Of a stretch of 64,000 bases of DNA, positions 1 to 64,000 are shown in pieces. The position numbers were made by a program, and so were the translations under genes. Source of the DNA: Sphingorhabdus sp. SMR4y. GTDB lineage: Bacteria; Pseudomonadota; Alphaproteobacteria; Sphingomonadales; Sphingomonadaceae. Below the pieces are notes generated by a model. It was given only the letters and a program-made list of their open reading frames with translations. It did no database searches and was not told the origin of the DNA. Numbering within the stretch: the first letter of the stretch is position 1; each line of letters starts with the position of its first letter. The stretch covers positions 868,001 to 932,000 of the forward strand of contig NZ_CP022336.1 of assembly GCF_002218195.1 (NCBI RefSeq), in the 5' to 3' direction.

Positions 1-1779
1 GCCTTCGTTGCAACGCGGGCAAAGCCGGGGATCCGATCCATCTTCCTTTTCGGGGAACAGATAATCGCCGAGGAACTTGTCCAGTTCGGCAGTCACCTCT
101 GACGGCATCTTTTCCATGACTTCGACAGTCTTGGGTTTGAAATCGTGCCAGAAAGCTTCGAGAATCGCCTGCCATTGGGCTCTGCCCCCGCTGACTTCAT
201 CTAGCTCATCTTCAAGTCCGGCGGTATAATCATAGGCCACATAGCGATCGAAAAAGCGTTCGAGAAATCCGGTCAGAAGCCGGCCGCTTTCTTCCGCAAA
301 GAAGCGGTTTTTCTCGACGCGCACGTAAGCGCGATCCTTCAGCGTCTTGATAATCGAGGCGTAGGTTGACGGCCGGCCGATACCCAGTTCTTCCATCTTC
401 TTGACCAGACTGGCCTCACTATAGCGCGGTGGTGGCTGAGTGAAATGCTGCGATGCATCCACCGCTTTTTTCGCCGGGCTGTCGCCTTTGGACATGGCTG
501 GCAACAGACCACCGTCCTCACCCTTGTCGTCATCCCGGCCTTCCTCATAAAGCGCCAGAAATCCGGGGAACTTCACGACCTGCCCATTTGCCCGTAGGCC
601 CGTTTGCCCGCTGCCATCGAGCATTTCGACGGTCGTGCGCTCAAGCCGGGCCGAAGCCATCTGGCTTGCCATCGCCCGCTTCAGGATCAAATCGTAAAGC
701 TTGGCATGATCGCCACTTCCGACAGTCCGCTTGGTGAAGCTGGTCGGACGGATAGCTTCATGGGCTTCCTGTGCATTTTTGGCTTTCGATTTGTATATGC
801 GCGGGCTGTCCGGAACATAGCTCGCATCGTATCGATCAGCGATGGCCTTGCGGGCAGCAGAGATGGCGCTCCCATCCATCTGGACACCATCGGTACGCAT
901 ATAGGTGATCGCACCATCTTCGTAGAGTTGTTGCGCGATACGCATTGTATGGCTGGCGGAATAGCCGAGTTTACGCGCGGCTTCCTGCTGCAGGGTGGAG
1001 GTCGTGAAGGGTGGTGGCGGATTGCGGGTAAGCGGCTTCGTCTCGATGGTTTCAACCGTGAAAAGACCGTTTTCAACGGCATTTTTGGCAATCGTGGCCT
1101 GCTCGTCATTGGCAAGGTCCATCTTGCCGAGCTTGTTGCCCTGATGCACGGTCAGCCGCGCCTCGAACGCCTGACCGCCCTGTTCCATTTGGGCTGTAAC
1201 CGACCAATATTCTTGCGGCTTGAATGCCTCGATTTCACGTTCCCGCTCCACGATCAGCTTGAGCGACACCGACTGTACGCGCCCTGCTGACTTTGCCCCC
1301 GGGAGCTTGCGCCAGAGTACGGGAGACAGGGTAAATCCCACGAGATAATCGAGTGCCCGCCGCGCCCGATAGGCATCGATCAGGTCCTCGTCCAACTCGC
1401 GAGGATGGGCCATGGCTTCGGTCACTGCAGCCTTGGTAATGGCGTTGAACGTGACCCGGTCGACCTTTTCCGGAAGTGCCTTTTTCTTCCGCAACACTTC
1501 CTGAACATGCCAGCTGATCGCTTCGCCTTCCCGGTCAGGGTCAGTTGCGAGGATCAATCGCGTTGCCTTTTTCGATTCGTCGGTAATCGCCTTGAGCTGC
1601 TTGGTCTTGTCGGTGTAATTTTGCCATGTCATCGCGAAGCCATCGTCAGGATCGACAGAACCATCCTTGGGCGGAAGGTCGCGAATATGGCCGTAGGAAG
1701 CCAATACCTTGAAATCCGATCCCAGATATTTCTCGATGGTTTTCGCTTTGGCGGGTGACTCGACAATGACTAGCTGCAT
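1..1779 (-). CDS. topA: DNA topoisomerase I, partial (3' end outside window)
   Basis: Type IA topoisomerase, which relaxes negatively supercoiled DNA by nicking and passing one strand. The protein starts MQLVIVESPAKAKTIEKYL, the typical TOPRIM start, and has the metal-binding motif DPDREGEAISWH near residue 70-80. The catalytic tyrosine lies in ITYMRTDG at about residue 293. At the window edge the frame still reads CPRCNEG, the first half of a C-terminal zinc ribbon, so the gene continues beyond position 1. It follows plsY and dprA on the same strand. The ATG at 1777-1779 is chosen because the TOPRIM domain begins directly after it. Confidence 0.96.
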   Translation of the reverse strand, partial: MQLVIVESPAKAKTIEKYLGSDFKVLASYGHIRDLPPKDGSVDPDDGFAMTWQNYTDKTKQLKAITDESKKATRLILATDPDREGEAISWHVQEVLRKKKALPEKVDRVTFNAITKAAVTEAMAHPRELDEDLIDAYRARRALDYLVGFTLSPVLWRKLPGAKSAGRVQSVSLKLIVEREREIEAFKPQEYWSVTAQMEQGGQAFEARLTVHQGNKLGKMDLANDEQATIAKNAVENGLFTVETIETKPLTRNPPPPFTTSTLQQEAARKLGYSASHTMRIAQQLYEDGAITYMRTDGVQMDGSAISAARKAIADRYDASYVPDSPRIYKSKAKNAQEAHEAIRPTSFTKRTVGSGDHAKLYDLILKRAMASQMASARLERTTVEMLDGSGQTGLRANGQVVKFPGFLALYEEGRDDDKGEDGGLLPAMSKGDSPAKKAVDASQHFTQPPPRYSEASLVKKMEELGIGRPSTYASIIKTLKDRAYVRVEKNRFFAEESGRLLTGFLERFFDRYVAYDYTAGLEDELDEVSGGRAQWQAILEAFWHDFKPKTVEVMEKMPSEVTAELDKFLGDYLFPEKEDGSDPRLCPRCNEG

Positions 1780-1902
1780 ATGTTCCGATTTTCTCTGTTC
1801 TCACGTATACGCGCGAGGCTGTGGCAGGGATTGGCTTCAGGTCAAGGCCCTGTATGAAGATTTTTGTCAATGGCGATTGAAAATATGCCTGTCCAGAAGC
1901 GA

Positions 1903-3021
1903 TCAGTTCGAGAGGCTGACCCGGGCACCGGCATGTCGGATCAAGCGTCCGGCCAATTCAAATTCAAGCAGGGCCAATTGCACCGAGGGCGCGGCGAGAC
2001 CTGACTGCCGGACCAGTTCATCGACGGTTACGGGCGTCATACTAAGCAACTCGATCAGCGGCGCTCGCTCCGAATGCTCCAACTCGGTCTGCGGACATAC
2101 TTCTATGAAAGGACTTTCCCGAACCGCTCGAAGTTCACTCTCTTGATTCGCCGGTTCGGCCCGTTCATCGAAATGACGAATCATTTCCAATATATCGTCA
2201 GCCGATTGGACGAGGGTCGCACCTTCACGGATCAGCATGTTGCACCCCCTCGACCTTGGATCGAGCGGAGAACCGGGAACCGCCAGCACCTGCCGTCCTG
2301 CCTCGGCGGCTAGCCGAGCGGTGATCAACGAGCCTGAACGCGGGGCCGCTTCGATAACGACGGTGCCCCGTGCCAGCCCGGCGATGATCCGGTTGCGATA
2401 AGGGAAATGCCGGGCCCTTGGCTCTGTGCCCGGCGGTTGCTCTGCCAGCAGCAAGCCCCTCTCCGCTATTTGGCGCTGCAGGCTTTCGTTCTCCGGCGGA
2501 TAGAAGATATCCAGCCCACCCGCGATTACCGCGATTGTGGCCCTCCCGAGCGAACCTTGGTGGGCAGCGGCATCAATGCCTTTCGCCAGACCGGATACTA
2601 CCGAAACGCCTGCTTCAGCCAGAGCATTGGCCAGATCACGGGCAAAGCGGCAAGCGGCCGCCGAGGCGTTTCTTGCTCCTACCAACGCCACCATCGGCTT
2701 GTTCGTAAGCTCGAGCCGCCCCTGCCAGAGAATGACCGGTGGTGGATTGCCAAGCTCTCCGAGCAGATTCGGATAAGCGGGATCCCCGAGAAACAGACAG
2801 CCCGCACCCAGTTTGTGGATCGATTCCAGTTCGGCATCAATTCGCTTTGCATCGGCAATGCGCGGTGACCGTCCACCGCCGCGCGCCGCCAGATCGGGAA
2901 TAGCATCCAGTGCCCGGGCCGCCGTCCCGAACCGTTTGATCAATTGTCGATATGTAACGGGTCCGATATTCTCGGATCGGATTAGCCGGAGCCGGTCGAA
3001 CGCTTCCTGGCTATCACCCAT
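1903..3021 (-). CDS. dprA: DNA processing protein DprA
   Basis: DprA (Smf) binds single-stranded DNA entering the cell and loads RecA during natural transformation. The 372-residue protein has an N-terminal helical region (about 1-65), then a Rossmann-like core with VALVGARNAS and VSGLAKGIDAAAH, and AVIAGGLDIFYPPEN. A C-terminal winged-helix domain (about 310-372) carries the sequence TPVTVDELVRQSGL. It starts five bases after the stop of plsY and precedes topA, so the three are probably cotranscribed. Presence of dprA alone does not prove competence. Confidence 0.95.
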   Translation of the reverse strand: MGDSQEAFDRLRLIRSENIGPVTYRQLIKRFGTAARALDAIPDLAARGGGRSPRIADAKRIDAELESIHKLGAGCLFLGDPAYPNLLGELGNPPPVILWQGRLELTNKPMVALVGARNASAAACRFARDLANALAEAGVSVVSGLAKGIDAAAHQGSLGRATIAVIAGGLDIFYPPENESLQRQIAERGLLLAEQPPGTEPRARHFPYRNRIIAGLARGTVVIEAAPRSGSLITARLAAEAGRQVLAVPGSPLDPRSRGCNMLIREGATLVQSADDILEMIRHFDERAEPANQESELRAVRESPFIEVCPQTELEHSERAPLIELLSMTPVTVDELVRQSGLAAPSVQLALLEFELAGRLIRHAGARVSLSN

Positions 3022-3026
3022 TCACT

Positions 3027-3620
3027 TCATGCCTTTTTTGACGCTCCGACTTTCGGTTCCTCGCCGGCGATCAACCGTTCGATGTTGGAGCGATGCTTCC
3101 ATAAAACCAGCAAGGCCAGCCCGATGAACATGGGCATCATCGCATATTCTCCCAGCACGAAAGCCGCTATCGGTACCGATATGGCGGCCAGCATGCCACC
3201 GACGGAAGAGTAGCGCCAGATCGCCAGCGAACCAAGCCATGTGACCGCAAATATCAAACCCGCCATGGGGATCAGGGCAGTCACGATACCCAGCAGCGTC
3301 GCGACGCCCTTACCACCGTTGAAACGGAGCCATATGGGGTAGAGATGGCCGAGAAAGGCACCGAGGCCGGCCAAAACACCCAATCCGTCAGAAACCTGCA
3401 AGGCCAAGAAGACCGCAGCATAACCCTTACCGATATCAAGCAGCAGGGTCAGCGCTGCCATCCCCTTGTTGCCGGTCCGCAAAACATTCGTGGCCCCGAT
3501 ATTACCGGATCCTGTCTGACGCAAATCTCCGCCACCGGAAAACCGCGTCAGAACCAGCCCAAAAGGAACGGATCCCAGCAAATAGCCGAGCAACAACGCC
3601 AATATCGGTTCTATCCACAT
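3027..3620 (-). CDS. plsY: acyl-phosphate:glycerol-3-phosphate acyltransferase PlsY
   Basis: Integral membrane enzyme that transfers the acyl group from acyl phosphate to glycerol-3-phosphate, the first step of phospholipid synthesis. The 197-residue product starts MWIEPILALLLGYLLGSVPFG and has the family motifs GSGNIGATNVLR and FNGGKGVAT, with about five to seven hydrophobic helices. A longer reading frame opens 72 bases upstream, but its extra residues are hydrophilic and unlike the family, so the ATG at 3618-3620 is preferred. It is first in the plsY-dprA-topA run and divergent from murI across a 153-base gap. Confidence 0.95.
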   Translation of the reverse strand: MWIEPILALLLGYLLGSVPFGLVLTRFSGGGDLRQTGSGNIGATNVLRTGNKGMAALTLLLDIGKGYAAVFLALQVSDGLGVLAGLGAFLGHLYPIWLRFNGGKGVATLLGIVTALIPMAGLIFAVTWLGSLAIWRYSSVGGMLAAISVPIAAFVLGEYAMMPMFIGLALLVLWKHRSNIERLIAGEEPKVGASKKA

Positions 3621-3773
3621 AGACTGCACTGAAAATACCCCTATTTCGATCCGCGCTATATTCACGCGGGATGATGGGCAAGTATTACGCATGAAAAAAC
3701 GGCCAAGGCCAAACGTCTGTCAGACGAACCGAAGCAGTTGCCGTTGCCATGCTAATCTGGCTATGGGCAAAAC

Positions 3774-4586
3774 ATGACCGAAGCGCAGACTGGCGAAAGC
3801 CCTCCCTTGTTGTTTTTCGATACCGGCGTCGGAGGACTTTCGGTTCTGGGCGAAACGATGAAATTGCTACCCAACGCGCCGATCATCTATGCCGCGGATT
3901 ACGCTGGCCTGCCCTATGGCATGAAGTCAGAAGCCGAGCTTGCTGCCCGTGTCCCAGCGCTTCTGGGCCGTCTGGTCGAACGCTACAGACCGCAGCTGGT
4001 CACCATCGCCTGCAATACCGCATCGACCATCGCGCTCGATCATGTCCGTTCCGCCCTGGATATCCCGGTCGTCGGAACCGTACCGGCGATCAAGCCGGCA
4101 AGCGAACTGACGAGTAGTGGCGTAATTGGCCTTCTCGGCACCAAGGCGACCATTCGGCAACCCTATGTGGACCGGCTCGCTGCGGATTTTGCTGCTGACA
4201 AAAAGCTGCTGCGCCATGCTGCTCCGGAGCTGGTCTATGCCGCCGAAGCCAAGCTGCGCGGAGATCAGCCGGATATCCGGGCGATCGCGGCGGCCATGTC
4301 AGGCCTTATGGACCAGCCCGGCGGCGAAGAACTGGACACCGTTATCCTTGCCTGCACCCATTTTCCGCTACTGCGCGAAGAATTGGCCATCGCCGCGCGA
4401 AAGCCTGTCCACTTCATTGACGGCGCCCAGGGCATCGCGCGCCGGATTGCCTATCTGACAAGGGACAGGATTTGGCCAAAGCATAATGAGCACGGCATTT
4501 TCGTCACGACAGGCGATATTATCGACGTCGCATCCTATCGCCCCGCCTTCGCGAAATATGGCATAAGCCGGTTCGAAAAGCTGTAA
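3774..4586 (+). CDS. murI: glutamate racemase
   Basis: Converts L-glutamate to D-glutamate for peptidoglycan. The 270-residue protein has the expected FFDTGVGGLSVL start, the first catalytic cysteine in IACNTAST (Cys80) and the second in ACTHFPLL (Cys194). Length is normal for the family. It is transcribed away from plsY and followed by hemA after a gap holding a 9-bp inverted repeat. Confidence 0.96.
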   Translation: MTEAQTGESPPLLFFDTGVGGLSVLGETMKLLPNAPIIYAADYAGLPYGMKSEAELAARVPALLGRLVERYRPQLVTIACNTASTIALDHVRSALDIPVVGTVPAIKPASELTSSGVIGLLGTKATIRQPYVDRLAADFAADKKLLRHAAPELVYAAEAKLRGDQPDIRAIAAAMSGLMDQPGGEELDTVILACTHFPLLREELAIAARKPVHFIDGAQGIARRIAYLTRDRIWPKHNEHGIFVTTGDIIDVASYRPAFAKYGISRFEKL

Positions 4587-4593
4587 GCCTATG

Positions 4594-4622
4594 GCGAACC
4601 ACCCTTATTGCGAGTGGTTCGC
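4594..4622. repeat. inverted repeat between murI and hemA
   Basis: GCGAACCAC at 4594-4602 and GTGGTTCGC at 4614-4622 form a perfect 9-bp stem with an 11-base loop, eight bases after the murI stop. There is no T-tract after it, so it is not a textbook intrinsic terminator. It may still end or stabilise murI mRNA, or bind a regulator ahead of hemA. Confidence 0.5.
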
Positions 4623-4703
4623 GCTGGAAATTGCGAGAAAAGGCCGCTAAAGGCCATTTCCAGAAAACAGCAAACTCAGATTTGACGCAGGATTTGGTGC
4701 ACA

Positions 4704-5924
4704 GTGGACTACGACAAGATTTTTTCGCAAGCGATTGACCGGCTGCATGCCGAGGGCCGCTACCGGGTATTCATCGACATCCTGCGCAACAAGGGTTCGT
4801 TTCCGAACGCCCGCTGTTTCGCGCATCACAACGGACCACAACCTGTCACCGTCTGGTGTTCGAACGACTATCTCGCCATGGGCCAGCATCCCGATGTGAT
4901 CGCTGCGATGGAAGAAGCGCTGCACGATGTCGGCGCGGGATCGGGCGGAACCCGCAATATCGGCGGCAACACCCATTATCATATCCAGCTCGAACGGGAA
5001 CTGGCCGACTGGCATGGCAAAACCGGCGCCCTGCTGTTCACGTCCGGCTATGTATCGAACGAAGCGACGCTTTCAACGCTGACCAAGATCCTGCCCGGCT
5101 GCATCATTTTCTCCGACGAACTGAACCATGCTTCAATGATCGCCGGAATCAAGAACAGCGGCTGTGAAAAGCGGGTTTTCCGGCACAATGATCTCGAGCA
5201 TCTCGAAGAATTGCTGGCGGCTGAAGATCCCGAAGCGCCCAAGCTTATCGCTTTTGAAAGCGTTTATTCGATGGATGGTGATGTCGCGCCCATGCACGCA
5301 ATCTGCGATCTGGCTGACAAGTATAACGCCCTGACCTATTGCGACGAAGTTCATGCCGTCGGCATGTACGGCGAGCGCGGCGGCGGTATTTCCGAACGCG
5401 ACAAGGCTGCCGAGCGGATCACGATCATCGAAGGCACGCTGGCCAAAGCCGTTGGCGTCATGGGCGGCTATATTACGGCCGACCAGAAGATCGTCGATGT
5501 GATCCGCTCCTATGCCCCCGGCTTTATCTTTACCACCAGCCTGTCACCTGTGCTGGTCGCGGGCGCACTGGCCAGCATCCGGCATCTGAAACAGTCGAGC
5601 GCCGAGCGCGATGGTCAGCAGGCTGCGGCGCAAAAGCTCAAGGACCTGTTCGCCGAGGCTGGTCTGCCGGTGATGGACTCCTCGACCCATATCGTGCCGC
5701 TGCAGGTTGGCGACCCGGTCAAGGCCAAGAAAATCAGCGATATATTGCTCGCCGAATATGGCGTCTATGTGCAGCCGATCAACTATCCCACCGTGCCGCG
5801 CGGCACGGAGCGGCTGCGTTTCACCCCCGGACCGGCCCACAGCGAAGCCATGATGGTTGATCTGACCAAGGCGCTGGTAGAAATCTGGAGCCGGATGGAT
5901 CTGGAACGGGCGATCGCCGCCTGA
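4704..5924 (+). CDS. hemA: 5-aminolevulinate synthase
   Basis: PLP enzyme of the Shemin (C4) route to haem: it condenses glycine and succinyl-CoA to 5-aminolevulinate, as is usual in alphaproteobacteria. The 406-residue protein reads [21 protein letters not shown], a standard ALAS start. It contains the glycine-rich [13 protein letters not shown], the PLP-contact region [11 protein letters not shown], and the Schiff-base lysine in EGTLAKAVG (Lys248). The start codon is GTG at 4704, chosen because it gives the family N-terminus and no in-frame ATG lies nearby. Confidence 0.96.
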
Positions 5925-6241
5925 TTTCCGGACAGGGTTTTGCTGTAAATCTTCGCCAAGAAGAACAAGAATTTCTACTTTCGCAGTAACAGCCCCGCGC
6001 GCGCTTTACACAAACATGGTTTTTTCTTTTCTGTAAACTTCGCCCAGAACCGGCGAAATTCCAGCTCTTTGAGCACGTCGGCAGTGTCTCTAGTGTAACC
6101 TTCCATGCTCGCTGGAGAATAGCGGTGCAATTCCGGCGGGCAAGAGGGTCCACGATAATCTATCCAGAATGTCAAAGAGCCTGCATCAATTGCGACGCAG
6201 GATATCCAATCGGGGTGGCTGTAGGAAAGAAGATTCGGGCT
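5925..6241. other. 317-base gap between hemA and the dehydratase
   Basis: The two flanking genes converge here. I see no clear terminator with a T-run. A minus-strand frame from 6175 to 5975 would encode 66 residues starting MTFWIDYRGPSC and including GYTRDTADVLKELEFRRFW, which looks helical. It has no recognisable family and no convincing ribosome binding site, so it is not called as a gene. The stretch 5990-6045 is richer in A and T than its surroundings. Confidence 0.4.
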
Positions 6242-7225
6242 TTAAGTGCCCGCGATGATTTCCGCGAACAGCCGGTTGTCAACATTGCCGCCGGACAGCG
6301 TGATCGCCGTCCGGTTGGTCAGGGGCAGCTTTCCGGCCAGAACAGCCCCCAGCGCGACCGCGCCCCCAGGCTCGACCACGACATGCAGTTTCTCAAATGC
6401 CACCCGCATCGCGTGATGCACTTCATCCTCTGATACGGTCAGGCCTGTGGCGTCACGAGCGCTTAAAATATCAAAGGTGATCGGAGAAACGCGGAATGTT
6501 TGCAGCGCGTCGCAGTCGGTGGCGGGCGGGTCCGGTTCCACCGGCACGATTTCGCCCCGTTCGAGAGACCGCTTCATATCGTCCCAGCCTTCAGGCTCGA
6601 CAATGAAAATGCGGGCATCCGGGTTGGCCAGCGCGGAACCGCTGGCAAGACCGCCACCACCACAGCAGACGACAATCTGATCCGGTTCCAAGCCGGTCAG
6701 GGCCTGCATCTGCCTCCGGATCTCCACGCCGCAGCTGCCCTGACCTTCAACGATCCACGGATCGTCAAAGCTTGGCACGACCACGGCGCCAGTTTCCTGT
6801 GCCAGATCAGCCGCCAGTTGCTCGCGATTGCCGTTCATCCGGTCATAAGTGATCACTTCGGCGCCCAGGGCCCGGGTGTTCTCCAGCTTTGCCCTAGGGG
6901 CATCCTCCGGCATGATGATGGTCGCCGGAACGCCGAGCCGTCGGGCAGCCCAGGCCACGCCCTGCGCGTGATTGCCGCTGGAAAAGGCAATCACGCCTCG
7001 CTCGCGCTGCGCGTCGTCCAGATCGGTGAGACGGTGCCAGCCACCGCGAATCTTGAAGGCACCGATCGGTTGCAGGCCTTCCGCCTTGCACCATATTGTC
7101 GTGCCTTCAATATCGAGCGGCAATAGCGGTGTAGGCGGCAAAATCGCCGCAATTTTCTGCGCCGCTCGCTCCACCCCTGCCAAAGTGGGTTGCCGTTGCG
7201 GGTCCATCAGGTCTTGCTCTGTCAT
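6242..7225 (-). CDS. PLP-dependent threonine/serine dehydratase
   Basis: Fold-type II PLP enzyme of the threonine ammonia-lyase / serine racemase family. The PLP lysine lies in PIGAFKIRGG at about residue 58, substrate contacts in SSGNHAQGVA, and the phosphate-binding glycine loop in CCGGGGLASG. At 327 residues it has no C-terminal ACT domain, so it resembles the catabolic or racemase type rather than feedback-regulated biosynthetic IlvA. It is divergent from the carboxynorspermidine synthase gene, with only 53 bases between them. The exact substrate cannot be read from sequence. Confidence 0.88.
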   Translation of the reverse strand: MTEQDLMDPQRQPTLAGVERAAQKIAAILPPTPLLPLDIEGTTIWCKAEGLQPIGAFKIRGGWHRLTDLDDAQRERGVIAFSSGNHAQGVAWAARRLGVPATIIMPEDAPRAKLENTRALGAEVITYDRMNGNREQLAADLAQETGAVVVPSFDDPWIVEGQGSCGVEIRRQMQALTGLEPDQIVVCCGGGGLASGSALANPDARIFIVEPEGWDDMKRSLERGEIVPVEPDPPATDCDALQTFRVSPITFDILSARDATGLTVSEDEVHHAMRVAFEKLHVVVEPGGAVALGAVLAGKLPLTNRTAITLSGGNVDNRLFAEIIAGT

Positions 7226-7278
7226 AGTCTCTCCCTATATGCGGGTTTTTCGTTTCTCCAGCATTTAGAGTAGAAATC

Positions 7279-8496
7279 ATGGGCAAAACATTGGTTATCG
7301 GCGCAGGCGGCGTCAGTTCGGTGGCGGTGCATAAAATGGCGCAGCTGATTGCGGCAGGCAGCGGGCCTTTCACCGAGATTATATTGGCCAGTCGCACTGT
7401 CTCCAAATGCGAAGCCATTGCCGAGTCGGTCAAACAGCGTACCGGCGTGGCAATCAGGACGATGCCAATCGATGCTGATGATGTGCCGGCGCTGACTGCG
7501 CTGATCGAGCAGGAAAAGCCTGATCTGGTCGTCAATCTGGCGCTGCCCTATCAGGATCTCCCGATCATGGATGCCTGTCTGGCGACCAATACCGACTATC
7601 TCGACACCGCCAATTACGAACCGCGCGACGAAGCGAAGTTCGAATATAAATGGCAGTGGGATTATCAGGACCGGTTCAAGGATGCGGGCATCATGGCCTT
7701 GCTCGGCTCCGGCTTTGATCCGGGTGTGACCAGCGTCTTCACCTGCTGGCTGAAGAAGCATCATTTTGACCGTATCGACACGCTCGACATTCTCGATTGC
7801 AACGGTGGCGATCATGGCCAGCATTTCGCAACCAATTTCAATCCGGAAATCAATATCCGGGAAGTGACCGCCAATTCGCGGCACTGGGAAAATGGCCAGT
7901 GGGTAGAAGGTCCTGCCCTGACCCAGAAGCAGGAATTTGATTTCGAAGCGGTCGGCCCGAAGAACATGTACTTGATGTATCATGAAGAGATCGAATCGCT
8001 GAAGACGCATCTGCCGGAAATCCAGCGGATCCGCTTCTGGATGACCTTTGGCGACGCGTATCTGACCCATCTCGCGGTGCTGCAGAATGTCGGCATGACT
8101 CGGATCGATCCGGTTATGTACGAGGGCCGGGAAATCATCCCGCTGCAATTCCTGAAAGCGGTATTGCCGGAACCGGCGAGCCTCGGCGAAACGACCAAGG
8201 GCAATACCAATATCGGCGTGATCGCGACCGGCGTGAAGGACGGTGTCGAGAAGACCCTCTACGTCAAGAATATCTGCAGCCACGAAGCGGCTTTCGAGGA
8301 AACCGGGAATCAGGGCGTCAGCTATACCACCGGCGTTCCGGCGATGATCGGCGCGGCTCTCATACTGTCGGGCCAGTGGCAGGGCGATGGTGTTTTCAAC
8401 ATGGAAGAATTTGATCCCGACCCGTTCATGGCGATGCTGAACGCGCATGGCCTGCCATGGAAAATGGAAGAATTGGAAGCACCTTTGGCCTTTTAG
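7279..8496 (+). CDS. carboxynorspermidine synthase (saccharopine dehydrogenase family)
   Basis: NADPH-dependent enzyme that joins putrescine or diaminopropane with aspartate semialdehyde, giving carboxyspermidine or carboxynorspermidine. The 405-residue protein starts MGKTLVIGAGGVSSVAVHKMA, a Rossmann nucleotide-binding site, and has the saccharopine dehydrogenase-like middle (GSGFDPGVTSVFTCWLKKHHFDRIDTLDI split across the fold). Assignment to the polyamine branch rather than lysine metabolism rests on the next gene, which encodes the matching decarboxylase one base downstream. Asd (34785-35810) supplies the aspartate semialdehyde but is not adjacent. Confidence 0.9.
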   Translation: MGKTLVIGAGGVSSVAVHKMAQLIAAGSGPFTEIILASRTVSKCEAIAESVKQRTGVAIRTMPIDADDVPALTALIEQEKPDLVVNLALPYQDLPIMDACLATNTDYLDTANYEPRDEAKFEYKWQWDYQDRFKDAGIMALLGSGFDPGVTSVFTCWLKKHHFDRIDTLDILDCNGGDHGQHFATNFNPEINIREVTANSRHWENGQWVEGPALTQKQEFDFEAVGPKNMYLMYHEEIESLKTHLPEIQRIRFWMTFGDAYLTHLAVLQNVGMTRIDPVMYEGREIIPLQFLKAVLPEPASLGETTKGNTNIGVIATGVKDGVEKTLYVKNICSHEAAFEETGNQGVSYTTGVPAMIGAALILSGQWQGDGVFNMEEFDPDPFMAMLNAHGLPWKMEELEAPLAF

Positions 8497-8497
8497 G

Positions 8498-9667
8498 ATG
8501 GAGACCAAGGCTGGCGATCCCGGCGCATTCGCGCATTTTGATCTGGCACGGGTCCCCTCGCCTGCCTTTGTCGTGGACGAGGCGGCTGTGCGCCGCAATC
8601 TGGCGATCCTTGCGGACATCAGGGAACGTTCCGGCGCCAGGGTTCTGCTGGCGCTTAAGGCCTTTTCGATGTGGTCTCTGGCGCCGCTGATTGACGAATA
8701 TCTCGACGGCTACTGCGCTTCGGGCCTGTGGGAGGCCCGGCTTGCCAAGGCGCATTTTCGCGGGCCTATCAGCACCTATTCTCCGGCCTATAAAGAAGAT
8801 GATCTGGCCGAATTGGTCAAGATTTCTGGACATATTACGTTCAACAATCCGGCACAGATAGATCGATGGAAAAATTATTCTAATCAGAATCTTGAACTCG
8901 ATAGTTCTGAAATTGGTTTAAGAATTAATCCGCAGATCGCGCTCGGCGAGACGGAGAAATATGACCCAAGCCAGCCGCATAGCCGATTGGGTTTTCCGAT
9001 CAATCAGTTGAAGTCGGAGCATTTCCAACATCTGTCTGGCATCCACTTCCACAATCTCTGCGAACAGGGCTTCGATGCGTTGCAGCGGACCTGGGAGAAG
9101 GTGGAGCCGATTGTCGCGCCGCATTTTGACACGCTCCAATGGATCAATCTCGGCGGCGGGCATCATATCACCCGCGATGATTATGACCGCGAGGCGCTGG
9201 TTGCGTTTCTGCGAGACCTGAAAGAGCGGTCGGGATGCGATATCTATCTGGAGCCCGGCGAAGCTGTGGCGCTCGATGCGGGGATTCTGGTCGGCGAGAT
9301 ACTGGATATATTCGACAATGGCATGCCGGTCGGGATCACCGACATTTCAGCAACCTGTCATATGCCCGATGTGATCGAAGCGCCCTATCGTCCGGCCATG
9401 CTGGGAGAGCGCAGTGAAGGCACCGCCATTCGCCTCGGCGGACCGAGTTGTCTCGCCGGGGACATTATCGGCGATTATATCCTGCCCGCCACCCCGCATA
9501 TCGGGCAACGCATCGCTTTCCTTGATCAGGCGCATTATTCGATGGTAAAGACCAACACATTCAACGGTGTTCCCTTGCCTTCGATTTGGCTTTGGAACAG
9601 CGATAACGATGCGCTGCAATGCGTAAAAACATTCGATTGGACGGTGTTTGAGGGCCGGTTGAGCTAG
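8498..9667 (+). CDS. nspC: carboxynorspermidine decarboxylase
   Basis: PLP decarboxylase (alanine-racemase-like fold) that removes the carboxyl group from carboxy(nor)spermidine to give spermidine or norspermidine. It is 389 residues from the ATG at 8498, one base after the stop of the synthase gene. An upstream in-frame ATG at 8447 would overlap that gene by 50 bases and adds unlike sequence. PLP lysine is in VLLALKAFSMW near residue 50; INLGGGHHITRDDYD and YLEPGEAVALDAG are family motifs. Bases 8871-8935 are unusually AT-rich compared with the rest of the gene. Confidence 0.92.
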   Translation: METKAGDPGAFAHFDLARVPSPAFVVDEAAVRRNLAILADIRERSGARVLLALKAFSMWSLAPLIDEYLDGYCASGLWEARLAKAHFRGPISTYSPAYKEDDLAELVKISGHITFNNPAQIDRWKNYSNQNLELDSSEIGLRINPQIALGETEKYDPSQPHSRLGFPINQLKSEHFQHLSGIHFHNLCEQGFDALQRTWEKVEPIVAPHFDTLQWINLGGGHHITRDDYDREALVAFLRDLKERSGCDIYLEPGEAVALDAGILVGEILDIFDNGMPVGITDISATCHMPDVIEAPYRPAMLGERSEGTAIRLGGPSCLAGDIIGDYILPATPHIGQRIAFLDQAHYSMVKTNTFNGVPLPSIWLWNSDNDALQCVKTFDWTVFEGRLS

Positions 9668-9669
9668 AA

Positions 9670-9806
9670 AATCAACCGGTGGCGGCACTTTCTGTAAATG
9701 TAGGACTTTACAGACTCATATAGCGGCCATATAGCCGCGCTTCGCTGCCCCATGGCCGCTTGCGAATCCGCAAGGCAGCTCAATCGATCTAAGCCGATAG
9801 GGGGTC
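9670..9806 (+). promoter_or_regulatory. structured leader before ornithine decarboxylase (speF-motif candidate)
   Basis: Directly upstream of the ornithine decarboxylase start are several stems. GCGGC 9723-9727 pairs with GCCGC 9734-9738. CTTGCG 9759-9764 pairs with CGCAAG 9769-9774 around an AATC loop. An outer GCTGC 9744-9748 pairs with GCAGC 9775-9779. A structured RNA called the speF motif is known upstream of ornithine decarboxylase genes in alphaproteobacteria. Position and structure fit, but I could not compare it with the Rfam model, so identity is an inference. The ribosome binding site AGGGGG at 9799-9804 follows. Confidence 0.45.
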
Positions 9807-9813
9807 CCTTGAG

Positions 9814-11013
9814 TTGCGCTATTACCATGATGCCGAGGAGCTGACGAAGGCTCTTAGCCCAGATATTCCAGTTTTGCTTAACCGGCCACACGCAGCGCGT
9901 CGCGCCGCGCGTTATTTTGTCGAGCAATTTCCCGGCAAGGCACTTTATGCGGTGAAGGCGAATCCTTCCCCGGCCTTGCTGCAACTGTTGTGGGAAGAAG
10001 GCGTGACCCATTTCGATGTCGCGTCGATCGACGAAGTACGGATCGTCCGCGCCGCGCTGCCGGAAGCCACGCTTTGCTACATGAACCCGGTCAAACAGCT
10101 GGCCTCGGTGCGCGAAGCCTATCACGAGCATGGCGTGCGGATATTCTCGCTCGACAGTATCGAGGAACTGGAAAAGATCGAATTGGGAACCGACTCGGCC
10201 GAAGACCTGACGCTCTGCGTCCGGATTCGCGTGGCATCGGAATTTGCCGAAATCAGCCTTGCCTCCAAATTCGGCATTGATGTCGATGAATCGGCAGAAC
10301 TGCTGCAGCGGGCCCGGCAGCGGGCAGATTGCCTCGGCATCTGTTTTCATGTTGGTAGCCAGGCGATGACGCCGCTCGCCTATGTCCACGCGCTGGAACG
10401 CGTGCGCAATGCCATAGTCGGCGCTTCGGTCACGGTAGACATCGTCAATGTCGGCGGCGGTTTTCCGTCGATCTACCCGGATCTGGCGCCGGTATCGCTC
10501 AACCATTATTTCACCGCCATCGACCGTACGTTCGAGGATCTGCCGATCAGCTATTCCGCCGAACTCTGGTGTGAGCCAGGCCGGGCCCTGTCGGCCGAAT
10601 ATAGCTCGCTGGTGGTCAAGGTCGAACGACGCCGTGGCAATGAGCTCTATATCAACGACGGCGCCTATGGCACCCTGTTCGACGCGGCGCATATCGGCTG
10701 GCGTTTTCCGGTGCGGAAAATCGGTGCCGAAGAGGAAGACGGCGCGACCACCGGCTTCAGCTTCTATGGTCCGACCTGCGACGACATGGATTTCATGGCC
10801 GGACCGTTCAACCTGCCCGACAGCATCAAGGCCGGCGACTATATCGAGATTGGTATGCTCGGCGCCTATGGATCGGCGATGCGGACCAAGTTCAACGGCT
10901 ATGGCAGCAGCGAGGAGTATGACGTCACCGACGAGCCGATGGCGAGCCTCTATGTCGGCGAAAATCTCGATCGTTCCGACCGGGAAAATGTCGTGTCCTT
11001 TCCGACCGCCTAA
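9814..11013 (+). CDS. ornithine decarboxylase (fold type III PLP)
   Basis: Makes putrescine, the substrate for the two preceding polyamine genes. The 399-residue protein has the PLP lysine in YAVKANPSP (about residue 49), HVGSQ, the phosphate-binding NVGGGFPSIYP, and the cysteine motif GPTCDDMD near the C-terminus, which is typical of ornithine and lysine/ornithine decarboxylases. The start is TTG at 9814, preceded at good spacing by AGGGGG. It is separated from nspC by a 146-base structured leader, so it can be controlled apart from the upstream pair. Activity on lysine is also possible. Confidence 0.9.
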   Translation: MRYYHDAEELTKALSPDIPVLLNRPHAARRAARYFVEQFPGKALYAVKANPSPALLQLLWEEGVTHFDVASIDEVRIVRAALPEATLCYMNPVKQLASVREAYHEHGVRIFSLDSIEELEKIELGTDSAEDLTLCVRIRVASEFAEISLASKFGIDVDESAELLQRARQRADCLGICFHVGSQAMTPLAYVHALERVRNAIVGASVTVDIVNVGGGFPSIYPDLAPVSLNHYFTAIDRTFEDLPISYSAELWCEPGRALSAEYSSLVVKVERRRGNELYINDGAYGTLFDAAHIGWRFPVRKIGAEEEDGATTGFSFYGPTCDDMDFMAGPFNLPDSIKAGDYIEIGMLGAYGSAMRTKFNGYGSSEEYDVTDEPMASLYVGENLDRSDRENVVSFPTA

Positions 11014-11088
11014 ACGGCAATATAGGTTGCAATTGACAATCTGTTACAGTTGACGCAGTTTCTCCGGGATTTTGGGAGAAGATGAATC

Positions 11089-11520
11089 ATGGAAATTGCA
11101 ATATTGGCGCCGGCAGCCGTGCTGGTCTTATGGTCGCTCATCATGCTGTTCTGGATGGCCGGCACCAGATTTCCGGCCATGGCGAAATCCGGCGCCGATC
11201 TCGCGAATGCCAAGCCGGGCGGGCGCGGCGGTGACCTGGAAGGGGTTATCCCCGACAAGGTGAACTGGAAATCCCATAATTACACCCATCTGATGGAACA
11301 GCCGACGCTTTTCTATGCGACGGTCGTGATCCTGGCGCTTGCCGGTGCCGGCCACGGAATGAATCTCTATCTCGCCTGGGCTTATGTGATCATCCGGATC
11401 ATTCACAGCATCTGGCAGGCCACGGTCAATCTGGTCAAGGTCCGCTTTCTGCTGTTCATCGCGTCGACGGTCTGCCTGTTCATCATGGCGATCAACGCCC
11501 TGTGGGTCACGCTTTTGTAG
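11089..11520 (+). CDS. MAPEG family membrane protein (copy 1)
   Basis: Small integral membrane protein of 143 residues with about four helices. It belongs to the MAPEG group (membrane-associated proteins in eicosanoid and glutathione metabolism). Seen in it: an N-terminal helix ending LFWMAGTRFPAM, then WKSHNYTHLMEQPTLFYATVVIL, the MAPEG-like loop between helices 1 and 2, and YVIIRIIHSIWQATVNLVKVRF. The next gene is a paralogue of the same length. Function in bacteria is not settled; glutathione-linked detoxification is the usual guess. Confidence 0.82.
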   Translation: MEIAILAPAAVLVLWSLIMLFWMAGTRFPAMAKSGADLANAKPGGRGGDLEGVIPDKVNWKSHNYTHLMEQPTLFYATVVILALAGAGHGMNLYLAWAYVIIRIIHSIWQATVNLVKVRFLLFIASTVCLFIMAINALWVTLL

Positions 11521-11548
11521 AACCACAATATTATTTGGGAGGATTTTT

Positions 11549-11980
11549 ATGGAGAACAGCCCGTTGCTGCAGCCGATGGTTGCGCTCATATTATGGACCA
11601 TGCTGATCTGGCTGTGGATGTATGCCACGCGGATTCCAGCGATGAACAAGGCCAAGATCGACTCGGTCAATCTGGTGGGTGCCAAGGGCGGCGATCTCGA
11701 TGAGCTTTTGCCGCCGGAAGTGCAGTGGAAGGCGCATAATTATAACCATTTGCTGACAGAACCGACGCTTTTTTACGCGATTTGTGTCGTTTTGATCCTT
11801 TCCGGGCAGGATTATGGACTGAACCTGACCATCGCCTGGGCCTATGTTGCCTTGCGCGTGCTGCACAGCCTTGTGCAGGTCACGATCAACCGGGTGATCT
11901 TCCGGTTCCTATTATTCGCCCTGTCGAGCCTGTGCATCATCGCGCTGGCGATCCACGCGGCTATCGCCGTTTTTCACTAG
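11549..11980 (+). CDS. MAPEG family membrane protein (copy 2)
   Basis: A 143-residue paralogue of the gene just upstream, with the same layout: MWMYATRIPAM, WKAHNYNHLLTEPTLFYAICVVLILSG, and ALRVLHSLVQVTINRVIFRF. The 28-base gap carries GGGAGGA as ribosome binding site. The tandem pair probably arose by duplication, and the products may form mixed trimers, as MAPEG proteins are trimeric. It converges with the RNA methyltransferase gene over a hairpin. Confidence 0.82.
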   Translation: MENSPLLQPMVALILWTMLIWLWMYATRIPAMNKAKIDSVNLVGAKGGDLDELLPPEVQWKAHNYNHLLTEPTLFYAICVVLILSGQDYGLNLTIAWAYVALRVLHSLVQVTINRVIFRFLLFALSSLCIIALAIHAAIAVFH

Positions 11981-11984
11981 GATC

Positions 11985-12015
11985 AAGAGCCTGGGAGCAG
12001 ACCTTTCAGGCTCTT
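11985..12015. terminator. hairpin between convergent MAPEG and methyltransferase genes
   Basis: AAGAGCCTG at 11985-11993 and CAGGCTCTT at 12007-12015 form a perfect 9-bp stem with a 13-base loop. It sits four bases after the MAPEG stop and directly before the opposite-strand stop. The T-run after it is poor, so termination strength is uncertain. Confidence 0.45.
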
Positions 12016-13224
12016 CTAGCGGCTGAAGCTGGAAACAAGCTCGACATGGGTCGACCAGAGAAACTGGCCGACAGGCCAGACCTGGTCGAGTTTGTAACCC
12101 GCTTCGCAAAGCTGCTTGGCATCGCGGGCGAAACTGGCCGGGTTGCAGCTGATATAACATATTTTCGCGACGTCGGACTGCGCCAACTGCAAGATCTGGT
12201 CGCGCGCACCGGCGCGCGGCGGATCGAGAATGACGGCGTCAAAGCGGTTCAGCTCTTCAACGCTTAGCGGCCGCCGGAAAAGGTCACGGTGCTCGCAGAA
12301 TATCTGCCGGGGCGAATGGTTGGCGGCCATTTTCAGCGACCCGATAGCATCGCGCGCGCCTTCGGCCGCGTAGACTTTCTGGTCCGGGCCAAGAGCCAGG
12401 GTAAATGTGCCAAGCCCGGCGAACAGGTCCGCCACCAGACGCGCTTCACCAACCGCGTCCCGCATGGCAGCAACCAGAGCCTGCTGGCCTTCCCGCGTTG
12501 GCTGCAGGAAGCTGCTGTGCGGAAAACCGACGACAGTGCCATTCAACGTGACTGTTGCCGGTTCCGGTTCCCACTGGGTTTCGGGACCATAGCCGCCGTC
12601 GACCGACAGGCGCGCGACACCGTTGTCCTGGGCAAAGGCGGACAGCGCTTCGCGCTGCTCCAGACCTTCCGGTTCGTAATTGCTGATCAGCAGATCGACA
12701 CCCTGATCGATCAGGGTCATCTCGATATTCATGTCATGTTTGCGGCGAGAGACCTTTTTGAGAAAGCTCCGCAGCGGCGCGAGCAAAGCGAATAGTTCGG
12801 GCGCCATGATCTCGCATTGCTTGAGATCGACAATCCTGTGGCTGCCGGCTCCGCTGAACCCGAGCTTGAACTGGTCGCCCAGCTTCGCCGCCCGCAGGCT
12901 GGCACGGATTCGGCTTCTGGGCTGGGAAATCTGGGGCGGGTGCATGGTTCCGGCGACCAGCCCCTGGCCTTCCAGTGCATAGGCCACGCGCTCGGTGAGA
13001 AAGCGGGTGTAGCTCTCGGCATCGAGATGTTGCAGGCTGCAACCGCCGCAGGACTGGAAATGCTGACAGGGCGGTTCAACATGATGTGGCCCCTTGATCA
13101 GGCCACCCTCATCATTCAGCCGATCGAGCGGCGCAGAAAAAGCAATGTGGCGACCGTCAGCGGTCACACCATCGCCCTTCGCGGCAACGCGAATGATCAG
13201 GTCGGGATCGGCGGTCGCGATCAT
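12016..13224 (-). CDS. TrmA/RlmD-type RNA (uracil-5) methyltransferase
   Basis: SAM-dependent methyltransferase that puts C5-methyl groups on uridines of 23S rRNA or tRNA. From the ATG at 13224 the protein has 402 residues. Cluster-type cysteines are at C53, C59 and C62 (PPCQHFQSCGGC) with a fourth in DLKQCEIM, as in iron-sulfur RlmD/RlmC. The SAM site is LVADLFAGLGTFTLAL, followed by ILDPPRAGA and the catalytic cysteine in ISCNPASFARD. The start overlaps the stop of the NAD(P)HX repair gene as ATGA, so translation is coupled. Which uridine it modifies is not known from sequence. Confidence 0.88.
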   Translation of the reverse strand: MIATADPDLIIRVAAKGDGVTADGRHIAFSAPLDRLNDEGGLIKGPHHVEPPCQHFQSCGGCSLQHLDAESYTRFLTERVAYALEGQGLVAGTMHPPQISQPRSRIRASLRAAKLGDQFKLGFSGAGSHRIVDLKQCEIMAPELFALLAPLRSFLKKVSRRKHDMNIEMTLIDQGVDLLISNYEPEGLEQREALSAFAQDNGVARLSVDGGYGPETQWEPEPATVTLNGTVVGFPHSSFLQPTREGQQALVAAMRDAVGEARLVADLFAGLGTFTLALGPDQKVYAAEGARDAIGSLKMAANHSPRQIFCEHRDLFRRPLSVEELNRFDAVILDPPRAGARDQILQLAQSDVAKICYISCNPASFARDAKQLCEAGYKLDQVWPVGQFLWSTHVELVSSFSR

Positions 13225-14624
13225 AAACATTCCTGCAAGGTGGCGGGGATCTGGTCGACAAGCATTTCCGGCGTGAAAGCGGGGCCAGCCAGTTGTCCGG
13301 CCCGGCTGTGCAGCCACTGGCCTTCGCAGCCTGCCTTATAAGCAGTGAGGCCCGTTGCCAAGCGGCTTGCGATGATCCCGGCCAATATGTCGCCGGTCCC
13401 GGCTGTCGACAACCACGGACAATCCTGCGTCGACAGAGATGCCTCGCCCTCGGGACTGACGATCACCGTATCCGAGCCTTTCAGCAAAATGCTACAGTCG
13501 GCCTGCTCCGCGAGCTTTCGGCTGTCCTCGATTTTGTGCCGGGGTGCCTGCCCCGTCAGGGAGGCAAATTCTCCGGCATGGGGGGTCGCGATCGTCGCGG
13601 CATCGCGCTTCTTTACCAGCGCAGAAAATTGCGTTCCGGCCACGGTTAGCGCATCGGCATCGATGACCAGCGGTGCATCGGCTGCCAATGCAATATCCAG
13701 CAGTTCCCTCGCCCGGTCATCGCGACCCAGTCCCGGACCGATTATGATCGCAGAGATGCGCTGATCCGACAGTTTTTCCTGCAGGTCGGGGCTATCTTCC
13801 ACGGTCTCGACCACGATACTCGGATGGGGGGACGAAAATCCGGACGCGGCCAATATTTTGACATAGCCGGCTCCGGATTTCTGAGCGGTCATCGCGGTGA
13901 GTTGCGCGGCCCCCGGCATCGCCCCGGCAACCACGGCAACGAGACCGCGACTATATTTGTGGTCTGCCGAAGTCGGTGCGGATATATGCGGTTTCGGCAA
14001 TATCAGAAGATCGCTGTCCGCCGTAATGCCAATATCTATCCCGACCAGACCACCCATTTTCGATCGCGCCGGCTCCAGATAATGGGACGGCTTATAGGCC
14101 CCGAGCGCTATCGTCATATCAAAGGCCGGGGTATCGTTGAGCAATTTGCCCTGATCGGATTCAATCCCACTGGGCAGATCAATAGCGACCCTCCGTCTCG
14201 CGCCGTCGAACAAGCGAGAGAAGTGGCTGAACCAGTCGTCACCAATGGCACGCGTCAATCCGGTGCCGAAGAGACAGTCGACAAATTGCGCGGCGGGTTG
14301 CGCCTCTTCCAGGGAGGCTGTCTTTCCCTGCCATAGCGACTTGGCATGGCGCGCGGCGTCGGTTGTCGGATCAAGCGGCGCGGCAACGCAGACGTCAACG
14401 CCGTTTTCGCGCAACCACTGCGCGATGACATAACCGTCACCGCCATTATTACCCGGGCCACAGAGCACCAGGGTCGGCTGATCGGCGGCGATTCGCCAGA
14501 TCATCTGCGCGGCGCCTTGCCCCGCGCGACGCATCAGTTCGTCGACCGAAATTCCGGAATCGATCAGCCTGTCCTCCGCGCGCTTCATTTCAGCGGCGGT
14601 CAGCATATTTCCCTGATTGATCAT
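13221..14624 (-). CDS. nnr: bifunctional NAD(P)HX epimerase / ADP-dependent dehydratase
   Basis: Repairs hydrated NADH and NADPH. The N-terminal half (about 1-205) is the YjeF-type epimerase with VDELMRRAGQGAAQMIW, LCGPGNNGGDGYVIA and VAIDLPSG. The C-terminal half (about 220-467) is the ribokinase-like dehydratase with HKYSRGLVAVVAGAMPGAAQLTA, PLVIDADAL, TPHAGEF and the ATP/ADP loop TAGTGDILAGIIA. Total length of 467 residues fits the fused bacterial form. The ATG at 14624 has AGAGG six bases upstream; a second ATG at 14606 also has a plausible site. It is coupled to the downstream methyltransferase. Confidence 0.92.
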   Translation of the reverse strand: MINQGNMLTAAEMKRAEDRLIDSGISVDELMRRAGQGAAQMIWRIAADQPTLVLCGPGNNGGDGYVIAQWLRENGVDVCVAAPLDPTTDAARHAKSLWQGKTASLEEAQPAAQFVDCLFGTGLTRAIGDDWFSHFSRLFDGARRRVAIDLPSGIESDQGKLLNDTPAFDMTIALGAYKPSHYLEPARSKMGGLVGIDIGITADSDLLILPKPHISAPTSADHKYSRGLVAVVAGAMPGAAQLTAMTAQKSGAGYVKILAASGFSSPHPSIVVETVEDSPDLQEKLSDQRISAIIIGPGLGRDDRARELLDIALAADAPLVIDADALTVAGTQFSALVKKRDAATIATPHAGEFASLTGQAPRHKIEDSRKLAEQADCSILLKGSDTVIVSPEGEASLSTQDCPWLSTAGTGDILAGIIASRLATGLTAYKAGCEGQWLHSRAGQLAGPAFTPEMLVDQIPATLQECL

Positions 14625-14632
14625 GCGGACCT

Positions 14633-15056
14633 CTAGTTTCCGGCTGTTGCCGGATCTTCCTGGCTGGCAGATGATCCCTGCGCACCCGCGTCCGGCTTGA
14701 TCTGCGCGGGCAACAGATATTTATCCGGTCCGACGCTGACCTGAATCTTGCCATCTTCGACAATCGATATCCGCGCCTTGTCAAAACCGTCAGCGGCTTC
14801 CAGGCCGTGGCCATCGGTCAGGACATTGAAGCGACGAAAGCCGCCATCGGGATGACGAATGATCATCGTGACGCCATTTTCACCGCTCAACCGCTCAACC
14901 AGACAGTCACGGGTAAAATCGCTGGCACCGTCGATGGCGCAACTGATTTTCCCGTCGTCCCCGGCTTGCGCTGCCGCACGCTGTTCTGCTTCTGCAAGCA
15001 CAGCATTGTCCGGCCTGTTTTCGCAGGCCGTCAACAATAATATTAAAGCAACAGCG

Positions 15057-15070
<14 letters not shown>
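14633..15070 (-). CDS. predicted lipoprotein of unknown function
   Basis: Protein of about 145 residues starting [20 protein letters not shown]: a short basic start, a hydrophobic stretch and the lipobox LTAC, so it should be lipidated at Cys16. The mature part contains two cysteines ([21 protein letters not shown]) that could form a disulfide, then [12 protein letters not shown] and an acidic, Ala/Gln-rich tail. I do not recognise a named family. The start overlaps the 3' end of ilvD by 14 bases (an ATG six bases further up is also possible). Confidence 0.72.
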
Positions 15071-16778
<1,708 letters not shown>

Positions 16779-16830
16779 TCTGGCTTTCCAATATGGCAAT
16801 TTCCGGATCGTCCTTCCAAAAGTCCGCCGG

Positions 16831-17583
16831 TTAAGCAAGAGCCGTTCTTATTTTATCGCACGTACGCAATAAAATATCGGCAAAACGCCGCTGTCCGGTC
16901 TCTTCACGGATCAGGTCCTGACGGACCTCCACCCCGATATAGGGCTGGCCGATGGTTTCACACTGCCGGTTCATCGTCGCGTTGAGATCCTTGCCTGAAT
17001 AAGGCATTTGGTCACCGACGATCAAACCTTCCTCTTCGCCAAGAAACTGAAGCGCCAGACGCGGAGCCGTCTGATGTTCATTATACATGATTCCCATATC
17101 CCACGGGCGTTGCAGTTGCGGATTGGTGCGCAGCACCGGCGAAAAACTGTGCAGCGAGGCCACCAGAACCGGCTTCAAGTCGGCGATCAGCGCCGCGACC
17201 CGGTCATGATAGGGCATGAAAAAGCGATCCAGCCTCGCCTGCCTTTCCTCTTCGGAAAGACGATTGCCCGGAATTTCGACGCCGTCGCTGCGCTCCACGA
17301 TGACGGCTGGTTCGTCGGGATAGCGGTTGAGATCGACGATCAGCCGGGAAGCCGTACTGAGAATGGCAAGATAGCCACCCTGCTCGGTCATCAGCCGGGC
17401 TATCGGCGCAATTCCGGGATCATAGGCGATATGGTCCCGGGCATATTGTGGTGAAATGCCGAGGTCGATGTCATCGGGAATGTGGCTGGAGGCATGGTCG
17501 ACCAGAAGCAGCACCCCGCCTTCGGAAGGGACACCGGAAATTTCGTACGCGTCGGTCAACGGATTTCCCCGATCATCGTCCAT
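16831..17583 (-). CDS. N-formylglutamate amidohydrolase family protein
   Basis: Zinc hydrolase family of 250 residues that includes HutG-type N-formylglutamate deformylase. Seen: [15 protein letters not shown], the [13 protein letters not shown] motif, SLHSFSPVL and [12 protein letters not shown]. No histidine-degradation genes lie nearby, so the true substrate may be another N-acyl amino acid. The start overlaps the end of ispE by 28 bases, which suggests coupled translation. Confidence 0.85.
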
Positions 17584-18410
17584 ATTCGGTCCATCGTCTT
17601 GCGGCAGTGGCGCTCCGCCATTCTGGCGTCACCAACCGAATCGAACAGGGCAAAACAGGTAGCTCCCGATCCCGACATCCGGCCAACAATCGGCTGGCAC
17701 TCCTCCAGCGACCGGAGCAATCCGGTCAGTTCCGGTACCAGAGCTATCGCCGGATCCTGCAGATCATTCCTGCCATTGCGAGCGGATTCTATCGGCGAAC
17801 CGCTTTCAAGAGCACCGCGATCAACGCCATCCCACGCCGCGAATATTGCTGCCGTCGAAACCGGAACCAGCGGATTGACCAGCAGAGCGACAGTGCCGCG
17901 CAAGTCTGTATCAAGGATCCGCTCAAGATCCTGACCAATACCCGTGCCGCGGCAGGTCCGGCTGGCGAGGCAGGCTGGAACATCGGCGCCTAGCGGTCGC
18001 GCGACATCCGCCAGTTCGGCCTGCGGCAGATCAAGCTGCCAGAAACGGTTGAGCAGTCGCAATGTCGCCGCGGCATCCGCCGAGCCTCCCCCGATACCCG
18101 AGGCCACCGGCAGCATTTTGTCGAGATGAAGGTGAGCACCCCGCTTTACATTTGCATGCTGCGCAAGCCGGTTGGCCGCGCGCAGAATCAAATTGTCGGT
18201 CGTGCTCAGGCCATCCGCAAAAGGACCATCAATCTGCAAGGAAATGCTTTCGCCCGACTGCACCGATATCCCGTCACCCCGGTCGAGAAAGGCGAATATC
18301 GTCTCCAGTTCGTGGTAGCCGTCGGGGAGCCGCCTGCGAACGTGCAGCGCCAGATTGATTTTCGCATAGGCCGTTTCTTCATCCCGCGCGCCCAAATCCG
18401 GACCGGGCAT
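17556..18410 (-). CDS. ispE: 4-diphosphocytidyl-2-C-methyl-D-erythritol kinase
   Basis: GHMP kinase of the MEP route to isoprenoids. The 284-residue protein has the N-terminal AYAKINLALHV, the ATP-binding glycine motif MLPVASGIGGGSADAAATL, and the third motif GRMSGSGATCFALF. The ATG overlaps the stop of the upstream TPR gene by one base (TGATG). Confidence 0.95.
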   Translation of the reverse strand: MPGPDLGARDEETAYAKINLALHVRRRLPDGYHELETIFAFLDRGDGISVQSGESISLQIDGPFADGLSTTDNLILRAANRLAQHANVKRGAHLHLDKMLPVASGIGGGSADAAATLRLLNRFWQLDLPQAELADVARPLGADVPACLASRTCRGTGIGQDLERILDTDLRGTVALLVNPLVPVSTAAIFAAWDGVDRGALESGSPIESARNGRNDLQDPAIALVPELTGLLRSLEECQPIVGRMSGSGATCFALFDSVGDARMAERHCRKTMDRIWTMIGEIR

Positions 18411-20098
18411 CAGGGCGAAACAAGGTCGGGCCGAAGGCCCAGGTCTATTTTACTGGCAAGACGTTGCGCATCCTCGTCTTCCGCGAACAGTTTCGCGGAT
18501 TTCCATGCGTAACGCGCTTCATAAATCCGACCGACGGTCCAGTAGGCATCCCCGAGATGCTCGTTGATGGTCGGGTCCTGCGGCTGGCCTTCAAGCGCCG
18601 TCTCGAGATAGGTGACGGCGCGTTCATGGTCACCGGTGATGAAATAGGCCCAGCCGAGGGAATCGGTGATCGCGGGCGAGGTCGATCGCAATTCGTGTGC
18701 CTGCTTGATCGCGGCTACCGCTTCCGCCTTGTTCACCCGCCGTTCGAGCTGGGCATAGCCAAGATAGTTGAGGATCGTGGGAGAATTAGGCTGCAGTTCA
18801 TTGGCCCGGCGCAGGGATTCCAGCCCTTCCGGCCAGATTCCGGCCTGTTCCTGCGCTCCGCCCAGCGCGAGCCAGTAATTGGCCATGACCAGATCAGAGC
18901 GGTTCAGTCTCTCCCCCAGCCTGACCGCCGAGGCAAATGCACCCGCTGCCGCCGCATGGTCGCCCTGCGCCTGAAGCGTCTGTCCCTTCAATATATGGAG
19001 TTCCGGAGAATCCGGATCCCGGTCCATGACCGAATCGAGCCGGGCAATCGCCTGCTTGTAATTGCCATCAGCGACCAGACTGGCGATCCCGGAGCTCAGT
19101 CCGACAAGAAAATAGGGACTCTCGCTGCCGATCCGGGAGAATTCGGCAACCGCGCGATCATGCTTTTCCGCCCGAGCATAGGATCGTCCCAGCATCAGAC
19201 GGGCATAGTCGGAATTGCCGGCCACATGCGCGCTGGCCAACGCCAGCAGTTGCGACAGAAAATCGGCCTGCTGCGACGCGAGATCGCTCGAGAGCCGCTG
19301 AAAGAGAAAGGCCAGACCGGTGGATGCGGACACCTTTTGTGCCACACCCTTTTTCTGTCCGGTTTCAATCTGCTGATATAGCCTTTGCTCCGGCGCGGTC
19401 GACCGTGTTTTCAGGATATCCTTCGCCGCTTCCGGTTCATTTCTGGCCCACAAATGGCGGGCCGCGATCATCCGCACCGGCGCCATCCGCGGTTCGTTGC
19501 GTTCGACCACTGCACCGAGCAGGGCGAGCGCTTCCTTTTCCCGCCGGTGGGCGAGGCTGTTCAGGATCAGATGTTCTTCAAGATAGTAGCGGGCAGTGGC
19601 ATCGCTTCGGGCCCGCGAAAGAATGGCGATGCCGTCGCCCCCTCTTGCCGTTTCCAACCAGGCCGCCAGAAAGGGTTCAAGAAAGGCAAAATTCTTCAGC
19701 GCCTCCAGTTCGACAGCGGCAAGTTCAGCGCCGTTCCAGTCGCGCTGCGCAAAAGCCGAGGCGAAGAGCAGCAGCGGCATTTCGGGCTCGGCCTGGCCGC
19801 GCAATTGCAGGACTCGAACGGCTTTTACCGCCAGTTCGACATCGCCCGTTTCAATGGCGCTGACATAGGCCTTGCCGGCCAGCAGGGCATTGTCCGGCTG
19901 TTCCTTCAGGCTCTGCGCATAAATGGCCGCAGCGACCTGCGACTGATCGGACGATTCAGCCAGCCTGGCTTCGACAAAGCGGTTGAGCGCTGCGGCACTG
20001 TCGCCGCGACTGGCAAGTGCCGGTGAGCCGGCTAGTCCAGCGGCGAGCAGCGCAGACAGGCCGAGACTACATATTCGGATAATTGGGACCTCCGCCAC
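18410..20098 (-). CDS. exported tetratricopeptide-repeat protein
   Basis: TPR scaffold protein of about 562 residues. The signal-like start is IIRICSLGLSALLAAGLAGSPALA, with likely cleavage after ALA. Repeats fill the rest, clearest at the end: LRRANELQPNSPTILNYLGYA, ALEGQPQDPTINEHLGDAYW. The first part of the gene overlaps the end of etfQO in another frame. No ATG exists near the signal peptide, and GTG at 20098 is the best start, though an ATT nearer the hydrophobic segment cannot be excluded. It probably works in the periplasm or outer membrane; its partner is not known. Confidence 0.82.
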   Translation of the reverse strand: MAEVPIIRICSLGLSALLAAGLAGSPALASRGDSAAALNRFVEARLAESSDQSQVAAAIYAQSLKEQPDNALLAGKAYVSAIETGDVELAVKAVRVLQLRGQAEPEMPLLLFASAFAQRDWNGAELAAVELEALKNFAFLEPFLAAWLETARGGDGIAILSRARSDATARYYLEEHLILNSLAHRREKEALALLGAVVERNEPRMAPVRMIAARHLWARNEPEAAKDILKTRSTAPEQRLYQQIETGQKKGVAQKVSASTGLAFLFQRLSSDLASQQADFLSQLLALASAHVAGNSDYARLMLGRSYARAEKHDRAVAEFSRIGSESPYFLVGLSSGIASLVADGNYKQAIARLDSVMDRDPDSPELHILKGQTLQAQGDHAAAAGAFASAVRLGERLNRSDLVMANYWLALGGAQEQAGIWPEGLESLRRANELQPNSPTILNYLGYAQLERRVNKAEAVAAIKQAHELRSTSPAITDSLGWAYFITGDHERAVTYLETALEGQPQDPTINEHLGDAYWTVGRIYEARYAWKSAKLFAEDEDAQRLASKIDLGLRPDLVSP

Positions 20099-21722
20099 CT
20101 TCAGGAACCACCCAGTTGATATTCTGGGCCGGATCCTTGATATCACAGGTCTTGCAGTGCACGCAATTTTGCGCGTTGATCTGGAACTTCGGCTTGCCGG
20201 CCTCGTCCTCGACAAATTCATAGACACCGGCCGGGCAATAGCGTGCCGACGGCCCGGCGAAGACCGGCAGATTGACATCGACCGGGATATTCGGGTCTTT
20301 GAGCTGGAGATGGACCGGCTGGTCTTCTTCATGGTTGGTGTTCGACAGGAATACCGACGACAGGCGATCAAAACTGATCACGCCATCGGGCTTCGGATAT
20401 TCGATCGGATGACAATGTTCCGCGCGTTTCAGACGCGACCAGTCGGGGTGCAATTTCATCGTGAACGGCATTTTGATCTTCAGATGCTCGGCCCACATGT
20501 TGATGCCGGAAATGATGGACCCTAGGAAATCGCCATATTTCTCAACCGCCGGCAGAACGTTGCGAACCACGCGCAATTCTTCCCGAACCCAACTATTTTC
20601 GTATGCGGCGCCATATGCGGTCAGCTCGTCGCTGGTGCGATCGGCCACGATCGCTTCATAAGCGGCTTCTGCGGCCATCATACCGGTCTTCATCGCAGTG
20701 TGCGTGCCCTTGATGCGCGGAACATTGACGAAACCGGCGGAACAGCCGATCAGCGCGCCACCAGGGAAATAGAGCTTGGGAACGGCCTGGAAACCGCCGT
20801 CGTTGATCGCCCGCGCGCCATAGGAAACGCGCTTGCCGCCTTCCAGTATCTTGCGGATTTCGGGATGCTGCTTCCAGCGCTGCATTTCCTCGAAGGGGGA
20901 CAGATAGGGATTTTCGTAGTTCAGCCAGGTGACGAAGCCGAGCGCGACCTGGTTGTCGGCCTGATGGTAGAGAAAACCACCACCATTAGCGCCTTCGCTG
21001 AGCGGCCATCCCTGCGAGTGAATGACGCGGCCCGGCTTGTGCTTGGCAGGATCGATATCCCACAATTCCTTGATCCCGAGACCATAGATTTGCGGCTCGC
21101 TTTCGGCATCCAGCGAAAACTGGTTTTTGAGAATCTTGGTCAGATGGCCGCGCGCACCTTCGGCAAAAAATGTATATTTGGCATGCAGTTCGAGGCCCGG
21201 TTCATAATCCGGCTTGTGACTGCCATCGCGCGCCACGCCCATATCACCGGTTGCCACGCCCTTTACCGAGCCATCTTCATTGTAGAGGATTTCGGCAGCC
21301 GCAAATCCGGGAAAAATTTCCACCCCCATATTTTCGGCGCGCTCGGCCAGCCAGCGGCACAGATTGCCCAGCGATCCGGTATAGGTGCCCTTGTTGTGCA
21401 TGAACGACGGGGTCATGAAATGGGGCAGCGAAATTTTCTTCTTCTTGGTCAATATCCAGTGGTGATTTTCGGTCACTGGCGTTTGCGCAAGCGGGCAATC
21501 CTCGTCACGCCAGGACGGGAAAAGCTCATCCAGTCCCTTGGGGTCGATCACCGCACCAGAAAGGATATGCGCGCCGATCTCGGAGCCTTTTTCCAGCACG
21601 CAGACCGACAGGTCCTTGCCTGCTTCGTCGGCCATCTGTTTGAACCTTATGGCTGCACTGAGACCGGCGGGGCCACCCCCGACTATCACCAGATCATAAG
21701 GCATTGACTCTCGTTCGCTCAT
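20067..21722 (-). CDS. etfQO: electron transfer flavoprotein-ubiquinone oxidoreductase
   Basis: Membrane-bound flavoprotein that passes electrons from ETF (fatty and amino acid oxidation) to ubiquinone. The 551-residue protein begins with MPYDLVIVGGGPAGLSAAIR, the FAD site, after six residues. It ends with the 4Fe-4S ligands in CPAGVYEF and INAQNCVHCKTCDIKDPAQNINW. The ATG at 21722 has AGGA upstream at good spacing; a longer frame upstream is not family-like. The gene heads the long minus-strand run down to 12016 and is divergent from the glycosylase-like gene. Confidence 0.96.
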   Translation of the reverse strand: MSERESMPYDLVIVGGGPAGLSAAIRFKQMADEAGKDLSVCVLEKGSEIGAHILSGAVIDPKGLDELFPSWRDEDCPLAQTPVTENHHWILTKKKKISLPHFMTPSFMHNKGTYTGSLGNLCRWLAERAENMGVEIFPGFAAAEILYNEDGSVKGVATGDMGVARDGSHKPDYEPGLELHAKYTFFAEGARGHLTKILKNQFSLDAESEPQIYGLGIKELWDIDPAKHKPGRVIHSQGWPLSEGANGGGFLYHQADNQVALGFVTWLNYENPYLSPFEEMQRWKQHPEIRKILEGGKRVSYGARAINDGGFQAVPKLYFPGGALIGCSAGFVNVPRIKGTHTAMKTGMMAAEAAYEAIVADRTSDELTAYGAAYENSWVREELRVVRNVLPAVEKYGDFLGSIISGINMWAEHLKIKMPFTMKLHPDWSRLKRAEHCHPIEYPKPDGVISFDRLSSVFLSNTNHEEDQPVHLQLKDPNIPVDVNLPVFAGPSARYCPAGVYEFVEDEAGKPKFQINAQNCVHCKTCDIKDPAQNINWVVPEGGGGPNYPNM

Positions 21723-21850
21723 GTCGCTTTTCCTACAATTCTTGCTTTTATTCTCTTGTACATTCGGTCTGTCGTAAACCGAAACCCGCTGGGCAGAAAC
21801 CTGCTTTCCCGCCAATTGACCTATTCGTCAACTCATGACTCTATGCATAA

Positions 21851-22627
21851 ATGAATTTAATTCCTGCACCAACGTCTAATCCGTCGACTGAGTCGATGAT
21901 CCACAGTTTGCAAGACTGGTGGTCGCTGGCTGGCGTCGAACTGGATTATACCGATCATCCCGGAGCCCTGCTGGCCGCCGCAAAAGCGGCGCCGGCACCA
22001 GAGGTGCCGCAGGCGGCAGCCGTTACGGAACCCGTGCCGGAAGCGGTGAAAATCCCGGCACAGAACGAGCGGCTGCCGGCCAGCTATCCGGAATTTGTCG
22101 ACTGGCTGGCCAGTGACGAGGATCTGATCGAATCAAGCTGGTCTAATCAGAGAGTGGCGCCGCAAGGGGTGCTGGAACCGGAAGTCATGGTGGTTTCCGC
22201 GCTGCCGGAAAAAAACCGCAATGGCGAAGTACAGCTTTTCAATCCGGAGAACCGCAAGCTGCTGGAAAAGATGCTGGCGGCAATAGGGTGCGATTCGCAC
22301 CAGTTCTATTTGGCTAACATCGCTACATCCCTGCCCTATGACGGCCGGATCGACGAACAGCATTGGCCGACGCTGAAGACGCGATTTCTGCATCATGTCG
22401 GGCTGGTTCGACCGAATCGGGTTATCTGCTTCGGTGATCTGGCCGCAAAGATCATTTTCGGACAGGACCTGCTGACCGCACGAAAAAATAAGCAATTTAT
22501 TAACCATAGTTCATCACAAACAGAGGCGATCGTGACATTTCACCCGCGGATCCTGATCGAGCGGCCATTGTTCAAGGCCGAAGCATGGAAGGATCTGCAA
22601 ATGCTGACAAGGATTTCTGCCTCGTGA
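21851..22627 (+). CDS. divergent uracil-DNA-glycosylase-like protein
   Basis: A 258-residue protein whose second half (about 105-255) follows the family 4 uracil-DNA glycosylase fold: NRKLLEKMLAAIG, FYLANIATSLPYDG, VRPNRVICFGDLAAKIIFG and AIVTFHPRILI. The first active-site motif, normally GEAPG with an acidic residue, reads VVSALPEKN. The four cluster cysteines are absent. The N-terminal 60 residues are Ala/Pro/Glu-rich. It may be catalytically altered or inactive. Its stop overlaps the GTG start of the lytic transglycosylase (GTGA), so the two are coupled. Confidence 0.75.
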   Translation: MNLIPAPTSNPSTESMIHSLQDWWSLAGVELDYTDHPGALLAAAKAAPAPEVPQAAAVTEPVPEAVKIPAQNERLPASYPEFVDWLASDEDLIESSWSNQRVAPQGVLEPEVMVVSALPEKNRNGEVQLFNPENRKLLEKMLAAIGCDSHQFYLANIATSLPYDGRIDEQHWPTLKTRFLHHVGLVRPNRVICFGDLAAKIIFGQDLLTARKNKQFINHSSSQTEAIVTFHPRILIERPLFKAEAWKDLQMLTRISAS

Positions 22628-24366
22628 AACTGAAATTTGCACTGACCGCATCGCTCCTCACTCTCACCGCGGCCCCCGCGCTCGCCGACGATGGCGCCGT
22701 ACTCTATAACAGCGCTTCGATTGCAAAATATGTTCCCTCGCAGCTTAAGCAGAAACAGTCGGATCATTATCGTGCCCTGTTTTCGGCCATGAGCACCAAT
22801 CACTGGGAGGTCGCGAAGAATTTGCTGGATACGGCACCGACCGGCCCACTGAAGCCGATCGCGCAGGCCGAATATTTTCTGGCTGCCAACAGTCCGCGAG
22901 CCGAACTCGGACCGTTGCTGACTCTGGTCAATGAAGCACCTCAGATTCCCCAAGCCGCACAATTGGGCCGTCTCGCCCAGAAACGCGGCGCGCAGTTGCT
23001 TCCCGATCTGCCCCAGCGCCGCAACCTATCGTGGATTCCCGGCTCTCCGATCCGTTCGAAGCCAAAGGAAATAAGCTCAGACAGCGCGGCCAATGGTGTG
23101 CGCAGCCAGATCATCGATTTTATCAAGAATGACAATCCGCAAGGCGCCGAGGCACTGCTGAATGCCAGTGCCGCGCAAATGTCGTCCGAAGGGCGCACGG
23201 AACTGGAACAGCGGGTCGCCTGGTCCTATTATATCGAGAATGACGACAGATCCGCCCTGCGCCTTGCCCGGCAGGCACAAAACGGTTCCGGCGAATGGGT
23301 CGGCCATGCGCACTGGGTGGCCGGACTGGCCGCATGGAGGCTGAACGACTGCCGCTCGGCGGGCGATGCATTCGAGCAAGTCGGCCGATCGGCCGCCAAT
23401 GTCGATCTGCAGGCAGCCGGCCTATACTGGAGCGCCCGTTCCGACCTGAAATGCGGCCTGCCGGAAAGAGTACAAGGCAAGCTGCAGGCAGCGGCCCGTT
23501 TCGATGACAGTTTTTACGGCATGCTTGCAGCACAAACGCTCGGTATGAAAGCGAGCCCATCCGAACAGAGCGAATCCTTCGCAAAATCGGACTGGCGCGC
23601 GCTCGAGCGGCACGAGAATGTCCGCGCAGCTATTGCTCTGGTGGAAATTGGCGAAGAACAGCTGGCCGACGAGGTGCTCCGGCACCAAGCAACAATCGGG
23701 GACAGCGGTGACCACCCTGCCCTGATCAAACTGGCTCGCGAACTTGATCTGCCACGGACCCAGCTCTGGCTCGCCCATAATGCGCCGCGCGGTGTAAAAC
23801 CCGATGCCCAGGCCCGCTTCCCGGCGCCGAAGTGGAAACCGGACGGCGGCTGGCGTGTCGACCCGGCGCTTGTCTATGCGCATACATTGCAGGAATCCGC
23901 CTTCCGCAGCAAAGTGGTCAGCCCCGCGAACGCCATCGGCCTGATGCAGGTTCGTCCGGGAACCGCCGGAGATATCGCACGGGCCAATGGCCTGCAATTC
24001 AGCGAGTCCGACCTCTACCGGCCATCGACCAATCTGGAATATGGCCAGTCCTATCTCGAATATCTTGGCAAATCATCGATCACCGGCGGCAAGCTGCCAA
24101 AAATTGCCGCGGCCTATAATGCCGGCCCTGGAGCCGTACAACGCTGGAACAGTGAAGTGCGGGACAATGATGATCCGCTGCTGTTCATGGAAAGCATCCC
24201 TTATGTGGAGACGCGCGGCTATGTCTCGATCATCCTGCGCAACTACTGGATGTACGAGAAACAGGCCGGTCTCCAGTCGGTCAGCGCCCGCGCGCTATCG
24301 CAGAATCAATGGCCGCAATTTCCCGGCAATCCGGACCGGCGCAAAACCCAGTTCACGGCCCGCTAA
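22624..24366 (+). CDS. soluble lytic murein transglycosylase
   Basis: Periplasmic muramidase that cleaves the glycan strand with formation of 1,6-anhydromuropeptides. The 580-residue protein starts at GTG 22624 with the signal peptide MKLKFALTASLLTLTAAPALA. A long helical, superhelix-like region (about 25-415) precedes the SLT domain with the catalytic glutamate in TLQESAFRSKVVSPANAIGL (as in Slt70), and AAYNAGPGAVQRW. An upstream ATG at 22585 would put a hydrophilic tail before the signal peptide and is rejected. A strong hairpin terminator follows. Confidence 0.93.
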   Translation: MKLKFALTASLLTLTAAPALADDGAVLYNSASIAKYVPSQLKQKQSDHYRALFSAMSTNHWEVAKNLLDTAPTGPLKPIAQAEYFLAANSPRAELGPLLTLVNEAPQIPQAAQLGRLAQKRGAQLLPDLPQRRNLSWIPGSPIRSKPKEISSDSAANGVRSQIIDFIKNDNPQGAEALLNASAAQMSSEGRTELEQRVAWSYYIENDDRSALRLARQAQNGSGEWVGHAHWVAGLAAWRLNDCRSAGDAFEQVGRSAANVDLQAAGLYWSARSDLKCGLPERVQGKLQAAARFDDSFYGMLAAQTLGMKASPSEQSESFAKSDWRALERHENVRAAIALVEIGEEQLADEVLRHQATIGDSGDHPALIKLARELDLPRTQLWLAHNAPRGVKPDAQARFPAPKWKPDGGWRVDPALVYAHTLQESAFRSKVVSPANAIGLMQVRPGTAGDIARANGLQFSESDLYRPSTNLEYGQSYLEYLGKSSITGGKLPKIAAAYNAGPGAVQRWNSEVRDNDDPLLFMESIPYVETRGYVSIILRNYWMYEKQAGLQSVSARALSQNQWPQFPGNPDRRKTQFTAR

Positions 24367-24383
24367 CCACAGCAACAACCATC

Positions 24384-24424
24384 AAAAAAGCCGGGCCATG
24401 CTTTGTGCATGACCCGGCTTTTTA
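24384..24424. terminator. bidirectional intrinsic terminator between slt and ahcY
   Basis: A-run, then GCCGGGcCATGC, a short loop, GCATGaCCCGGC and a T-run. The stem has about 11 pairs with one mismatch. With A- and T-runs on both sides it can stop transcription from both convergent genes. Confidence 0.9.
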
Positions 24425-24442
24425 TTGCGAATTGCTTTCCGC

Positions 24443-25843
24443 CTAGTAGCGATAATGGTCCGGCTTGAACGGGCCTTCGACCGGCACGCCAATATAATCG
24501 GCCTGTTCCTGGCTCAGCTTGTCCAGCTTCACACCAAGCTTCGCGAGATGCAGCTCGGCAACTTTCTCGTCGAGATGCTTCGGCAGGACATAAACATCAT
24601 TTTCATATTGTTCCGGGCGCAGCCACAGTTCGATCTGGGCCAGCACCTGGTTGGTGAAGCTGGCCGACATGACAAAGCTGGGATGACCGGTTGCGCAACC
24701 CAGGTTGACCAGACGGCCCTGCGCCAGAACGATCAGCTTCTTGCCGTCGGCAAATTCAACTTCGTCAACCTGCGGCTTGATTTCAGTCCACTTCATGTTC
24801 TTCAGCGCACCAATCTGTATTTCGCTGTCAAAGTGACCGATGTTACAGACGATCGCACGATCTTTCATGGCGCGCATGTGATCAACGGTGATGACATCCT
24901 TGTTGCCGGTGGTGGTGACGAATATGTCGCCCCGTTTCGTGCCTTCTTCCATGGTGACGACTTCAAAGCCCTCCATGGCTGCCTGCAGCGCACAGATCGG
25001 ATCAATTTCGGTGACCAGGACGCGGGCACCGCCGTTGCGGAGCGATTGTGCTGATCCCTTGCCGACATCACCGAAACCGGCGACGACGGCGACCTTGCCG
25101 GCCAGCATCACGTCGGTGGCACGGCGGATCGCGTCGACCAGCGACTCTTTGCAGCCGTAGAGATTGTCAAACTTGGATTTGGTGACACTGTCGTTGACGT
25201 TGATTGCCGGGAAAGGCAGCTTGCCGATCTTGGCGAGCTCATAGAGACGGTGAACACCGGTGGTGGTTTCTTCCGAAACGCCCTTGATGGCTTCTACCGT
25301 CCGGGTCAGATAGCCGGGACGCTCCGCGAGAAAGCGGGTCAGGGTCGCGACGAAGACTTCTTCTTCCTCATTTTCCGGCTTGAACAGTTCTTCGCCGGCT
25401 TCCACCCGCGCGCCCCAGAGCGCGAACATGGTGGCATCGCCGCCGTCGTCGAGAATCAGGTTGCAGGTCTGGTCGGTGCCCCAGTCGAAGATGCGCTCGA
25501 CATAGGCCCAATATTCTTCCAGCGTTTCGCCCTTGATTGCGAAGACCGGGGTTCCGCCGGCTGCGATTGCGGCCGCCGCATGATCCTGGGTCGAGAAGAT
25601 GTTGCAGGACGCCCAGCGCACTTCCGCGCCCAGCTCGAGCAAGGTTTCGATCAGCACTGCAGTCTGGATGGTCATGTGCAGCGAACCGGTAATGCGAGCG
25701 CCCTTCAGGGGCTTTTCTGCACCAAATTCTTCCCGCAATGCCATCAGACCCGGCATTTCGGTTTCGGCTATTTCAATTTCTTTCCGACCGAAATCGGCGA
25801 GGGAAATATCCTTGATGATATAATCCTGGGTTGCGGTGGCCAC
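24443..25843 (-). CDS. ahcY: S-adenosylhomocysteine hydrolase
   Basis: Splits S-adenosylhomocysteine into adenosine and homocysteine, removing the inhibitor left by every SAM methylation. The 466-residue protein starts [20 protein letters not shown] from GTG 25843, with AGGAGA eight bases upstream. It has NAD binding [29 protein letters not shown] and the C-terminal [10 protein letters not shown], which supplies NAD contacts from the neighbouring subunit. The bacterial insert of about 40 residues (around 150-190) is present. A 24-bp palindrome lies about 90 bases upstream. Confidence 0.97.
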
Positions 25844-25930
25844 GTCATGTCTCCTTGAAAAACGAAATGCCGCACGGGCAATCCGATACGACAACATGGC
25901 TTTTCAATAGAGGTTCGCGGCTCCGGACGC

Positions 25931-25954
25931 AAATATAAAGATGTCTTTATATTT
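25931..25954 (-). promoter_or_regulatory. palindromic operator upstream of ahcY (SahR-like)
   Basis: AAATATAAAGA at 25931-25941 and TCTTTATATTT at 25944-25954 are perfect 11-base inverted arms around TG. Sites of the ATAAAGA-N2-TCTTTAT type are known for ArsR-family SahR repressors, which sense S-adenosylhomocysteine and control ahcY and methionine genes in proteobacteria. The position, about 90 bases before the ahcY start, suits a repressor site over the promoter. The regulator gene is not in this window. Confidence 0.7.
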
Positions 25955-26000
25955 GATATATTGTGAGCCTGCCACGACCCAGACCGAAACAATCAATGGC

Positions 26001-26561
26001 TCAGGCGCTGCCAAATCCGCTCGACAGTTTTGTCGGATCGATGCCCAATGCATCCCAGGCCATCAGCCATTTGTCGCCGGACCGCTTCTCATAGAGCCAG
26101 TCGGGCGATCCCTCGGCGATTGTCCAGCCATTCTGGGTCAGTTCATTTTCCAGCTGCCCCTCGCCCCATCCCGAATAGCCGAGCGCGATGATCCACTGTT
26201 CAGGCCCTCGCCCCTGAGCGATGGCCTTCAGCATGTCGACCGAACTGCTGAGACCCCATCGATCCCCGACCTGGAGCGTATCCAGCATGTTGATATCCAG
26301 ACTGTGCAGGATGAAGCCACGCTGCGTTTCCATCGGGCCGCCCAGATGGACATCACAATCGGGCGCTCCGGTTAGGTCGATGTCGAATTGCCGGAGAATA
26401 TCGTGAAAACGGATCCCCTCCATGGTCTCGCCAATATTGATACCCAAGGCTCCATTTTCATCATGCGAGCAAATCGCCACCACCGAGCGTGAGAAGCGAG
26501 GATCGGCCATTCCGGGGGTTGCGAGGAGAAACTGGCCGGAGAAAAATAGAGGATCATTCAT
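26001..26561 (-). CDS. yqgE: YqgE/AlgH family protein
   Basis: Conserved protein of about 186 residues with the family features FFSGQFLLATPGMADPRFSRSVV, GALGINIGET and WIIALGYSGWGEGQLENE. The family is widespread in proteobacteria and its molecular role is not established. Start is uncertain: ATG at 26561 gives MNDPLFFSGQ, close to the family N-terminus; ATG at 26573 adds four residues. Neither has a good ribosome binding site. Confidence 0.9.
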   Translation of the reverse strand: MNDPLFFSGQFLLATPGMADPRFSRSVVAICSHDENGALGINIGETMEGIRFHDILRQFDIDLTGAPDCDVHLGGPMETQRGFILHSLDINMLDTLQVGDRWGLSSSVDMLKAIAQGRGPEQWIIALGYSGWGEGQLENELTQNGWTIAEGSPDWLYEKRSGDKWLMAWDALGIDPTKLSSGFGSA

Positions 26562-26716
26562 GAATGCCAGCATAGCGCTGCAAATATGAACTTCCCATGG
26601 CAAAAGTCACAGGTCCCGTTTCCGGTCGCTTTGCCGACTTGCATTTTCCTCCCTCTGTCACCACTATCAGCTGTAGAGACACGCGTTCTCGAGAATATCA
26701 AAACCAGGAGCAAGAC

Positions 26717-27193
26717 ATGATTAACAAAGGCGACAAGATTCCCGACGTAAAACTGGTCAAGGCAACCGCAGAAGGCCCGCAGCAGATCAGCTCCAGCGAA
26801 TATTTCGCCGGCAAAAAAGTGGCGCTATTTTCCGTCCCCGGCGCGTTCACACCGACTTGCTCCGCCAAACATCTTCCCGGCTATGTCGAGAAAGCAGCAG
26901 ACCTGAAAGCCAAGGGCGTCGACGAAATTGCCTGTACCGCCGTCAATGACGCTTTTGTCATGGGCGCATGGAATGATGCAGCCGGTTCAGAAGATGTCAC
27001 CATGCTGGCAGACGGCAATGGCGATTTTGCCCAGGCGGTCGGCCTGACCATGGACGGTTCCGGCTTTGGCCTCGGCCAGCGCGGCCAGCGTTTCTCGATG
27101 ATCGTCAACGACGGCGTGGTCGAGGAACTGAATGTCGAAGCACCGGGCGATTTCAAGGTCAGCGCCGCGGAATATATGCTCGATCAGCTTTGA
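26717..27193 (+). CDS. peroxiredoxin, Prx5/redoxin type
   Basis: Thiol peroxidase of 158 residues. The peroxidatic cysteine lies in VPGAFTPTCSAKHLPGY (about residue 49). A second cysteine in DEIACTAVNDAFVM (about 74) is placed as in Prx5-type enzymes. RFSMIVNDGVVEELNVE is typical of the C-terminal half. The ATG at 26717 is preceded by AGGAG six bases upstream, which decides it over an upstream frame beginning at 26597. The gene converges with, and overlaps by ten bases, the YbjN-type gene. Confidence 0.94.
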   Translation: MINKGDKIPDVKLVKATAEGPQQISSSEYFAGKKVALFSVPGAFTPTCSAKHLPGYVEKAADLKAKGVDEIACTAVNDAFVMGAWNDAAGSEDVTMLADGNGDFAQAVGLTMDGSGFGLGQRGQRFSMIVNDGVVEELNVEAPGDFKVSAAEYMLDQL

Positions 27194-27714
27194 TCGCCAG
27201 CATCAGAGGTCTCTGTCTTGACCTTTGACTCACTGTTTTTTTCGGCCTGATCTTCAAATGCGATCAGGCCGAAATCCCCAACGGCCTCATCATAGGTTTC
27301 CAAAGCAGTAGCGAAAATCGACTGCGCGACAGGCTCGGTTAAAATCACGTCCCAAGTCAGGAAGGGATCGCCGTCCTCATCGAGCGAGACCGAACCAAAT
27401 CTCCGATTGCTGTTCCAGTGATTGGCTTTCTTCCAGTCCATTGGAGATGTCCGGTCGAAACCGGTACTCAACTGTATCGACTGACAGTCTGCATTGTTCG
27501 TGCAGCCGTAAAAATTGATCGTCACATTCCAGCCGCTCATCTTGGTCGCAATCTGCGGATCTCCAAAGGAGTCGTTCTGCATCTTCGCGAGATACCCCGC
27601 TTTCCCTACCGCCATTGCCACGGATTCTGGATCACTGGCCACGACCTGGGCATTGATGGTCGCTAGGGGTAGTGCTGAAACCGCCAGCGCTGCTGATATT
27701 TTCAAGATGCGCAT
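27184..27714 (-). CDS. exported YbjN-domain-like protein
   Basis: Protein of 176 residues with a signal peptide MRILKISAALAVSALPLATINA. The mature part matches the YbjN pattern: YLAKMQNDSFGDPQI, NVTINFYGCTNNADCQSIQL with a likely disulfide, and RRFGSVSLDEDGDPFLTWDV. YbjN-family proteins resemble type III secretion chaperones in fold, and their role is unclear. The ATG at 27714 starts the signal peptide; one 24 bases upstream adds charged residues. It begins twelve bases after the M2 peptidase start region on the same strand, so here it lies downstream of that gene's end at 27726 only in map order; expression is from the minus strand. Confidence 0.7.
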   Translation of the reverse strand: MRILKISAALAVSALPLATINAQVVASDPESVAMAVGKAGYLAKMQNDSFGDPQIATKMSGWNVTINFYGCTNNADCQSIQLSTGFDRTSPMDWKKANHWNSNRRFGSVSLDEDGDPFLTWDVILTEPVAQSIFATALETYDEAVGDFGLIAFEDQAEKNSESKVKTETSDAGDQS

Positions 27715-27725
27715 CAATTCTGGCC

Positions 27726-29564
<1,839 letters not shown>

Positions 29565-29620
29565 AAATGGATCCTCAACAGTTTTGATTTGGTTGGAATT
29601 GAAACTTTAATCTCTGCCGG

Positions 29621-30148
29621 TCAAGTCCGTGTTTCACGCCATCGCCAGATTAGCGCTGCAATCATGGCAACTGTCCCGACAATCCAGCTGATGATCTTGA
29701 CCGGTTTGGCCAGCGCCGCGGTTCCGGCGAGGATATCGCTGCCCTGTTCGTTGACCAGTTGCACCAGCTGGCTGATTGTTTCGATATAGTCGGTCAGGCC
29801 GAAGACGAAATAGGCAAGCACACACAGCAGACCCGTTTTCTTGAGCGCGGGTGATTTGGCCCGCTGCCAGATCAGCCGCCCGCCGATAATGCCACCCGAC
29901 ATATAAAGGGTAATGAAGACAAGGTCGGCAATCATAGCCCATCGGGCGAGGTCCAGTACGCCGGATTCCGCCCAGCTTTGCTGGATGGCGTTCACCCTAT
30001 CTGCTGTCGCGGCACTCTGATGATCCAGTATCCCGTTGGGTGCCGCCAAAGTCTCAAGCGCGCCATTTGACGCTATCAGATAGATAAACAGCGCCAGCCC
30101 GCCACCCCAGAAAATCCAGAAATTACGCCAGCTATACAGTTTCGGCAT
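29621..30148 (-). CDS. multi-pass membrane protein of unknown function
   Basis: Protein of 175 residues with four predicted helices (about 8-25, 66-88, 100-122, 148-168). A lumenal stretch follows helix 1: TLAAPNGILDHQSAATADRVNAIQQSW. I do not recognise a family. The start at 30148 is supported by an excellent AGGAGGG upstream. It begins nine bases after the stop of the alpha/beta hydrolase gene, so the two are very likely one operon. A longer frame upstream runs antiparallel in register with the hydrolase and is not used. Confidence 0.7.
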   Translation of the reverse strand: MPKLYSWRNFWIFWGGGLALFIYLIASNGALETLAAPNGILDHQSAATADRVNAIQQSWAESGVLDLARWAMIADLVFITLYMSGGIIGGRLIWQRAKSPALKKTGLLCVLAYFVFGLTDYIETISQLVQLVNEQGSDILAGTAALAKPVKIISWIVGTVAMIAALIWRWRETRT

Positions 30149-30156
30149 CGTCCCTC

Positions 30157-30909
30157 CTAACCGACCAGAAAGCGCACCATCTCCTGGTTCATTTCCGCCT
30201 TGGTCACGCTGCTCATATGGGTACCGGGTATTTCGACATGGTGACCATTGAGCAAAATCGCCGCCAGTTCTTCCGGATCGCCGTTGTCGCGGTCCTCGCT
30301 GCCGCACAGCACCAATGTTTCGGTTTCTATGCTGGCTGCCTCGGCAGGATCCATATCGGAAAAAGTCGAGAGCAACAAACGTGCTGCCTCCGGATCGATT
30401 TTCTGGCTCTTCATAAACTGAATCGCCATCCAGTGCGGATCGCCGCGTTTGGCGCTGTCCTTGAGCCGGATCGCCTCCTGAAAAAATGCCTGACGCTTTT
30501 CCCATCCCGCAAGGCCCTGAAGCCCCATGCCGGCGAGTATCGCCCTGCCCGGCTTTGCCCCAGTCACCAGCAGCCGGGCCGTCGTGCGCGCGCCCAGCGA
30601 GAAGCCGCCGAGATCATAATCGGTCAATTGCAGATGCGTGATCAACGCCAGCACGTCCTGCACCAGCACATCATCGGGATAGGCCGCAGGATCATGCGGT
30701 GCTTCGCTCTCTCCATGCGCACGCAGATCGGGCATGATTACTCGGAATCCGGCATCGGCCAGCGCCCCGGCATGACCGAATTTGATCCAGTTGGTTTCGG
30801 CATTGGAAAACAGCCCGTGGAGCAGAAGGACCGGACGGCCCTCGCCCAATTCGTGAATCTTGAGCTTCACCCCGTCGAAAGACGTAAAGTCCCATTTTTT
30901 TGCTGTCAT
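30157..30909 (-). CDS. alpha/beta hydrolase
   Basis: Soluble alpha/beta-fold hydrolase of 250 residues. The oxyanion region is VLLLHGLFSNAETNW, the nucleophile is Ser in LGGFSLGARTT (about residue 103), the acid is Asp in LCGSEDRDNGD, and the histidine is in IPGTHMSSV. The substrate cannot be told; esters are likely. It lies upstream of the membrane protein gene and 55 bases after the isomerase-like gene on the same strand. Confidence 0.86.
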   Translation of the reverse strand: MTAKKWDFTSFDGVKLKIHELGEGRPVLLLHGLFSNAETNWIKFGHAGALADAGFRVIMPDLRAHGESEAPHDPAAYPDDVLVQDVLALITHLQLTDYDLGGFSLGARTTARLLVTGAKPGRAILAGMGLQGLAGWEKRQAFFQEAIRLKDSAKRGDPHWMAIQFMKSQKIDPEAARLLLSTFSDMDPAEAASIETETLVLCGSEDRDNGDPEELAAILLNGHHVEIPGTHMSSVTKAEMNQEMVRFLVG

Positions 30910-30964
30910 TTTTTACATTCCCAATTCTCGCGATGGTCGGCCCGGTCGCCGGACCGACGTGCAC

Positions 30965-31621
30965 TCATCGCTTGGCAAGGCCCTTTTGTTTCATCCGCCA
31001 GACCGCGAGATCGATCCGGTCCTGGCCGAAAAAGGGCTCGTCTTCGAATACCAGCGTCGGCACACCCCAATGGCCTGCGGCTTCGAGCGCCTTCTGGTTT
31101 TCGGCGATTTCCGCGTCCAGCCCCTCTGCTTCGGTTGAGGCTTCGGCGCGCAATTCGGTCAGATCCAGTCCGGCGCGCTCGGCGGCTTTTTCCAGATGGT
31201 CGCCTTCGTTCCAGCCCGCAGTGCCGCCCCAGATCAGCTGAGAGACTTCATTGGCGAATTCCAGCCCCCTGCCGCGCCGCGACGCCGCCTGCCCCATCCG
31301 GGTCAATTCGAAAATATAAGGCTGTTCATCGGCAATCTTGCGCGTGGCGATATCCTGCACAATCGGATCGGGCTTCGGCGGTGCCATCGGGATGCCCATA
31401 TGCTGCGCCACGCGGAAAATATCGCGAAACGTATAGCCCAGCCAGTTGGGATGGTTTTTCTCGAAAAAATCCGGTTCCCGGATCGCCAGCGGATAGACGA
31501 AACGCTGGTTGATCTGCAGATCATAGTCCTGAGTCAGGGCAACATAGCGCCTTGTAGCCAGATAGCTGTAGGGCGAACGGAAAGACCAATAAACGTCTGC
31601 TTGCAATGTCATGCCGGTCAT
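30965..31621 (-). CDS. 2-hydroxychromene-2-carboxylate isomerase-like DsbA-fold protein
   Basis: About 218 residues of the thioredoxin-fold HCCA isomerase / kappa glutathione transferase family. The active-site start is VYWSFRSPYSYLA, where serine replaces the CxxC cysteines. GHWGVPTLVFEDEPFFGQDRI is the conserved C-terminal motif. HCCA isomerases use glutathione in naphthalene degradation, but no ring-cleavage genes are nearby, so a general glutathione-linked role is equally possible. The start could be ATG 31621 or 31612. It is divergent from marR, whose palindromic operator lies 52 bases away and could also control this gene. Confidence 0.84.
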   Translation of the reverse strand: MTGMTLQADVYWSFRSPYSYLATRRYVALTQDYDLQINQRFVYPLAIREPDFFEKNHPNWLGYTFRDIFRVAQHMGIPMAPPKPDPIVQDIATRKIADEQPYIFELTRMGQAASRRGRGLEFANEVSQLIWGGTAGWNEGDHLEKAAERAGLDLTELRAEASTEAEGLDAEIAENQKALEAAGHWGVPTLVFEDEPFFGQDRIDLAVWRMKQKGLAKR

Positions 31622-31673
31622 ATGGCACAATCATCGACCGCCTTCTATAAATTTCAAAACTAATCATTGCTTA

Positions 31674-31691
31674 TTATAACATATGTTATAA
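31674..31691. promoter_or_regulatory. perfect 18-bp palindrome at the marR start (MarR operator)
   Basis: TTATAACATATGTTATAA reads the same on both strands and ends one base before the first possible marR ATG (31693). Size, AT-richness and position fit an autoregulatory MarR-family site. Because it occupies the usual ribosome-binding region, translation may start at ATG 31702 or be leaderless. It lies in the gap to the divergent isomerase gene. Confidence 0.75.
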
Positions 31692-31692
31692 A

Positions 31693-32160
31693 ATGGTTGG
31701 CATGAGCGACAATATGGGATTTCTGGTCGGCGATATTTCCCGACTGATCCGACGGACCTTCGACGAAAGGGCCAAGGCGATCGGTATCACCCGTCCGCAA
31801 TGGCGGGTGCTCACTTGGCTGCAGCGCCATGAAGGGATAAACCAGAGCGCCCTTGCAGATATGCTGGAACTCGATGCCATGGCCCTCTGCCGGATGGTCG
31901 ACCGGCTGCAAGCAGCGGACATGGTCGAGCGCCGTGCCGATCCCGCCGACCGCCGCGCGTGGAAATTATATCTCACCAGCAAGGGCATTGCGCTGACCGA
32001 GCAGTTACAACCCATCGGTGAAGAATTGCTGCAGGAGGCGCTTGTCGACATATCGCCCGAGGATCAGGACAAAATGTATCATTTGCTCGAACGGTTCCGC
32101 ACCAATCTGCAATCGATCGACGAAGATGATTCGCGCGCGAAGCGGACTGCCCGTGGCTGA
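31693..32160 (+). CDS. MarR family transcriptional regulator
   Basis: Winged-helix repressor of about 155 residues. The DNA-binding core is ITRPQWRVLTWLQRHEGINQSALADMLELDAMALCRMVDRLQ followed by the wing RRADPADRRAWKLYLT. It probably represses itself and the efflux genes behind it, releasing on binding a small lipophilic compound. Starts at 31702 and 31714 are also possible because a palindrome covers the upstream region of the first ATG. Its stop overlaps the GTG start of emrA by eight bases. Confidence 0.92.
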   Translation: MVGMSDNMGFLVGDISRLIRRTFDERAKAIGITRPQWRVLTWLQRHEGINQSALADMLELDAMALCRMVDRLQAADMVERRADPADRRAWKLYLTSKGIALTEQLQPIGEELLQEALVDISPEDQDKMYHLLERFRTNLQSIDEDDSRAKRTARG

Positions 32161-33241
32161 CAATCCCAATCCCGATATCGACATGGCGCCGTTGACGGAA
32201 AGCTCACCCGAAGCGCCCACTACGGAGCGGTCGACCGGACACAATGTCATCCGCTGGCTGCTGATGCTGTCGGTGCCGCTTTTACTGGCTAGTCTGGGTA
32301 TCTATTACTGGATTGCCAGTGACCGCTATGCATCCACGGACAATGCCTATGTGCAGCAGCATATCGTCTCCATTTCCCCCGAGGTCGGAGGAAAAATCAT
32401 GGCAGTGACGGTCGAGGAGAATCAGCAGGTGGCAGCCGGCGATTTGCTGTTTGCGATTGATCCCGCGCCCTTTGAGCTGGCCGTCGCGCAGAGCAATGCC
32501 CGCATTGCCGCCGCGCAAGTCGAAGTGCAGAATCTCCGCACCGACTATCAGGTGAGCGGCGTGGATATCGAAGTGGCGCGTCAGGACATTGCCTTTGCCC
32601 AGTCCAACTATCAGCGGCAGGCCGCGCTGATGGCCAAGGGTTTTACCACCCGGGCACGGCTCGACGCCGCCCAGCATGAAGTCGATCTCGCCCGGGCCAG
32701 GTTGAAATCCGCGCAGGCCGATGTTGTCGCAGCCCGGTCGCGCCTGTCGACCGGCTCTGCCGCTCCCGGCGAGAATCCGGATGTTGCAGAGGCCAGAGCC
32801 GCGCGGGACCAGGCTTTACTCGACCTCGACCGCACACGGGTGGTGGCACCGGTCTCCGGACGGATCGCCCAGTCCAACCGGTTGCAGATCGGCCAGATGA
32901 TGGTGTCCGGACTGCCGGTGCTTTCCATCGTCGATGACAGGAACAGCTGGGTGGAAGCCAATTTCAAGGAAACCGATCTCGCCAGAATGAAGGTCGGGCA
33001 AAAGGCCAAAATCACCTTTGATGCTTATCCGGAACTGGAACTCAACGGCCGTGTCGACAGCATTGGCGCAGGCACGGGATCGGAATTCTCGGTGCTGCCG
33101 GCGCAAAATGCCAATGCCAACTGGGTCAAGGTCACGCAGCGGGTTCCGGTTCGGATCCGGATCCTGGACAAGTCGCCACGGCAACTGATCGCCGGCATTT
33201 CGGCGGAAGTGACCGTCGATCTGCGCAACGGCAACGAGTGA
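32153..33241 (+). CDS. emrA: EmrA-type membrane fusion protein (HlyD family)
   Basis: Periplasmic adaptor that links an inner-membrane MFS pump to an outer-membrane channel. From GTG 32153 it has 362 residues: a cytoplasmic tail, one helix (WLLMLSVPLLLASLGIYYWIA), then the split lipoyl domain STDNAYVQQHIVSISPEVGGKI ... VVAPVSGRIAQSNRLQIGQ, and a coiled-coil hairpin between (about 110-215). GTG is chosen because no ATG lies before the transmembrane helix except one at 32183. The stop overlaps the GTG of emrB (GTGA). Confidence 0.92.
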   Translation: MADNPNPDIDMAPLTESSPEAPTTERSTGHNVIRWLLMLSVPLLLASLGIYYWIASDRYASTDNAYVQQHIVSISPEVGGKIMAVTVEENQQVAAGDLLFAIDPAPFELAVAQSNARIAAAQVEVQNLRTDYQVSGVDIEVARQDIAFAQSNYQRQAALMAKGFTTRARLDAAQHEVDLARARLKSAQADVVAARSRLSTGSAAPGENPDVAEARAARDQALLDLDRTRVVAPVSGRIAQSNRLQIGQMMVSGLPVLSIVDDRNSWVEANFKETDLARMKVGQKAKITFDAYPELELNGRVDSIGAGTGSEFSVLPAQNANANWVKVTQRVPVRIRILDKSPRQLIAGISAEVTVDLRNGNE

Positions 33242-34788
33242 ACGCGCACAATCCCGACGTGGCGGCGCTGCCGGTCGACAATCGGGTCCTGCTGACCATT
33301 GCCGTCATGCTCGGCAATATCATGCAAATTCTGGATTCGACGATCGCCAATGTTGCCTTGCCGCATATGCAATCGGGTCTGGGCGCTACGCTCGATACGG
33401 TAACCTGGGTTTTGACCAGCTATATACTGGCCTCGGCGGTTGCCATTCCGATTACCGGCTGGGTCGCGGACCGGATCGGGTCACGCAAGCTGTTTCTCTG
33501 GTCGATCGCCGGATTCACGCTGTCCTCCCTGCTCTGTGCAACCGCTACCAGCCTGGAAATGCTGGTGTTCTACAGGGTCATGCAGGGTCTCTCGGGGGCC
33601 TTTGTGATGCCGCTTTCGCAAACGGTGATGCTCGACATCAATCCGCCGACGAACCACCCCAGAGCAATGGCGATATGGGGTATGGGCGTGATGATCGCAC
33701 CGATCACCGGGCCGGTCATCGGCGGCTATCTGACCGAAAACTACAGCTGGGAATGGATTTTCCTGATCAATGTCCCGCTCGGGATCATTACCTTCGTCAT
33801 GCTCTGGACGCTATTACCGTCGCGACCGATTGCCCGGCGCAAGTTTGATCTGTTCGGCTTCACCCTGTTCGCAATATTCATTGCCTCGTTTCAACTGATG
33901 CTCGATCGCGGCAATGGCGAGGACTGGTTTGAGAGCTGGGAAATCATCATCGAATTCGGCATTGCCGCGGCGGCCTTGTGGATATTCGCCATCCATATGG
34001 CGACAGGCAAAAATCCGTTCCTGTCGCGTGATCTGTTCCGCGATCGCAATCTGGTCACCGCGATGCTGCTGATGATGGTCGCCGGCGTTGCGATGTTTTC
34101 GACCATGGCCCTGTTACCGCCGATGCTGCAGAATATCTATCATTATACGCCGATTGACGCCGGCCTGGTCCTGGCACCGCGCGGCATCGGTGTTTTCATG
34201 GGCATGGCAATCGGCAGTCGACTGGCAACCCATGTAGACGCCCGATATGTCGTTGCGGCGGGCATGGCGCTCGCCTCCTATTCAGCGTGGATGATGACGG
34301 GATGGAGCATGGAGATGGACCGCTGGCCGGTGATCACCAGCGGCTTGATTCAGGGGCTGGGCATGGGCACGCTGTTCGTGACCATGAATATATTGGGGTT
34401 TTCCACCCTTTCTCCGGCCCTGCGCACCGATGCAGCCAGCCTGCTCAATCTTTCGCGGACGATTGGCGCTTCGGTCGGCATCGCGGTCTTTGTCGGTTTG
34501 CTGGGCCGCAACTGGCAGACGAGTCACGCCGATCTGGCCGGCCATGTGACCGAAGCGCGGCTGTCTCCGATCAGCCCGACCAGCATCAGCCGGCTCGGCC
34601 AATATGGGGAACAGGCCATGATGATGATCGACGGAGAGGTCAATCGCCAGGCGCTGATGATCGCCTATATCGGTGATTTCTGGCTGATGGCGGTGGTCAC
34701 TGCCCTATGTGTTCCGCTGGTGTTCCTGATGAAGAAACCCCAGCGGATGGCAGTCGATTCAGCCGAAGCGGCCAGTGCGGCGCACTAG
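33238..34788 (+). CDS. emrB: EmrB-type multidrug efflux MFS transporter (DHA2)
   Basis: Proton-driven drug exporter of 516 residues with 14 hydrophobic helices. MFS motif A is WVADRIGSRKLFLWS, motif C is GPVIGGYLTENYSWEWIFLINVPLG, and motif D1 is DSTIANVALPHMQ. Together with the adaptor upstream and an outer-membrane TolC-type channel (not in this window) it would form a tripartite pump for hydrophobic compounds. It ends by overlapping asd on the opposite strand by four bases. Confidence 0.94.
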   Translation: MNAHNPDVAALPVDNRVLLTIAVMLGNIMQILDSTIANVALPHMQSGLGATLDTVTWVLTSYILASAVAIPITGWVADRIGSRKLFLWSIAGFTLSSLLCATATSLEMLVFYRVMQGLSGAFVMPLSQTVMLDINPPTNHPRAMAIWGMGVMIAPITGPVIGGYLTENYSWEWIFLINVPLGIITFVMLWTLLPSRPIARRKFDLFGFTLFAIFIASFQLMLDRGNGEDWFESWEIIIEFGIAAAALWIFAIHMATGKNPFLSRDLFRDRNLVTAMLLMMVAGVAMFSTMALLPPMLQNIYHYTPIDAGLVLAPRGIGVFMGMAIGSRLATHVDARYVVAAGMALASYSAWMMTGWSMEMDRWPVITSGLIQGLGMGTLFVTMNILGFSTLSPALRTDAASLLNLSRTIGASVGIAVFVGLLGRNWQTSHADLAGHVTEARLSPISPTSISRLGQYGEQAMMMIDGEVNRQALMIAYIGDFWLMAVVTALCVPLVFLMKKPQRMAVDSAEAASAAH

Positions 34789-35810
34789 CCCTTTTTCAGA
34801 TGCTTGCGGCCAAGCAATTCCGCGATCTGCACCGCGTTGAGCGCTGCGCCTTTGCGCAGATTATCACTGACGCACCAGATGTTCAGGCCGTTTTCGACCG
34901 TCGGGTCTTCGCGCACGCGGCTGATGAAGGTGGCGCCGTCGCCGACACATTCGACCGGCGTGACATAGCCTTCGTCCTCGCGCTTATCGACCAGCATGAT
35001 GCCGGGCGCGTCGCGCAGGATTTTCTGGGCGTCCTTGGCGGACAATTCGTTCTCGAATTCGATGTTGATCGATTCACTATGCCCGACAAAGACCGGCACG
35101 CGGACGCAGGTCGCGGTCAGCTTGATCCTGGAATCGAGGATCTTCTTGGTCTCGACGACCATTTTCCACTCTTCCTTGGTCGAGCCGTCATCAAGGAATA
35201 CGTCGATATGCGGGATCACGTTGAACGCGATCTGCTTGGTGAAGACATTGTTTTCCTTGGGATCGCCGACGAAAATCGCGCGCGACTGTTCGAACAGCTC
35301 GTCCATGCCGCCCTTGCCGGCGCCGGAAACCGACTGATAGGTGGAAACCACCACGCGCTTGATCGTCGCGGCATCGTGCAACGGCTTGAGCGCAACGACC
35401 ATCTGGGCGGTCGAACAATTGGGATTGGCGATGATATTGCGCTTGGTATAGCCGCTGATCGCTTCCGGGTTCACTTCCGGCACGATCAGGGGGATGTCCG
35501 GATCCATGCGATAGAGCGAACTGTTGTCGATCACCACGCAGCCGGCGGCGGCCGCCTTGGGCGCATATTCCCTAGTCGGGCCGGACCCTGCGGCAAACAG
35601 GGCGATATCCCAACCGGAAAAGTCGAAATGTTCAATATTCTGGACCTTGAGCATCTTGCCGGTATCACCGATTTCGATTTCGCTGCCCTGCGAACGCGAC
35701 GAAGCGACGGCCGCGATCTCGTCATAGGGAAATTCACGCTCGACCAATACGTTGAGCATTTCGCGACCGACATTGCCGGTGGCGCCAACAACTGCGATTT
35801 TGTAACCCAT
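34785..35810 (-). CDS. asd: aspartate-semialdehyde dehydrogenase
   Basis: Reduces aspartyl phosphate to aspartate semialdehyde, the branch point to lysine/diaminopimelate, threonine and methionine. It also supplies the carboxynorspermidine synthase at 7279. The 341-residue protein has the NADP site VVGATGNVGREML, the nucleophile Cys132 in IIANPNCSTAQMV, and the histidine in VRVPVFVGHSESINIEF. It stands alone between the terminator of rplS and the convergent emrB. Confidence 0.96.
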   Translation of the reverse strand: MGYKIAVVGATGNVGREMLNVLVEREFPYDEIAAVASSRSQGSEIEIGDTGKMLKVQNIEHFDFSGWDIALFAAGSGPTREYAPKAAAAGCVVIDNSSLYRMDPDIPLIVPEVNPEAISGYTKRNIIANPNCSTAQMVVALKPLHDAATIKRVVVSTYQSVSGAGKGGMDELFEQSRAIFVGDPKENNVFTKQIAFNVIPHIDVFLDDGSTKEEWKMVVETKKILDSRIKLTATCVRVPVFVGHSESINIEFENELSAKDAQKILRDAPGIMLVDKREDEGYVTPVECVGDGATFISRVREDPTVENGLNIWCVSDNLRKGAALNAVQIAELLGRKHLKKG

Positions 35811-35835
35811 GAAACTTTTCCTGTAGCTGATATTA

Positions 35836-35872
35836 AAACAGCCGGTTTTCCTGTGGGGAGAACCGGCTGTTT
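35836..35872 (-). terminator. intrinsic terminator after rplS
   Basis: AAACAGCCGGTT (35836-35847) and AACCGGCTGTTT (35861-35872) form a perfect 12-bp stem with a 13-base loop. On the minus strand it is followed by TTTTAATAT. It ends the ffh-to-rplS operon, 22 bases after the rplS stop and 26 bases before the asd start. Confidence 0.9.
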
Positions 35873-35893
35873 GAAACTGTTATGAAGCGTTGG

Positions 35894-36283
35894 TTATTTT
35901 GCTTCAGTGCCTTTCGAAGGCTGGTTCAAACGGCGCTCCGCAATACGGGCCCGTTTACCAGTCCGCCCGCGCAGATAGTAAAGTTTCGCACGACGCACGA
36001 TACCGCGGCGAACCACGGTGATGCTTTCGATGTTCGGGGAATATAGCGGAAAAACACGCTCGACGCCTTCGCCGAACGACATCTTGCGTACGGTGAAGTT
36101 GGAGCCCATGCCGCGATTGGTCCGTGCAATGCACACACCTTCAAAATTCTGGGTACGAACGCGCTCGCCTTCGACGACGCGGACACCGATCCGCAGCGTA
36201 TCGCCAGCGCGGAATTCGGGAACTTCTTTCGATGCTGCAAATGCTTCTACAGCTTCTTTTTCCAATGTCTGAATCAGGTTCAT
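35894..36283 (-). CDS. rplS: 50S ribosomal protein L19
   Basis: Ribosomal protein at the 30S-50S interface; 129 residues. [44 protein letters not shown] (quoted in parts) and [24 protein letters not shown] are diagnostic. It is the last gene of the ffh-rpsP-rimM-trmD-rplS operon, three bases after trmD. The tail [10 protein letters not shown] is slightly longer than in E. coli. Confidence 0.97.
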
Positions 36284-36286
36284 GAC

Positions 36287-37138
36287 CTATTCCTTATCTT
36301 TATCTTTTTCCTGCGCACCAGAGGGCGACTGATCCGGAGCATCCCTGTGACGCTCCCATAAATCCGGCCGCCTTAGCCGTGTATCTTCCTCTGCCCTTTG
36401 TTTCCGCCAAGCAGCTATTTTCGCATGATCCCCCGATCGCAAGACTTCAGGGATAATGCGCCCTTCCCATATTTGAGGTCGGGTATATTGCGGATATTCG
36501 AGTATTCCGTGCTCGAAACTCTCGTCATCTCCGCTAGAAGACGCGCCCATTACCCCGGGAAGCAGCCGAATGCAAGCGTCTAAAAGCACCAGAGCGCCCA
36601 TTTCTCCGCCGGACAGGACATAGTCGCCGATGGAGATCTCTTCGATCGGCCGCCCCTCGAGCAGGCGTTCGTCAAATCCCTCGAACCGGCCACAGATAAT
36701 GGTGACACCGGGGCCGGACACGATTTCGCGGATACGGGCCTGGGTAAGCGGCTTTCCGCGCGGGGTCATGGCCAGGATGGGAACGGCGGGCGCTCTGCCA
36801 GCCGTTCCTGCTGAGTTTGTCGAAGTACGGGCGGCGCGAAAACCAGGTCCTTCGACAGGCTCAGGACGAACGGAGTTTTGTGCCGCCACCTTTTGTTTCA
36901 TCCGTTCAACCGCATGGTCCACAGCAGCCGCCATGACGTCAACCCGCAGCACCATGCCGGCACCGCCGCCGGCTGGCGTATCATCGACGCTGCGATGCCT
37001 GTCGGTAGCGAAATCGCGGGGGTTGATCGTGTCGAGCGCCCACTTTCCTTCTGTCAGCGCCCTGCCCGCCAGCGATGTGCCTAGCGGACCGGGAAACATG
37101 TCCGGATAGAGAGTCAGGATTTGCGCGTTGAAGGTCAC
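36287..37138 (-). CDS. trmD: tRNA (guanine-N1)-methyltransferase TrmD with repeat-derived insert
   Basis: Methylates G37 of tRNAs to prevent +1 frameshifting. From GTG 37138 the protein has 283 residues, longer than the usual 230-250. The trefoil-knot motifs [33 protein letters not shown] and [17 protein letters not shown] are intact. Residues about 82-119 ([18 protein letters not shown] and onwards) have no counterpart in ordinary TrmD and coincide with an inverted repeat at 36803-36872. Its start overlaps the stop of the small membrane gene upstream as GTGA. Confidence 0.95.
36803..36872. repeat. REP-type inverted repeat inside trmD
   Basis: Arms of 26 bases (36803-36828 and 36847-36872) match at 21 positions when one is reverse-complemented, around an 18-base loop. 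The right arm contains CCTTCGACAGGCTCAGGACG, which in translation gives the peptide VRPEPVEG. This sequence is a common dispersed palindrome in sphingomonads and some other proteobacteria. Here it is inserted in frame in an essential gene. Confidence 0.8.
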
Positions 37139-37449
37139 TTCTTCCTGCGCCAGTTGATCCACAGGATGGAGATTGTCATACCGACAAAGAAACTGCCGAA
37201 AAAGCCAACGGCGGCACCAACGGACATGCTCATTATCGCTTCGCGACCACAATCCTGAATATCCAGACAATTGTCCGTTTGCAGCCACCAGAAATTGAAC
37301 AGCCAGTAGAGAACAAACAGGCCGGGAACGGGCAGACTAGCCAGAAAAGGCAACCAGGCCAGGTTAATATCCGGCTGCACCCGCTTCGCAATTTCGATAA
37401 TCGCGATGGACAGACAGGCTATCATCAGAATGATCATGATAAGCATCAT
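37135..37449 (-). CDS. small membrane protein between rimM and trmD
   Basis: A 104-residue hydrophobic protein with three likely helices (about 1-20, 30-52, 72-97). Two cysteines lie in the middle ([12 protein letters not shown]), and it ends in a basic NWRRKK. I do not recognise a family. Its ATG overlaps the rimM stop (ATGA) and its stop overlaps the trmD GTG (GTGA), so it sits tightly coupled inside an otherwise conserved translation operon. The precise overlaps argue that it is a real gene. Confidence 0.75.
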
Positions 37450-37934
37450 GGTTCGACGAAATCCGCCAGCACGATCGCCGGATCATGGCGCATATCGATG
37501 GCTTTCACGGGCACCATGAACTTTTTGCCACTGGCGCGTTCAATCTCGATTACATCGCCCGCGCCGAATTCATAAATGGCGAAGATTTTACCGAGTTCCT
37601 CGCCGGCGTCCGAAACGCAGCGCAGGCCAATAATGTCGATATGGTAGAATTCGTCTTCGTCCAGCGCCGGCAGAGCGGCGCGCGGGACGGTGAGTTCGGT
37701 GCCGCGCGCGGCCTCGGCACCGTTGCGGTCGGTAATTTCGGCGATCCGTGCAATCGCTCCCATCTTGTGGGGCTTGACGGATTTCAGCGTCAATGCGCCG
37801 CCGTTGAATATCTTGTGCGCCTTGAGACTGTCCAGGCTGTCACAGAAAAGCTTGAGCCGGACTTCCCCGGTCACCCCGTGCGCGCCAATGATGACGGCAA
37901 GGGGGACGGGTTTGTCCGGATCAACCGTGTCCAA
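37446..37934 (-). CDS. rimM: ribosome maturation factor RimM
   Basis: Assists assembly of the 30S head by binding S19. The 162-residue protein has the N-terminal beta-barrel start PVPLAVIIGAHGVTGEVRLKLF and the PRC-barrel region FYHIDIIGLRCVSDAGEELG ... VPVKAIDM. It starts three bases after the rpsP stop and is coupled to the next gene. Confidence 0.95.
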   Translation of the reverse strand: MDTVDPDKPVPLAVIIGAHGVTGEVRLKLFCDSLDSLKAHKIFNGGALTLKSVKPHKMGAIARIAEITDRNGAEAARGTELTVPRAALPALDEDEFYHIDIIGLRCVSDAGEELGKIFAIYEFGAGDVIEIERASGKKFMVPVKAIDMRHDPAIVLADFVEP

Positions 37935-37937
37935 GGA

Positions 37938-38381
37938 TTAACCCTCGGACTTTTCTTCAGCTGCAGCTTCTTCAGCGGGAGCTTCTTCGGCTGGCGCTTC
38001 TTCAGCAGGAGCCGCAGCGGCTTCCTTGGCGGCTTCTTCAGCAGCAGCGGCTTTTTCCGCTTTCTCTTCAAGCCGCTCGGTGGCTTTCTCGCCTGGCTTG
38101 CCCTTGTTCGGGTTGTTGCGCGCTTCGCGCTTCATCAGACCGGCGGCGTCAAGGAAGCGGGCAACGCGATCGGAAGGCTGTGCGCCATTTTCGAGCCAGT
38201 GCTTTGCACGCTCCGTATCCAGAACCACACGCTTTTCGTCGTCTTTTGCGAGCAGTGGGTTGTAGCTGCCGATGCGTTCGATGAACTTGCCATCGCGTGG
38301 AGCGCGGGCATCGGCGATCACGATTTTATAATAAGGACGTTTCTTGGAACCGCCCCGGGACATTCTCATTGCTACTGCCAT
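37938..38381 (-). CDS. rpsP: 30S ribosomal protein S16 with acidic Ala/Glu tail
   Basis: The first about 85 residues are ordinary S16: [31 protein letters not shown] and [14 protein letters not shown]. The whole protein is 147 residues, against about 80-90 in many bacteria. The extra tail from about residue 95 is almost pure Ala, Glu, Lys and Pro with repeated APAEE units. Long low-complexity S16 tails occur in alphaproteobacteria. It follows ffh by 44 bases. Confidence 0.96.
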
Positions 38382-38425
38382 TGTAATAAACCTTTCTAAA
38401 AATACAAAAATTCAAATTGTTACGA

Positions 38426-39889
38426 CTATTTCTTCTTGTTCAATAAATTTGCCAGATCAGGGGGGAGCCCGCCCGATTGCATGTCGGGCAACCCGGGCAT
38501 ACCGGCGAGGCCGCCATCCTGGCCGCCCATCCCGGCGCCAGCGGCTCCGCCACCGCCGCCAAACATCGACATCAGACCCTTGATTCCGCCCATCTTCTTG
38601 ATGCGCTTCATCGCCTTGGCCATTTCCTGATGCATTTTGAGCAGCTTGTTGACGTCCTGCACCGTGGTACCGGAACCGATCGCGACCCGCCGCTTGCGCT
38701 TGGCGTTGAGCAGTCCTGGCCGGCTCCGCTCTTCTTTGGTCATCGACCCGATAATGGCATCCATGCGAACCAGAACCTTTTCGTCCATCGCGCCGCCGGC
38801 CATCGCCGCTTTCGCCTTTTTCATGCCCGGCATCATTGATGCCATGGCACCCAGGCCACCCATTTTTGTCATCTGGTTGAGCTGCGAGCGGAGATCGTTG
38901 AGGTCGAACTGACCCTTGAGCATTTTCTCGGCGAGCGCTTCGGACTCTTCCTTGTCGACGACCTGCGCCGCCTTTTCGACCAGGCTGACAACGTCGCCCA
39001 TGCCCAAGATCCGGCCGGCGACCCGTTCCGGGTGGAATTCTTCCAGCGCATCGATTTTCTCGCCGACACCGACAAATTTGATCGGCTTGCCCGTGACGGC
39101 CCGCATCGATAGCGCCGCACCGCCGCGGGCATCGCCATCCATCCGGGTCAGAACAACACCGCTCAGATCGACCTGTTCGGAGAAATTCTGCGCCACATTG
39201 ACGGCGTCCTGTCCAGTCAGTGCATCGACCACCAGCAGGGTTTCCTGCGGCTTGGCAATGTCGGAAACCGCCTTCATCTCGTCCATCAGCTGCTGATCGA
39301 CATGCAGCCGTCCGGCGGTATCCAGAAGCAGAACATCGAAGCCCTGCAATTTGGCCGCCTGCAAAGCGCGCTTGGCAATCTCGACCGGCTGCTGACCAGC
39401 GACGATCGGCAGGGTGGCAGCATTGATCTGCTCGCCCAGTACCGCCAGTTGTTCCTGCGCCGCAGGACGATTGACATCGAGCGAGGCCATCATGACCTTC
39501 TTGTTCTCTTTGTCCTTCAGCCGTTTGGCGATCTTGGCCGTCGTGGTGGTTTTACCGGAACCCTGCAGGCCGACCATCATGATAATGGCGGGCGGCGCGA
39601 CCGACAGTTCAAGGCCGCTGACCTCCGAACCCAGCATTTCGGCAATACCGTCATTGACGATCTTGACCACCTGCTGACCCGGCGTGACCGATTTGAGGAC
39701 CGACTGGCCAACCGCCTGTTCGGTGACCTTTTCAACGAAATCCTTGACGACGGGAAGCGCGACGTCGGCTTCGAGCAATGCAATCCGCACTTCCCGCATG
39801 GCACCGCGAACATCTTCTTCCCGCAGGGCGCCGCGCCCGCGCAGCTTGTCGAAAACTCCACCAAGGCGGTCGCTCAACTTATCAAACAT
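38426..39889 (-). CDS. ffh: signal recognition particle protein Ffh
   Basis: SRP54 GTPase that carries ribosomes making membrane proteins to FtsY. The 487-residue protein has the N domain (about 1-90), G domain with GLQGSGKTTTTAKIAKRL (P-loop), DTAGRLHVD, LTRMDGDARGGAALSM, and the M domain with methionine-rich GGLGAMASMMPGMKKAKAAM and the RNA-binding SGTTVQDVNKLLKMHQEMAKAMK. It ends in a Gly/Met-rich tail. It is the first gene of the operon to rplS; its partner ftsY is at 43957. Confidence 0.97.
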   Translation of the reverse strand: MFDKLSDRLGGVFDKLRGRGALREEDVRGAMREVRIALLEADVALPVVKDFVEKVTEQAVGQSVLKSVTPGQQVVKIVNDGIAEMLGSEVSGLELSVAPPAIIMMVGLQGSGKTTTTAKIAKRLKDKENKKVMMASLDVNRPAAQEQLAVLGEQINAATLPIVAGQQPVEIAKRALQAAKLQGFDVLLLDTAGRLHVDQQLMDEMKAVSDIAKPQETLLVVDALTGQDAVNVAQNFSEQVDLSGVVLTRMDGDARGGAALSMRAVTGKPIKFVGVGEKIDALEEFHPERVAGRILGMGDVVSLVEKAAQVVDKEESEALAEKMLKGQFDLNDLRSQLNQMTKMGGLGAMASMMPGMKKAKAAMAGGAMDEKVLVRMDAIIGSMTKEERSRPGLLNAKRKRRVAIGSGTTVQDVNKLLKMHQEMAKAMKRIKKMGGIKGLMSMFGGGGGAAGAGMGGQDGGLAGMPGLPDMQSGGLPPDLANLLNKKK

Positions 39890-40146
39890 GTCTCCGCCTT
39901 TCTTCCTTCAAAAGACCGGTTTCCCAGCCAACGCAAAAAACGCCGATGGGCGAAACCTCGCTGATCGACGTGTGAGTTTTTCGAACTCTAAACTGGATTG
40001 GCGATACAAGCACCGCCCGATTTGGCAGCCTGTTACTGCAGTTCCCGCGATATCGCAAGTCCGGAATTACAAAGATATAAACAGCCGTTAACCAGAAATT
40101 GAGAACTGATTGGCAAAAGCCACCCAACAATAGCGGGAAAACAACT

Positions 40147-41820
40147 ATGGCTCGACCAGCAGCCGACCAGAAGCTCAGGTTGATGAAAAACGGATATAAA
40201 GTCTCGATTGGGCGTGACGTTGTAACCGGTATCATCGTTATTCTGGCGATCCTCATGTTTGCCGGTACCGGCGGCACTGTCCTGTCCGATGCCATCGATT
40301 CGATGACAGGCCAGACCAGAGCCGGCGATAATGTGCTGGTTCCCGCTTTTCTGTTGAACATCGCCCTGATCCTGTTCGGCTGGCGCCGTTACAAGGACCT
40401 GACCAAAGAACTCGAAGAACGGGCCGCTGCCGAACAGCTGGCCCATTCGCTTGCCGTTACAGATCCGCTGACCGGGCTGCTCAATCGCCGCACGATCGGC
40501 GAAAGGACAGCGGAAATGATCAGCCTTGCACAGCGACAAAACAAAAGCATCACATTCATGATGCTCGATCTCGACAATTTCAAAACGATTAACGATGTGC
40601 ACGGTCATAGCGCCGGCGACGCCGTACTGAAGCAGGTCGCCCATCGGATAAAGCAGGTCCTGCCGCCGCATAATCTGCTGGCCCGGCTCGGTGGCGACGA
40701 ATTTGCCTGTGCATTTGTATTTGATCCCGAACAACCGAAAATGGTCGAACGGATCGCCGACGATCTGATCGAAGCTATCGCAACACCGATTATCGAAAAT
40801 GGTATGCATCTGGAAGTAACCACTTCCATCGGCATGTCCCGCTACGATTCGGAATCGGAAGGTGTGGATATGCTGATGCGGCGGGCCGACATTGCGATGT
40901 ACAGTTCGAAAAAGCAGGGCCGGAACCGCCATTGCTGGTTTGACGCGAATATGGAACAGGAACTGCAAACCCGAAGTTTGCTGGAAACCGGCATGCGAAT
41001 GGGTATACCGAAAGGGGAATTTGTTCCCTATTTCGAGCAGCAGATAGATCTCGCAACCGGCAAATTGACCGGTTTCGAAGTTCTGGCCCGTTGGGAATCT
41101 CCGACGCAGGGGCTGATTTCACCGGAAATATTCATTCCGATTGCAGAAGAAACCGGAATGATTGGCGACCTCTCGCTCAGCATCATGCGCCAGGCGCTGG
41201 AATATGCCAGAAATTGGGACGCCTCGTTGAAACTTTCGGTCAATATTGCACCGGTCCAGTTGCTCGATCCATGGCTGGCACAGAAAATCGTCAAGTTGCT
41301 CGTCGAAACCGGTTATCCGTCAAGCCGTCTGGAAATTGAAATCACCGAAAGCGCGCTGTTTGAAAACCTCAGCCTCGCCCAGTCCATCGTCGGCAGCCTG
41401 AAGAATCAGGACATCAAGATTGCCCTCGACGATTTCGGGACCGGCTACAGCTCCCTCGCTCACCTGCGCGCCTTGCCGTTCGACCGGATCAAAATTGACC
41501 GCAGCTTTGTATCGTCCCTTCTCCACAATCCGGAAAGCAAGGCTATCGTAAAAGCGATCAACGGCCTCGGAGAGAGCCTTGGCTTGCCAATCACGGCGGA
41601 AGGGATTGAGGACAAGGATACGGAAAACGAGCTCCGCAGCATCGGCTGTGCGCAAGGTCAGGGCTGGTATTACGGACGCCCGCATACCGTTGCGGAAGCG
41701 CGGAAGATTCTGGCCGAGCGCAATCTGTTGCCGGCCGGAGACATTGATGAGACCGAAGTGCAGGAAAGCGCTCCGTCCTCCTCGCCCATACAAAAAGAAT
41801 CGATCCAAAAAACGGGCTAG
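40147..41820 (+). CDS. membrane-bound GGDEF-EAL cyclic-di-GMP protein
   Basis: 557 residues: two N-terminal helices (about 25-45 and 66-78), GGDEF domain (about 95-265) with intact LGGDEF at 182-186, then an EAL domain (about 285-535) with EVL in GFEVLARWES, and intact DDFGTGYSSL and KIDRSFV. GGDEF makes c-di-GMP and EAL degrades it. Both look potentially active, although the V in EVL is a tolerated variant. ATG 40147 is used; a TTG further up adds unlike residues. It is divergent from ffh over a 257-base gap and has a short tail rich in Ser/Pro. Confidence 0.93.
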   Translation: MARPAADQKLRLMKNGYKVSIGRDVVTGIIVILAILMFAGTGGTVLSDAIDSMTGQTRAGDNVLVPAFLLNIALILFGWRRYKDLTKELEERAAAEQLAHSLAVTDPLTGLLNRRTIGERTAEMISLAQRQNKSITFMMLDLDNFKTINDVHGHSAGDAVLKQVAHRIKQVLPPHNLLARLGGDEFACAFVFDPEQPKMVERIADDLIEAIATPIIENGMHLEVTTSIGMSRYDSESEGVDMLMRRADIAMYSSKKQGRNRHCWFDANMEQELQTRSLLETGMRMGIPKGEFVPYFEQQIDLATGKLTGFEVLARWESPTQGLISPEIFIPIAEETGMIGDLSLSIMRQALEYARNWDASLKLSVNIAPVQLLDPWLAQKIVKLLVETGYPSSRLEIEITESALFENLSLAQSIVGSLKNQDIKIALDDFGTGYSSLAHLRALPFDRIKIDRSFVSSLLHNPESKAIVKAINGLGESLGLPITAEGIEDKDTENELRSIGCAQGQGWYYGRPHTVAEARKILAERNLLPAGDIDETEVQESAPSSSPIQKESIQKTG

Positions 41821-41891
41821 AGTCGGCTACTGCCGGCATTGGCTAGCCGAATTGCTGGACTCCCGGGAACGGCATCCCTAAATCGCCAGTC

Positions 41892-42698
41892 ATGACGACA
41901 GGACGCTTCCATAAAATGCACGGATTGGGCAATGATTTTGTCATTATCGATGCGCGCGAGAAAGAAGTGGACCTGTCCCCGGCAAAAGCGGCCGCAATTG
42001 CCAATCGTCACAACGGGATCGGCTGTGATCAACTGATCGTCCTGCGCGCTTCCGATCAAGCCGACCTAAAAATGCAGATTTACAATGCTGACGGCAGCGA
42101 AGTCGAGGCCTGTGGCAATGCCAGCCGATGCGTGGCGAAGTTGATCGGTGATGAAACCCGGATCGAGACCGCAGGCGGCATCATTGTCGGCAGCGCGACA
42201 GAAGATGGCGCTATTGTCGACATGGGTGCCCCCCGTTTCGAGTGGCAGTCCGTCCCCCTCGCCTATGCCATGGATACCCTGTCCATGCCGGTCGGCTGGG
42301 AGTATCTGCAAAACCCTGCGTGCGTCAATGTCGGCAATCCGCACGTCATCTTCTTTGTCGATGACAGCGATAGTGTCGAACTGGAACGTCTGGGCCCGAT
42401 GATTGAAGTGGATCCGCTGTTTCCGGACAAGGCGAACGTCAATATCGCGCATATCACCGACGGGAGTCTTCATTTGCGGGTCTGGGAGCGCGGTGTGGGT
42501 CTGACGCAGGCCTGTGGCACGGGAGCTTGCGCCACCGCTGTTGCCGCTATCAGGCGCGGCCTGGTTAGCAGCCCGGTGCGGGTGGAACTGCCGGGCGGGT
42601 CTCTGGTGATCAACTGGAAAGAAGGCGAGCATATCCAGATGCAGGGACCGACAACCTATGTCTTTTCCGGTGAAGCAGACTGGGACCGGTTCGCATGA
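41892..42698 (+). CDS. dapF: diaminopimelate epimerase
   Basis: Turns LL- into meso-diaminopimelate for lysine and peptidoglycan, using two cysteines without cofactor. They are in VEACGNASRCVAKL (about Cys74) and ACGTGACATAVAA (about Cys210). MHGLGNDFVIIDAR is the diagnostic N-terminus. At 268 residues it is of normal length. Its stop overlaps the ATG of the next gene (ATGA), starting the dapF-mtaB-ftsY-yciB run. Confidence 0.96.
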   Translation: MTTGRFHKMHGLGNDFVIIDAREKEVDLSPAKAAAIANRHNGIGCDQLIVLRASDQADLKMQIYNADGSEVEACGNASRCVAKLIGDETRIETAGGIIVGSATEDGAIVDMGAPRFEWQSVPLAYAMDTLSMPVGWEYLQNPACVNVGNPHVIFFVDDSDSVELERLGPMIEVDPLFPDKANVNIAHITDGSLHLRVWERGVGLTQACGTGACATAVAAIRRGLVSSPVRVELPGGSLVINWKEGEHIQMQGPTTYVFSGEADWDRFA

Positions 42699-43960
42699 AC
42701 GCACCCGAAATGATCAGCATGGGCTGCCGGCTAAATATCGCCGAGAGCGAAACATTGCGACAGAATCTAGCGGCCAGCAATATCGATGGCGGCAATCTGG
42801 TCATCGTCAACAGCTGTGCGGTTACCAACGAGGCGGTCCGGCAAACCCGGCAAGCTATCAGACGGGCCAAGAAGCAAAACCCGGAAAAGGATATCATAGT
42901 CACCGGATGTGCCGCGCAGATTGACCCTGGCATGTTTGCCGACATGCCCGAAACCAGTGCGGTGGTCGGCAATTCCGACAAATATGATGCGGCCAATTTC
43001 AAGCTGGGACTGCAAAGCAACCGCCCGGATATCCGGGTCTCCGACATCATGCAGATCCGGGAAACCGCGCCACATATGGTCAGCGCCTTTGCCGACCGGT
43101 CGCGGGCCTTCGTGGAAATCCAGAACGGCTGCGATCATCGCTGCACCTTCTGCATCATTCCTTATGGCCGCGGAAACAGCCGGTCTGTACCCGCCGGTGA
43201 AGTTGTCAATCAGGTTCGGGCCCTGGTTGACCAGGGCTTTCAGGAAGTCGTCCTGACCGGCGTGGACGTTACCAGCTACGGCCCGGATCTTCCTGGAGAG
43301 CCGACATTGGGGATGCTCATCGAGCGCGTCCTGAAACTAGTACCGGAATTGCCGAGACTTCGGCTTTCCTCGCTCGACGGGATCGAGATTGATGACCGGC
43401 TGTTCGACCTGATCACCGGTGAGCCGCGGCTCATGCCTCATGTGCATCTTTCGCTGCAATCGGGCGACAATATGATCCTCAAGCGGATGAAGCGGCGGCA
43501 CAGCCGGGAACAGGCGATTGCATTGGTCGAACGGCTGAAAGCCAAACGGCCGGAGATTGCGATAGGCGCAGATATCATCGCCGGCTTCCCCACCGAAGAG
43601 GAAAGCATGTTCGCCAACAGCCTGGCCATCATCGATGAATGCGACATTGTTCATGGCCATATTTTTCCCTATTCGCCAAAACTGGGCACGCCGGCAGCCA
43701 AGATGCCGCAGGTCGATGGACAGTTTATTCGGAAAAGAGCGAAAATATTGCGCGACAGAGTAGAGAGGCGCGCCGCCGATTGGCGCCGGTCGCTGGTCGG
43801 GACACGGCAGAATCTGCTGATCGAAATGTCGGGCGATGCCGGATATGCGGAAAATTTTGCACGGGTGCAGATCGACCAGCCGATCGGCAAGGGACGGATC
43901 GTGCCGGTGGATATCGTCGGCCTTCAACAGAAACAATTGATTGGTAGAGTGACAGCGTGA
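42695..43960 (+). CDS. mtaB: MtaB-type tRNA methylthiotransferase
   Basis: Radical-SAM enzyme that adds a methylthio group to t6A37 of tRNA. The N-terminal UPF0004 domain has SMGCRLNIAESE, VNSCAVTNEAV and VTGCAAQ, whose cysteines bind one 4Fe-4S cluster. The radical-SAM cluster is in NGCDHRCTFCIIPYGRG (about residues 145-160). A C-terminal TRAM-like segment follows. At 421 residues it fits MtaB better than MiaB. It is coupled to ftsY by GTGA. Confidence 0.93.
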   Translation: MNAPEMISMGCRLNIAESETLRQNLAASNIDGGNLVIVNSCAVTNEAVRQTRQAIRRAKKQNPEKDIIVTGCAAQIDPGMFADMPETSAVVGNSDKYDAANFKLGLQSNRPDIRVSDIMQIRETAPHMVSAFADRSRAFVEIQNGCDHRCTFCIIPYGRGNSRSVPAGEVVNQVRALVDQGFQEVVLTGVDVTSYGPDLPGEPTLGMLIERVLKLVPELPRLRLSSLDGIEIDDRLFDLITGEPRLMPHVHLSLQSGDNMILKRMKRRHSREQAIALVERLKAKRPEIAIGADIIAGFPTEEESMFANSLAIIDECDIVHGHIFPYSPKLGTPAAKMPQVDGQFIRKRAKILRDRVERRAADWRRSLVGTRQNLLIEMSGDAGYAENFARVQIDQPIGKGRIVPVDIVGLQQKQLIGRVTA

Positions 43961-44886
43961 GCGAGAATAGCAGTTGGAAAGACCGCCTGTTCGGCGGATT
44001 TAGCAAGACATCCTCCCGGCTGACCGAGAATCTGGCCGGGCTGGTGACCAAGGCCAAGCTTGACGAGTCCACGCTCGACGATATCGAGGACGCGCTGATC
44101 ATGTCGGATCTGGGCCCGGCTACGGCCGCCTCTATCCGCGAAAAGCTGGCGACGGAGCGCTTTGAAAAAGGCCTAAGCGAACATGCGGTGAAGGAAATCA
44201 TCCAGCGCGAAATCACCGCGATACTGGAACCGGTGGCCATCCCGCTGGAAATCGATGCCTTTCCCCGCCCCCAGGTCATATTGGTAATCGGTGTCAACGG
44301 TTCGGGCAAAACCACAACCATCGCCAAGCTGGCCCATCTGTTTCTCGAGCAGGATTATGGCGTCATGCTGGCGGCGGGCGATACATTCCGGGCGGCCGCG
44401 ATCGGGCAACTCAAGGTCTGGGCTGAACGGCTGGGCGTGCCGATTATCAGCGGACCGCAGGGCGGCGACAGCGCCAGCATAGTCTATGAAGGCGTGAAGC
44501 AGGCGACAGCCACCGGGATCGACGTGTTAATCGTCGATACAGCCGGGCGGCTGCAGAACCGCAGCGAGCTGATGGACGAACTGGACAAGATCCGGCGCGT
44601 GCTGGGCCGGCTCAATCCCGAAGCACCGCATAATGTCGTGTTGGTACTGGATGCCACGACCGGACAGAATGCGCTGTCCCAGATCGAAGTCTTTCAGGAC
44701 GTGGCCAAGGTCACCGGTCTTATCATGACCAAGCTCGACGGCACGGCCCGCGGGGGGGTGCTGGTGGCGGCGGCGAAACAATTCGGAATGCCGATCCATG
44801 CCATCGGGGTCGGTGAAACAATAGAGGACCTGCGTCCCTTTCAAGCCGAAGATCTGGCCGCAGCCATAGCCGGGATAGAATCATGA
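43957..44886 (+). CDS. ftsY: signal recognition particle receptor FtsY
   Basis: SRP receptor GTPase of 309 residues that meets Ffh at the membrane. N domain about 1-90; the P-loop is VIGVNGSGKTTTIAKLA, then LAAGDTFRAAAIGQLKVW, DTAGRLQNRSELMDEL and TKLDGTARGGVLVA. It lacks the long acidic A domain of E. coli FtsY, as is common in alphaproteobacteria. The start is a GTG overlapping the mtaB stop. Confidence 0.96.
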   Translation: MSENSSWKDRLFGGFSKTSSRLTENLAGLVTKAKLDESTLDDIEDALIMSDLGPATAASIREKLATERFEKGLSEHAVKEIIQREITAILEPVAIPLEIDAFPRPQVILVIGVNGSGKTTTIAKLAHLFLEQDYGVMLAAGDTFRAAAIGQLKVWAERLGVPIISGPQGGDSASIVYEGVKQATATGIDVLIVDTAGRLQNRSELMDELDKIRRVLGRLNPEAPHNVVLVLDATTGQNALSQIEVFQDVAKVTGLIMTKLDGTARGGVLVAAAKQFGMPIHAIGVGETIEDLRPFQAEDLAAAIAGIES

Positions 44887-45521
44887 CCGAAGCCACAGCA
44901 ATTGAAGAAATTCCAAAAGAACATAGAGGGCTGAGCTTTGCGCTCGATTTCGGCCCGCTGCTGGTGTTCTTTCTGGTTTATAAATTCGGCGCCCCGGTGG
45001 GCAACCCGATCACTTCGGCAATATATGGCACGATCGCCTTCATGATTGCCATCGTCATCGCGATGATCGTCTCGAAATGGAAACTGGGCAAGATTTCACC
45101 GATGATGTGGATGTCGGCGATCCTGATCCTCGGCTTTGGTGCCCTCACCATCTATTTCAATGATCCGCGCTTCATCCAGCACAAGCCGACGATCATCTAT
45201 GCCGGATTTGCGATCATCTTATTCGGCGGATTGCTGCGCGGCAAGGCGATGCTGAAAAGCCTGCTGCAGGCGGCCTTTGAAGGCCTGACCGACGAAGGCT
45301 GGCTGAAACTGTCGCGCAACTGGGCGCTGTTTTTTACCGGCATGGCAATTGTCAACGAACTGATGGTGGCGACACTGAGCTTTGACTGGTGGCTGACGAT
45401 CAAGGTCTGGGGCGTGACCGCCGCATCCTTCATTTTCGCGATGGCCAATATTCCGATGCTGATGAAGCACGGTTTTTCGGTTGAAGAAAAGCCGCGCCCT
45501 GACGGTCAGGACGCGGCTTAA
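44883..45521 (+). CDS. yciB: inner-membrane protein YciB (septation protein A)
   Basis: Multi-pass membrane protein of 212 residues related to YciB/IspZ, linked to intracellular septation in some bacteria. Features: HRGLSFALDFGPLLVFFLVYKFG, KWKLGKISPMMWMSAILILGFGALTIYFND (in part) and LSRNWALFFTGMAIVNELM. Five to six helices. It overlaps the ftsY stop (ATGA) and its last codons form the 5' arm of a terminator. Confidence 0.9.
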   Translation: MTEATAIEEIPKEHRGLSFALDFGPLLVFFLVYKFGAPVGNPITSAIYGTIAFMIAIVIAMIVSKWKLGKISPMMWMSAILILGFGALTIYFNDPRFIQHKPTIIYAGFAIILFGGLLRGKAMLKSLLQAAFEGLTDEGWLKLSRNWALFFTGMAIVNELMVATLSFDWWLTIKVWGVTAASFIFAMANIPMLMKHGFSVEEKPRPDGQDAA

Positions 45522-45526
45522 ATTTT
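45489..45526 (+). terminator. terminator overlapping the yciB stop
   Basis: GCCGCG (45491-45496) pairs with CGCGGC (45512-45517), with an inner CCTGA/TCAGG stem, preceded by AAAA and followed by TTAAATTTTT. The yciB stop codon lies inside the 3' arm/tail. It ends the dapF-mtaB-ftsY-yciB transcript. Confidence 0.85.
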
Positions 45527-45544
45527 TACGGCTGCTATCGGCTA

Positions 45545-46150
45545 TCAGCCCTGGTCGGCGCGGCTAACGCCGTCGCCGTCAAGGTTCAGCGCAACAAAGT
45601 CCCAGTCAATCGCATTGTCGAGCAGCGCCGAGACATAATCCGGGCGCGCATTCTGGTAGTCCAGATAATAGGCATGTTCCCAGACATCGAGCGTCAATAC
45701 CGGTTTGACACCATGTGCAACAGGCGTGTCAGCATCATGATAGGAAGTGATTTTCAGCTCGTCACCGTCGAGCACCAGCCAGGCCCAGCCGCTGGCAAAA
45801 TGACCAACAGCCTCGTCCTTGAATTTGCTCTTGAATTCGTCAATCGAACCGAAGCTGCTTTCAAGCCGGTCTTTCAGCTCGCCGGTGATTTCCTTTTTCT
45901 CGGGCGAGAGGCACAGCCAGTAGAAACTGTGGTTCCAGACCTGAGCGGCGTTGTTGAACAGGCCGCCATCAGCGGCGTCGATGACTTCCGAAAGCTTTTT
46001 GCCTTCGAGATCGGTGCCCTTGATCGCGTCATTGGCCTTGCTGACATAGGCGTTGTGATGCTTGCCATGGTGATAGTTGAACGTGTCCTCGGAGATCAGG
46101 TCGCCGAAGGCGGTTTTTTCATAAGGGAGCGGGGGAAGTTCGAAAGCCAT
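45545..46150 (-). CDS. sodB: iron/manganese superoxide dismutase
   Basis: Converts superoxide to peroxide and oxygen; 201 residues. Metal ligands: His27 in NYHHGKHHNAYV, His74 in QVWNHSFYW, and Asp/His in LDVWEHAYYLDYQN near residue 160. The GGLFNNAAQVWNHSFYW sequence is of the iron type, but metal use cannot be fixed by sequence alone. A signal peptide is lacking, so it is cytoplasmic. It converges with yciB. Confidence 0.95.
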   Translation of the reverse strand: MAFELPPLPYEKTAFGDLISEDTFNYHHGKHHNAYVSKANDAIKGTDLEGKKLSEVIDAADGGLFNNAAQVWNHSFYWLCLSPEKKEITGELKDRLESSFGSIDEFKSKFKDEAVGHFASGWAWLVLDGDELKITSYHDADTPVAHGVKPVLTLDVWEHAYYLDYQNARPDYVSALLDNAIDWDFVALNLDGDGVSRADQG

Positions 46151-46330
46151 ATTGTCGTTTCTCCATTTTTTTTGAGATGTGGTGCCTCAACGCATGAATC
46201 GCGGAAAAGATGCAAGAGTAAATATCATTCTGATCGCCTGACGCGCCCAAAAATCCATTTTTTCGTGACATCGGCGAGGCGCTTGCATAAAGTTCAAGTC
46301 TAATTGTAAAAAGCTCATTGGGGGGAAATA

Positions 46331-46894
46331 ATGGCGAAATTTTTTGGAAATCTAAATGCAGTGATGATTGTCGGTCTGATTGCGGCAATCGCGCTGATGT
46401 TCGGCCTGCACGGTGATATGGTCACCGGCAATGCGATCGGCCGCTGGTTACACCTGTTCTTCGGTGTGCTGTGGATCGGCCTGCTTTACTATCTGAACTT
46501 TGTTCAGGTGCCGCTGATGCCGACCATTCCGGATGAACTGAAGCCTGCTGTCGGCAAGCATATCGCGCCGAAAGTCTTGTTTTATTTCCGCTGGGCTGCC
46601 CTGCTTACCGTGGTCACCGGTCTCTATGTCGCATGGGCCAGCGGCTGGGTCCATCAGGCAATGACGCTGCAGCAGCCTTTCACGCTGATCGGTGTGGGCA
46701 TGTGGATCGCCATCGTGATGGCGGCCAATGTCTGGTTCATCATCTGGCCGAAGCAGAAAAAAGTTCTCGGCATTGTCGAAGCGACGGCAGACGAGAAAGC
46801 CGCAGCGGGCAAGGTTGCACTGATGGCATCGCGCACCAACGTGCTGCTGTCGCTGCCCATGTTCTACACGATGGTAAACGCCAACGCCGGATGA
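46331..46894 (+). CDS. PuuD-like (urate oxidase N-terminal domain) membrane protein
   Basis: 187-residue protein with about four helices: VMIVGLIAAIALMFGLHGDM, GRWLHLFFGVLWIGLLYYLNF, VLFYFRWAALLTVVTGLYVAW and MWIAIVMAANVWFIIWPKQ. This is the membrane domain found in PuuD-type urate hydroxylases, which there is joined to a cytochrome c domain. No haem-binding CxxCH is present here, so urate oxidation is not supported. Conserved His in the helices may bind haem b. GGGGGGAA is the ribosome binding site. Confidence 0.75.
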   Translation: MAKFFGNLNAVMIVGLIAAIALMFGLHGDMVTGNAIGRWLHLFFGVLWIGLLYYLNFVQVPLMPTIPDELKPAVGKHIAPKVLFYFRWAALLTVVTGLYVAWASGWVHQAMTLQQPFTLIGVGMWIAIVMAANVWFIIWPKQKKVLGIVEATADEKAAAGKVALMASRTNVLLSLPMFYTMVNANAG

Positions 46895-46916
46895 AATTGG
46901 AAGATTTGGAAGCATG

Positions 46917-46946
46917 AAAAAGGGGGCCCGAGAGCCCCCTTTTTTA
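46917..46946. terminator. bidirectional terminator between the PuuD-like gene and pspF
   Basis: AAAAA, GGGGGC, a six-base loop, GCCCCC, then TTTTTT. A- and T-runs flank both sides. The TAA stop of pspF overlaps the end of the T-run. Confidence 0.92.
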
Positions 46947-47990
46947 TGTCCCCAGAAGGTCGTGGCGCTTCAACGAATGGCGCAACTGGTCATAGGTCAG
47001 ATTGAGCGCCTTGGCGGTCTGCCGCTGGTTATAGCGAGATCTGGCGAGCGCGGCCTCCAATATCCGTTTCTCGAAAGCCTCGACCGCCGCCTTCATGTCG
47101 TCGACCCCGTCGAAGGCCAGATCTGTGGCAGCGGTTTCGGCCTGCGCCGGCACTGCTTCCGTCATTGGCTCCGCGGCCGGTTCGCTTTTTGGCGCGGTTT
47201 GCATTTCCCGGGGCTTCCATGGCGATTCAAACGGATCGAACACGACATGGTCAACCGGACTGCAGTGGTCATTCCACTGGTAGACGGCGCGTTCGATCAC
47301 ATTGCGCAATTCGCGGACATTCCCGGGCCATTCGTGCCGGTTTAGCGCCTCCAACGCGAGACGCCCGAAGCCCGGCCAGGACGGCCATTCCAGTTCGGCG
47401 GCCATCCGGCGGCCGAAATAGTCGGCCAGCACTGGAATATCGCCCTCCCGAACGCGGAGCGGTGGCAAGGTGACGACCTCGAACGACAAACGGTCGAGAA
47501 GATCGGCCCTGAATGTGTTTTCCTCCGCCATTTTTGGCAGATTGGCATTGGTCGCGGCGACGATGCGGACATCGACCCGCTGCGGCCGTGACGATCCGAT
47601 CCGCGTGATTTCGCCATATTCCACCGCGCGCAACAACCGTTCCTGCGCGCCGGTGGACAGGGTCCCCAGTTCATCGAGAAAAAGGGTACCGCCGTCGGCC
47701 TCTTCAAATCGCCCGACCCGCGCCTTGGTCGCGCCGGTGAAGGCACCCGCTTCATGGCCGAACAGCTCCGCTTCAATCAGCGTTTCCGGCATCGCGGCGC
47801 AATTGAGCGTTACAAACGGCCCGTCCCATCGCATGCTGAGCCGGTGCAGACGCTCTGCAATCAGTTCCTTGCCGGTCCCGCGCTCACCGACCACCAGCAC
47901 CGGCCGGTCGAGCGGCGCCGCCCGGCTGGCTTTTTCCACGGCGTCGAGAAAAGCACCCGATTCGCCGACAAATTGACCTTCTCTTTCCAT
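46944..47990 (-). CDS. pspF: phage-shock operon activator PspF
   Basis: Sigma-54 enhancer-binding AAA+ activator of 348 residues without receiver domain. Walker A is VVGERGTGKELIAERLH, the sigma-54 contact loop is GAFTGATKA, Walker B is GGTLFLDELGTL, and a Fis-type helix-turn-helix is at the end (YNQRQTAKALNLTYDQLRHSLKRH). It is held inactive by PspA in E. coli. About 45 residues (MKAAVEAFEKRILEAALA region) precede the HTH and a Pro/Glu/Ala-rich linker is present. The ATG at 47990 is used instead of one 36 bases upstream. It is divergent from the psp genes. Confidence 0.94.
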   Translation of the reverse strand: MEREGQFVGESGAFLDAVEKASRAAPLDRPVLVVGERGTGKELIAERLHRLSMRWDGPFVTLNCAAMPETLIEAELFGHEAGAFTGATKARVGRFEEADGGTLFLDELGTLSTGAQERLLRAVEYGEITRIGSSRPQRVDVRIVAATNANLPKMAEENTFRADLLDRLSFEVVTLPPLRVREGDIPVLADYFGRRMAAELEWPSWPGFGRLALEALNRHEWPGNVRELRNVIERAVYQWNDHCSPVDHVVFDPFESPWKPREMQTAPKSEPAAEPMTEAVPAQAETAATDLAFDGVDDMKAAVEAFEKRILEAALARSRYNQRQTAKALNLTYDQLRHSLKRHDLLGT

Positions 47991-48000
47991 GGCCAAGATA

Positions 48001-48018
48001 TAGTGGAAAATCCCACTA
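48001..48018. promoter_or_regulatory. candidate PspF binding site (UAS)
   Basis: TAGTGG (48001-48006) and CCACTA (48013-48018) form a perfect inverted repeat with a six-base spacer. In E. coli PspF binds TAGTGTAAT-type sites 80-130 bases upstream of the pspA promoter. Here the site lies about 75-92 bases before the -24 element and just upstream of pspF, as expected for an autorepressing activator. Confidence 0.6.
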
Positions 48019-48090
48019 AATAGCAATTAATACTATGCACGCAGCCTGGAGAAAATAATTTTATCCTTTTATATCAGAGCTTTATGTAAG

Positions 48091-48107
48091 TTGGCACGGC
48101 TTCTGCA
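48091..48107 (+). promoter_or_regulatory. sigma-54 promoter of the psp operon
   Basis: TTGGCACGGCTTCTGCA matches the sigma-54 consensus TGGCACG-N4-TTGCA apart from C for T. The -24 GG is at 48093-48094 and the -12 GC at 48105-48106, exactly 12 bases apart. A start of transcription near 48118 would leave a leader of about 30 bases before the first gene. Confidence 0.88.
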
Positions 48108-48148
48108 ATGCTGGTTTCATATACGCAACACATCTACTGGAGAACACC

Positions 48149-48325
48149 ATGCCAGCCCTGAACAAAATCAGCCGCACCGATATTTCCGCGATTATCTCGA
48201 TCCTGCTTTTCAGCACGATGATCTTGATCAGCGCCGTCGGACCGGCACAGGCCGAAGGCACCATGGTTAAAAACCAGAAAGAGTCCCCCGCTGTCAGCTT
48301 CGTTAACATGGGTTATCGGGCGTGA
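48149..48325 (+). CDS. small secreted protein, first gene of the psp operon
   Basis: 58 residues starting MPALNKISRTDISAIISILL and continuing FSTMILISAVGPAQA, a signal peptide with likely cleavage after AQA. The mature peptide of about 22 residues starts EGTMVKNQKESPAVSFVNMGYRA. GGAGA lies five bases before the ATG and a sigma-54 promoter about 40 bases upstream. I do not recognise a family. The position suggests a stress-induced periplasmic peptide. Confidence 0.65.
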   Translation: MPALNKISRTDISAIISILLFSTMILISAVGPAQAEGTMVKNQKESPAVSFVNMGYRA

Positions 48326-48334
48326 CAGACAAAA

Positions 48335-48381
48335 TGGCCGGGTCCCCTTCTTTCCCCCTTGTCGAAGTGAGGTCCCGGCCA
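48335..48381 (+). repeat. hairpin between the small secreted gene and pspA
   Basis: TGGCCGGGTCC (48335-48345) and GGTCCCGGCCA (48371-48381) pair at 10 of 11 positions around a 25-base loop, with AAAA before and CCTTTTG after. It resembles a weak terminator or processing/stabilising hairpin within the operon. It is ten bases after the small gene's stop and about 90 before the pspA start. Confidence 0.5.
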
Positions 48382-48474
48382 CCTTTTGAAATTCATCAGG
48401 TTGATGTAGAACAGGAACGGGGCGAAGGTTCCAACAAGTTCAAACCCAACCGCAGACCTAACCGGAGTATGTAC

Positions 48475-49149
48475 ATGGCAGGTATTTTTTCTAGAACGCG
48501 CGACATTATCGCCGCCAACGTCACAGACATGCTGGACAAGGCCGAAGACCCGTCGAAAATGATCCGGATGATCATCCTCGAGATGGAAGAAACCCTGGTC
48601 GAAGTTCGCGCCTCTGCCGCGCGCACCATTGCCGACCAGAAGGAAATGCGCCGTCATATCGACAAGCTCGACCATCTGACCGAGGACTGGAGCGAGAAAG
48701 CCCAGCTCGCGCTGTCGAAGGATCGCGAGGATCTGGCCAAGGCAGCCCTCGTCGAAAAGCGCAAGGCCGCCGACATGGCCGACCAGCTGAAAGCCGAAAT
48801 CCAGACTCTCGACGACGCGCTTCGGTCATCCGAAGGTGACATTGCCAAATTGCAGAAGAAGCTGCAGGAAGCCCGCTCGCGCCAGAGCAGCCTGGTAAAC
48901 CGGCTGGAAAGCGCAGAAAACCGCGTGAAGCTTCGCGAAATGTATAATGGCGAAAAGGTCCACGATGCCTTCTCCCGTTTCGAATATCTCGAACGCCAGG
49001 TTGATTTTGCCGAAGGCCGCGCAGACGCGCTTGGCATGGGTGGCGAACCACAGAGCCTGGAGAACCAGATCGCTGCGCTCGAATCCAGCGACAAGGTCGA
49101 TGAAGAACTGGAGGCCATGAAGGCAGCCATGAAAAAAGGTGACGCATAA
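48475..49149 (+). CDS. pspA: phage-shock protein PspA
   Basis: Coiled-coil membrane-stress protein of 224 residues, of the IM30/ESCRT-III-like family. It binds damaged inner membrane and restrains PspF. It begins MAGIFSRTRDIIAANVTDML, followed by DKAEDPSKMIRMIILEME and long helices up to about 185 with ARSRQSSLVNRLESAENRVKLREMYN, and ends with a QIAALESSDKVDEELEAMKAAM. ATG 48475 has GGAG at 48464-48467. A longer frame from 48322 would run through the hairpin and is rejected. Confidence 0.96.
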   Translation: MAGIFSRTRDIIAANVTDMLDKAEDPSKMIRMIILEMEETLVEVRASAARTIADQKEMRRHIDKLDHLTEDWSEKAQLALSKDREDLAKAALVEKRKAADMADQLKAEIQTLDDALRSSEGDIAKLQKKLQEARSRQSSLVNRLESAENRVKLREMYNGEKVHDAFSRFEYLERQVDFAEGRADALGMGGEPQSLENQIAALESSDKVDEELEAMKAAMKKGDA

Positions 49150-49457
49150 TGCAGGAAGAACTCATCATCATTCCGATCGTCATGGGGACATTGTTCATCG
49201 GTCTGCCCTGGCTGATATTCCACTATGTGACAAAATGGAAAACCGCCGCAACGATCACCAACGAAGACGAACATTTGCTGGAAGAACTGCATCATATGGC
49301 GCGCCGTCTGGATGACCGGATGGAAACCATCGAACGGATCATGGCAGCGGACAATCCCGACTGGCGGCAATCCGCCCTGCCCGCTTCGAAATCTGACCAG
49401 GCCCCATCGCTCGAAAATTTTGACGAGCTTCTGAAGAAAGAAAGGCACCCATCATGA
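49149..49457 (+). CDS. pspB: phage-shock protein PspB
   Basis: Small inner-membrane protein of 102 residues: helix IIIPIVMGTLFIGLPWLIFHYV, then a cytoplasmic coiled coil LEELHHMARRLDDRMETIERIM. PspB and PspC sense membrane stress and recruit PspA. The ATG overlaps the pspA stop by one base (TAATG). The end SALPASKSDQAPSLENFDELLKKERHPS is longer than in E. coli PspB. The DDRMETIERI heptads match those of the later small proteins. Confidence 0.92.
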   Translation: MQEELIIIPIVMGTLFIGLPWLIFHYVTKWKTAATITNEDEHLLEELHHMARRLDDRMETIERIMAADNPDWRQSALPASKSDQAPSLENFDELLKKERHPS

Positions 49458-49837
49458 GCTCTTCACGCACGAAATTCTATCTCGACAAGCAGCGCGCAAA
49501 ATGGAGTGGTGTCTGTGCCGGGATCGCCGATTATACCGGGATAAATGTTGCTTGGGTCCGACTGGCAGCGATCATTGCCACGGTCACCTTCGCATTCCCG
49601 TGGACCCTCGTGGCTTACTGGGTCGCAGCGAAAATATCCGAGCCAAAACCGGTGGGCATGTATCTGAGCGATCCGGAAGACACGAAATTCTGGCAGGGCG
49701 TGCGCCAGTCACCCCGCCGCACCACCCGCGATATCAAGTCGCGCTTCCGGGAAATCGACCGCAAGCTGGCTGATATGGAGCTCTATTACACGAGCAAGAA
49801 CACGTCGCTGTCCACCGAAATCGAAAATCTGCGCTAG
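49454..49837 (+). CDS. pspC: phage-shock protein PspC
   Basis: 127-residue sensor. The PspC domain (about 1-60) has YLDKQRAKWSGVCAGIADYTGINVAWVRLAAIIATV, one or two helices, then a cytoplasmic coiled coil ending IDRKLADMELYYTSKNTSLSTEIENLR. That end matches the tail motif of the five small proteins downstream. The start overlaps the pspB stop (ATGA). Confidence 0.94.
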   Translation: MSSSRTKFYLDKQRAKWSGVCAGIADYTGINVAWVRLAAIIATVTFAFPWTLVAYWVAAKISEPKPVGMYLSDPEDTKFWQGVRQSPRRTTRDIKSRFREIDRKLADMELYYTSKNTSLSTEIENLR

Positions 49838-49860
49838 ACGCCGGAACAGGGAGAAGAAAA

Positions 49861-50160
49861 ATGGATTTTGGCAGCCCGGAATTTGTTATCGCCATCATCG
49901 CCGTCAGCTATGGAGGATGGATCATCAACAACTGGATCAGAGCCAAACATGGCTATGAACTGGAAGATGAATGGGGCGGTAAAAGCAGCAAGACCGGTCC
50001 GGACGAACAGCGGAAAATCGAACTGCTTTCCAACGAAAACGCAGAGCTGGTCGGCAAGATAGACCGTCTTCAGGAACGGCTGCAGGTCCTCGAACGGATC
50101 GCCACCGATCCGGCGAAACGCACGGCTGACGAAATTGAAGCGCTAAGGGAGAAAAACTGA
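49861..50160 (+). CDS. psp-associated single-helix coiled-coil protein 1
   Basis: 99 residues: one helix (FVIAIIAVSYGGWIINNWI), the motif WIRAKHGYELEDEWGG, then a coiled coil with IDRLQERLQVLERIATD and EIEALREKN. It is a close paralogue of the next gene and resembles PspB in layout. GGGAGAAGAAAA precedes the ATG. No named family is recognised; it may form helical oligomers with PspB/PspC or bind PspA. Confidence 0.85.
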   Translation: MDFGSPEFVIAIIAVSYGGWIINNWIRAKHGYELEDEWGGKSSKTGPDEQRKIELLSNENAELVGKIDRLQERLQVLERIATDPAKRTADEIEALREKN

Positions 50161-50489
50161 TGTCCCCGGACAAGGTTGCCATGATCACGGAACTGGCCCC
50201 GATGCTGGCCGTAGGCATTGTCGCTATCTCTGTCGGCTGGGTCGCCACCACCTGGATGCGTGTCAAGAACGGCTATCCACTGGAAAACCAGTGGGGCAAG
50301 TCGGTCTATCCCAAAACCGACCAGGAAGCGGTCGAGCGGGTCAAGTTGCTAACCAACGAAAATGCCGAACTGCGGGCCGAAATCGGCTCGATGAAGGACC
50401 GGCTGGCCAATGTGGAGCGTATCGTCACCGATGACAGCCACCGGCTGACGCAGGAAATCGAGCAATTGCGCGACAAGCGCACGAATTGA
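50160..50489 (+). CDS. psp-associated single-helix coiled-coil protein 2
   Basis: 109 residues: helix LAVGIVAISVGWVATTWM, the motif WMRVKNGYPLENQWGK, a loop with KTDQEAVERVK, then LTNENAELRAEIGSMKDRLANVERIVTDDSHRLTQEIEQLRDKR (in parts). The WxRxKxGYxLExxWG motif is shared with the preceding gene, which marks a recent duplication. The ATG overlaps the previous stop by one base. Confidence 0.85.
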   Translation: MSPDKVAMITELAPMLAVGIVAISVGWVATTWMRVKNGYPLENQWGKSVYPKTDQEAVERVKLLTNENAELRAEIGSMKDRLANVERIVTDDSHRLTQEIEQLRDKRTN

Positions 50490-50502
50490 AGGGACAGGGA
50501 CA

Positions 50503-50757
50503 ATGGAAGGCATAATCGCTCTTTTGATACCATTTGGCGCCTTTGCGGTAGCGGGCTTTGCCATCTGGACCGGCCATCAGCGCAAGATGATCAAGATGCG
50601 GGGCGAGTTTCCCGGGACCAATGACGCGGATGCACAGCGGATGCGGGAAGAGCTTAAATATCTGAAAGACCGCGTTGCGGTTCTGGAACAGATCACGACC
50701 GACGGCCACAGCACGCGGCAGCTGGAAAGCGAGATCGAACAATTGCGCAGCCGCTAA
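50503..50757 (+). CDS. psp-associated single-helix coiled-coil protein 3
   Basis: 84 residues: helix IIALLIPFGAFAVAGFAIW, a basic GHQRKMIKMR, then REELKYLKDRVAVLEQITTDG and LESEIEQLRSR. The tail closely matches gene 4 (EEVRYLKERVAVLEKIATD). It lacks the WG motif of genes 1 and 2. A good GGGACAGGGA lies upstream. Confidence 0.85.
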   Translation: MEGIIALLIPFGAFAVAGFAIWTGHQRKMIKMRGEFPGTNDADAQRMREELKYLKDRVAVLEQITTDGHSTRQLESEIEQLRSR

Positions 50758-50789
50758 CGGAGCCTGCGAAAAGTGGAGGGAAAGTTTAA

Positions 50790-51050
50790 ATGAATCCGTT
50801 TGAAATGGTCGTTGCCATCATCATCGTCATAACGATCGGGAAAGTGCTGAGCACGCGCTATCGGGCACAGAATGGCATTGTCGAAGACCAGCATGGCAAC
50901 GAAATTGCCGCCCAGAGCCAGGACACTGGCCGCCTGCAGGAAGAAGTCAGATATCTCAAGGAGCGCGTGGCCGTGCTCGAGAAAATTGCCACCGATGATC
51001 GCGGTGCCCGGGAACTGGAAAACGAGATCGAGAAATTGCGGGATCGGTGA
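50790..51050 (+). CDS. psp-associated single-helix coiled-coil protein 4
   Basis: 86 residues: helix FEMVVAIIIVITIGKVL, then RYRAQNGIVEDQHGNE, and a coiled coil EEVRYLKERVAVLEKIATDDRG with LENEIEKLRDR. It is most similar to protein 3. The ribosome binding site is GGAGGGAAAG. Confidence 0.85.
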   Translation: MNPFEMVVAIIIVITIGKVLSTRYRAQNGIVEDQHGNEIAAQSQDTGRLQEEVRYLKERVAVLEKIATDDRGARELENEIEKLRDR

Positions 51051-51071
51051 GCCGGTCCGGGAAGTGGAAGG

Positions 51072-51311
51072 ATGAGCATGATGCAAGAACCTGCTTTTTA
51101 TATGATCACTGCGGCGTTTTCGCTAATTGGATTGACGGTCGTGGCGCTGGTCGCCCTGCGCGGCTGGCGTGACTGGATCGCGCTGAAATCCCGCGAGATT
51201 GAGCAGCGGCGCGAGGACAATCCGCCCACCGCGACATCGCGGATCGAGGTCGCGGATCTCAAGGAGCGTATCCGCAAGCTGGAAGCCATTGCCGCAGGCG
51301 TGGAGCTTTAA
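51072..51311 (+). CDS. psp-associated single-helix coiled-coil protein 5
   Basis: 79 residues: helix MITAAFSLIGLTVVALVALRGW, basic RDWIALKSREIEQRR, and a shorter coiled coil VADLKERIRKLEAIAAG. It is the most diverged member and lacks the EIExLR end. Starts at 51072 or 51078 are possible. It is the last gene of the psp-type run. Confidence 0.8.
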   Translation: MSMMQEPAFYMITAAFSLIGLTVVALVALRGWRDWIALKSREIEQRREDNPPTATSRIEVADLKERIRKLEAIAAGVEL

Positions 51312-51392
51312 AGCCGCACCCTTCGTGCCAAGCTAGTCCCAGCATCGGCGAGAGCGCGTACCGCCTGCCGTTAACCTGCGGTCACCTTCGGC

Positions 51393-51416
51393 TCGACAAG
51401 CCCAGGACGGACGGTT
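51393..51416. repeat. degenerate REP-type half element
   Basis: TCGACAAGCCCAGGACGGAC resembles the right arm of the repeat in trmD (TCGACAGGCTCAGGACGAAC). No matching left arm is seen, so it is probably a decayed copy. It lies in the 194-base gap between the psp run and sufE, which holds nothing else I can recognise. Confidence 0.45.
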
Positions 51417-51505
51417 CTCTCACAACCTTCGGATGATCTGACCCAGGCCAACCAAACGGCAAAAATGGGTGACGTCGCGGTTCACCCCTGCTAACCGCCC
51501 TCCCC

Positions 51506-51916
51506 ATGAGCAAAATTGACGATTTAATCGAAGAATATGAATTTCTTGAACCGGATGACCGCTACCGGCTGCTGATCGATCTCGGCAAACAGCTCGATCC
51601 GATGCCGGACGCGCTGAAGACGGATGCGACGCTGGTAAGGGGCTGTTCCGCCTCGGTCTGGGTCTATCCCACGCAACTCGACGACGGACGGCTGCATTTT
51701 CTGGCCGACAGCAATGCAGCGATCACCAAGGGTATTATCGCGCTTGTGCTGGAAACGGTTCAAGATCAGGCGGTGGATGATATCGTCAGCACCGACATCG
51801 CGGCGGTGCTGGAACCGTTTGATCTCAAAAACCAGCTGAGTTCAAACCGGACCCAGGGCATTCCCAATATGATCGCTCTGATCCAGCAGACTGCGGAACG
51901 CCTGCAAAAAGCCTAG
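51506..51916 (+). CDS. sufE: SufE family cysteine desulfurase activator
   Basis: Takes sulfur from SufS for iron-sulfur cluster assembly. The 136-residue protein has the active cysteine Cys47 in LVRGCSASVWVYP, and LSSNRTQGIPNMIALIQQTA is typical of the C-terminus. No suf operon is adjacent. Its stop overlaps the J-protein stop on the opposite strand by four bases. Confidence 0.94.
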   Translation: MSKIDDLIEEYEFLEPDDRYRLLIDLGKQLDPMPDALKTDATLVRGCSASVWVYPTQLDDGRLHFLADSNAAITKGIIALVLETVQDQAVDDIVSTDIAAVLEPFDLKNQLSSNRTQGIPNMIALIQQTAERLQKA

Positions 51917-52449
51917 ACCGGCTTCCATACTCGCCGTTCCTCGGCAATCCGCAGAACGTCGAACGCCGCCTGCGCTGCCTGGAATTTCTTCGCCGCTTCT
52001 TCATCGCCCGGATTGACGTCCGGATGATATTCCTTGGCCATCGAGCGCCACGCTTTTTTAACCGTTTCGAATTCGACATCGGGCGTCAGGTCGAAAATCT
52101 CCAGCGCGGTCATTTCATCGCGCGAACGGCTACCGTCGCCGGACCCCATCCAGCTGTAATGCTTGGCTTCCTGATAGGCATTGGCATCGCGTTGCTCGTC
52201 GGCTTCGCGTTTCTTGCGCTCTTCCTTGTCGAGACCCTCAAAATAATCCCAGCCCCGGTTATATTCAGCCGCATGGGTCTGGCAGAAATACCAGCGTTCC
52301 GGGCTGTTGGGAGATTTTGGTGCAGGGCAATTGCCGGGTTCGTCGCAACCGTGCCGGTCACAAATCTTGACCTGCTGCGTTTCACGGGAGCTTTCATAGC
52401 TTCCCCAGCGGGGGAACCCCCAATTATCGGATCGTTTTGCTTTGGGCAT
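51913..52449 (-). CDS. J-domain protein (C-terminal DnaJ domain)
   Basis: 178 residues; the J domain is at the C-terminus (about 112-178) with the HPD motif in AKEYHPDVNPGDEEAAKKF, so it should stimulate an Hsp70 ATPase. The N-terminal part holds a possible zinc site (CDRHGCDEPGNCPAPKSPNSPERWYFCQTH, in parts) with Cys and His. A partner is not evident. Similar proteins are common in alphaproteobacteria. Together with sufE it may assist cluster assembly, which is only a guess from position. Confidence 0.9.
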   Translation of the reverse strand: MPKAKRSDNWGFPRWGSYESSRETQQVKICDRHGCDEPGNCPAPKSPNSPERWYFCQTHAAEYNRGWDYFEGLDKEERKKREADEQRDANAYQEAKHYSWMGSGDGSRSRDEMTALEIFDLTPDVEFETVKKAWRSMAKEYHPDVNPGDEEAAKKFQAAQAAFDVLRIAEERRVWKPV

Positions 52450-52499
52450 GATTGCGACTCTATCAAAGACTGGAGTTAACTACCAGCCTCTTCAACCGG

Positions 52500-54152
52500 C
52501 TAGTCACGAGACAATATATTGGCTGTAGCGCGGACCAGATCGGGTCGCTGCTGAAGTTCCACCTGACTGTTTGCCAGCTTCGCCCAATAACGCGCTTCGC
52601 TGGGCGACTTGGGAACGCCCTGGCCCGAATGATGAAGCTGCGCCCATATTGCTCTTGCCCCGGCATAGCCGCCTCGGGCGGCTAGCGAACAATCCTGGGC
52701 GACCTGATCCGCCCGTCCTTGCTGATAATGCAATTCGCATATCCAGTTATTGCCTTCCACATTACCGTCATCGGCGAGCGCACGCAGCTTTCGCAGGGAT
52801 TCATCCATCTGCTTTCCGTAGACGCCGAGCGCATAGGTTGCATAGGGATGCCCGCGATCCGATGCATCGCTGAACAGCGCAATCGCTCGCTCCTTGTCGA
52901 CAAGGCCGAATTTACCCTCCCACAAGGCAAAACCGAGGTGGGATTGCGCTTTTGCATATCCTTGCGAAGCCGCCAGCAGATATAATTCCAGTGCGCGGCT
53001 TGCCTTTTCAGGCTCGTTTTCCTGGTAATACCAGGCCAGTTCCGTCTGTCCCGCCGGATGTCCCTGCGCCGCAGATTTTTCCAGCCAGACCAGCGCCTGT
53101 TCGAGATCCCTGCGAACGCCGATACCGAGATGATACATGAACCCCAGAAACGATTGCGCCAGCGGGTCTCCCTCTGTCGCCAGCCGGGTGAGATTGGTGA
53201 GACCGAAATCGCCGAGAATCTCGCCCACCAATATGGTTTCGTCCTCAATCGCCAGACGGTCCATTGGGATATTCAGAGGCGACAGGGGTAAGCCCAACGG
53301 CAAGGCCGATGGGCTGCCGGGAGTGGCCGAAGGCCCACCTGGCTGATTGAGATAGAAATCTTCAAACCAGCTACCGTAATGGAAGGGCTGTTGCGGCCCG
53401 AAATCCAGTCCCCTTGTGTTGGAATAGACTTCCCGCGACACGACCTTGAAATAGTCCGACAGCTCGAGGCCGGGAATGGCAAGCTTGCTCGCGATCGCTT
53501 TGGCAAAGGGGCTGGTTGTGGAGTCCACGGGCGCCGCATCGAGCGCGGGCCGCCCTTTGGCGGTAGAGTAAAAGACAGCGCCCTGCTTCATCTCGAGCAA
53601 TCCCATCGGAGATACATCGCCGTCGGGATCATCGCTGCTCACATCCTTCAGGCGGACAACGGGATCCGGGGTCCGGCAGGCATCCATGAAGAACAGGTTG
53701 AACCGCTTCGCCTTCGAGGCTGCTTCCAGCATTTTTTCGAGCGGCAGAAACTCTGTATCCAGTTCATCCCTGGAGGCGAAAGCCGGCGCATCGACCGGCA
53801 CCATGAAATTGCGACCGTTATATTCAAAGCCGTGACCGGCATAATAGACGACGGCGCTTTCGGCGCTGGCTGCCCTGACCGCGAAAGCCTCGGCGGCGCT
53901 GTTCAATTCTGCGATATTCGCGTCACGCACATCGATAATTTCGAACCCTGCCCGGGCAAAGGCGGTGCAGACATGGTCTATGTCATTGACCGCATTCGCC
54001 AGTATCGGCCAGTTGAGACCGTCATAGGCACTGATACCAATGAGCAGCGCGACCCCGCGTTCACCCTGAGCGGCTTCACATTTCGCCGCGGCCGGGTGAT
54101 CGAAACCGAACAGGCCGACGAAGACAAGACAGCTGAGCAGAAATTTTTTCAT
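52500..54152 (-). CDS. exported caspase-like protease with Sel1 repeats
   Basis: 550 residues: signal peptide MKKFLLSCLVFVGLFGFDHP then AAA, a peptidase C14 domain (about 30-265) with the catalytic pair His107 in VVYYAGHGFEYNG and Cys159 in NLFFMDACRTPD, a Pro/Gly-rich linker (about 275-300), and Sel1 repeats (about 330-520; for instance SFLGFMYHLGIGVRRDLEQAL). ATG 54152 starts the signal peptide; a TTG upstream is rejected. Substrate unknown; the repeats suggest a protein partner in the periplasm. Confidence 0.88.
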   Translation of the reverse strand: MKKFLLSCLVFVGLFGFDHPAAAKCEAAQGERGVALLIGISAYDGLNWPILANAVNDIDHVCTAFARAGFEIIDVRDANIAELNSAAEAFAVRAASAESAVVYYAGHGFEYNGRNFMVPVDAPAFASRDELDTEFLPLEKMLEAASKAKRFNLFFMDACRTPDPVVRLKDVSSDDPDGDVSPMGLLEMKQGAVFYSTAKGRPALDAAPVDSTTSPFAKAIASKLAIPGLELSDYFKVVSREVYSNTRGLDFGPQQPFHYGSWFEDFYLNQPGGPSATPGSPSALPLGLPLSPLNIPMDRLAIEDETILVGEILGDFGLTNLTRLATEGDPLAQSFLGFMYHLGIGVRRDLEQALVWLEKSAAQGHPAGQTELAWYYQENEPEKASRALELYLLAASQGYAKAQSHLGFALWEGKFGLVDKERAIALFSDASDRGHPYATYALGVYGKQMDESLRKLRALADDGNVEGNNWICELHYQQGRADQVAQDCSLAARGGYAGARAIWAQLHHSGQGVPKSPSEARYWAKLANSQVELQQRPDLVRATANILSRD

Positions 54153-54197
54153 AGGCCAGTCTACCACTGACCGCTTGCTGTTCAACGATCAAATCAA

Positions 54198-54565
54198 GAA
54201 TACCAGAGGGTCTGTAAGCCGGGTTCTGTCCATCCGCCGAAACGGAATAGCCAGCCATTCATCTCGGCCATGCATTGCTGCGTGGCTCAAGCAACCAACC
54301 CGGGCAGCAAGCCGAAAAAGCCATATGCCGCCCCTATTTGGTTTTGCTCCAGGTGGGGTTTACCATGCCAGGCCTGTTGCCAGTCCCGCGGTGCGCTCTT
54401 ACCGCACCCTTTCACTGTCACGTGACCGAAGCCGTCGCGACCTGCTTTCTGTTGCACTTTCCCTAGGGTTGCCCCCGCCGGACGTTATCCGGCACCTTTT
54501 AATCGTGGAGCCCGGACTTTCCTCGACAAACTGCCGCGGCTGGCCGACCCTCTGGTGCGCCCTAT
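54198..54565 (-). ncRNA. rnpB: RNase P RNA
   Basis: Ribozyme that removes the 5' leader of pre-tRNAs. On the minus strand it has the conserved GAGGAAAGTCCGGGCTCCA near the 5' end, GTGAAAGGGTGCGGTAAGAG, and ACAGAACCCGGCTTACAGAC near the 3' end. Helix P1 is seen as CCAGAGGGTC at the 5' end (54546-54555) pairing with GACCCTCTGG at the 3' end (54203-54212). Ends are approximate. It starts directly after the amidase stop (54562). Confidence 0.93.
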
Positions 54566-55254
54566 TTAGTGATTCCGCGCTCCCTGTCCAACATTAAAGA
54601 CAAAAGCAGGGATCGGCACTCGCCATCGATCACGCCATCGATATTCTCTGGCCGGAAACGTCGCTGGAAGGCGACGACGGCGGCGGTCTGGTCGGATATA
54701 TCATAGCCGAACCGCTCCAGCGCCAGCATGAATCCGCCATCGGTCCAGGGCGGATCGTTGAGCTTCGCGGTCGGTCTTTTCAGGGCAATGCCGTGGCGCG
54801 CCAGTCTTTCCCAGTCGAACAGTTCTCCCGGGTCCTGCTTGCGCGCCGGAGCGAGATCGCTGTGACCGATAACATTGGAGGCGGTGATATTGTGCCGCTG
54901 CACGATGTCATGGGCCAGGCGGGTCACCGCATCCATCTGTTCTTCGGGAAACGGGACATAGCCCCATTCATGCCCGGGATTGACGATTTCGATACCGATG
55001 CTGGCGCTGTTAACATCACTGATTCCGCGCCAGAAGCCGCGCCCGGCGTGCCATGCGCGCTTTTCCTCGTCGACCATCTGGACGATCTGCCCGTCCTCGG
55101 TCACGACATAATGGGCCGAGACTTTCGCTTCGGGATTGGCCAGCCAGTTTATCGCCGAAGCGGCGTCCTGCATGCCGGTATAATGCATGACCAGAATATT
55201 GATCGGCAGCTTGCGTTCGTCAAAATTCGGAGACGGCGTCCAAATTGCATCCAT
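54562..55254 (-). CDS. N-acetylmuramoyl-L-alanine amidase (AmpD/AmiD type)
   Basis: Zinc amidase that cuts peptide from muramic acid; 230 residues. Zinc ligands: His24 in ILVMHYTGM, His in NVIGHSDLAPARKQDPG, and the Asp in that same motif. A peptidoglycan-binding-like C-terminus ends FQRRFRPENIDGVIDGECRSLLL (about 190-225). No signal peptide is seen, so cytosolic recycling is likely. rnpB begins at its end. Confidence 0.92.
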   Translation of the reverse strand: MDAIWTPSPNFDERKLPINILVMHYTGMQDAASAINWLANPEAKVSAHYVVTEDGQIVQMVDEEKRAWHAGRGFWRGISDVNSASIGIEIVNPGHEWGYVPFPEEQMDAVTRLAHDIVQRHNITASNVIGHSDLAPARKQDPGELFDWERLARHGIALKRPTAKLNDPPWTDGGFMLALERFGYDISDQTAAVVAFQRRFRPENIDGVIDGECRSLLLSLMLDRERGITK

Positions 55255-55275
55255 GAAGGGCCCCTCCTCTGCAGC

Positions 55276-55917
55276 TCAGGCGGTGACAATAGCACCCAGA
55301 AGCAATTCTGTCGCGGAAGGTGGAGAAATCCGCAAATCGCCACCATTTTGCAATGTGAGCTCCCGGGTCATCCACGCGCCCGCTGTCCGCGCGCTGAGAT
55401 CGGCAGGCGGGATGGTGCCATCCAGAGCAGCCCGGATCCCCTCATCCAGCGCGATCTTGTCGCCCTCCGCCCTGATAACGACCTCGACGCCCAGCTCTCC
55501 CTGCTCGGCACCGACATCCAGTCGTCCACCGCGCACCAGGGATTCTTTCGCGATCAGCGCGAGATTGAGAAGTATCTTGATCGCTTTTTTCGGCAGGGCT
55601 TCCCCCTGCAATGCCCAACCCAGCGTGATCTTGCCCGAATCGCCGAGCAGCGATTCGATCAGCTGGCGCGCCTCTGCCGGATCGACATTGTCGCCAAAGC
55701 CGCCTGCCGCGCCAAAGGCGAGCCGGAAATATTTCAGCTTGTTGGCCGAGACCCTCGCGCTGTCTGCCAGCAGGTCCATGCAGCGATCACGCATCACCGG
55801 ATCGGTTTCGCCTTCCAACAATTCCAGCCCGTTGTTGAGCGCTCCTACCGGGCTGAGCAGATCGTGGCATATTTTCGAACACAGCAATGCTGCCAGGTCA
55901 AATTCGCTATTCGACAT
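55276..55917 (-). CDS. chpT: histidine phosphotransferase ChpT
   Basis: Relays phosphate from CckA to CtrA and CpdR in the alphaproteobacterial cell-cycle pathway. The 213-residue protein has the phospho-acceptor His18 in SKICHDLLSPVGALNNGLELL, the ChpT form of HisKA, and a degenerate ATPase-like C-terminal half. The amidase start lies 22 bases downstream. No ctrA or cckA is in this window. Confidence 0.93.
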   Translation of the reverse strand: MSNSEFDLAALLCSKICHDLLSPVGALNNGLELLEGETDPVMRDRCMDLLADSARVSANKLKYFRLAFGAAGGFGDNVDPAEARQLIESLLGDSGKITLGWALQGEALPKKAIKILLNLALIAKESLVRGGRLDVGAEQGELGVEVVIRAEGDKIALDEGIRAALDGTIPPADLSARTAGAWMTRELTLQNGGDLRISPPSATELLLGAIVTA

Positions 55918-55941
55918 ATAAACACGCCCTTAACTATAGTT

Positions 55942-56373
55942 TCATTCCGCGGCTGTTTGGCCTTTTGCACCGGAGCAATCAAGGGTGATCGCATTGAAGC
56001 GGCCATAAATATCCCCGTTTTCAATCGCCTGCCATGCCGCGGCATCTGTCCCGTTTACGATAAGCCAGACCCGGCCATCGGCGGCGGCGCTGGCCGCGTC
56101 GGTTGCTGAGGGCTGCACGGTGCTGCCGGGGTGCGAATGATAATAGCCGACAATGCTGTTGCCGCCGCCACGCTGGTCCCGTTCGGCCGCTATCAATATC
56201 CCCGGATCGATCTCGAAATGGCGTAGCGGATCGGCGGCCACATTCGGCGCTGGACGATAGGTGCTGACCCGCCCGTCGTCGCCGAATAATATCCCGCAGA
56301 TTTCCTGCGGTTCACCGGCTTTGGCCAATTGCTGGAGTTCGGCCAAGATCGCGCTTGATATACAGACTTTCAT
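55942..56373 (-). CDS. JAMM/Mov34-type metalloprotease
   Basis: About 143 residues with an intact JAMM site: Glu24 in EPQEICGILFG, His79 and His81 with Asp92 in YYHSHPGSTVQPSATD. Bacterial JAMM proteins trim C-terminal tails of ubiquitin-like sulfur carriers or small peptides. No such carrier gene is nearby. The start may be 56373 or 56382. It is divergent from the rluD-family gene. Confidence 0.88.
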   Translation of the reverse strand: MKVCISSAILAELQQLAKAGEPQEICGILFGDDGRVSTYRPAPNVAADPLRHFEIDPGILIAAERDQRGGGNSIVGYYHSHPGSTVQPSATDAASAAADGRVWLIVNGTDAAAWQAIENGDIYGRFNAITLDCSGAKGQTAAE

Positions 56374-56389
56374 GGCCCACATCTACGCG

Positions 56390-57343
56390 ATGAACGCGGG
56401 GCAATCTACCATATCCGGAACATTACCGGAATCTCAGAGAAAACAGCGTCTGGATGCTGCACTGACCGAGGTGGTGGAGGGGCTTTCGCGCGAGCGGGTG
56501 AAGTCGCTGATTGCAAACGGACATCTGCGGGTCGGAGGCGTGAAATTCACCGACCCCTCGGCCAAGAAGCTGGCCGGCAAATCATTCGAGCTCACGATAC
56601 CCGAACCGATAGAGGGGCCGGCCCAGCCACAGGATATTCCACTCGATGTAGTGTTCGAGGACGCGCATCTGATCATTGTCAACAAGCCGGCAGGGCTGGT
56701 CGTCCACCCCGCCGCCGGTCATGCCGACGGTACGCTGGTCAACGCGCTGCTCCACCATTGCCGGGGCGAGCTGTCGGGCATTGGCGGCGTTTCCCGGCCC
56801 GGTATCGTCCACCGGATCGACAAGGATACGTCGGGACTGATGGTCGCGGCCAAGACCGACGCCGCGCACCAGGGGCTCAGCGCGCTGTTTGCCAAACATG
56901 ATATCGAGCGCCGCTATCTGGCGATCGTCAACGGCCGCCCCAATCCGCCCATGGCAACGATCGAGGGAGCCATCGGCAGAAGCAACGTCAACCGCAAGAA
57001 AATGGCAGTTGTCGGCGACGATCGCGGCAAGGCGGCGATGACTCATTATACGGTCAAGGAAATGCTCGACGGGGCGGCTCTGGTGGAATGCACGCTGGAA
57101 ACCGGACGCACCCACCAGGTACGGGTCCACATGACCCATATCGGGCACAGTCTGATTGGTGACCCGCTCTATGGCGCTGGTCGAAAATCATTACTTTCCC
57201 GGCGAAAAGATATTCAATTTCGACGCCAGGCGCTGCATGCTGCTAGTCTTGGATTTGTTCACCCCATAACGGCTGAAAAATTGATGTTTTCTATCGGTTT
57301 TCCGGACGATATGCAGGAACTATTCATGAAGTTGCGTGTATAA
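56390..57343 (+). CDS. RluA/RluD family pseudouridine synthase
   Basis: 317 residues: an N-terminal S4 domain (about 20-80, VEGLSRERVKSLIANGHLRVGG) and a RluA-type catalytic domain with the Asp in HRIDKDTSGLMVAAKT and TGRTHQVRVHMTHIGHSLIGD. It probably modifies 23S rRNA (RluD-like: U1911/1915/1917). ATG 56390 is used; 56372 would add six residues. There is an overlap with the divergent JAMM start region only if the longer starts are real. Confidence 0.92.
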   Translation: MNAGQSTISGTLPESQRKQRLDAALTEVVEGLSRERVKSLIANGHLRVGGVKFTDPSAKKLAGKSFELTIPEPIEGPAQPQDIPLDVVFEDAHLIIVNKPAGLVVHPAAGHADGTLVNALLHHCRGELSGIGGVSRPGIVHRIDKDTSGLMVAAKTDAAHQGLSALFAKHDIERRYLAIVNGRPNPPMATIEGAIGRSNVNRKKMAVVGDDRGKAAMTHYTVKEMLDGAALVECTLETGRTHQVRVHMTHIGHSLIGDPLYGAGRKSLLSRRKDIQFRRQALHAASLGFVHPITAEKLMFSIGFPDDMQELFMKLRV

Positions 57344-57418
57344 GTAACACACCTTATAGACGCTTTTGACCAAAGGGTGCTTGATGAGGCCCGGCGGCAC
57401 AACAAAGAAGGAACGAAA

Positions 57419-58330
57419 ATGGCTAATGGTAGCAATGTTCCGGCAAAAATCCCTGCCTTAGGGGGGGACGCAAGCCTGAACCGGTATCTCTCGGAAGTCC
57501 GCAAATTTCCTATTTTGACTCCCGAACAGGAATATATGCTGGCGAAACGCTATTCTGAACACAAGGATCAGGAAGCCGCCGCCCAGCTCGTCACCTCGCA
57601 TCTGCGGCTTGTCGCGAAAATCGCGATGGGATTTCGCGGCTATGGCCTGCCCGTCTCGGATCTGATTTCCGAGGGCAATGTCGGCCTGATGCAGGGCGTC
57701 AAGAAATTCGAACCCGACCGCGGTTTCCGCCTCGCGACATACGCGATGTGGTGGATTCGTGCGTCTATCCAGGAATATGTGCTGCGTAGCTGGAGCCTCG
57801 TGAAAATGGGCACCACCGCCGCACAGAAGAAGCTGTTCTTCAACCTGCGCCGGATGAAGAATAATCTCGATGCGTTTGAAGACGGTGATCTGTCACCGGA
57901 AGATGTACAGAAAATCTCCACCGATCTGGGCGTAGCCGAGCATGAAGTGGTCAATATGAACCGTCGCATGTCAATGGGCGGCGATGCATCGCTGAACGTG
58001 TCCCTTTCGTCCGAAGACGGCGATAGCGGCCAATGGCAGGACATATTGGAAGATGATGGCCCGCTGCACGACGAAGCGATTGCAGCCTCTCAGGAAGCCG
58101 ACTTCCGCCACGAAATGCTCACCGAAGCCATGGGCTCGCTGAACGAGCGCGAACAGCATATTCTGGCTGAACGGCGCCTGTCGGAAGATCCCAAGACGCT
58201 GGAAGACCTGAGCAAGGTCTATGAAGTCAGCCGCGAACGGATCCGCCAGATCGAGGTCCGCGCTTTCGAGAAACTGCAGAAAGCGATGCTGCGCATTGCC
58301 GGCGAAAAGCAGCTTCTTGCCGCGAACTGA
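57419..58330 (+). CDS. rpoH: RNA polymerase heat-shock sigma factor (sigma-32)
   Basis: 303 residues: region 1.2 SLNRYLSEVRKFPILTPEQEYML, region 2 with SHLRLVAKIAMGFRGYGLPVSDLISEGNVGLMQGVKKFEPD (in parts) and YAMWWIRASIQEYVLRSWSLV, the RpoH box QKKLFFNLRR, and region 4 with EDLSKVYEVSRERIRQIEVRA. It drives heat-shock genes and fits the neighbouring clp and tig genes functionally. ATG 57419 with AAGGA upstream is chosen over an ATG at 57377. Confidence 0.96.
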   Translation: MANGSNVPAKIPALGGDASLNRYLSEVRKFPILTPEQEYMLAKRYSEHKDQEAAAQLVTSHLRLVAKIAMGFRGYGLPVSDLISEGNVGLMQGVKKFEPDRGFRLATYAMWWIRASIQEYVLRSWSLVKMGTTAAQKKLFFNLRRMKNNLDAFEDGDLSPEDVQKISTDLGVAEHEVVNMNRRMSMGGDASLNVSLSSEDGDSGQWQDILEDDGPLHDEAIAASQEADFRHEMLTEAMGSLNEREQHILAERRLSEDPKTLEDLSKVYEVSRERIRQIEVRAFEKLQKAMLRIAGEKQLLAAN

Positions 58331-58360
58331 TCATCAAGCCTGATAAAGGCACGAAATAGC

Positions 58361-58404
58361 AGAACGCCCCGAAACAGAAATTGTTTTCGGGGCGTTTTGC
58401 TTTT
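58361..58404 (+). terminator. intrinsic terminator after rpoH
   Basis: AACGCCCCGAAA (58363-58374) and TTTCGGGGCGTT (58385-58396) form a perfect 12-bp stem with a ten-base loop, followed by TTGCTTTT. It separates rpoH from mtgA. Confidence 0.9.
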
Positions 58405-58415
58405 AGGCTCCGGCA

Positions 58416-59081
58416 ATGGGGCTGATCAAATTTCTCTTCAAATTCCTGATCTATTTCATCCTGATCACGGTCGCGTGGGTCGGATTATATGCCATCGTAC
58501 CGCCGCCGGTGACGGTGACAATGCTGCTGGACGAAAACGGCATCACCAAGAACTGGGCGAGCTTTTCCGACATTTCCCCCAATATGGCGCGGGCGGTGAT
58601 CGCTGCCGAGGACAGCAAATTCTGCAGCCATAACGGCTTTGATACCGAGGCTATACAGGAGGCTCTCGAAGAACGGATCGAAGGCAAACGCCAGCGCGGC
58701 GGGTCGACCATCTCGCAGCAGGTCGCGAAAAACGCATTTCTCTGGCAGGGTGGCGGCTTCTTCCGCAAGGGGCTGGAAGCCTATTTCACCTTCCTGATCG
58801 AGACGATCTGGAGCAAGAAACGGATCATGGAAGTCTATCTCAATATCGCCGAGACCGGCATCGGCACCTATGGCGTGCAGGCCGGGGCCCAGCGCTACTA
58901 TAAAAAGGACGCCAGGGATCTGACCCGGATCGAAGCCGCGCGCATCGCGGCGGCCCTGCCCTCACCCAAGAAACGCGCTGTAAACGGTGCCAGCGGCTTT
59001 ACCGCGCGCTATGGCAACACGATTGCTGTGCGGATCAATGTGGTGCGGAACGAGCGTCTGGACAGCTGTATTTATAAGTAA
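58416..59081 (+). CDS. mtgA: monofunctional biosynthetic peptidoglycan transglycosylase
   Basis: Glycosyltransferase family 51 enzyme of 221 residues that polymerises lipid II. One N-terminal helix (about 5-25), then AVIAAEDSKFCSHNGFD (catalytic Glu in EDSKF), RGGSTISQQVAKNAFLW, KKRIMEVYLNIAETGIGTYGVQAGAQ and AARIAAALPSPKKR. No transpeptidase domain. The gene is alone downstream of the rpoH terminator. Confidence 0.95.
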   Translation: MGLIKFLFKFLIYFILITVAWVGLYAIVPPPVTVTMLLDENGITKNWASFSDISPNMARAVIAAEDSKFCSHNGFDTEAIQEALEERIEGKRQRGGSTISQQVAKNAFLWQGGGFFRKGLEAYFTFLIETIWSKKRIMEVYLNIAETGIGTYGVQAGAQRYYKKDARDLTRIEAARIAAALPSPKKRAVNGASGFTARYGNTIAVRINVVRNERLDSCIYK

Positions 59082-59202
59082 CAGTGCGCCTGCGTCGACA
59101 GGGCCTGTATCACCGATGACCAAGAGACTAGCAACGGTTGTAAAAGTCAGTCGTTCGTTGGGGAAATATCAGGAGCCTGCCCCGGCCTTCGTTCAAGAAC
59201 GA

Positions 59203-60465
59203 TCAGGCCGCGTCTTCCTTCTTCGCCTTGGCGATCACCTTCACCGGATCTTTCGTCCCCGCGACCACATCCTTGTCGATCACGATCTCGTCCACGCCTT
59301 CCAGATCGGGCAGATCAAACATCGTGTCCAGCAGGATATTCTCGACGATGGAGCGCAGGCCACGGGCACCGGTTTTTCGCTCGATAGCCTTGTTGGCCAC
59401 TGCGACCAGCGCGTCTTCGGTGAAGGTCAGTCCGACGTCTTCCAGCTCGAACAATTTGCGATATTGTTTCACCAGCGCGTTTTTCGGTTCCTGAAGGATA
59501 GTTACCAGCGCGTCGACATCGAGATCCTCGAGAGTCGCGATTACCGGCAAACGGCCGACAAATTCCGGGATCAGGCCGAATTTCAGCAGATCCTCCGGTT
59601 CGCCCTGAGCGAGCAGCTCACCGACCCTGCGTTCTTCCGGCGCAGCGACATGGGCGCCAAAGCCGATGGATTTTCCTTCGAGACGGTCACCGATGATCTT
59701 TTCCAGACCGGCGAATGCGCCGCCGCAGATAAACAGGATATTGGTGGTGTCGACCTGCAGGAATTCCTGCTGCGGATGCTTGCGGCCACCTTGCGGCGGA
59801 ACGCTGGCAGTGGTGCCTTCCATCAGCTTGAGCAGTGCCTGCTGCACGCCTTCGCCTGATACATCGCGGGTGATCGACGGATTTTCCGCTTTGCGGCTGA
59901 TCTTGTCGATTTCGTCGATATAGACAATGCCGCGCTGGGCTTTCTCGACATTATAGTCGGACGCCTGCAGCAGTTTCAGAATGATATTCTCGACATCTTC
60001 GCCGACATAGCCAGCCTCGGTCAACGTGGTCGCGTCGGCCATGGTGAAGGGCACGTCGAATGTCTTGGCCAGAGTCTGGGCCAGCAAGGTCTTGCCGCAA
60101 CCGGTCGGACCGACGAGCAGGATATTCGATTTGGCGAGTTCGATATCGCCCGACTTCGCGGCGTGGTTGAGACGCTTGTAGTGATTGTGCACGGCAACCG
60201 AGAGAACCCGTTTCGCACGGTTCTGGCCGATCACATAATCGTTCAGCACGTCGCAGATTTCCTGTGGCGTCGGCACTTCGCCGTCCTTGCGACCGGTAAC
60301 GGCACCCTTGGTCTCCTCGCGGATGATGTCGTTGCACAGCTCGACACATTCATCGCAGATAAAAACCGTGGGTCCGGCAATAAGCTTGCGGACTTCATGC
60401 TGGGATTTGCCGCAGAAGGAGCAATATAGCGTGCTCTTCGAATCAGATCCCGTCAATTTCGTCAT
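59203..60465 (-). CDS. clpX: Clp protease ATP-binding subunit ClpX
   Basis: AAA+ unfoldase that feeds ClpP; 420 residues. The zinc domain has four cysteines ([24 protein letters not shown]), Walker A is [15 protein letters not shown], Walker B is [13 protein letters not shown], and the IGF loop for ClpP docking is in KSIGFGAHV. The stop lies inside a short hairpin. It is 137 bases downstream of clpP on the same strand. Confidence 0.97.
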
Positions 60466-60602
60466 AAAAAGTCCTTTAAACCGGCGATTATTGTAATCTA
60501 ACCGTCAAATTCCAAATTGCCACAGCTTTTTACCCGCCCTTTCGGCGTATATGCAAGCCTGTCAACCATATTGCTGATGTCTACCGGGGTGGCGCGACGC
60601 GC

Positions 60603-61226
60603 TTATTTGTCCCCGTCGCTTGGCACCGGGCGCTTGTCGTAGACTTCGTCGACAATGCCGAATGCCTTGGCTTCGTTCGCTTCCAGGAAGGTATCGCGAT
60701 CCATGGCCTTTTCGATCTCTTCTACGGATTTGCCGGTATATTTCGCGTATAGCGAATTCATGCTCGACCGGATACGCAGGATTTCCTTGGCCTGGATCTC
60801 GATGTCGGAAGCCATGCCCTGGGCGCCGCCTGAGGGCTGATGCACCATGATCCGCGCGTTGGTGGTGGCCATACGCATGCCCGGTTCACCCGCAGCCAGA
60901 AGGAAGCTGCCCATGGAAGCCGCCTGACCGACACAGACCGTACCGACTCGCGGCCGGATATATTGCATCGTGTCGTGGATCGCCATTCCGGCAGTCACCA
61001 CGCCACCGGGCGAGTTGATGTAAAGATAGATATCTTTTTTCGGATTTTCGGATTCCAGAAACAGCAATTGCGCGGTGATGATCGATGCCATCCCGTCTTC
61101 AATCGGACCGGTTACAAATACGATCCGCTCGCGCAGCAGTCGGGAAAAAATGTCAAAACTGCGTTCGCCACGGTTGGATTGTTCGATAACAACCGGGACT
61201 AGAGCGTCTGTGATCGGGTCATGCAT
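60603..61226 (-). CDS. clpP: Clp protease proteolytic subunit ClpP
   Basis: Serine peptidase of 207 residues. Catalytic Ser104 in [15 protein letters not shown], His129 in [12 protein letters not shown] and Asp in the [18 protein letters not shown] region. It forms the barrel with ClpX (downstream) and probably ClpA. It is divergent from a second clpP-type gene across a 244-base gap. Confidence 0.97.
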
Positions 61227-61470
61227 GTTGTAAGTCGTCCTGTTTTTATCTCTTTTGCGCTTCTCTTCAGCGTCGCCACTACATCGGGATTATCGCCGAA
61301 TTGTTCAAGGCCTTTAACGATGTTGGCCGAGAATGATTGCGACCGAGAAAAAAACCTTCGCCGGCATGACGATCATTGCGCACCATCCCGGCTATCCCTA
61401 CATGTTCTGCAAGGCAATGCTGATCATTTCGTGATCGGTGCTGGTCAAATTTCCATCTGCGGAGTCAAGA

Positions 61471-62091
61471 ATGATAACCAACAACAGCCCAATCACCCCC
61501 TTTTATAACGAAGAGGACGACGAAGAGAACAAGTCCGGTGGCCTGCCCGGCGCCATGATGACGAAGTTTCTCGAAGCCCGCACGATCATGATATTTGGCG
61601 GCATTGACCAGAAGCTGGCGGAGCGCGTGTCTACGCAGCTGCTCTATCTCGATCATGTCAATAACGATCCCATTCGCATTTTCCTGAATTCTCCCGGCGG
61701 CCACGTCGAATCCGGCGACACGATCCACGATCTGGTGCGCTATATCAGCTCGCCGGTCGCGATGATCGGAACCGGCTGGGTAGCCAGCGCCGGCACGCAT
61801 ATTTTCCTCGGCGTTCCCAAGGAGCAGCGTTTCTGCCTGCCCAATACTCGATTCCTGATCCATCAGCCCTCCGGCGGTGCCGGCGGCAAGGCATCGGACA
61901 TTGCAATCCAGGCGCAGGAAATCGTCAAGATGCGCGAACGGCTGGCACGGATTATCGCGGATGAAACCGGGCAGGATGTCGAGCGGGTCCGCAAGGATAT
62001 TGATCGCGATTACTGGATGAGCACCGAAGAAGCCAAGGAATATGGCATTCTCGGCACGGTGATCAACAAGGCCAGCGAAGTTAAGATCTGA
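61471..62091 (+). CDS. second ClpP-type serine peptidase
   Basis: 206 residues. The ClpP fold is kept: FLNSPGGHVESGDTIHDLV, Ser106 in GTGWVASAGTHIFLG, His131 in FLIHQPSGGAGG and Asp in KDIDRDYWMSTEEAKEYG, so the triad is intact. The N-terminus has an acidic stretch (YNEEDDEENKSG) absent in ordinary ClpP. ATG 61471 has GGAG at 61461-61464. It may make mixed barrels with ClpP or act alone. Confidence 0.9.
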   Translation: MITNNSPITPFYNEEDDEENKSGGLPGAMMTKFLEARTIMIFGGIDQKLAERVSTQLLYLDHVNNDPIRIFLNSPGGHVESGDTIHDLVRYISSPVAMIGTGWVASAGTHIFLGVPKEQRFCLPNTRFLIHQPSGGAGGKASDIAIQAQEIVKMRERLARIIADETGQDVERVRKDIDRDYWMSTEEAKEYGILGTVINKASEVKI

Positions 62092-62142
62092 CGCTGGCAA
62101 TAGCCGCAAGTCGCGGACCGAAGCTGACGGTTGTCAGCGCAT

Positions 62143-62179
62143 AAAAAAGCCGGACAGGTCCGCCCTGCCCGGCTTTTTT
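62143..62179. terminator. bidirectional terminator between clpP2 and tig
   Basis: AAAAAAGCCGG ... CCGGCTTTTTT with an inner AGG/CCT stem; A- and T-runs on both sides. It can serve the convergent clpP2 and tig genes. Confidence 0.92.
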
Positions 62180-62199
62180 GTGCATTCAGTCTGAATAGA

Positions 62200-63747
62200 T
62201 TATTTCTTGGCCTTGGCAGCGGGCTTTTTAGCGGCTGGCTTCTTGGCAGGAGCCTTGTCGTCAGCGGCTTTCTTGGCTGGCGCTTTCTTGGCAGCAGGTT
62301 TCTTGGCCGGTGCCTTTTCAGCGTCGTCCTTGGCCGGAGCCTTCTTGGCTGCCGGTTTTTTCGCCGCAGCCTTCTTGGCCGGTGCTTTCTTCTTGGCTGC
62401 CGGCTTGGCTTCCGCTTCATCTTCCGCTTCGATCGCTGCTTCCAGCTCTTCGCGGGTTACTTTGCGGTCGGTAATCTCTGCCTTTTCGAACAGGAAGTCG
62501 ACGACCTTGTCTTCGTACATAGGTGCGCGAAGCTGGGCTGCAGCCATCTGGTCCTGCTGGATATACTGGACGAACCGGTCGCGGTCTTCCGGACGATATT
62601 GCTGGGCCGCCTGCTGGATCAGCATGCCCATTTCCTGCTGGCTGACTTCGACGCCATTGGCCTGGCCAATTTCCGACAGCAGCAGTCCGAGCCGAACGCG
62701 ACGGACAGCAATCTCGCGATATTCGTCCTTCTCGTCTTCCATTTCCTTGCGGGCGGCTTCCGGATCTTCTTCCTGGGCCGCTTCCTGCTCCAGCTGCTGC
62801 CAGATCTGGTTGAATTCGGCTTCGACCATGCCCGGCGGCACTTCGAAATCATGATTGGCGGCGAGCTGGTCGAGCAGCTTGCGCTTCATATGGGTACGGG
62901 TCAGGCCGTTCAGTTCCTGCTCGATCTGGCCTTTCAGCAATTCGCTGAGCTGGTCGATGCCTTCGAGCCCCATAGACTTGGCCATTTCATCGTCTGCTTT
63001 TGCGACCTTCGGCTTCTGCACCTCGGCAACAACCACGTCGAAGGTGGCGTCTTTGCCCTTCAGGTCCTCGACATTATAATCGTCGGGGAAGGTCACCTTG
63101 ACGAGCACTTCGTCATTGGCTTTCTTGCCGATCAGCTGATCTTCAAAACCCGGGATCAGTCGGCCGGAACCGAGTTCGATCGCCATGCCTTCGCCCTTGC
63201 CGCCTTCAAACGGCACGCCGTCAACCTTGCCTTCAAAGTCGATCAGCAACTGATCGCCTTCTTTCGCCTTGTAGGATTTTGCGGCGGTTTCGAACTGCTT
63301 CTGGCTTTCGGCAAATTTCTGCAGCGCTTCGTCAACGGTCTTCTCGTCCGCTTCGACCTGGAGCCGCTCGAGTTTCAGGCCGTCGACCGATGGGGTCGGA
63401 ACGTCCGGCAGGATTTCCAGATCCAGCTTCACATTGGCGTCCTTGCCAGGCTCATAGCCTTCATCAAGGTCGACATTGGGCTGCATCGCCGGACGGAGCT
63501 TGTTGTCCGTCATGGTTTTTTCGATGCTTTCCTGGATCGAGCTGGTCAGCGCGTCCTGCATCAGGGCATCATTATGCATCTTGCGAACAAGATTTGCGGG
63601 AACCTTGCCCTTGCGGAAGCCGGGCATATTCACCTGAGGTGCCAGTTTCTTGACCTCGGCTTCGACCCGCGACTCGATATCCTTCGCGGTAATCTTGATT
63701 TCATAGGCCCGTTTCAGACCTTCGTTCAGCGTTTCAACAATCTGCAT
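62200..63747 (-). CDS. tig: trigger factor with lysine/alanine-rich tail
   Basis: Ribosome-bound chaperone and prolyl isomerase. Ribosome-binding signature at the N-terminus: MPGFRKGKVPANLVRKMH. PPIase domain (about 155-235) with EGDQLLIDFEGKVDGVPFEGG, then helical arms to about 445. Residues 447-515 are a tail made of Ala, Lys and Pro repeats (AAKKxPAKKA), not part of ordinary trigger factor, which is about 430-450 residues. The first 445 residues look complete. Confidence 0.95.
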   Translation of the reverse strand: MQIVETLNEGLKRAYEIKITAKDIESRVEAEVKKLAPQVNMPGFRKGKVPANLVRKMHNDALMQDALTSSIQESIEKTMTDNKLRPAMQPNVDLDEGYEPGKDANVKLDLEILPDVPTPSVDGLKLERLQVEADEKTVDEALQKFAESQKQFETAAKSYKAKEGDQLLIDFEGKVDGVPFEGGKGEGMAIELGSGRLIPGFEDQLIGKKANDEVLVKVTFPDDYNVEDLKGKDATFDVVVAEVQKPKVAKADDEMAKSMGLEGIDQLSELLKGQIEQELNGLTRTHMKRKLLDQLAANHDFEVPPGMVEAEFNQIWQQLEQEAAQEEDPEAARKEMEDEKDEYREIAVRRVRLGLLLSEIGQANGVEVSQQEMGMLIQQAAQQYRPEDRDRFVQYIQQDQMAAAQLRAPMYEDKVVDFLFEKAEITDRKVTREELEAAIEAEDEAEAKPAAKKKAPAKKAAAKKPAAKKAPAKDDAEKAPAKKPAAKKAPAKKAADDKAPAKKPAAKKPAAKAKK

Positions 63748-63803
63748 GACTATCCTTTGGTGCCTTCATGTTCGGTGTTTTTCGAAAGATATTGCAACTA
63801 ACT

Positions 63804-63888
63804 TGGTGCGGGCGAAGGGACTCGAACCCCCACACCCGAAGATACCAGAACCTAAATCTGGCGCGTCTACCAATTCCGCCACGCCCGC
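63804..63888 (-). tRNA. tRNA-Leu (anticodon UAG)
   Basis: 85 bases including encoded CCA. Acceptor stem GCGGGCG/CGCCCGC, D-loop GGCGGAATTGGTAGAC, anticodon stem CCAGA/TCTGG with loop TTTAGGT (UAG), a variable arm TATCTTCGGGTG of class II type, and T-loop GGTTCGAGTCC. It decodes CUN leucine codons. Confidence 0.95.
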
Positions 63889-63979
63889 CCAGCTAAGTCG
63901 TCAAAGCCCTATCGAAGTACGATTGACCCGCGCGCCTAGCCGAAAGGCGCGTTGAGGGCAAGTGGGGTTTGTGAACGAA

Positions 63980-64000
63980 TCAACCCAGCGTCTTCTTGAG
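63980..64000 (-). CDS. possible 3' end of a gene continuing beyond the window
   Basis: The last bases read LKKTLG-stop on the minus strand (stop at 63980-63982). Too short to identify; listed only because the frame is open to the window edge. Other frames here are not excluded. Confidence 0.25.
   Translation of the reverse strand, partial: LKKTLG

Follow-up and report, generated by a model that had tools for sequence, protein, structure and literature searches.

Small membrane proteins with PspC-like tails follow pspC in Sphingorhabdus and related genomes

Five small genes lie behind pspABC in the genome of Sphingorhabdus sp. SMR4y, and the question they raise is what such an array contributes to the psp operon. 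Membrane repair by the psp response has been studied extensively; to our knowledge, how PspB and PspC sense the state of the membrane is an open question. We analyzed a stretch of 64,000 nucleotides of this genome (NZ_CP022336.1, positions 868,001 to 932,000, forward strand), hereafter the window, in whose coordinates all features are given. The host genome is 3.48 Mb in size, and its nearest named relatives are Parasphingorhabdus and other Sphingomonadaceae.

The sigma-54 activator gene pspF (46944 to 47990, minus strand) is divergent to the psp operon. Its start at 47990 was chosen by the gene caller and is shorter than the ORF from 46944 to 48026, which scored 484.6 bits with TIGR02974 (cut-off, 443.55). 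On the plus strand, pspA (48475 to 49149, start from the gene caller), pspB (49149 to 49457), and pspC (49454 to 49837) were recognized by TIGR02977 (279 bits; cut-off, 242.95), TIGR02976 (93.6 bits; cut-off, 51.7), and TIGR02978 (118.7 bits; cut-off, 104), respectively. About 380 bp 5' of pspA is a sigma-54-like promoter, TGGCACGGCTTCTGCA (48092 to 48107, plus strand), with one mismatch to TGGCACGN4TTGCW, which we take to be the sigma-54 consensus. Such sites are common in the window (nine found at two or fewer mismatches, with 12.5 expected), so the evidence for this promoter is its conservation. Among 31 family loci, counting that of the window, 29 carried a sigma-54-like site with no more than one mismatch 5' of pspA, and the other two had a site with two mismatches; this count covers loci with pspA found by pattern and leaves out two family and 19 other-family loci. 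Between the sigma-54-like site and pspA, we also observed an ORF of 58 aa that includes a hydrophobic segment resembling a signal sequence (48149 to 48325, plus strand). A pattern for it, RT(D/E).SA..S..LF...I(L/V)(I/V)SAVGP, was found 3' of the sigma-54-like site in 21 of 29 same-genus loci, window included.

All five ORFs that an earlier sequence-only reading of the window had placed between 49861 and 51311, co-directional with pspABC, were confirmed, and we refer to them as sp1 to sp5. sp1 (type A; 49861 to 50160, plus strand) encodes 99 aa with a membrane segment, the linker WIRAKHGYELEDEWGG, and a PspC-like tail. sp2 (type B; 50160 to 50489, plus strand) encodes 109 aa, for which AlphaFold2 predicted a membrane helix (residues 3 to 37), a loop (38 to 53), and a long helix (54 to 108) with a mean pLDDT of 74.8. 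sp3 (type D; 50503 to 50757, plus strand; 84 aa) has a head nearest type C and a tail nearest type E. sp4 (type E; 50790 to 51050, plus strand; 86 aa) has an N-terminus, M..FEMVV, similar to that of several homologues from other families. The last gene, sp5 (type F; 51072 to 51311, plus strand; 79 aa), encodes a membrane segment and SRIEVADLKERIRKLEAIAAGVEL but no second tail half; judging by where its counterparts in relatives were called to start, its true start is likely near 51078. The junctions had been described as one-base overlaps or short gaps. Short gaps of 13, 32, and 21 bp are present, and the junction of sp1 and sp2 is the sole overlap, of one base, among the four.

Each of the five proteins has a single hydrophobic segment near its N-terminus, followed within 15 residues by two to four K/R and preceded by none or one. 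This excess predicts a cytoplasmic C-terminus for sp1 to sp5, the topology that had been proposed. The end pattern previously seen in four of the proteins, and in part in the fifth, is the tail R....(L/V)E(R/K/Q)IxTD...EIExLR of sp1 to sp4, with about two extra residues after TD in sp3 and sp4. Its R, E, T, D, I, and L are invariant across an alignment of 28 sp1- to sp4-like proteins from the order (hereafter A1). sp5 has the first half of the tail only, and its last 24 residues differ at one position among seven relatives. Purifying selection was evident in 30 of 30 gene comparisons (dN/dS of 0.00 to 0.30) of the window with six of the seven relatives called with the same gene order. By dN/dS and the homology controls described below, sp1 to sp5 are real genes, as opposed to chance coiled coils.

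The array is contiguous with pspABC and lies 3' of the sigma-54-like promoter, and no terminator-like site was found on the plus strand between 47900 and 51600. Across 72 loci, of which 40 were selected via an array match, the first gap between pspC and the array was at most 100 bp in 67, and 268 of the 282 later gaps did not exceed 60 bp. By layout, sp1 to sp5 are in the same operon as pspABC and are probably co-induced with it. The gene directly 3' of sp5 is presumably sufE. Downstream of the array, on the minus strand, are genes which, from their ORF translations, we take to encode a probable J-domain protein (51913 to 52449) and a probable caspase-like protein with Sel1-type repeats (52500 to 54185).

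Neither Pfam nor NCBIfam has a model that any of sp1 to sp5 matches over its cut-off. By single sequence, sp2 matched TIGR02978 with an E value of 4e-5, below the cut-off, over model positions 39 to 121 of 121, a stretch that corresponds by position approximately to the E. coli fragment PspC40-119. With TIGR02976, sp1, sp2, and sp4 scored 13.8, 9.7, and 12.9 bits (cut-off, 51.7); sp4 scored 12.1 bits with PF06667 (cut-off, 25.6), sp3 scored 13 bits with NF006993 (cut-off, 90), and sp5 had no NCBIfam match. When the A1 members were searched against the 18950 NCBIfam models at an E value of 0.1 or less, PspC was matched by 20 of 28, PspB by 15 of 28, and the best non-Psp model by three of 28. 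In Pfam, PspB (9/28) had a small lead over the TolA-binding coiled coil (7/28) and bZIP (6/28).

Profile comparison of A1 gave P values of 1.7e-6 for the PspC tail (39 columns), 2.3e-7 for PspB (31 columns), and 8e-7 for sp5 (41 columns). The homologous part of the window's PspC is approximately residues 91 to 127 (49724 to 49834). In controlled runs, which were near-global alignments with settings unlike those behind the P values, A1 scored 36.4 with PspC, 36.8 with PspB, and 33.3 with sp5. Among 60 heptad-block shuffles of each profile, the top scores were 16.5, 25.0, and 18.2, respectively; 60 column shuffles peaked at 7.0, 12.3, and 7.9, and reversal of the profiles gave 8.2, 6.4, and 3.5. 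The likeness to the PspC tail and PspB noticed earlier thus goes beyond a generic coiled coil, and chance coiled coils or unrelated neighbors are ruled out by the NCBIfam ranking together with these controls. Compared directly, the PspC and PspB profiles were only weakly similar, which places sp1 to sp4 between them; sp5 and PspB were also weakly similar. The AlphaFold2 model of PspC had a mean pLDDT of 61, too low for a comparison of its tail with sp2.

sp1 to sp4 therefore resemble the C-terminal part of PspC (TIGR02978; about residues 40 to 119 in E. coli) in having one membrane segment, a helical tail, and a place in the same operon. They differ from PspC in falling below the curated cut-off, in occurring as several paralogues, and in lacking the N-terminal PspC domain PF04024, for which sp1 to sp5 gave no match at an E value of 1 or less. 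They share with PspB (TIGR02976, PF06667) a small size, the operon, and the predicted layout of an N-terminal membrane helix followed by a cytoplasmic coiled coil with R....ER(I), a layout found in all five. Unlike PspB, sp1 to sp5 lack the HYxTxxK motif, invariant after the membrane helix in 20 PspB proteins, and the C-terminal P.W, and proteins of the sp1 to sp4 kind end in a PspC-type tail, E..T(S/D)....L..EI..L, which is incomplete in sp5. The array represents a protein class missed by the curated models used.

Distribution of the array was analyzed in the family, the order, and the class. A PspC over the cut-off was encoded by 33 of 36 family genomes, window's included, and in all of the other 32 with full PspC, two to seven array genes lay behind pspC; this set leaves out the same-genus genomes G002, G018, and G029, which have no full PspC. 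These gene counts are lower bounds, since the pattern missed genes seen by a codon-based caller, for example at L036 and L038. A1 matched 235 of 249 family genomes (91 genera, each genome at least 90% complete), with a weakest best E value of 1.2e-10, and PspC matched 238, of which 231 were over the cut-off. The two occurred together in 235 genomes, PspC only in three, the array only in none, and neither in 11 (Fisher P 8e-17, uncorrected for kinship or linkage). The co-loss is in part due to linkage, and same-genus genomes are non-independent. In G100 (L230), which has PspC without an array, a sufE-like gene lies directly 3' of pspC. The 32/32 and 235/249 figures bear out the expectation that the array is conserved in related genomes; they are the frequency evidence, as the 40/40 and 62/62 loci that carry an array were preselected by array match.

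Outside the family, the array-type genes were fewer. In the order sample, A1 matched 57 of 57 family genomes with two to eight genes each and 47 of 61 others with one to three, part of the latter being weak and PspB-like. Whole-genome A1 scans of 15 other-family genomes, chosen from those with an A1 match, yielded 20 strong matches (E value of 3.5e-13 or less; one copy in 10 genomes, two in five) and 10 weak ones, five of which lay directly upstream of a located pspC, the position of PspB. In nine of the nine with a located pspC, a copy was found elsewhere, either over 300 kb distant or on a different contig, and two of these nine had a further copy behind pspC. By pattern, two of 19 other-family loci of the order (L072 and L080) had one copy behind pspC; there, a gene for a second, short PspC-like protein separated pspC from the single array-type gene. 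Pattern matches at three other-family loci (L066, L077, and L079) were 950 to 3564 bp from pspC, looked unrelated, and were not counted, nor were L082 to L084, which are other PspC-domain genes. In the class search, 16 of 241 genomes matched. Four of these belong to the same family as the window; the matches outside it comprised a strong one (G481) and 11 at E values of 5e-7 to 8e-4.

A tree of 221 array proteins and nine other-family relatives indicated how the paralogues arose. It was built on few columns, and 121 of its 227 inner branches are open. For 205 of the 221 proteins, the nearest relative belonged to the same type, and for one of 221 it came from the same locus; the type labels come from our own patterns, so the first figure is partly circular and the second is not. 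Array paralogues therefore appear to be old, their nearest relatives being found by type, across genera, and rarely at the same locus. Recent tandem duplication as the main history is ruled out by this tree, and the duplicated, interchangeable subunits envisaged by the sequence-only reading gave way to copies that, being old and distinct in type, look specialised. The array may derive from PspB, from PspC, or from the stand-alone gene found elsewhere in the order.

The modular build suggested earlier was borne out at sp3, which looks like a recombined head and tail. All 29 type D proteins (sp3 and the like) have a head closest to type C, and 28 have a tail closest to type E; only L059, which comes from another genus, does not. 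Type D is defined by a head motif, which makes the head match partly circular; the tail match is not. From these comparisons, sp3 is a probable chimera of a type C head on a type E tail, which suggests that heads and tails of array proteins recombine. Proteins with mixed nearest types exist singly beyond type D, and as type E is loosely delimited, we claim a chimera for sp3 alone. In comparisons within the genus, the region that precedes the tail showed 1.7 to 9 times the amino-acid change of the C-terminal part, with synonymous change similar in the two; exchange of N-termini between alleles is suggested by these few pairs. In type B, the linker is conserved too.

What might such proteins do? 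We infer PspA binding and, by a modest preference over the alternatives, read sp1 to sp4 as membrane-anchored PspA-docking tails with diversified membrane inputs. In this view, they would be separate copies of the PspC output tail, fixed to the membrane. An N-terminal membrane helix would act in each as input or anchor, followed by a cytoplasmic linker specific to the type and a helical tail that hardly varies. This tail would dock PspA, as reported for that of E. coli PspC. The trigger could be membrane stress or simply operon induction by PspF and sigma-54; sp1 to sp4 would then keep PspA membrane-bound, free PspF from inhibition by it, and bring PspA to the sites where it repairs the membrane. 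The old, separately conserved types would tune the copies to different membrane state, site, or partner. The types would presumably give PspA separate stress inputs, and the stress system of the family may have not one sensor or anchor but several. sp5, in which the second tail half is missing, is more likely a co-assembling coiled-coil partner than a PspA receptor. We put forward tentatively a more specific version, a modular receptor array in which a constant PspA-docking tail with recombined membrane heads would feed species-specific membrane-state inputs into one PspA/PspF switch.

The docking reading leans on E. coli. In the accessible text of PMC3068692, PspC40-119, which consists of one membrane segment and the tail, interacts with PspA and, when overexpressed, induces psp without PspB; a leucine-zipper mutation in the tail abolishes the PspA interaction. 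Given the match of sp2 to the corresponding part of the PspC model, sp1 to sp4 would be natural proteins of the PspC40-119 layout. Counting against docking, the sp tails are predicted to be cytoplasmic, whereas the working topology in the same source has the E. coli PspC tail periplasmic or switching. It further reports that PspC fragments at low level gave no pIV-induced signaling, and its Table 1, as flattened in that text, carries a '-' for PspC40-119 with PspA in two cells, despite the interaction stated in the text for the C-terminal fusions.

Co-induction, probable by layout, would suit passive anchors or effectors that recruit or scaffold PspA or lipids after induction, with no sensing or PspF control. 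LiaI of B. subtilis, as described in the accessible part of PMC9239133, is a precedent: like the sp proteins it is small and in the membrane, and it anchors the PspA homologue LiaH. This likeness is by description; LiaI, unlike them, is a single gene under another regulatory system. Several similar anchors would also give multivalency. We hold this reading to be rather unlikely, as the types are old and kept separately, the conserved type B linker suggests individual roles, and the tail is like that of PspC, a regulator in E. coli (PMC3068692).

Less likely again is a hetero-oligomeric membrane scaffold, in which sp proteins, PspB, and PspC would associate through coiled coils and tune PspBC without contacting PspA. 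The alignment of sp tails with PspB, the fact that the coiled-coil half is all that sp5 has in common with sp1 to sp4, and the self-association of E. coli PspB and its binding to PspC (PMC3068692) would fit it. However, the same report places the PspB-PspC contact in the membrane region and finds the PspB zipper dispensable, and in array proteins it is the membrane heads that vary and the tails that are constant. That sp1 to sp5 are unrelated small coiled-coil membrane genes merely located behind pspC is highly improbable. Single sequences do fall below every curated cut-off, and there are weak matches to other coiled-coil models. Against this, the profile scores beat all controls, PspC and PspB rank top among the 18950 families, PspB itself emerges as a weak match in the whole-genome A1 scans, and the array is lost together with PspC; the ranking, the controls, and the co-loss contradict such a reading. 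We return to membrane-anchored docking tails as the preferred account.

The sequence-only reading knew of no described function for such an array. None is given in the sources searched, and extra genes of this sort are in print: the accessible text of Ravi et al. 2024 (PMC11237479) notes that psp operons can contain 'PspB duplicates', with AOL22920.1 as an example, and a divergent C-terminal PspB fused to PspC. These duplicates resemble the array in being extra PspB-like genes in a psp operon and differ in that this text gives no array, types, head/tail modularity, or function. Compared by description, they may be the same kind of array. A family-wide array, its types, co-loss with PspC, or head/tail modularity was not met in the literature searched, which did not extend to supplementary tables and most subscription papers; nor was an array-related remark found in the accessible parts of PMC3495753, PMC8645129, PMC9239133, and PMC3068692. 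The array as such is therefore new to that literature, and extra PspB-like psp genes are not.

Zymomonas offers a reduced case. At locus L229, the six primers published for pspA, pspB, and pspC of ZM4 were all present with zero mismatches, and a single array-type gene lies 33 bp behind pspC. PMC3495753, as far as accessible, reports higher pspA, pspB, and pspC transcripts in Z. mobilis under ethanol. If the tails dock PspA, their multiplication with different membrane heads, set beside the single copy in Zymomonas, would be a natural experiment on head sensing. At L227 to L229 (Zymomonas or alike), an ORF of 170 to 174 aa with a signal-like start was observed just before pspA. In the accessible part of PMC8645129, ZMO1062, whose number precedes that of pspA (ZMO1063) in Z. 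mobilis, is upregulated with pspABC; that the ORF is ZMO1062 is a guess. The idea that the 58-aa ORF of the window is its counterpart was dropped, given the 170- to 174-aa length of the ORF before pspA in Zymomonas.

A few family loci depart from the usual layout. At L037 (G008; also L226), the first frame behind pspC starts inside an sp1-like gene and its end resembles the tail of type C, while a tblastn search with sp1 covered residues 1 to 96; the contig is a short one from a metagenome, and its array may be truncated or frameshifted. L033, L036, L038, and L040 have gaps of 137 to 323 bp in the array region. Those at L036 and L038 contain an ORF found by the codon-based caller and missed by the pattern, and that at L033 contains a short one.
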